Source: a virus
Reading direction: 5' to 3' (one strand)
Length of the DNA stretch: 20,274 nucleotides
Virus record (IMG/VR): IMGVR_UViG_3300046542_000254
Location: 1 to 20,274 of that record
Part shown: positions 1 through 20,274 of the stretch, piece by piece
Layout: every line of letters begins with the position of its first letter
Position numbering within the stretch: position 1 is the first letter of the stretch
Translations under genes and position numbers: made by a program
Notes under the pieces: model-generated
Database searches by the model: none
The model's input: the letters and a program-made list of their open reading frames with translations, nothing else
Told to the model about the DNA's origin: nothing

Positions 1-60
1 GACCTCGACCGGAGCTATATCTGACGCCTGCTTGGCGGCGTCTCCAAGGGGCTGAGGCAT
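1..60 (-). CDS. N-terminus of an unidentified gene running off the left edge
   Basis: Reading leftwards from an ATG at 60-58, the frame stays open to the window edge for 20 codons and begins MPQPLGDAAKQASDI. I see no Shine-Dalgarno sequence. A TAGAAT hexamer (minus strand, 72-67) ends 6 nt before the ATG, so the transcript could be leaderless. The perfect palindrome at 71-97 covers the promoter region, which suggests autoregulation or control by a repressor. Too little protein is visible to name a family. An integrase or regulator would fit the position, but that is only a guess. The main uncertainty is whether this short open frame continues as a gene. Confidence 0.45.
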   Translation of the reverse strand, partial: MPQPLGDAAKQASDIAPVEV

Positions 61-66
61 AGTCAA

Positions 67-72
67 ATTCTA
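67..72 (-). promoter_or_regulatory. Candidate -10 element TAGAAT for a leaderless transcript
   Basis: The minus-strand hexamer TAGAAT differs from TATAAT at one base. Its spacing predicts a transcription start at or next to the A of the ATG at position 60. Leaderless mRNAs are common in actinobacteria. No convincing -35 hexamer is visible; the place where it would lie is inside the palindrome 71-97. Confidence 0.3.
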
Positions 73-97
73 GCGCATAAGGGAACGTTATGCGCTA
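71..97. promoter_or_regulatory. Perfect 10-bp inverted repeat, putative operator or recombinase site
   Basis: The arms TAGCGCATAA (71-80) and TTATGCGCTA (88-97) are exact reverse complements, separated by the 7-nt spacer GGGAACG. The site begins inside the candidate -10 of the leftward gene, which is where a repressor dimer would block transcription. The arms also resemble tyrosine-recombinase core arms: GCGCATAA and TTATG occur in the E. coli dif site, with a spacer of similar size. The sequence alone cannot tell operator from recombination site. Confidence 0.55.
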
Positions 98-148
98 CCT
101 CTCGCTGGTTAGGCATCCCTCGCTTGACGCCATGGCTAGCCTCCGACC

Positions 149-427
149 ATGAACACGTACAAGGGCGCGGCCGTCCTCCTCATCAACGACGGGCGCCAGT
201 TCGACACCGAAGCCGAACTCTCGAAGGACTCGTCCGGAACCTGGCGGGGCACCCTTACATTCCGCGATCAAGACCTCGTCCCGATGCTGCTCAGCGTCGA
301 GGACGGCTACCTGCTCGTCGACGGCCGGCCCGGCGATTTCATCCGCCCCGACAGGTCGGACTGGACCGTCAGCCACGGCAGCCCGTTCATCGTCCGCATC
401 CTCGGCAGCGGCGAGCCTCCATTCTGA
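149..427 (+). CDS. Conserved small actinobacterial/actinophage protein, function unknown
   Basis: This 92-aa protein starts MNTYKGAAVLL and ends ILGSGEPPF. It has no signal peptide, membrane segment or cysteines. Alternating hydrophobic stretches with Gly and Asp turns suggest a small beta-rich fold. From memory, proteins of this size and pattern (a W-G-T-L-T-F motif in the middle, a GSG-PPF-like end) are widespread as hypothetical proteins in Streptomyces and its phages. The start is the ATG at 149; no good ribosome site precedes it, and a six-codon frame (ATG at 131) ends on it in an ATGA overlap. The antisense strand is also open, but its translation is low-complexity Ala/Arg/Glu and looks like a shadow. 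A GC-rich hairpin follows at 507-533. Confidence 0.75.
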   Translation: MNTYKGAAVLLINDGRQFDTEAELSKDSSGTWRGTLTFRDQDLVPMLLSVEDGYLLVDGRPGDFIRPDRSDWTVSHGSPFIVRILGSGEPPF

Positions 428-506
428 CCGCGCGCAGCGAACTGCCTTCGCCTCGCTGCTGGTTGACGGAAGCGCAGGCTGAGCACTGGTAAGCGGACCC
501 ATAAGC

Positions 507-533
507 GCCCCGCCCCCGTTCTGGGGTCGGGGC
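507..533 (+). terminator. Hairpin downstream of the 92-aa gene
   Basis: GCCCCG (507-512) pairs with CGGGGC (528-533), and CCCC (514-517) pairs with GGGG (523-526), leaving one mismatch and a 5-nt loop. No T-run follows, which is common for GC-rich actinobacterial terminators. It lies between two plus-strand genes. Confidence 0.45.
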
Positions 534-546
534 ACATTCGTTGAAG

Positions 547-622
547 GTTCACATTTCGTTACGGTTTCATCACCGTGCCCTCACAGCTCTTACAGAATCC
601 TCACCTGCACCGTTACGGTCAT
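547..622 (+). promoter_or_regulatory. Tandem ~11-nt direct repeats, OmpR-family-like operator region
   Basis: Related cores recur on one face of the helix: GTTCAC (547), GTTACGG (558), ATCACCG (569), CTCACAG (580), TTACAG (590), CTCACCT (600) and GTTACGG (612). Their AC dinucleotides are spaced 10, 11, 11, 9, 11 and 12 nt apart. Streptomyces OmpR-family regulators (PhoP, AfsR, MtrA) are known to bind tandem units of this period, with GTTCAC- or GTNAC-like cores. The run ends about 30 nt before the MmpS-like gene. No clear -35/-10 pair could be fixed; TTGAAG at 541-546 is only a candidate -35. Which regulator would bind is inference. Confidence 0.45.
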
Positions 623-651
623 CGCTCCACGAACCATCCCTGGGGGGACAC

Positions 652-1275
652 ATGTCGCAGAATCAGCAGCCGCCAGTCGGGCCTCCGAGCTGGATCCAGG
701 CACCGCCGCCGCCTCCGATGCCGCCGCAGCCCACCGGCCACCCGAAGTGGGCGCGTAAGCGGATCGTCATCCCTGCCGCCGTACTGCTCCTGGGCATTGG
801 CGCGGGCATCGGCGGCTCCGGCGACGACCAGAAGACGACCGCCGACGCGAAGCCCGCGCCGCGCGTCACCGTCACCGAAACGGCGAAGAGCAACGCCAAG
901 GCCGAGCCCGCCCCGACGGTGACCGTGACGAAGACCGCGAAGCCTGCCGCCGTGAAGGCGACGCCGAAGAAGGCGGAACCGGCCACGCCCGCCGACAAGG
1001 TCGTGTTCAAGGTCTGGGGTAGCGCGTCGGCCGGCGTGGACATCACCTACGGCAGCGACACTGACAACCTGCAGGGCCGCGGCCTGCCGATGACGAAGAC
1101 CCTCACCCTCAAGGACGACGCGATGTACTACGACGTCACCGCGCAGTTGCAGGGCGGCGGCGACATCCACTGCTCGGTGACCGTGGACGGGCAGACGAAG
1201 ACGGGGCACGCCGCCGGCGGATACAACATCTGCTCGGCGCAGCTCAGCGACGACTTCCTCGGCGGCTGGAGCTAG
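652..1275 (+). CDS. Membrane-anchored MmpS-like envelope protein
   Basis: A 207-aa protein. Residues 1-35 are a cytoplasmic Pro-rich tail, 38-55 a single hydrophobic membrane segment, and about 60-115 an Ala/Lys/Pro/Thr-rich linker with two VTVT repeats. Residues 117-207 form a compact beta-rich domain with two cysteines (C174, C194) that could form a disulfide outside the membrane. The layout and the ending (DITYGSD, then G-C-V-DG, then the second Cys) resemble actinobacterial MmpS-type accessory proteins; this is recalled similarity. I chose ATG 652 because GGGGGG lies just upstream and the frame before it is low-complexity. The operator-like repeats at 547-622 suggest envelope-stress or two-component control. 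A strong hairpin follows at 1301-1339. Confidence 0.8.
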   Translation: MSQNQQPPVGPPSWIQAPPPPPMPPQPTGHPKWARKRIVIPAAVLLLGIGAGIGGSGDDQKTTADAKPAPRVTVTETAKSNAKAEPAPTVTVTKTAKPAAVKATPKKAEPATPADKVVFKVWGSASAGVDITYGSDTDNLQGRGLPMTKTLTLKDDAMYYDVTAQLQGGGDIHCSVTVDGQTKTGHAAGGYNICSAQLSDDFLGGWS

Positions 1276-1300
1276 AGCTAGAACCCCCTGCATGACAAAA

Positions 1301-1339
1301 CGCCCCCGCCCGCTGCCATTTGGCAGCAGAGCGGGGGCG
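1301..1339. terminator. Strong terminator hairpin, probably bidirectional
   Basis: CGCCCCCGC (1301-1309) pairs exactly with GCGGGGGCG (1331-1339). Inside it, GCTGCCA (1312-1318) pairs with TGGCAGC (1321-1327). AAAA precedes it on the plus strand and gives TTTT after the hairpin on the minus strand, so it can stop the minus-strand zinc-ribbon operon as well as the plus-strand MmpS-like gene. It sits between these convergent units. Confidence 0.8.
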
Positions 1340-1409
1340 CTGTCACACGGTCCCGTCGTTGGGCGACCGGTCGGCTTCGAGGATCGGGCGCTGGTGTCGA
1401 GCTACAGGC

Positions 1410-1439
1410 GGCCCCGGCCGGGGACGATCCGGCCGGGCC
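1410..1439 (-). terminator. GC-rich hairpin at the end of the zinc-ribbon operon
   Basis: GGCCCCGGCCGG (1410-1421) pairs with CCGGCCGGGCC (1429-1439) with one bulge and a 7-nt loop. It starts 18 nt beyond the stop codon of the last zinc-ribbon gene and could act as a first terminator before the hairpin at 1301-1339. There is no T-run. I see no gene between 1276 and 1456. Confidence 0.4.
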
Positions 1440-1456
1440 TGGTCCTGCTCTGTGCG

Positions 1457-1678
1457 TCAGGGACCTGGATAGTCCGGGTCGTCTTCGGCTCGCGGCAGTT
1501 CCGTGTCTCCCTGCGACCAGTGGTTGACCCAGCCGCAGAGCCCGCAGGCGTAGCGCCCGTTCAGTCCGTGCACCTCTGCACCGCACTCACGGCATTCCGT
1601 CACCGTGATCTCGGAGCCGCCATGCGTTGCGGCCGTATCAGTGTGCGGCACGGCTTCCGGTGGCCATTCCTGCTTCAT
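1457..1678 (-). CDS. Zinc-ribbon microprotein, third of a tandem set
   Basis: A 73-aa protein with C29-x2-C32 and C45-x2-C48 (CRECG ... CGLCGW), a typical zinc-ribbon spacing, and an acidic, Pro-rich tail after residue 55. The ATG at 1678 lies inside the previous microprotein gene, overlapping it by 41 nt in another frame. No clear ribosome site precedes it, so translation is probably coupled. The N-terminal 25 residues lack cysteines and differ from the MNCPNC starts of the two upstream paralogues. The fold suggests metal binding and perhaps RNA, DNA or protein contacts. No function is known to me. Confidence 0.75.
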   Translation of the reverse strand: MKQEWPPEAVPHTDTAATHGGSEITVTECRECGAEVHGLNGRYACGLCGWVNHWSQGDTELPRAEDDPDYPGP

Positions 1679-1793
1679 GCGGCGAGACTACCCGCGGGGC
1701 AGGCGCGCACCCGCTTTGCCATCCGCAGTTACCGCACAACCAGCCTCCGCTCGGCCCCTGCGAGGTTGCTGCGCCACAGTTCGGACAGTTCAT
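1638..1793 (-). CDS. Nested zinc-ribbon microprotein, second of a tandem set
   Basis: A 51-aa gene that is easy to miss because of its size. It starts ATG at 1793 with GGAGG correctly spaced upstream, and begins MNCPNCGA, identical in its first seven residues to the neighbouring 58-aa protein. Cysteines fall at C3, C6, C20 and C23 (WLCGNCGW), with one extra at C29. Its first 65 nt lie inside the 3' end of the 58-aa gene in another frame. Its last 41 nt overlap the start of the 73-aa gene. The 20 nt at its start (1774-1793) exactly repeat those at 1886-1905. Frame, ribosome site and the conserved CxxC pairs support a real gene. Confidence 0.7.
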   Translation of the reverse strand: MNCPNCGAATSQGPSGGWLCGNCGWQSGCAPAPRVVSPHEAGMATGSRAAH

Positions 1794-1905
1794 AGCTGCC
1801 TCCTAATCCCGGGCTGATCCCGGTTTCCCATCCGCAATGGTTGGAGCAGATCCATCGGCCTCGGTTGTCCTGGTAGGTCCAGGCCCCACAGTTCGGACAG
1901 TTCAT
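1729..1905 (-). CDS. Zinc-ribbon microprotein, first of a tandem set
   Basis: A 58-aa protein with C3-x2-C6 and C20-x3-C24 (MNCPNCG ... WICSNHCGW); H23 could also take part in metal binding. The ATG at 1905 overlaps the TGA of the 42-aa gene as ATGA, and GGAGG lies 9 nt upstream. Residues from about 37 on (SYELSEL...) are the out-of-frame reading of the next gene's start. The conserved domain therefore ends near residue 36, and the tail looks like a by-product of a duplication. It shares Trp and Gly positions with the next protein. The role is unknown. Confidence 0.75.
   Translation of the reverse strand: MNCPNCGAWTYQDNRGRWICSNHCGWETGISPGLGGSYELSELWRSNLAGAERRLVVR
1774..1793 (-). repeat. Copy 2 of a 20-bp exact direct repeat (start of microprotein 2)
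   Basis: The minus-strand sequence ATGAACTGTCCGAACTGTGG is identical to the one at 1886-1905, 112 nt away. Because 112 is not a multiple of three, the second copy is read in a different frame from the gene that contains it. This marks a duplication of a zinc-ribbon start. Confidence 0.9.
1886..1905 (-). repeat. Copy 1 of a 20-bp exact direct repeat (start of microprotein 1)
   Basis: It is identical to 1774-1793 and encodes MNCPNC plus the following Gly at the start of the 58-aa zinc-ribbon protein. After the 20 nt the two copies diverge, although the Cys and Trp positions of the proteins remain aligned. Confidence 0.9.
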
Positions 1906-2030
1906 CGCCCCGCCTCCCGCATGAGCCGGTACAGGCCGCGGGCTTGCTGCTCGGACGGGCCGGTCAAGGACGGGAGCGCCAGGACGTCGACCACTGTGGG
2001 CGTTGGGTGGTGGGCTGTACCTTGCTGCAT
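1902..2030 (-). CDS. 42-aa peptide heading the zinc-ribbon operon, function unknown
   Basis: It starts MQQGTAHHPTPTVVDVL and ends YRLMREAGR. AGGAG lies 7 nt before the ATG at 2030. The stop overlaps the next start as ATGA, which supports real, coupled translation. After a Pro/Thr-rich N-terminus, residues 26-42 (PSEQQARGLYRLMREAG) should form an amphipathic helix. There are no cysteines and no membrane segment. It lies divergent to the XRE/PLD-like regulator across 166 nt and is first in the microprotein operon. A protein-protein docking peptide is possible, but nothing proves it. Confidence 0.65.
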   Translation of the reverse strand: MQQGTAHHPTPTVVDVLALPSLTGPSEQQARGLYRLMREAGR

Positions 2031-2054
2031 GTCGACTCCTGCTAGTCGGCCACG

Positions 2055-2083
2055 CCCCGGGACCGGTCGCACGGTCGCCGGGG
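2055..2083. promoter_or_regulatory. Inverted repeat in the divergent intergenic region
   Basis: CCCCGGGACCG (2055-2065) pairs with CGGTCGCCGGGG (2072-2083) with a single bulge and a 6-nt loop. It lies 25 nt upstream of the 42-aa gene and about 110 nt upstream of the XRE gene, so it could be an operator shared by both or a leader hairpin of the microprotein transcript. No convincing -35/-10 pair is visible here; TTGAAG at 2090-2095 is a weak candidate for the plus direction. Confidence 0.35.
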
Positions 2084-2196
2084 TCTGTCTTGAAGAGAGT
2101 CGGCTGATGTGCGGGACGTATCTGCCCACCGTGCAGGGACAGTTCGCCCCTCTGGGCGCTACCGTGGAAAAGGCCCAAACGTCCGCTGGGGGACTC

Positions 2197-2952
2197 TTGA
2201 ATACAGCGCTCAGAACAGCTATGGATGCGGCCGGACTGTCACCCCGGCAACTTGCCGTGCGCACGGGCGTGACGATCAAGACCGTTGAACGATGGCTCGC
2301 CGACGCGGAACTCACCCCGCACGCGCGGAACCGTGATGACGCCTGCCGGGCGCTTGGAGTTGACGAAGAAATGCTGTGGCCGAAGGTCGTGAAGGACCGC
2401 ATCAAGAGCGGTGGGGACCTGGAGATCGCCCAGACGTATCCGTACCGGTCCGCGGCCCCATCGGCACTGTGGGCAGATCTGACAGAGCGCGCCGGGCAAG
2501 ACATTCTGCTCGCTGGCTACACGGGGTATTTCCTGTGGTCGCAGGTCCCCCGGTTCTCGGAGGTGCTGACCCATAAGGCCAGGTCGGGGTGCCGGGTCCG
2601 GTTCCTCATCGGTGACCCCGAAGGCGAGGTGACGCGGCAGCGCGAGGTCATCGAAGGTACGGCCCTGTCGGTCTCCACGCGTATCCACATCACCCTTGAG
2701 CACCTCGCCCGCCTCGCTCCGGTGCAGGGCATCGAGGCGCGGCACAGTGCCCCCGAGGACGCGGTGAACCATGTCAGCCTCTCGGTGTTCCGATTCGATG
2801 ACGACGCCCTGGTGACGCCTCACCTTGCCCGCCTGGTCGGCCACGATTCCCCGCTCCTGCACCTGCGCCGCCGCGGCGAGGGCGGCATGTTCGACCGATT
2901 CGCAGAGCACGCGGAAGAGCTTTGGGGTCGCGGCGTGCCCATCTGCGGCTGA
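2197..2952 (+). CDS. XRE-family regulator with PLD-like (DUF5919-type) C-terminal domain
   Basis: A 251-aa protein. Residues about 10-62 form a helix-turn-helix domain (DAAGLSPRQLAVRTGVTIKTVERWL). Residues about 90-245 form an alpha/beta domain with the motifs ILLAGYTGYFLWS, RVRFLIGDPEGE and, near the end, FDRFAEHAEELW. From memory this matches Streptomyces regulators whose tail is called DUF5919 and belongs to the phospholipase-D-like superfamily; the HKD catalytic motif is not evident, so it probably senses rather than cuts. I chose TTG 2197 (GGGGGA upstream, giving M-NTALRTAMD). ATG 2221 is a shorter option, and ATG 2107, preceded by GAAGAGAG, a longer one. It diverges from the zinc-ribbon operon and is a candidate regulator of it. 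Confidence 0.8.
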   Translation: MNTALRTAMDAAGLSPRQLAVRTGVTIKTVERWLADAELTPHARNRDDACRALGVDEEMLWPKVVKDRIKSGGDLEIAQTYPYRSAAPSALWADLTERAGQDILLAGYTGYFLWSQVPRFSEVLTHKARSGCRVRFLIGDPEGEVTRQREVIEGTALSVSTRIHITLEHLARLAPVQGIEARHSAPEDAVNHVSLSVFRFDDDALVTPHLARLVGHDSPLLHLRRRGEGGMFDRFAEHAEELWGRGVPICG

Positions 2953-2962
2953 CCCCGGACAC

Positions 2963-3013
2963 AACGAATACGCCCCCGCGCTCTGCCGAAGCAGGGGCGG
3001 GGGCGTATTCGTT
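2963..3013. terminator. Long bidirectional terminator hairpin
   Basis: A 17-bp perfect outer stem (2963-2979 with 2997-3013) carries an inner stem CTCTGC/GCAGGG (one G-T pair) closed by CGAA. One base, 2980, is bulged. It lies between the plus-strand XRE gene and the minus-strand HNH gene, so it can end both transcripts. It separates the late phage block from the regulatory section. Confidence 0.85.
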
Positions 3014-3017
3014 GGCA

Positions 3018-3335
3018 CTACAGGGTGGGTGCTGGCGTGAGCCCGTGCGCTGCCGCGACGGCCAGCCCTCGCCGTGCCAGGGTGACGCAGCGGGGCGGGA
3101 GCGCGGTCACGTCCCGGCCCGCGAGGATCCCGTCGAGGGCGGCGTGCACGTCGTAATGGCACGTCGGGCAGATCGTGGCCAGCGGCGTATCGATCGCCTG
3201 CCCCGCGGCTATCCACCACGACTTTGGGGCGACATGGTGCTGCTCGATGACCGCACACGCGTGCCCCTTGTACAGGGAGCAGGCCTGGAGCAGGACCCGG
3301 CCGTCGACGACGGCCAGCTTCCGCGGCGTACTCAC
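3018..3335 (-). CDS. HNH-type endonuclease-like protein
   Basis: A 105-aa protein with the HNH fold signature. A Cys pair comes first (C19, C27), then HHVAPKSWW (H33, H34), then CPTCHYDVH (C56, C59, H60, H64). The two CxxC-like arms would hold zinc, and the histidines would form the metal-dependent nuclease site. The GTG start at 3335 overlaps the stop of the 37-aa gene as GTGA. It is the last gene of the late block, which ends at the hairpin 2963-3013. In HK97-like phages an HNH protein acts beside terminase in packaging; here it lies at the far end of the lysis cassette, so that role is only possible. A standalone nuclease is equally likely. Confidence 0.75.
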   Translation of the reverse strand: MSTPRKLAVVDGRVLLQACSLYKGHACAVIEQHHVAPKSWWIAAGQAIDTPLATICPTCHYDVHAALDGILAGRDVTALPPRCVTLARRGLAVAAAHGLTPAPTL

Positions 3336-3445
3336 TCAGGCTCCGTATCGTCGGGCTGGTACCCGTCGGGCAGGCCTGAATAGACCGGCTCCCGGAACGG
3401 GCGCGGCGACAGCCAGAACGGCTCGCCTTCGTCTTCATCGAGCAT
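3332..3445 (-). CDS. 37-aa acidic peptide between collagen-like and HNH genes
   Basis: It starts MLDEDEGEPFWLSPRPF and ends with PDDTEPE. The ATG at 3445 has AGGAG at normal spacing, and the TGA overlaps the HNH start as GTGA, which supports translation. The peptide is acidic and Pro-rich, with no cysteines or membrane segment. No family is recognised. The coupling suggests a partner or translational helper of the HNH protein, but this is inference. Confidence 0.6.
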   Translation of the reverse strand: MLDEDEGEPFWLSPRPFREPVYSGLPDGYQPDDTEPE

Positions 3446-3453
3446 GCGTGCTC

Positions 3454-4107
3454 CTATATGTACTGGCGGCGGCTGGGGTCGAGGCCCATGCCGAGCAGGC
3501 CGCCGCTCTTCTTCTGCGACGGTTGCGGCGCCCCGTCCTTGCGGCAGACGAGAGCGTCCGGATCGTAGGCGGGGGCCTGGAGACTGTACCCGTCCGGGCA
3601 GGTCTGGCCGTCCCTCCCGTCCTTGCCGTCGACTCCATCCTTGCCGTCGGCGCCAGCTGGCCCCTGAGGTCCGGTGGAGCCGACCGGCCCAGGTTCGCCT
3701 TGAGGGCCTTGCTGTCCGGCCGCACCGTTGGTACCCGCGGCGCCCGTCTGGCCCACGCCGTTGCTGCCGGCAATGCCGTTCTTGCCTGGCGCGCCAGAGG
3801 GTCCGATCGGGCCGACGGGACCCGTCGAGCCGATGGGTCCGGGCAGCCCCGGATCGCCCTTCGGCCCTTGGGGTCCGACGACACTCTTGCCAGCTTCACC
3901 GCGGGGTCCGGCCACAGGCTTCCCGCCTAGAGCTCGTACCTGCTGCGAGAGCGCGGCGATGTCTGAGTCCTTCGCGTGCAGGTCGTGCGCCATGCTCTGG
4001 ATAGTGATGACGATCCACGCCAGCACCAGAAGCCCGACCGCGGCAGCCATCGCGTACCCGACGTCGACGCGACGGTGCACCTTCGCCCGGGAGCTGTGAG
4101 CCCTCAC
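3454..4107 (-). CDS. Collagen-like single-pass membrane protein of the lysis region
   Basis: A 217-aa protein. Residues 1-17 are basic, about 18-38 form one membrane helix, and 40-60 look like a short coiled coil (SDIAALSQQVRALG). About 30 Gly-X-Y triplets run from G67 to G167, interrupted near residues 73-77 and 117-121. The tail holds two cysteines (C170, C188) in a small Gly/Tyr/Asp-rich domain. The coil could trimerise the chain and start a collagen triple helix outside the membrane. The GTG start overlaps the previous stop as GTGA. Collagen repeats are common in phage fibres, but a membrane-anchored one beside holins is less usual. It may be a lysis accessory or a surface protein of the lysogen. 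Confidence 0.8.
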   Translation of the reverse strand: MRAHSSRAKVHRRVDVGYAMAAAVGLLVLAWIVITIQSMAHDLHAKDSDIAALSQQVRALGGKPVAGPRGEAGKSVVGPQGPKGDPGLPGPIGSTGPVGPIGPSGAPGKNGIAGSNGVGQTGAAGTNGAAGQQGPQGEPGPVGSTGPQGPAGADGKDGVDGKDGRDGQTCPDGYSLQAPAYDPDALVCRKDGAPQPSQKKSGGLLGMGLDPSRRQYI

Positions 4108-4451
4108 GAACCCGCTCCCCTCGCCGACAGATACGCCTGCAGCAGCAGGATTAGCACTGGTGCGATCAGCGCGGTGAAGGCGAGGCGCCGGTCCGCGCGG
4201 CGGCGTTCGTCGGTTGCCCGACTGTCCTGCTCCCGCTGCTGCTTCTCTCGTTCCCGGGACGTCTCAATGGCGGTGACCCGCTCTATGACCTGGCGGTGCA
4301 CGTCGTCGGCAGCGCGGCGTTCCAGCTCGTACCGCTCGATGGACACCTTCGAATCGAGCCGGGCCCCGTACTCGCGGAGGTCTTCCTTGAGGTCGGCGTG
4401 AATGGCCTCAAGGCGTCGAACGACCTCCCCGAGCGTCGGCTCATCGGCCAC
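4104..4451 (-). CDS. Coiled-coil protein with C-terminal membrane helix, holin-like
   Basis: A 115-aa protein. Residues 5-90 are strongly charged and helical (heptad-like, Arg/Glu-rich), and residues 90-109 form one hydrophobic membrane helix ending in ARGAGS. This is the layout of XhlA-type haemolysin/holin partners, which sit at the membrane and help holins. The GTG start at 4451 lies 12 nt after the stop of the multi-TM holin. The stop overlaps the collagen-like gene as GTGA. There is no N-terminal signal peptide. The holin partner role rests on layout and position. Confidence 0.7.
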   Translation of the reverse strand: MADEPTLGEVVRRLEAIHADLKEDLREYGARLDSKVSIERYELERRAADDVHRQVIERVTAIETSREREKQQREQDSRATDERRRADRRLAFTALIAPVLILLLQAYLSARGAGS

Positions 4452-4463
4452 GTGCTGCCCCGA

Positions 4464-4847
4464 TCAGACGCCCTGCGGGGCGGCAGGCTTGATCGGGCTG
4501 GACTGCTCCAGCCGCACGGACGACACGGGGGCGGTGACACGTTCGCGCAGCCACAGTGTGACGAGTGCGGCGATTGCGGCCATGACCTTGCTCTGATGGT
4601 CGGCGGACCAGTCGAGGCCGAGGCCGACGCAGAGCGCTATGGCGGCCTGCGCGAACTGGACGATCATTGCGGCGAGTGCGCCTGTCTTCAGCACGATCGC
4701 TGCAATGAGGCCGACGGCGGCTGCGGCGGCGGCGTTGATGAGCGTCTGGGTGTTGTCGGAGATGTCGACGCCGAACGCGGACAGCGCCTGCAGGGCTGCG
4801 GCAATGAAGCCAAGGATGTAGATCGGTTCCCGTCCGAAGAACTTCAC
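4464..4847 (-). CDS. Holin, multi-membrane-span
   Basis: A 127-aa protein with hydrophobic segments at about 9-26, 35-53, 57-78 and 88-101, the last followed by a charged and Pro-rich cytoplasmic tail (RERVTAPVSS ... PAAPQGV). Size, Ala-rich membrane helices and location directly after endolysin and RNase genes fit a phage holin, which would open the membrane for endolysin release. I chose the GTG at 4847, which overlaps the preceding TGA as GTGA; GGAAG lies upstream at long spacing. An upstream extension of the frame is low-complexity and unlikely. The exact holin class is not clear. Confidence 0.8.
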   Translation of the reverse strand: MKFFGREPIYILGFIAAALQALSAFGVDISDNTQTLINAAAAAAVGLIAAIVLKTGALAAMIVQFAQAAIALCVGLGLDWSADHQSKVMAAIAALVTLWLRERVTAPVSSVRLEQSSPIKPAAPQGV

Positions 4848-5398
4848 GGTGTTCTCGCTTCCTGCTCGGCGAGCCAGCGCCGAACTGTCTGGTTGTGTCT
4901 GGCGTCGGCGAGCGCGTTGTGCTCGCCGCTTTCCTGCTGGGGAAGGTCGTCCCAGGCGAGGCCGAGGCGGGATCGTTCCTGCTGGATGTCGTGCGTGAAC
5001 ATCGGCACGCCCTCGGGGAGGTCGATCATTCGGCCCCAGAGTTGGGCGAGGGCGACGTGATCGTAGGCTCCATAATTTGCCCAGAGATGCACGTCTGGTC
5101 CGGCTGCGCGGATGAAGTCCATGACCTCGTTGGCGATGTGCTCGCGCCGCTTCACGACCGGGTCGGCGTAGTCGAACAGCCAGGACTTCGGTACGTAGTT
5201 GCGCCGGTCCCCATGTCCCTTGGGCAGGCTGGGGACTACGTTCTCCATCAGCCACTTGTGCTTGCGGATCTTCCGCACGGGCATGTCTCGGTTGACGGCG
5301 TAGTACTCGCGGCCGTCGTCGCAGACCATGCCGATGGAGATCAGTTCGATGGTCCGACCGTTCTCCAGGAATTCGAGGTCGTAGTCCAGTGCGGTCAT
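4844..5398 (-). CDS. DEDDh 3'-5' exoribonuclease, Rv2179c-like
   Basis: A 184-aa protein closely following the pattern of Mycobacterium Rv2179c, an RNase-T-like exoribonuclease. The motifs are Y-D7-L-E9-F-LENG-TIELISIG, then DDGREYYAVNRDM, then WANYGAYD113HVALAQLWG, and H160NALAD165AR. All four acidic metal-binding residues and the histidine of the DEDDh class are present, so it should be active. The ATG at 5398 overlaps the endolysin stop as ATGA, and the stop overlaps the holin start as GTGA. It is thus fixed inside the lysis cassette. Its phage role is unknown; turnover of late or host RNA is one guess. Confidence 0.88.
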   Translation of the reverse strand: MTALDYDLEFLENGRTIELISIGMVCDDGREYYAVNRDMPVRKIRKHKWLMENVVPSLPKGHGDRRNYVPKSWLFDYADPVVKRREHIANEVMDFIRAAGPDVHLWANYGAYDHVALAQLWGRMIDLPEGVPMFTHDIQQERSRLGLAWDDLPQQESGEHNALADARHNQTVRRWLAEQEARTP

Positions 5399-6276
5399 GC
5401 GACCACCTGGAATCCGTGCTTGGCGCCAAGCTTCGCGAGGGAGGTCTGGCCGGGGATGCCGTCGGCGGCACTGCCGGTGTAGCCCAGCCGCTTCTGCCAC
5501 GCCTTGTACGCGGAGACCGTCAGCGAGCCGAAGGAGCCGTCGACGTACCCGGCCGCGAGGAGTCCCTCAGCCTTCAGCGCCTTTTCGACGAGGAGGACTT
5601 CGGCCTGGTGGCTGGTGTGGCCCTGCGCGGCGGCCGGGTCGTGCTTCGCGGCGTACACGACGTGCGCGAGGCTGACCCTCGGCTTCGCCGCGGGCTTCGG
5701 CGGAGTGACTGGGGCGTGCGCGAAAAGATCCGGCATCGGGCCCGGGTCGACATGGGAGTTGCCGGGGATCTGGTTGTGCCCGTAGTGCCCGCCGAGCTTC
5801 AACCAGGTGTCCAGGGACACGGTGTCGCGGGCGAACCCGACCGGGGCGCCACCAGGCCACGCATCGGGGATGCCGAGGCTCCGCAGCCACGCCACGATCT
5901 TGTCGAGGTTCTTGCACGGGGTGTCCCGGACGGTCGCGTACCGCTTGCCGTTGACGGTCTCGCCCTCGGTGAAGACGGTCTCGATCTGAATGCAGTACCG
6001 ACCACTGCGGTTGGTGCGGACGTCGCCAGCGTTCTGCAGCGAGAGGCTCCGGCTGTCCGCGGGGAAGAACTGGGCGATCTCGCCGGTGAACGGGTCGTAG
6101 AGCAGGTGGGGGGCGACGTCGGCGCCGCCGCCGGTGAACCAGCCCAGCTCGCGGGCGAACGTCCAGTCGGTGGCGTTGCTGGTGATGTGCCAGACGGCTC
6201 GCGCGGGGCCGCCGTTCATCACTCCCTCGTTGCCGAGGGCGTGCCGGGCGGCTCCCGGCATCCACAGGTCAGGCAT
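5395..6276 (-). CDS. Endolysin: N-acetylmuramoyl-L-alanine amidase plus peptidoglycan-binding domain
   Basis: A 293-aa protein. Residues about 20-185 match an Amidase_2/PGRP-like zinc amidase: H30 in VWHITS, GHYGHNQIP (H164, H167), then SHVDPGP (H175, D177); likely zinc ligands are H30, H167 and D177. A Pro/Ala linker spans about 188-205. Residues 222-285 look like a PG_binding_1 repeat (VEKALKAEG, YVDGSFGSLTVSAYKAWQ). There is no signal peptide, so export depends on the downstream holin. It would cut the amide bond between muramic acid and the stem peptide. The ATG at 6276 has AGAGG upstream. An intrinsic terminator sits about 20 nt upstream of its start. Confidence 0.88.
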   Translation of the reverse strand: MPDLWMPGAARHALGNEGVMNGGPARAVWHITSNATDWTFARELGWFTGGGADVAPHLLYDPFTGEIAQFFPADSRSLSLQNAGDVRTNRSGRYCIQIETVFTEGETVNGKRYATVRDTPCKNLDKIVAWLRSLGIPDAWPGGAPVGFARDTVSLDTWLKLGGHYGHNQIPGNSHVDPGPMPDLFAHAPVTPPKPAAKPRVSLAHVVYAAKHDPAAAQGHTSHQAEVLLVEKALKAEGLLAAGYVDGSFGSLTVSAYKAWQKRLGYTGSAADGIPGQTSLAKLGAKHGFQVVA

Positions 6277-6296
6277 GCGGACCTCTTTCTGGGCAT

Positions 6297-6326
6297 AAAA
6301 AAGGCCCCGGCCAGCGGCTCGGGGCT
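6297..6326 (-). terminator. Intrinsic terminator before the lysis cassette
   Basis: On the minus strand a GC-rich hairpin (6326-6303, one bulge, GCT loop) is followed directly by six T (6302-6297). It lies between the 69-aa Cys-rich gene and the endolysin gene, both on the minus strand. Late transcription would be partly stopped here, so lysis genes would be made at a lower level than tail genes unless an antiterminator or a separate promoter exists. No promoter is visible in the 20-nt gap that follows. Confidence 0.8.
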
Positions 6327-6340
6327 CGGGGTGAGGTCGG

Positions 6341-6550
6341 TCAGGAGAAGACGGGCTGCGGGTCCAGCAAGGTCGCGGTGAGGATCTCCATCAGCTGGCT
6401 GCAGATACCGCACTGCACGTAGCAGTGCACGCCGTCATTGGAATAGAACGGGTTGACGTCGAAGGTCTCCCCGAAGTTGCGGCACGCCTCGTTGTTGTCG
6501 CGGACGGTGATGGCGTAATACAGGGCGGGCGCGAGAACGGGCATGCTCAT
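6341..6550 (-). CDS. Small Cys-rich protein downstream of the tail fibre
   Basis: A 69-aa protein starting MSMPVLAPALYYAITV, with cysteines C23, C43, C47 and C50 (HCYVQCGIC), a possible zinc or disulfide site. The ATG at 6550 overlaps the TGA of the preceding gene as ATGA, with GGGGA directly upstream. A second ATG lies two codons further on. It is the last gene before the terminator at 6297-6326. It is too small for a fibre and has no membrane helix. No function is recognised; a tail-tip accessory is possible by position. Confidence 0.7.
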   Translation of the reverse strand: MSMPVLAPALYYAITVRDNNEACRNFGETFDVNPFYSNDGVHCYVQCGICSQLMEILTATLLDPQPVFS

Positions 6551-7284
6551 ATCCCCATCACCATCCAGCTGATTCCGGTCGAGGTCGTGTTGGTGCGGGT
6601 CAGCCACACCGTGAGGCCGGTTGCGCTGACGCTGGTGACGCCGACCCCGGTGACCTGGGTGCCGGGCACGGTCGTCTGCGCCGTGGCGAACGCGGTGAAC
6701 GTGGTGCCCATCAGGTTCAGGCCGTTGATGGTGAACGAAGTCGGCGTGTTCGCGACCGGGGTGATGTTGATCGTGCCGTAGGCGATGTTCGAGGCTGTCA
6801 GGATCCCAAGGACGTCGAACGTGCACGGGGAGGAGTTCTCGCCCTGGATGGACGCGTGTGCCGTGCCGTCGAACAGGGACTCCAGGATGAGCAGCGCCTG
6901 GTGGTCACTCGGGTTGACGGCTCCCGAGGTGAGGACGAGGTCGCTGTACTGGAAGGCATCGCTGTCGTAGTAGATGCTCGCAGGATCCGCGACCAGGTTG
7001 TTTTCCACAGGCCGGAACTGCAGCTGCCCGCTGCTCAGGTACCCGCTCATGTTGATCGGGTCCTGCATGCCGCGCGTCCACAGCCCGCCCCCGCCGTTGC
7101 CGGCGTCCGGGCCCAGTTCTGCCAGCAGGGTCGTGCCGTCGTCTGCGTACACGCGGAGGGTGCCGACGGACGCGGCCGTCATGCGCCGCGCGGCCCGCAT
7201 CTCCCTCACCTCGCGTTCGAGAGCGGCCAAGCGGCGGGCCAGCGAGGTGGCGTCGGGCGGGAGTTGGTCGATCTGGCGGGGCAT
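6547..7284 (-). CDS. Putative tail fibre or receptor-binding protein
   Basis: A 245-aa protein. Residues about 10-36 form an Arg/Glu-rich coiled coil (LARRLAALEREVREMRAARR), a typical trimerisation or attachment stalk. The rest is beta-rich with many Thr, Ser, Gly and Asn and ends ISWMVMGI. N-terminal coil plus beta-rich head, last in the tail operon before lysis, is the usual layout of actinophage fibres. The ATG at 7284 lies directly after the stop of the upstream tail gene, with AGGAGAG as ribosome site. The beta-rich end is the likely host-contacting part, but the receptor is unknown. Confidence 0.7.
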   Translation of the reverse strand: MPRQIDQLPPDATSLARRLAALEREVREMRAARRMTAASVGTLRVYADDGTTLLAELGPDAGNGGGGLWTRGMQDPINMSGYLSSGQLQFRPVENNLVADPASIYYDSDAFQYSDLVLTSGAVNPSDHQALLILESLFDGTAHASIQGENSSPCTFDVLGILTASNIAYGTINITPVANTPTSFTINGLNLMGTTFTAFATAQTTVPGTQVTGVGVTSVSATGLTVWLTRTNTTSTGISWMVMGI

Positions 7285-8370
7285 TCAGCTCTCCTCTACC
7301 AGGATGGGCCGGACGCGGTCGGCGTCCGGGTCGAGCTCCCAGGACCAGCAGCGGGCGACGACGTTGGCGCCTTGGGGGTGCCGCGGTGAGCGTTCGACGG
7401 CCATGCGGACGGTGTCGCCGAGCGCCCAGTCGCGGTTGAGGCGCGGGGCGCGGGAGGCGACGGCTTCGATGGACCAGACTTGGGCGCCTTGCTGCATGAG
7501 CGTCAGCGACTGTGCGGCGTGGGCGTCCAGCTGGTCGGGGTCGGTCACGCCGGTCGCGGGGGTGTAGCGGTATTCCCAGCGGGGCCAGCCTGCGGCGATG
7601 AGCGCGGTCGCTTCGTGGGGGCTGGAGGTGAGCCGGGATGATCCTTCGCCTTCGCCGCGGGCTACGACGACGGTGGCGCCTTTGCCCTGCTCGTAGGACT
7701 CGGCGAGGGTGTACGACGAGACGCATCCCGGGAAATCGAAGGTGGCCTCGGGTGTCGCGGCTTGGATACCGACGGCGGAGCGGACGCGCAGGGGGAACTG
7801 GAAGCCGGAGTGGGTGCCGTTCCAGGCTACGTCGATCGTCCACTCGGGACCGCCGTCCAGGGCCATGAGCTCTTTGAGGCAGGACAGGATCGACTTGTCG
7901 TCGCCGTCCTCGGTCAGGTAGGTCATGGTGACGCCTGTGTTCGGTGCGTCGATGACGATCGGCGGCCCGTTCGTGAGGGCCGGGGTGACGAGCGCGGAGA
8001 CAACGGCGGCCTGGTCGGTGCCGATGAGGGTCTGGGTACCCGGGAATCGGCCGTCCAGATAGGCCTCGAGGGTGATGGCCCCCAGAGACAGGGTCTGCGG
8101 GCTGCCGCCGCCGCGGGTCAGTACCGCGCCCGCCCAGAGTGGCGTGTCGGTGGCCCGGTCGACGGCCACGAGCACGGACTGGCCGGGCGTGGTCGCCTCG
8201 GTCCAGCCGCTCGGAGCGCCGGGTAGGTTGAGCTCGAGCTGGAGAGTGGTGCTGTCGCCGAGCTTCCGTGTGAGCGCCCCGGTCGGCTTGAGGGAGCGGA
8301 GATCCTCGACGATGCCGCCTGTGCGCAGGTCGCAGCCGTACCAGGCGAGTTGGTAAGGCGTCTCCGTCAT
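7285..8370 (-). CDS. Minor tail protein, Gp37-like (tail-tip/Tal type)
   Basis: A 361-aa protein. The N-terminus (LAWYGCDLRTGGIVEDL ... LTRKLGDSTTLQLELNLPG) and the DGGPEWTIDVAW motif near residue 175 fit Siphovirus ReqiPepy6 Gp37-like minor tail proteins, which form the hub or tail tip below the distal tail ring. The C-terminal region holds a WALGDTVRMAVE motif of the kind seen in tail hub beta domains. No lytic domain is visible. The start overlaps the upstream stop as TGATG. Its position after distal tail and minor tail genes supports the assignment, from recalled family features. Confidence 0.75.
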   Translation of the reverse strand: MTETPYQLAWYGCDLRTGGIVEDLRSLKPTGALTRKLGDSTTLQLELNLPGAPSGWTEATTPGQSVLVAVDRATDTPLWAGAVLTRGGGSPQTLSLGAITLEAYLDGRFPGTQTLIGTDQAAVVSALVTPALTNGPPIVIDAPNTGVTMTYLTEDGDDKSILSCLKELMALDGGPEWTIDVAWNGTHSGFQFPLRVRSAVGIQAATPEATFDFPGCVSSYTLAESYEQGKGATVVVARGEGEGSSRLTSSPHEATALIAAGWPRWEYRYTPATGVTDPDQLDAHAAQSLTLMQQGAQVWSIEAVASRAPRLNRDWALGDTVRMAVERSPRHPQGANVVARCWSWELDPDADRVRPILVEES

Positions 8371-9401
8371 CAGACGGACTCGTAGGAGCCGGTGATGCGG
8401 ACCTGGGTGGTGCTGTTCATGGTCTCGGGCACCGTCGGGCTATGGAAGGCGAGCCGACAGTCGCCCGACGAGGGCGGGAAGAACGTGCTGACGCTCGTCG
8501 CGGTCGGCGAGATGACGGTCTGCCCTGCCCACCGGTTCGTGCCGAGCAGCTGGGCGACGCCGATCATGGAGGCGCCAAGGTTGGCGGCCGCGAAGGGCGG
8601 CAACGTCCAGTTGTAGTTGCCCGCCCCGAATGTGGTGGTCGACCCACACGTGAGGTTGATGTGGAAGACCACCTGGCGGCCGATCTTCTGGTAGCGGCCG
8701 GCCAGCGTTCCGTTCCCCGGATTCGGGTTGGTGGTGGAGCCGGTCCACACCGGCGTGTAGGGCGTCCAGAGGCCCGGCACCTTGTAGTAGGTGTCCCAGG
8801 AGGATCCGTTCCAACGCAGCAGGTCGGTGCCGTTGTCATAGAACTGGCCGATGTACGGAGTCGAGGGCGCGGTCGACGAGGGCAGGATGCCGCCCGGGGC
8901 CACCGTCGACGGGCGGACTGCGGTACTCACGGAGGCGGTGCCGCCGTTGGACACCGACAGCACCGTGATGTTGGCCAGCGGCATGTAGATCTGCGTGCCC
9001 GCCGGGGTCGGCGCGACCGGCGACGCCGACGGGGTGCCCGCCAGGTAGACCACGTCTCCCTTGGCCAGGCCGGACGCGTCGACCGTGTTGTCCCACACCC
9101 GCAGATAGACCAGGTCGACCCTGTTCAGGGTGGCGTGCGCTGCCGTGTACGTGCCCGGGGACACCGACGACGGAATCGCCACCCGGTACACGCCCTGCCC
9201 GCTGTAGCCGATCGCGGCCACGCCGGCCGAGCAGTTGATGGTGGTGCCCGCCAGGGTGACCGTGAGGCCCGGGTCGCCGGGGCGGACTCCGGAGCGGGAG
9301 CCGAGCGCGGTGCCGTCGTTCATGACGAGCATGGCGTCCGCGTTGCGGGCCTCGAGGCCCGAGAACGTCAGGGTGTCGATGGCCCACACGTCTACCGGCA
9401 T
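8370..9401 (-). CDS. Minor tail protein, fibre/baseplate-like
   Basis: A 343-aa beta-rich protein. The N-terminal half (MPVDVWAIDTLTFSG, RPGDPGLTV, GVYRVAIPSSVSPG, RVDLVYLRVWD) resembles phage minor tail or baseplate proteins that carry fibres. A YIGQFYDNGTDLLRWNGSSW motif near residues 184-203 resembles the linker repeat often found before fibre heads. The last 130 residues could be a receptor- or saccharide-binding head. The ATG at 9401 has GGAGG at normal spacing. The gene lies between the distal tail and Gp37-like genes. The exact role is inferred from composition and order. Confidence 0.7.
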   Translation of the reverse strand: MPVDVWAIDTLTFSGLEARNADAMLVMNDGTALGSRSGVRPGDPGLTVTLAGTTINCSAGVAAIGYSGQGVYRVAIPSSVSPGTYTAAHATLNRVDLVYLRVWDNTVDASGLAKGDVVYLAGTPSASPVAPTPAGTQIYMPLANITVLSVSNGGTASVSTAVRPSTVAPGGILPSSTAPSTPYIGQFYDNGTDLLRWNGSSWDTYYKVPGLWTPYTPVWTGSTTNPNPGNGTLAGRYQKIGRQVVFHINLTCGSTTTFGAGNYNWTLPPFAAANLGASMIGVAQLLGTNRWAGQTVISPTATSVSTFFPPSSGDCRLAFHSPTVPETMNSTTQVRITGSYESV

Positions 9402-9411
9402 AACTGCCTCC

Positions 9412-10284
9412 TCACATCCAGGCAGATCGCCACGTGGCGGTCAGCATCGCGGTCGCGTTGTAGGTGCTGGACTGGAACTGGTAATTGACCGAGCTGGCTG
9501 CCGGGATCGTCGGCCAGCCGGAGGGGACGGACATGAACCGGCGCCTGCTCACCCCGCCGTTGAGGATCACGGTGTGCGCGTCGGTGTCGATCGTGAGAAC
9601 GTCGCCAGTGGCCAAGTCGAGCGAGTAGATGAGCTGCCGCACCGTGCCGTCCGGGTAGAGAGTGGACACGGTGGGTGCCACGACGGGCCCGGCGATCGTC
9701 AGGACCGGTCTGGTGTCCATGGATCCCGAATTGACGGCGTTGATCTGCCCGGACACCGTCGTCGCCGAGAAGGTGATCGGGAACGTCGCCGGAAAGGTCA
9801 GGCCGCCAGTCGTGGTCGGTAGGCCTGTCGTCCCGGACTGCAGGCTGGTGCTGTAGCGGCGAGGGTCGGCGGCCGTCATCAGCACGCTGTAGGTGGCGAT
9901 CCGGTCCGTGACGTAGGCCATCAGCGGTTTGCCGGAGCGCCGCACGGCCGCCTGTTTCGACCCCGTCAGCTCGTACACCACCAGCGTGGTGTCGCCCAGA
10001 GTGACGGCAGTCCGCAGCCGCTCCAGGGCGTCCTCGAGCGTCGTCCGGTCCGGCGCGGTGACCGTGCCGGCCAGAGTGATGGGTCGGGAGCCGAGGTAGA
10101 CGGGGCTGGCCCACGCCCCGTGGTCGGCTTCCCGTTCGGTGTATTCGGAGCGGACCTCGGCGCTGTCCCAGCCGTCGAAGGACTGCAGGGACCAGGCGAC
10201 CCCGTTCGCGTCCACCCTGCCGAGCGGGATGGCGCCGAGGTCGACCGAGAGTCCGCCGAGATCCTGTCCTACGGTGAATGGCAC
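9412..10284 (-). CDS. Distal tail protein (Dit-like)
   Basis: A 290-aa protein directly downstream of the tape measure gene, the standard place for Dit in siphophages. The N-terminal half (GVAWSLQSFDGWD, GSRPITLAGTVTAP, LEDALERLRTAV) fits the ring-forming Dit domain. The C-terminal half (RPVLTIAGPVVAPTV, DLATGDVLTIDTDAHTVILNGG) has the galectin-like second domain pattern. It would form the hexameric ring joining tail tube to tip. The GTG start at 10284 has a strong GGGAGGGGG ribosome site. Confidence in the class is good; no search was run. Confidence 0.8.
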   Translation of the reverse strand: MPFTVGQDLGGLSVDLGAIPLGRVDANGVAWSLQSFDGWDSAEVRSEYTEREADHGAWASPVYLGSRPITLAGTVTAPDRTTLEDALERLRTAVTLGDTTLVVYELTGSKQAAVRRSGKPLMAYVTDRIATYSVLMTAADPRRYSTSLQSGTTGLPTTTGGLTFPATFPITFSATTVSGQINAVNSGSMDTRPVLTIAGPVVAPTVSTLYPDGTVRQLIYSLDLATGDVLTIDTDAHTVILNGGVSRRRFMSVPSGWPTIPAASSVNYQFQSSTYNATAMLTATWRSAWM

Positions 10285-10299
10285 CGCGCCCCCTCCCTG

Positions 10300-13200
10300 T
10301 CAGCCGACGAAATTCATGTGGCGTGCGATGTCGGCGGCCTGTTCGGCGCTGGACTGCTTGGCGCCGTTGAGGGTGATGTTGGTGACGCGGTCGCCGCCCC
10401 CTCCGCCCCAAGGGGTGCCGTAGCCGCTGCTGGCGTACCGGCTGGCCGGGACCAGGTGGTAGCCGAGCGCGGCTGCGCTGGCCGCCAGCAGGGCCCGGCT
10501 GCGGGCGGTCGCGGTGAGCGGGATGAACGCCTCCGGCCCCGCCTCCCCGGCGAGGACCGGGGTGGCCCGGCTGAGGATTCCGCCGAGCGCCATGGCCTTC
10601 CCGCCCTGGGACACCCACTGCCGGACGAACGTGTCCTTGTTCGGCGCCGGTAGCGCGCCGATCGCCCCGGTCATCTTCGGCACGAGGGCCTTGATGACGT
10701 CGGTGCCCAGGCCTGCGGCAATGAGATCGGCATAGCCGCGCCCAGTGCCGCCGCGCAGCGTGGACAGCAAGATCAGGCTGTTGGTGAGGTCGTCACCGGT
10801 GAGCGTGCCCTCAGCCTTGCCCACCGCCTGGTTGGCTTTCGCCGCCTGCGTCTTGCTGCCGACCGCCTGATGGGCGAGGGCCTGCGCGTTGGAGTCGCCC
10901 TGCGCGGCCAGCGCCTGGGCCAGGTCGCCGAAGCCCTCCGCGGCCAGCGTCTGCAGGTCCTTGGCGAACTGCTGGTTCTGCTGGGTCGCGCTGCCGAGCT
11001 GCTTGGTGAAGTCCTGCAGCGTGGCCTTGGCGACGTCGCCGGTCTTCTGGAGCTTGGCGACGATCGACTTGAACTGCTTGTCGCTCGCGCCGGCCAGCGA
11101 GTTGACGAGGGCGTAGCCGTCCTCGCCCATTCCCTCGAGGAGGGATTCCACCTCGGCCCCGCCGCGCTTGGAGATCTTTGCGAGGTTGCCGCGCCACTTG
11201 TCGGTCGCCGCCACGGACTTGTTGAGCTGCGTCTCGTAGGCCTTGAGGTCGAAGCCGGTGGGAGCCTTCGCCCCCTTCTTCACGCCGAGGGCCGCGTCGG
11301 CTTTGTTTACGCCCGCGCGGTCAGCCGAGACCGTCTTGTCGGAGGCCTTCTTCGCCGACCGTGCCTTGTCGACCCGCGACTCGGCGGCCCGCAGTTGGGC
11401 CGCCGTGTGATGACCGTGGCGCACCCGCGACAGGTTCTTCTCGGCGTTGCCGAGGTCGTCAGCCTTCTTCTTGGCATCCTTCAGTGCCGAGTTGAGCTTG
11501 TCCCACGCCGTCTTCAGGGCGTCGACGGCCTTGTCGTAGCGGGTCTTCGGGTCCGACGGACCGCCGAGCACCGCCTGCCCGGTCGGTGTATAGGTGAAGC
11601 CGGGAATGCCGCCCCCGGCGAACCACTGCACAGCGCCACCGAGGCGGCGTACAGTCTCCGCAGCGATCTGACGGGAGCGGGGGCGCTTGTGCCCGGCAAG
11701 GGGGATGTACGCCTCGTCTCCTGCCTCATCCTCGGCCCACACGCGCCAGCTGCCCTTGGGCGCGATCTGTGCAACGTGGTTCTCCCGCATGCCGCCGTTG
11801 GCGTAATAGCTGACGATGCCACCGTCCGCTTGATACCTGCCGCCCTCGTGCGCGACCGTGCCATGATCCGTGTGCGTGGTGACGACGTTGACGGAAACTG
11901 TCTTGCCGTGGACACCGTTGATGTAGCCCTGGATGGTGGCTGCGGCCGAGATCGGCCCGCCTGTCGGCAGGGTGATCGTGACCTGCTTGCCGTGCGTGCG
12001 GGAGATGTGGAACCCGAGCGACGAAAGCGCACCCTCGGCCGTCTTGGTCAAGGCGCTCACCGTGACGGTCTTCCCCTTGGTCGAGGCGACCTTGCGCCGC
12101 ACGGCGTCCAGATCCGACAGCGCCTTCGCGGTCGCGGCACTGACAGCCACGTTCTTGCCCGGCAGCCTCTTCGCGATCAGCGCGTCGAGGGCAGCAGCAG
12201 CCTTACCGGTCGGGGCGGTGATCTCCATCTGTCGGCCGCCTGGCAGCGTCTTGACCTTGAAGCCGACGCTCTCGATGTCCTTCTTGGCGTCGGCGGTCAG
12301 TGCCGACACCCGGATCGTGGAGCCCTTCGGCATGTGCCCGGCGAGACCCTGCACGTACAGCAGCTGCTTCTGGGTGTCCGACAGGCCCGGCGTCGACATG
12401 GTGATGGCCAGCGACGACGGGATGAACCCCATCTGGTTCGCCAAGACCTTGGCCTGGTCTGCGGTGAGGCCGAACTTCCGCCCGGCTGTGACTGCGGCCT
12501 TCCATGACGATTCCATGCGGGCCTCGGCCTGCTGCAGGGCCGGTACGACCTCAGTCTTGTTGGCCCGCGCATAGTCGTAGGTCGCCTGGGATGCGGACGC
12601 CGTCTGCTCGTTCAGGGCCTGCAGCTTCGTCCAGAGGTTCTGGCCATTCTCGCTGGTCGTGTTCAGGCTGCCGTCGACCTGAAGGAGGGCCCCCTTGTAG
12701 CCCTTAGCGTGGTCAACGCCGTCCTTGTAGGAGCTGTTGAGGTCGAGCAGTGCCTGGTTCTGGTTGGCGACCGCCGCCTGCACGTCCAGCTCGCCACCCG
12801 ACAGCAGATCGAGGGCGGTGTGCAGCGCGCGCGCCTTGGTGTCCGCGTCGCTCGCGGAGTCCCCCAGCGTCTTGATCGCACCCTGCAGCCGCCCCGTGGG
12901 GTCGGTGGCGTCCAGCGCGGCCGCGCCGGACCCCTTCGTGGCGGCGGCGAGGTCCTTCTGCCGCTTGCTGGCCGTCTCGAACTCGCCGCTCAGTGAGCCG
13001 AGCGCGTTCGCGGCCTTCTTGTAGGCGAGCCCCTGCGGCGTGTAGACCTTCTCCGAACTCCGGCCGGCCAGCACCATCTTGGAGTTTTCCTCGGCGGCGG
13101 CAGAGAGCCGCTTACGCAGGGCATCGAGGCTCGTGCCCTGGCCGAGGTAGGCGTCCGTGAGCTGGGTCGTGCCGATGTGGGCGGACTGCATGACGTCCAA

Positions 13201-15591
13201 CAGGGCCGTCTTACCGTCCTTGAGCTTTGTGTCCGCCAGGGTCTGCACGGCGGCAGCGCGAACACTGCCGTCCGCCACACCAGCGGACTGCTGCAAAGCC
13301 TGGGTAAGGCTGGAGATCCGCTGCTGGTGGGCTGCCGCCGCGGCCGCGGCTTCCTGCTGCTTCTTGGCCAGCAGGTCCAGGCCGATCATGGCGGCGCCGA
13401 TCGCGACACCCCACGGCCCGCCAAGGAACCCGTACAAGCCGCGGGCCGCGCCCATCAGGCCGCGGCCGGCGCCAACACCGATGGCTGCCGCCGCACCACC
13501 AGCAGCCGACCGGAACCCGGCGAACCGGCCGCCAGCCTCCTGGATGGACCCCGACACGCTACGGAAGGACCTGGCCATGGCCCCATAGGTGGGCGACTGC
13601 CGCTCCATGATGCGGCTTGCTGCCCCCATTGGGCCAACGAAGTGACTGTCCAGGAGTGCCGCGTACCGCATCTCGGCCTGAATGTTGGTGCCCAAGCTCC
13701 TGAAAGAAGTGGCCGCCGAACGTCCGAAGCCTGCGACAGCGGTCTGCATGCCCTGGATCTGGCCCCGGAACGGACGCATAGCGAGCATCGCCAGCACAGA
13801 CAGTTGGATCGGGCCCGGCAACCCGGCGAACGCGTGCGCGACGCCGCCGACCAGCGCGCCGAGCGGGCGCAGAACTCCGGTCATGTTGCCGATGAGACCC
13901 ACGCCGACCTGGAGACGGCCTGCGAGCACGCCAAGGGCACCCGCCCCCGAAGAGACGGACGAGAACATGTCGTGCAGGCCACCCAGTAGGGGCTGAGCCG
14001 CGGCCCCGGCGTTGCCAAGAGCCTGGCCGAGGGAGTGCACGGAGGTGATGGCCAGCGGCACAGCGGCGACCGCCGCAGACGTGATCGCGACCTTCAACGG
14101 CGCAGCGAGGCCCGCTGCTGCCCGGCCGATGCCGCCCGCAGCCGCGTGCAGCTTCGCCTCAACCGACGGCCCGTAGATGTCCCACAGGTCTCCGGCGATA
14201 CGGATCCCGGACTTGATGTACGGGATCGCCTTCGAGACGCCCTGCGTCATCGACCGCGTGATCCCCTCCAGGCCCGGGGCGATGCCCAGGTAGATCTGCA
14301 GGAACGCGGAGGAGATCTGCTTGCCCAGGCCGCGCATCGCGCCACCCAGGCCCTTCGATTCGGCGGCAGCCAGAGCCGCGGCCCCGCCGACCCGGCCCAC
14401 CTGCACGCCGAACGTCTGGAAGGCCTCCCCGCCCTGGTGCGCCAGCGCCACCATGCCCGCGAGGGCGGGCTTGCCGAACGCCATCGCCGCAGCGGCCGTG
14501 AACTGCTGGGTGGTGAGGTGGTGGGAGGCGTCGCCGAGCTTGGTGATGACGTACTGCAGGCCCTTGAAATTACCCTGGCCGTCGAACGCTTCGATGCCGA
14601 GCTCGTGCAGGCCCTTGGTGGCAAGTTTCGTCGGCTTGGCCATGTTGACCAGCGCAGACCGGAGGGCCGTACCGGCGGTCTCGCCGATGATGCCGGACTT
14701 GCCCAACAGGCCAACGGCGGTGGCGGTGTCCTTGATGGAAACGCCCATAGTGTGGGCAATCGGCCCAACATATTTCATTGCATAGTAAATATCCATGAGT
14801 TCACCGCTGGCGCTGTTGGACGTGTTCGCGAGAACGTCCGCAACGTGCGTGGCCTCAGTGGATTTGAGGGCGAACTGGTCCATGATGTCGCCCTCGATTT
14901 TCGCCGCGGTTGCGACGTCAGTTCGAGCGGCAGCAGACAGCTGGATCGTGCCCCGGGCGGCCCTGATGGCGTCCTGCGCGGACAGGCCGGCCTTCGACAG
15001 TTCGACCATCGCGTCCGCAGCCTCAGCGGCGTTCGCGGACGGCAGCTTCATGTCCGCGCCGAGCGCCTGCGCCTCACGGCCGGCCGCCGCCATCTGTCCC
15101 CCGGAGGCGCGCGTGACCTCGAGGAACTTGTTCATCGCGTCGGTGTACTCGTTGCCCGAGTGGATGATGTCGTGTAGGCCGAAGATGATCGCGCCGCCAG
15201 CGAGCAGCGCACCGAGGTGCTTGACGGGGCCGAGGACCGACTCGACGCCGGACCGGACAGAGCCCATGCCGTTGCGGGCCGCAGCGCCCATCCGTCCGAA
15301 CGCCCCAGGAGCCAGCGCCGTCTCGTCGCGGACAGCTCGCACACCGCGCCGCGCCGCCAGTGCCGCAGCCTCGGCCTCCCCGACGCCTGCTGCGCCGCCA
15401 CGCGCGCCCGCGCCCATGCCCATCAGGCCGACACGGGCCGCCGCAGCGTCCGCGCCCAGGGTTCGCACGCCGCGCCCAGCAAGGACCGCGGCCTCGCCGA
15501 GTGCGGCCGTGGACCCGGCTGCCGTCCGCATGCCTGCTGCGAAACCCGGGAGTTCGGCGATGACGCGGACGCGGACAGTGCGGTCGGCCAC
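10300..15591 (-). CDS. Tape measure protein
   Basis: A 1763-aa protein, by far the largest gene here. Residues about 139-390 match the phage tail TP901-type core (NEYTDAMNKFLEVTRASGG, AEAADAMVELSKAGLS, GELMDIYYAMKYVGPIAHTMG, GTALRSALVNM). The middle is Ala/Gly-rich with hydrophobic helices. Two related modules lie at about 1089-1170 and 1171-1235 (VSALTADAKKDIESVGF, VSALTKTAEGALSSLGF). A tail motif occurs twice: DEAGDEAYIPL near 1280 and GEAGPEAFIPL near 1690. At about 1.5 angstrom per residue it would set a tail of roughly 260 nm. GTG 15591 has GGGGG upstream. It also acts in DNA ejection. No lytic peptidase motif is seen. Confidence 0.95.
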   Translation of the reverse strand: MADRTVRVRVIAELPGFAAGMRTAAGSTAALGEAAVLAGRGVRTLGADAAAARVGLMGMGAGARGGAAGVGEAEAAALAARRGVRAVRDETALAPGAFGRMGAAARNGMGSVRSGVESVLGPVKHLGALLAGGAIIFGLHDIIHSGNEYTDAMNKFLEVTRASGGQMAAAGREAQALGADMKLPSANAAEAADAMVELSKAGLSAQDAIRAARGTIQLSAAARTDVATAAKIEGDIMDQFALKSTEATHVADVLANTSNSASGELMDIYYAMKYVGPIAHTMGVSIKDTATAVGLLGKSGIIGETAGTALRSALVNMAKPTKLATKGLHELGIEAFDGQGNFKGLQYVITKLGDASHHLTTQQFTAAAAMAFGKPALAGMVALAHQGGEAFQTFGVQVGRVGGAAALAAAESKGLGGAMRGLGKQISSAFLQIYLGIAPGLEGITRSMTQGVSKAIPYIKSGIRIAGDLWDIYGPSVEAKLHAAAGGIGRAAAGLAAPLKVAITSAAVAAVPLAITSVHSLGQALGNAGAAAQPLLGGLHDMFSSVSSGAGALGVLAGRLQVGVGLIGNMTGVLRPLGALVGGVAHAFAGLPGPIQLSVLAMLAMRPFRGQIQGMQTAVAGFGRSAATSFRSLGTNIQAEMRYAALLDSHFVGPMGAASRIMERQSPTYGAMARSFRSVSGSIQEAGGRFAGFRSAAGGAAAAIGVGAGRGLMGAARGLYGFLGGPWGVAIGAAMIGLDLLAKKQQEAAAAAAAHQQRISSLTQALQQSAGVADGSVRAAAVQTLADTKLKDGKTALLDVMQSAHIGTTQLTDAYLGQGTSLDALRKRLSAAAEENSKMVLAGRSSEKVYTPQGLAYKKAANALGSLSGEFETASKRQKDLAAATKGSGAAALDATDPTGRLQGAIKTLGDSASDADTKARALHTALDLLSGGELDVQAAVANQNQALLDLNSSYKDGVDHAKGYKGALLQVDGSLNTTSENGQNLWTKLQALNEQTASASQATYDYARANKTEVVPALQQAEARMESSWKAAVTAGRKFGLTADQAKVLANQMGFIPSSLAITMSTPGLSDTQKQLLYVQGLAGHMPKGSTIRVSALTADAKKDIESVGFKVKTLPGGRQMEITAPTGKAAAALDALIAKRLPGKNVAVSAATAKALSDLDAVRRKVASTKGKTVTVSALTKTAEGALSSLGFHISRTHGKQVTITLPTGGPISAAATIQGYINGVHGKTVSVNVVTTHTDHGTVAHEGGRYQADGGIVSYYANGGMRENHVAQIAPKGSWRVWAEDEAGDEAYIPLAGHKRPRSRQIAAETVRRLGGAVQWFAGGGIPGFTYTPTGQAVLGGPSDPKTRYDKAVDALKTAWDKLNSALKDAKKKADDLGNAEKNLSRVRHGHHTAAQLRAAESRVDKARSAKKASDKTVSADRAGVNKADAALGVKKGAKAPTGFDLKAYETQLNKSVAATDKWRGNLAKISKRGGAEVESLLEGMGEDGYALVNSLAGASDKQFKSIVAKLQKTGDVAKATLQDFTKQLGSATQQNQQFAKDLQTLAAEGFGDLAQALAAQGDSNAQALAHQAVGSKTQAAKANQAVGKAEGTLTGDDLTNSLILLSTLRGGTGRGYADLIAAGLGTDVIKALVPKMTGAIGALPAPNKDTFVRQWVSQGGKAMALGGILSRATPVLAGEAGPEAFIPLTATARSRALLAASAAALGYHLVPASRYASSGYGTPWGGGGGDRVTNITLNGAKQSSAEQAADIARHMNFVG

Positions 15592-15627
15592 GGCAGCCCC
15601 CTATTCAGTTGTCGCGCTTGAGGCAGG

Positions 15628-16230
15628 TCAGCCGGTGGCCATCCCGAAGGAGCGGAGAATGTCGGCGGCGGCCTGCGAGGGCGGGCCGAGCTCGCCGGTC
15701 TGGAACTGGATCTGGATCGCGGCACCCCACAGCTGCCCGAGCTGACCGTCGGAGAGGTCATCCCAGAACGCGGCGAACTCTGCGGGGTCGGCAGGCTTGG
15801 GCTCGATCAGCTGGGCTTCAACGAGGGCCGGGGCGAACGCGTCCGCGTCGAATGCCGGTTCCTCGCTGCCACCGCGGCTGGCCGCCGCCTCGATCTGCTC
15901 CTTCGTCGGCGGATGGTCCGCCCGGAGTTTCTGGTAGGCGCGGTGCGTGATGGCCTCGAGGGTGAACCGCACCCGCGACGCCTCAGCCTGCGCCTCAACC
16001 TCCTGGAGGTGCTTGGCGACGTCCCGGGCGGTCTCTGTGCCGTTGGCGTCGTCGTGGCGCTGTGCGCGCTCGAGTAGCCGTTCCAGGTTGTCGATCTCGG
16101 CGGACGCCTCGGCGTCCAGCACCATGTCGACGATGTGCCGGGGGCGCTGGATCTTCGCGCGGATGTCGGCGAACGTCGCCGGGGGCTTCGCGGCCCGGCG
16201 TGCGGGCGGCTTCCTGCTCGTAGTGGTCAT
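15628..16230 (-). CDS. Second tail assembly chaperone-like protein (no frameshift)
   Basis: A 200-aa helical protein placed directly upstream of the tape measure gene, where siphophage chaperones sit. Its middle aligns with the upstream 158-aa chaperone: ITHRAYQKLRADHPPTK against LGHRAYSNLLAAHPAPK, FDADAFAPALVEAQLIEP against YDAGTFLPAVLAACCVEP, then a shared (N)DG motif. The N-terminal 50 residues are basic and partly disordered. No slippery heptamer was found near its end and no zinc-ribbon extension follows. It probably binds the tape measure during assembly or replaces the longer frameshift form. The ATG at 16230 has an AGGACAGGG-like ribosome site. Confidence 0.75.
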   Translation of the reverse strand: MTTTSRKPPARRAAKPPATFADIRAKIQRPRHIVDMVLDAEASAEIDNLERLLERAQRHDDANGTETARDVAKHLQEVEAQAEASRVRFTLEAITHRAYQKLRADHPPTKEQIEAAASRGGSEEPAFDADAFAPALVEAQLIEPKPADPAEFAAFWDDLSDGQLGQLWGAAIQIQFQTGELGPPSQAAADILRSFGMATG

Positions 16231-16259
16231 GGGTTCCCTGTCCTTGATCCTGCGTAGTG

Positions 16260-16643
16260 CTATGTCATGGCCTGACGCACGGCAATCTCGACACCGGCGA
16301 CCAGGTCTTCGGCGTTCGCGTCGAGCGCGGGGCCGAGGTGTGGGATGGGGGCGGTCACGCCCGTCCCGAACTCGATGATCGCCCCGTAAGGAGCCTGTCC
16401 CTTCAGGGACTTGTCGGGTCCGATCTCGCCTTCGATACCTTCGGCGGTGACCTTGGTGTCGTAGGTGATGGTGCGCGGATAGTGAACCCAGCGAGGGTGC
16501 CCGGAGGCGCGTGACTGCGCGTCCCGCTTCACCTTCAGGCAGGTCACTTGCACGGCCTTGCGGACGTTGAATATCAGGCGCCCCGGGAACATCTCCAGGT
16601 CGTCGATTACGCCCTGCAGGCCGATCACGTCTACGCCTGCCAT
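16260..16643 (-). CDS. HK97-gp10-like neck/tail completion protein
   Basis: A 127-aa protein starting MAGVDVIGLQGVIDDLEMFP. The second half has the family pattern: GQAPYGAIIEFGTG, then PHLGPALDANAEDL and a closing helix. In HK97-type phages gp10-like proteins lie in the neck, usually coded between connector and tail terminator genes. Here the gene sits between the two chaperone paralogues, which is unusual. The ATG at 16643 overlaps the TGA of the frameshift extension as TGATG, and GGAGG lies upstream. This overlap supports the idea that the extension frame is translated to its end. Confidence 0.75.
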   Translation of the reverse strand: MAGVDVIGLQGVIDDLEMFPGRLIFNVRKAVQVTCLKVKRDAQSRASGHPRWVHYPRTITYDTKVTAEGIEGEIGPDKSLKGQAPYGAIIEFGTGVTAPIPHLGPALDANAEDLVAGVEIAVRQAMT

Positions 16644-17472
16644 CACGTCTCCCTCCGGAATACGCTGACCTTCAGACCCTCGGTCTTGCCGCCGTCTTCC
16701 TGGTGTGCGGCCACCCGGCGGGCGCCGGCTAGGCAGGCGTGGCATTTAGTGATCGACGCGTCGTAGGCGAACTCGGCCTCGGCCTGCGTGGTCTCGGACA
16801 GCAAATGGCCACAGTCCCCGCACAGCCCCGATTCGGCCTCCATCAGCGCCATCGCCCACCAGCGGTCCTCCGGCAGCCACAACGGCTCACCAGGGCCCGG
16901 CTGTGGCCGGCCGAGGAGGATGCTGCGCGGGATCCCCCAGGCCCGCGCCGCCTCCACTTCCCGCCGGTACGGGAGCCGGTGATCCCGCAGGCGGGCTACG
17001 AGAAAGGGACCGGCGACGGCTCCTCGTTCACCGCCAGGGCGGCAGCGAACAGCGTCCGTGCGGTCCCGTCGTTCACCACGTCCAGCAGCCTGTCGACCTG
17101 CGCCGGCGTCAGCGACGGCTCGACGCAGCAGGCGGCGAGGACCGCGGGCAGGAACGTCCCCGCGTCGTAGGGCTCTTTCGAGTCCTTCGGTGCCGGGTGG
17201 GCGGCGAGCAGGTTGCTGTAGGCGCGGTGCCCGAGCGCCCGAAACCGGAACTCGACCGCTGTCTCCCGCACCCGCTCCCGGGCCGCGGCGATGCGCTCCT
17301 GAAGTTCGAACGCCGGGTTCGCCTCGCCGAGCGATGTCGGCTGCCACTCCCCCAGCTGTCCCAGCTCCGCCTCCAACGCCTCCAACTCGGCGCCCGCGTC
17401 GCCCGCGAGACACACCGGAACGGTGACCTCGCGAGGCGACGCCCCTGCCAGAAGCTCCGAGATGTCCGGCAT
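16643..17472 (-). CDS. Tail assembly chaperone, -1 frameshift product (gpGT-like)
   Basis: A predicted 276-aa fusion. The first 157 residues equal the short chaperone. At CCCTTTC (17008-17002) the ribosome slips -1 and adds 119 residues starting LVARLRDHRLPYRRE. The extension holds LWLPEDRWWAMALMEAESGL and a zinc-ribbon-like CGDCGH ... CHAC pair. It has no start codon with ribosome site of its own near its beginning. Its stop is coupled to the next gene. In lambda and many siphophages G and GT proteins made this way bind the tape measure (G part) and the tail tube protein (T part). Efficiency cannot be read from the sequence. Confidence 0.8.
16984..16995 (-). promoter_or_regulatory. Possible frameshift-stimulating hairpin
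   Basis: On the minus strand CCCG (16995-16992) pairs with CGGG (16987-16984) over a 4-nt loop, and longer alternatives such as CCCGCC with a later GGCGGG exist. It begins 6 nt after the slippery heptamer, the usual distance for stimulatory structures. The stem is short, so its effect is uncertain. Confidence 0.35.
16996..17472 (-). CDS. Tail assembly chaperone, short form (gpG-like)
   Basis: A 158-aa, mostly helical and acidic protein directly downstream of the major tail gene. Its conserved core is RFRALGHRAYSNLLAAHP ... YDAGTFLPAVLAACCVEP ... VVNDGTARTLFAAAL. It ends VPFS at a TAG two codons after the slippery site. The ATG at 17472 overlaps the tail gene's TGA as TGATG. It should be the abundant chaperone that keeps the tape measure soluble before tail tube polymerisation. 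The 200-aa protein near 16000 is its paralogue. The class rests on position, frameshift and pattern. Confidence 0.8.
   Translation of the reverse strand: MPDISELLAGASPREVTVPVCLAGDAGAELEALEAELGQLGEWQPTSLGEANPAFELQERIAAARERVRETAVEFRFRALGHRAYSNLLAAHPAPKDSKEPYDAGTFLPAVLAACCVEPSLTPAQVDRLLDVVNDGTARTLFAAALAVNEEPSPVPFS
17002..17008 (-). promoter_or_regulatory. Programmed -1 ribosomal frameshift site CCCTTTC
   Basis: In the zero frame the minus strand reads GTC CCT TTC TCG TAG. C-CCT-TTC fits X-XXY-YYZ exactly (X = C, Y = T, Z = C). After slipping, the Pro and Phe tRNAs still pair, on CCC and TTT. The zero-frame stop comes two codons later, and the -1 frame stays open for 119 codons. This is the classical arrangement of siphophage tail chaperone genes. 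Confidence 0.85.
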
Positions 17473-17951
17473 CAGGCAACGACAGCCCGCGTCGACGGGT
17501 CCGACGTGACCTTCAGCGGCGCCATGAACTTGGAGACCTCGTTGGCCGCCGGGGCGATGTTCTGCGCCTCGCCCGCCGCGACCGGGTACACCTCGACCTT
17601 GTCGCCGGTGGCGAACGCAGTCGTGTAGGGCACGCCGCGGCGCACGATGACGAAGCCGGTCGCGCCATAGGTCAGCGTGGTGTACGGCTGGTCCTCGGTC
17701 GGGGTGCTGCCGCGCTTGAACGTCAGCTCGACCGTGTAGGAGCGGCGGCCGGGCTGGTTGGTGGTGAACGTGCTGGCCAGCGACGACGTGTCGACGTCCG
17801 CCGTCGCCGGGTCGGCCTTGAGGCCGTCCGGGGTCAGCCGGGTCGTCCAGTCGTTCGCGGCGGTCAACTCCGTGACCGTCGGTGCGCTCAGGTTGGCGAT
17901 GGACGTCGCGAACGCGACCTTCGTGTTGCCATCGCTGATCAGGTCAGACAT
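17472..17951 (-). CDS. Major tail (tube) protein
   Basis: A 159-aa beta-rich protein starting MSDLISDGNTKVAFATSIAN. Motifs near the middle (RRSYTVELTFKRG, YTTLTYGATGFVIVRRGV) and a closing APLKVTSDPSTR segment fit the tail tube family, in which tandem rings form the tube. It lies between the tail terminator section and the frameshifting chaperone, the standard position. The start has a strong ribosome site (GGAGGG), and an intrinsic terminator lies about 20 nt upstream. It is expected to be among the most abundant proteins of the block. Confidence 0.8.
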   Translation of the reverse strand: MSDLISDGNTKVAFATSIANLSAPTVTELTAANDWTTRLTPDGLKADPATADVDTSSLASTFTTNQPGRRSYTVELTFKRGSTPTEDQPYTTLTYGATGFVIVRRGVPYTTAFATGDKVEVYPVAAGEAQNIAPAANEVSKFMAPLKVTSDPSTRAVVA

Positions 17952-17971
17952 GAACCCTCCTCGGGGGCATG

Positions 17972-17994
17972 AAAAAAGCCCCGGTCAGCGGGGC
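17972..17994 (-). terminator. Intrinsic terminator upstream of the major tail gene
   Basis: On the minus strand GCCCCG (17994-17989) pairs with CGGGGC (17983-17978) over a 5-nt loop and is followed by six T (17977-17972). It stands between the 110-aa gene and the major tail gene, both read leftwards. It resembles the terminator at 6297-6326 in sequence and placement (about 20 nt before a start codon). Confidence 0.8.
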
Positions 17995-18019
17995 GGGGCG
18001 AGACTGGGGACGGGCAGGG

Positions 18020-18352
18020 TCAGATGCGCAGCGCGGCAACAGTCACCGACGTGACGGCGGAGTAGCCCACCGACGCCTGCTGGTTGATGTCCGCGTGCAG
18101 GCTGGAGTCGATCGGGCCGATGAACTTGTCGGTCGCGTTCGCGACGGTCACGATCCGATCGGGCAACGTCAGCCCCTTGACCTGGTTGGACTGCGTCGTG
18201 ATGGTGACGGTGACCGGGCTGGCCCCGCCGTTCTTCACGTGCAGGAAGATGTTGGACGCGCCGAGCGGGATCTTGTCGCCGCCCGCCGCGGCCGTCGAGT
18301 AGGTCGCGGCCAGACCAGCCGCGGTGATCGACTGAAGGCTGAGAACTGCCAT
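18020..18352 (-). CDS. Putative phage structural protein, 110 aa, function unknown
   Basis: Starts MAVLSLQSITAAGLAATYS. It is rich in Thr, Ser, Val and Ala, with beta-strand patterns such as IFLHVKNGGASPVTVTITTQ, and no cysteines or membrane helix. The composition and its place between tail terminator and major tail genes suggest a capsid decoration or second tail-associated protein. GAGGAGA precedes the ATG at 18352. A terminator directly follows the gene, so its transcripts may be especially abundant. I do not recognise a named family with certainty. Confidence 0.75.
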   Translation of the reverse strand: MAVLSLQSITAAGLAATYSTAAAGGDKIPLGASNIFLHVKNGGASPVTVTITTQSNQVKGLTLPDRIVTVANATDKFIGPIDSSLHADINQQASVGYSAVTSVTVAALRI

Positions 18353-18362
18353 GGTGATCTCC

Positions 18363-18773
18363 TCACTGAGGGATTGAGCGCAGCCGGTACCGGGCTACGG
18401 CGTAGTAGTTGGGGGGTGTTACGTCGTCGTCCCTTTGCACCGGCTGACCGTCGAGGAACTCCGGCTTCCAGGACACGCGCCCAGCGACCGTGATTCTTGC
18501 CGCGAGAGCCGCCATGGCCCGGTCCGAAACAGATGCCGCCTGCTCGGCGGTGAGCCCAACACAGGTGAGCTGGACCTCGCCGACGAAGTCGACAAGGTCA
18601 TCAGCGAGTGATGCCGCCACCGCACGCCCCGGAGTCGGGTAGAGCACCGTGTACGGCTGGGCGGCCGTCGGTACGACGCCCGGCGGCGCCCCACCGAAGT
18701 AGACGGTCAGATCGGCCCCGGTGAGAGCCGCGGTGACCGCATCGACGTGAGGAAGAACAGCAGGAGTCGTCAC
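18363..18773 (-). CDS. Tail terminator protein (minor tail, gpU-like)
   Basis: A 136-aa protein. The pattern of an N-terminal helix (LPHVDAVTAAL), then strands (PYTVLYPTPG), DFVGEVQLTCVGLTAEQAA, a helix (SVSDRAMAAL) and an end YYAVARYRLRSIPQ fits the small alpha/beta tail terminator fold of siphophages, which caps the finished tail tube and joins it to the neck. It follows the connector and stopper genes, as expected. The GTG start at 18773 has GGGAGG upstream. The family was assigned by pattern and order. Confidence 0.7.
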   Translation of the reverse strand: MTTPAVLPHVDAVTAALTGADLTVYFGGAPPGVVPTAAQPYTVLYPTPGRAVAASLADDLVDFVGEVQLTCVGLTAEQAASVSDRAMAALAARITVAGRVSWKPEFLDGQPVQRDDDVTPPNYYAVARYRLRSIPQ

Positions 18774-18786
18774 GGGCGGCCTCCCG

Positions 18787-19194
18787 TCACGTGGCGCCTT
18801 CGACGGTGATCCGCCATGCGGTCGCCGTGCTGCTGAAGTCGACGGCCATCACAGCGAACGGTTGGTCGACGAGCCTGGTGTCACCGGATGCCGTGATGAC
18901 GACCGCATCCCCGACCCGCAGATCGTCCGTGGCCAGCGAGGCGAAAGGCAGCGCCAGCTCGTAGCGGGCCACGATCGTCAGCCGCTCCCCCGCCTCCTCG
19001 TTGCGAGGAACCCGCTGCGGTTTCAGGCGGCACGCACCCGAATACAAGACCGTCGGCGAACCCGGCGTCAGCACGCTCGTCGAGCGGTCCAGCGCCGGCG
19101 TCCCCGGCCGGCTGATCGTGCACGTGTCCACCAGCAGCTGATCGTGGGCGGCGCGGCCCGCCGCCAGCAGCGGCTGAATGTCGATCGCCGTCAT
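18787..19194 (-). CDS. Head-tail connector stopper-like protein (DUF6093-like)
   Basis: A 135-aa protein. After an N-terminal helix (LLAAGRAAHDQLLVDTCTI), a beta-barrel-like part follows (VLYSGACRLKPQR, VARYELALPFAS, LRVGDAVVITASGDTRL). This fits head completion or stopper proteins, and from memory the actinophage DUF6093 family. It would close the connector pore until tail joining. The ATG at 19194 overlaps the previous stop as TGATG, so the long low-complexity extension upstream of it can be ruled out. Confidence 0.72.
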   Translation of the reverse strand: MTAIDIQPLLAAGRAAHDQLLVDTCTISRPGTPALDRSTSVLTPGSPTVLYSGACRLKPQRVPRNEEAGERLTIVARYELALPFASLATDDLRVGDAVVITASGDTRLVDQPFAVMAVDFSSTATAWRITVEGAT

Positions 19195-19823
19195 CACGTC
19201 ACCGGCGCCACAGAGAACGACCTTCCGCGGTACACGCGAAGAGCCTCTTTGTGGTCCGCGGTCAGCAGGGCGCCGCCGATGGTCTCGGCGGCGAACGTGC
19301 GGGAGTAGTCGTCGATCGACTCGCTCCTGAGGCCCTGCGGGTTGGTCATGTTCATCTGCGCCAGATCCAGCACCACGTCGACGACGTCGTCCGGGACCTC
19401 GGCGTAGCCGTGGCTGTAGGTGACCCGGACCCGCTGGGCCCAGATCCCCATGGGCCGCATGAACGGCCAGCCCATCAGCCGGGTCGGCGCCCACCATGCC
19501 TCGCCACGGGTCAGCTCGGAGCCGATCCGCGTGAAGTCCCGGCCCTCGATGGCCGTGTACTCCTGGTCGGCGATCCCGAACAACTCGACGACGGTCAGCG
19601 GGTGCGTGTCGTCGACGACGATGGGACGCTGCGGCAGCCGGAGCAGCCGCCCGTTACCGGGCAGGGTGACCGTCTCGTTCTCCACCAGGGTGAACTGCTG
19701 GCGGCAGTGCTTCCGGACCTGAGAAGAGGCCCGGCTGATCGCCATCGCGGCCTGCGCCGGATCCAGGGACCGCTGCAGGGCGGCCTCGAGGTCCGCCTGA
19801 GTGGCGAGAGGGGTCGGGGACAT
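19194..19823 (-). CDS. Head-tail connector (adaptor, gp6-like)
   Basis: A 209-aa protein. The N-terminal helices (QADLEAALQRSLDPAQAAMAI, then SRASSQVRKHCRQQF) fit the adaptor family that docks under the portal. A beta insertion (LPQRPIVVDDTHPLTVVELFG, RVRVTYSHGYAEVPDDV) and a C-terminal helix region follow; the phrase HGY-EVP-DV is typical of gp6-like connectors. The ATG at 19823 has AGGGGG as ribosome site. Position before the stopper and tail terminator genes agrees. Confidence 0.8.
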   Translation of the reverse strand: MSPTPLATQADLEAALQRSLDPAQAAMAISRASSQVRKHCRQQFTLVENETVTLPGNGRLLRLPQRPIVVDDTHPLTVVELFGIADQEYTAIEGRDFTRIGSELTRGEAWWAPTRLMGWPFMRPMGIWAQRVRVTYSHGYAEVPDDVVDVVLDLAQMNMTNPQGLRSESIDDYSRTFAAETIGGALLTADHKEALRVYRGRSFSVAPVT

Positions 19824-19833
19824 GCGGGCCCCC

Positions 19834-20211
19834 TTACTCCTCGGTGTCGGCCAGGGCCGTCAGCCGCTTCACCACGGTCGATCGGGGCTTGTCCTTCGCC
19901 TGCTCCGCCGCCAGGGCCTGCGCGGCACGCTCGGCGTTGCCGTCCACCCACGCCATGAGGGCGTCGATGGTGCCGTCCACGGGCGGCTCGTCACCGCCGG
20001 CGCCCGGGTCTTCCGAGCCATCGGCGGGAGCCTTGGGCGGCTCCGGCGTCTCCTCGGGCTCCGGGTCGGCCTCGGTGACCTCCACCGCGCCCTCCGGAGC
20101 GTTCGCGGCGAGGTGGCGGGCCAGATCGCCCTCCAACTCCTCACCCTTGCCGAACCCGCGCACCTCGTAGTTCCAGTACGCCGTCGTCGGCTGCAGCATG
20201 CGCACACGCAT
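19834..20211 (-). CDS. Acidic protein after the capsid region, possible head accessory
   Basis: A 125-aa protein. Residues 1-45 are a small folded part (MRVRMLQPTTAYWNYEVRGF, GEELEGDLARHLAANAPEG). Residues 46-80 are a Pro/Glu/Asp-rich linker. Residues 81-125 are helical (TIDALMAWVDGNAERAAQAL, TVVKRLTALAD) and resemble small helix-extension-helix binding domains. Such genes often follow the capsid gene in actinophages and may be head fibres or accessory proteins. The ATG at 20211 has GGAGAG upstream. No certain family is known to me. Confidence 0.7.
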   Translation of the reverse strand: MRVRMLQPTTAYWNYEVRGFGKGEELEGDLARHLAANAPEGAVEVTEADPEPEETPEPPKAPADGSEDPGAGGDEPPVDGTIDALMAWVDGNAERAAQALAAEQAKDKPRSTVVKRLTALADTEE

Positions 20212-20244
20212 GACTGCTCTCCTTCCTTCGTGAAGAGGCCCGTC

Positions 20245-20274
20245 GGCGCGGACGGACAGGGATGCGTCCGCGCC
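20245..20274. terminator. Hairpin at the right edge, possible terminator
   Basis: GGCGCGGACG (20245-20254) pairs perfectly with CGTCCGCGCC (20265-20274) over a 10-nt loop; the stem reaches the last base of the window and may continue. It lies upstream of the 125-aa gene, so it would end the preceding (probably capsid) transcript unit. No T-run is present. Confidence 0.45.

Follow-up and report, generated by a model that had tools for sequence, protein, structure and literature searches.

Ogr/Delta and Com (Pfam PF04606 and PF10122) are small zinc-binding proteins of phages that act in regulation. Microproteins of related design are described from archaea: many deletions among the C(P)XCG micro-proteins of Haloferax volcanii give phenotypes (PMC11241148; see also PMC10716476), and in Halobacterium salinarum the zinc-finger microprotein Brz is co-transcribed with a small protein, Brb, the two cooperating in the regulation of transcription (PMC2253796, PMC3184054). 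Streptomyces itself carries many copies of XRE-DUF397 pairs, which affect antibiotic production and differentiation (PMC6262351, PMC10364602). The locus described here shares features with each of the last three. Like the Haloferax proteins HVO_0758 and HVO_2753, its products are very small and built on four-cysteine ribbons, of which those proteins have one or two; like Brz-Brb, it places a predicted zinc-finger microprotein beside a second small protein; and like the XRE-DUF397 pairs, it has an XRE regulator adjoining very small proteins.

Overlapping zinc-ribbon genes and the constraint on each frame

The stretch of DNA analysed here, referred to as the window, is an IMG/VR virus record of 20,274 bases that encodes same-strand tail and lysis-type genes as well as one collagen-like and one exonuclease-like protein. 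Its minus strand holds four small ORFs, adjoining ones in different frames. A 42-aa ORF (1902..2030) meets gene 2 (58 aa, 1729..1905) in a 4-nt ATGA overlap (1902-1905), the tail of gene 2 overlaps the start of gene 3 (51 aa, 1638..1793) by 65 nt (1729..1793), and the tail of gene 3 overlaps the start of gene 4 (73 aa, 1457..1678) by 41 nt (1638..1678). The initial annotation had described these ORFs, overlaps and frames with coordinates that match ours exactly, although its word "nested" was loose, as the ORFs overlap end to end. The three ribosome sites it had seen are present as well: AGGAG for the 42-aa ORF (2036-2040), GGAGG for gene 2 (1913..1917), predicted from the sequence and also found in relatives, and AGGAGG for gene 3 (1799..1804), identical in relatives; gene 4 has no site of its own.

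Genes 2 (CPNCG and CSNHCG), 3 (CPNCG and CGNCG) and 4 (CRECG and CGLCG) are the only three ORFs in the 20-kb window with a C-x2-C ... C-x2/3-C pattern, and shuffling the region 2,000 times with dinucleotides preserved never produced as many as two ribbon-pattern ORFs. A profile comparison establishes homology between the ribbons of gene 3 and gene 4 (hhalign 94.7%, E 6e-8), and gene 2 is an extra copy of the gene 3 type. AlphaFold gives a confident ribbon core for gene 4 and a low-confidence model for a fused gene 3-gene 4 protein. Zinc binding is thus predicted from the motifs and the modelled ribbon fold. Every match of the four ORFs to Pfam and NCBIfam fell below the curated cut-off, gene 4 members matched curated zinc-ribbon families with E-values of 2e-4 or worse at best, and fold searches returned nothing significant, so that no family or fold match indicates a target for the ribbons. 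Kinship with ribosomal proteins was rejected because profile matches were weak and no fold match was significant, and membership of a defence system or known family was rejected because no model fits.

A hairpin 3' of gene 4, between convergent genes (1301..1339; -52.3 kcal/mol, z -7.0), is a candidate terminator for both strands; it does not appear in the T-tailed terminator consensus scan, which found no match to a sigma-70 promoter or T-tailed terminator consensus, and comparison with Rfam gave no structured RNA. Beyond the hairpin, on the opposite strand, lie a protein with a Mycobact_memb (MmpS-like) match (652-1275, plus strand) and a 92-aa protein (149-427, plus strand), both likely accessory cargo. 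The collagen-repeat protein (3454-4107, minus strand) has an N-terminal membrane-like segment and adjoins the phage lysis genes; related proteins occur in L009 and L103.

We compared pN/pS frame by frame in seven loci of the same arrangement (the window, L008, L009, L011, L020, L021 and L022); all ratios rest on few changes, and the relatedness of the loci is not modelled. Values were low for gene 2 codons 1-37 (0.22; 7/4/19 changes by codon position), the only constrained part of that gene (1795-1905), for gene 3 overall (0.30) and for the ribbon part of gene 4 (0.30). No ribbon cysteine of gene 2 or gene 3 varies across the alignment. Gene 2 codons 1-37, gene 3 and the gene 4 ribbon are therefore real protein genes. 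The 42-aa ORF gave a pN/pS of 1.79 with 6/4/1 changes by codon position, in three loci only. It occurs in the window, in the near-identical contig L008 and in one Streptomyces genome (L020, which also has the window's regulator), with unrelated sequence in its place elsewhere, and is probably not a conserved gene. Together, selection and synteny led us to reject a functional chain of four genes.

Over the 65 nt shared by genes 2 and 3, only the gene 3 frame is held (pN/pS 0.13), the gene 2 frame being unconstrained (0.95); an overprinted, dual-coding pair has both frames constrained. Relatives differ in where gene 2 stops (after 58, 76 or 114 codons), since a GGC/GGT change that is synonymous in gene 3 decides whether the gene 2 frame contains a TAA. 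Since the gene 2 tail is unconstrained and its stop is toggled in this way, the overlap is a by-product, and functional double coding within it is not supported. At the 41-nt overlap constraint is weak at both ends (0.60 for the gene 3 tail inside gene 4, 0.83 for the gene 4 N-terminus), with counts too few to decide on dual coding. The initial annotation had taken all four ORFs for functional genes and proposed a selection test of each frame; run as pN/pS, this test upheld the three ribbons, but neither the gene 2 tail nor the 42-aa ORF, which lies outside the exchanged cassette described below. Its idea of a metal-binding accessory module stands as far as a conserved accessory module of three ribbons under purifying selection is concerned, with the metal binding itself predicted from motifs and fold. 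Codon-wise selection per frame thus separates true microprotein genes from accidental overlaps.

Distribution, exchange and neighbourhood of the ribbon genes

Relatives were sought with the 73-aa protein, the 58-aa protein and an alignment. The searches matched 166 genome stretches, the best 80 of which are all Streptomyces, as well as viral contigs (L002-L019 and L100-L108). The ribbon module is conserved on plasmids, on viral contigs and in further Streptomyces genomes. Gene 4 was present in 43 of 150 evenly sampled Streptomyces genomes (about 30%) and in 7 of 247 evenly sampled genomes of the class, all seven being large genomes. It also occurs on 54 plasmid records, all from Streptomyces and several of 85-92 kb; matching viral contigs of 86-97 kb suggest that phage-plasmids may be among its carriers. 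Three queries against 50,697 phage records returned no gene 4. Gene 3 stands beside gene 4 in all four plasmid records inspected, in degenerate form in L212, and appears to be without a listed annotation in these four, for which the gene table is incomplete. In plasmid NC_019307.1 (pCQ4; L209:4250-4700), both members of the pair are missing from the listed annotation. Judged by sequence, the gene 3-gene 4 pair is the core of an accessory family essentially confined to Streptomyces. The open-licence literature yielded no account of the pair. What the analysis defines is a conserved pair of microproteins, barely annotated, in about 30% of the Streptomyces genomes sampled.

Similarity to the window around the ribbons is confined, at 89-93% identity, to 1449-1905 in L009 and L010, 1408-1908 in L021 and 1410-1907 in L022, with unrelated immediate flanks (the near-identical contig set aside); L009 and L010 also have parts of the window's phage lysis region. 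These borders indicate that genes 2, 3 and 4 form a cassette of about 0.5 kb (1408..1908 at its maximal extent) with sharp edges in unrelated settings, and its occurrences indicate exchange among viruses, plasmids and host chromosomes. L013, L014 and L023 have the regulator and the ribbons in common with the window, with a different 60-aa CxxC protein instead of the 42-aa ORF. This CxxC/CxxC protein (CxxCRVLVIWDD ... CIHC) lies directly 5' of the ribbons (L013:2622-2804, L014:3700-3882, L023:3588-3770).

Among 93 non-redundant gene 4 sequences (95% redundancy cut), three of which are outliers of uncertain membership (L190, L201 and L202), a gene 3-type ribbon lies upstream in 53: 23 with a 4-nt start/stop overlap, 20 with 5-75 nt, 6 fused and 4 unclear. 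S. atratus provides an example of the fused form. No gene 3 was detected 5' of gene 4 in the other 40, where short flanks or degenerate copies may hide some. The overlap between the two genes is 41 nt in the window's clade versus 4 nt in most other loci, and the simplest reading is that stop-codon loss lengthened a short overlap. The tree, built on few columns, requires two origins of the fusion. A further ribbon precedes gene 3 in L050 (3746-3943) and in L110 (1291-1383), where it meets gene 3 by a 4-nt ATGA overlap; because this extra ribbon is a different one, triple-ribbon chains arose more than once. The 4-nt overlap, the long overlap, the triple chain and the fusion offer a natural series for how tiny coupled genes become one protein.

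Divergent from the ribbons in the window is an XRE-type regulator (2107..2952, plus strand; the true start may lie further in), with HTH_31 above threshold and DUF5919 just below it (E 6e-4). Regulators of this type adjoin ribbons in five non-redundant contexts (the window with L008; L013 with L014; L020; L023; L104). Regulator homologues occupy 17 places in 20 genomes, only one of them adjoining gene 4, and since they are so sparse, repeated adjacency to ribbons is unlikely to be chance; shared descent of a regulator-ribbon block could explain it. In phage Alderaan the regulator lies near a Cro-like gene, without ribbons, and other gene 4 loci lie beside lipB-lipA or in unrelated places. The regulator link proposed in the initial annotation thus holds for those five contexts, but most ribbon loci are without the regulator.

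On chromosomes, gene 4 is found beside lipB and lipA and divergent from what we take to be an NsdA-like XRE/TPR-type regulator, recognised by eye with its HTH below threshold (L042, L060, L064, L067, L077, L078, L081, L088-L091 and L094). A broader association with this regulator, in 18 loci, was cut to 13 syntenic loci beside lipB, as five of the candidates were antisense ORFs of the ribbon. Genes for Ku-like DNA-end-binding proteins, also recognised by eye, lie near ribbons in L011, L020, L043 and L044.

A putative two-ribbon adaptor and its alternatives

We consider, with a probability of about 0.5, that the locus is a small accessory operon carried on mobile DNA of Streptomyces, and that its core consists of two co-translated ribbons acting as a regulatory adaptor. 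Genes 2 and 3 would be translated from their own ribosome sites, gene 2 being an extra gene 3-like copy ahead of the core pair in the window. As gene 4 has no site, its translation is probably coupled to that of gene 3, carried out by ribosomes finishing gene 3, and this coupling would supply the two ribbons in matched amounts. The ribbons may then work as a single two-ribbon unit, a reading suggested by the fusions, and use invariant residues other than cysteine (R42, Y43, N52 and a G-W-V-N segment), which point to a specific partner, to contact a nucleic acid or protein. The adaptor would tune gene expression in the lysogen or host, with the divergent XRE regulator in control where present. 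The 40 of 93 gene 4 loci without a detected gene 3 suggest that gene 4 can act alone, which counts against the paired-unit reading. We favour a regulatory adaptor over roles in metal buffering, as a leader or as a toxin; set against all of the alternatives combined, its odds are about even.

Those same 40 loci, together with the missing ribosome site of the window's gene 4, would suit an arrangement in which gene 4 is the sole functional product, with genes 2 and 3 as translated leaders setting its translation. We regard this as quite unlikely, given that the ribbons of genes 2 and 3 are constrained at the protein level, with invariant cysteines, and that gene 3 has fused to gene 4 in two lineages. 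Three four-cysteine ribbons within 450 bases could instead buffer or deliver zinc or another metal; the invariant non-cysteine residues suggest a specific partner, however, and among the clusters listed none of the recurrent neighbours is a metal transporter or chaperone, which makes such a function rather improbable. That the chain consists of four functional genes overlapping with true double coding is very improbable: the frames are all open, and ribosome sites are visible for three, but the 42-aa ORF shows no constraint (1.79, in three loci only), the gene 2 tail is neutral and variable in length, and gene 2 of L023 has ACG in place of its ATG start.

Small paired genes on mobile DNA, at times adjacent to a divergent XRE regulator related to the one in phage Alderaan, also recall toxin-antitoxin, anti-defence or immunity-type modules of prophages and plasmids. 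This is unlikely, as PADLOC has no fitting model for the locus (a weak match to a Cas12f zinc segment, E 0.058, was all it gave), the genes also occupy syntenic chromosomal sites such as that beside lipB-lipA, and homology between the two members, as seen for gene 3 and gene 4, is unusual in pairs of this kind. Returning to the regulatory adaptor, we tentatively extend it, as a possibility we hold to be doubtful, to a new Streptomyces two-ribbon adaptor family, comprising gene 3, gene 4 and their fusions, that is exchanged as a cassette of about 0.5 kb among prophages, plasmids and chromosomes and docks on a shared host target (e.g. a developmental regulator or RNA polymerase) so as to tune the programme of the lysogen or host. 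Should the pair act as a regulator, antibiotic-producing bacteria would have a portable control part in it.

Comparison with known small zinc-finger systems

Ogr/Delta and Com match the ribbons below threshold only: Ogr_Delta matches gene 2 with an E-value of 0.17 and Com matches 3 of 53 gene 4 members with a best E-value of 0.015, none above the cut-off. To our knowledge, neither has a comparable gene chain. The XRE-DUF397 pairs have the small gene 3' of the XRE gene, whereas the regulator here is divergent and not constant, and DUF397 matched none of the four ORFs, the small proteins being zinc ribbons instead. In Brz-Brb, set beside the ribbons by description rather than by sequence, the system is archaeal and the second protein, Brb, is small and basic instead of being a ribbon paralogue.

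Also archaeal, the Haloferax C(P)XCG proteins are encoded by single genes, in contrast to the overlapping chains described here, and similarity to the HVO_2753 structure (6ydh) is not significant (E 0.96). In motif and size, gene 3 (CPNCG, CGNCG, 51 aa) falls within the C(P)XCG class, gene 4 (CRECG, CGLCG, 73 aa) is slightly over it, and gene 2 has a second motif, CSNHCG, that is one residue longer. The two-finger HVO_2753 has a layout like that of the fused gene 3-gene 4 proteins.
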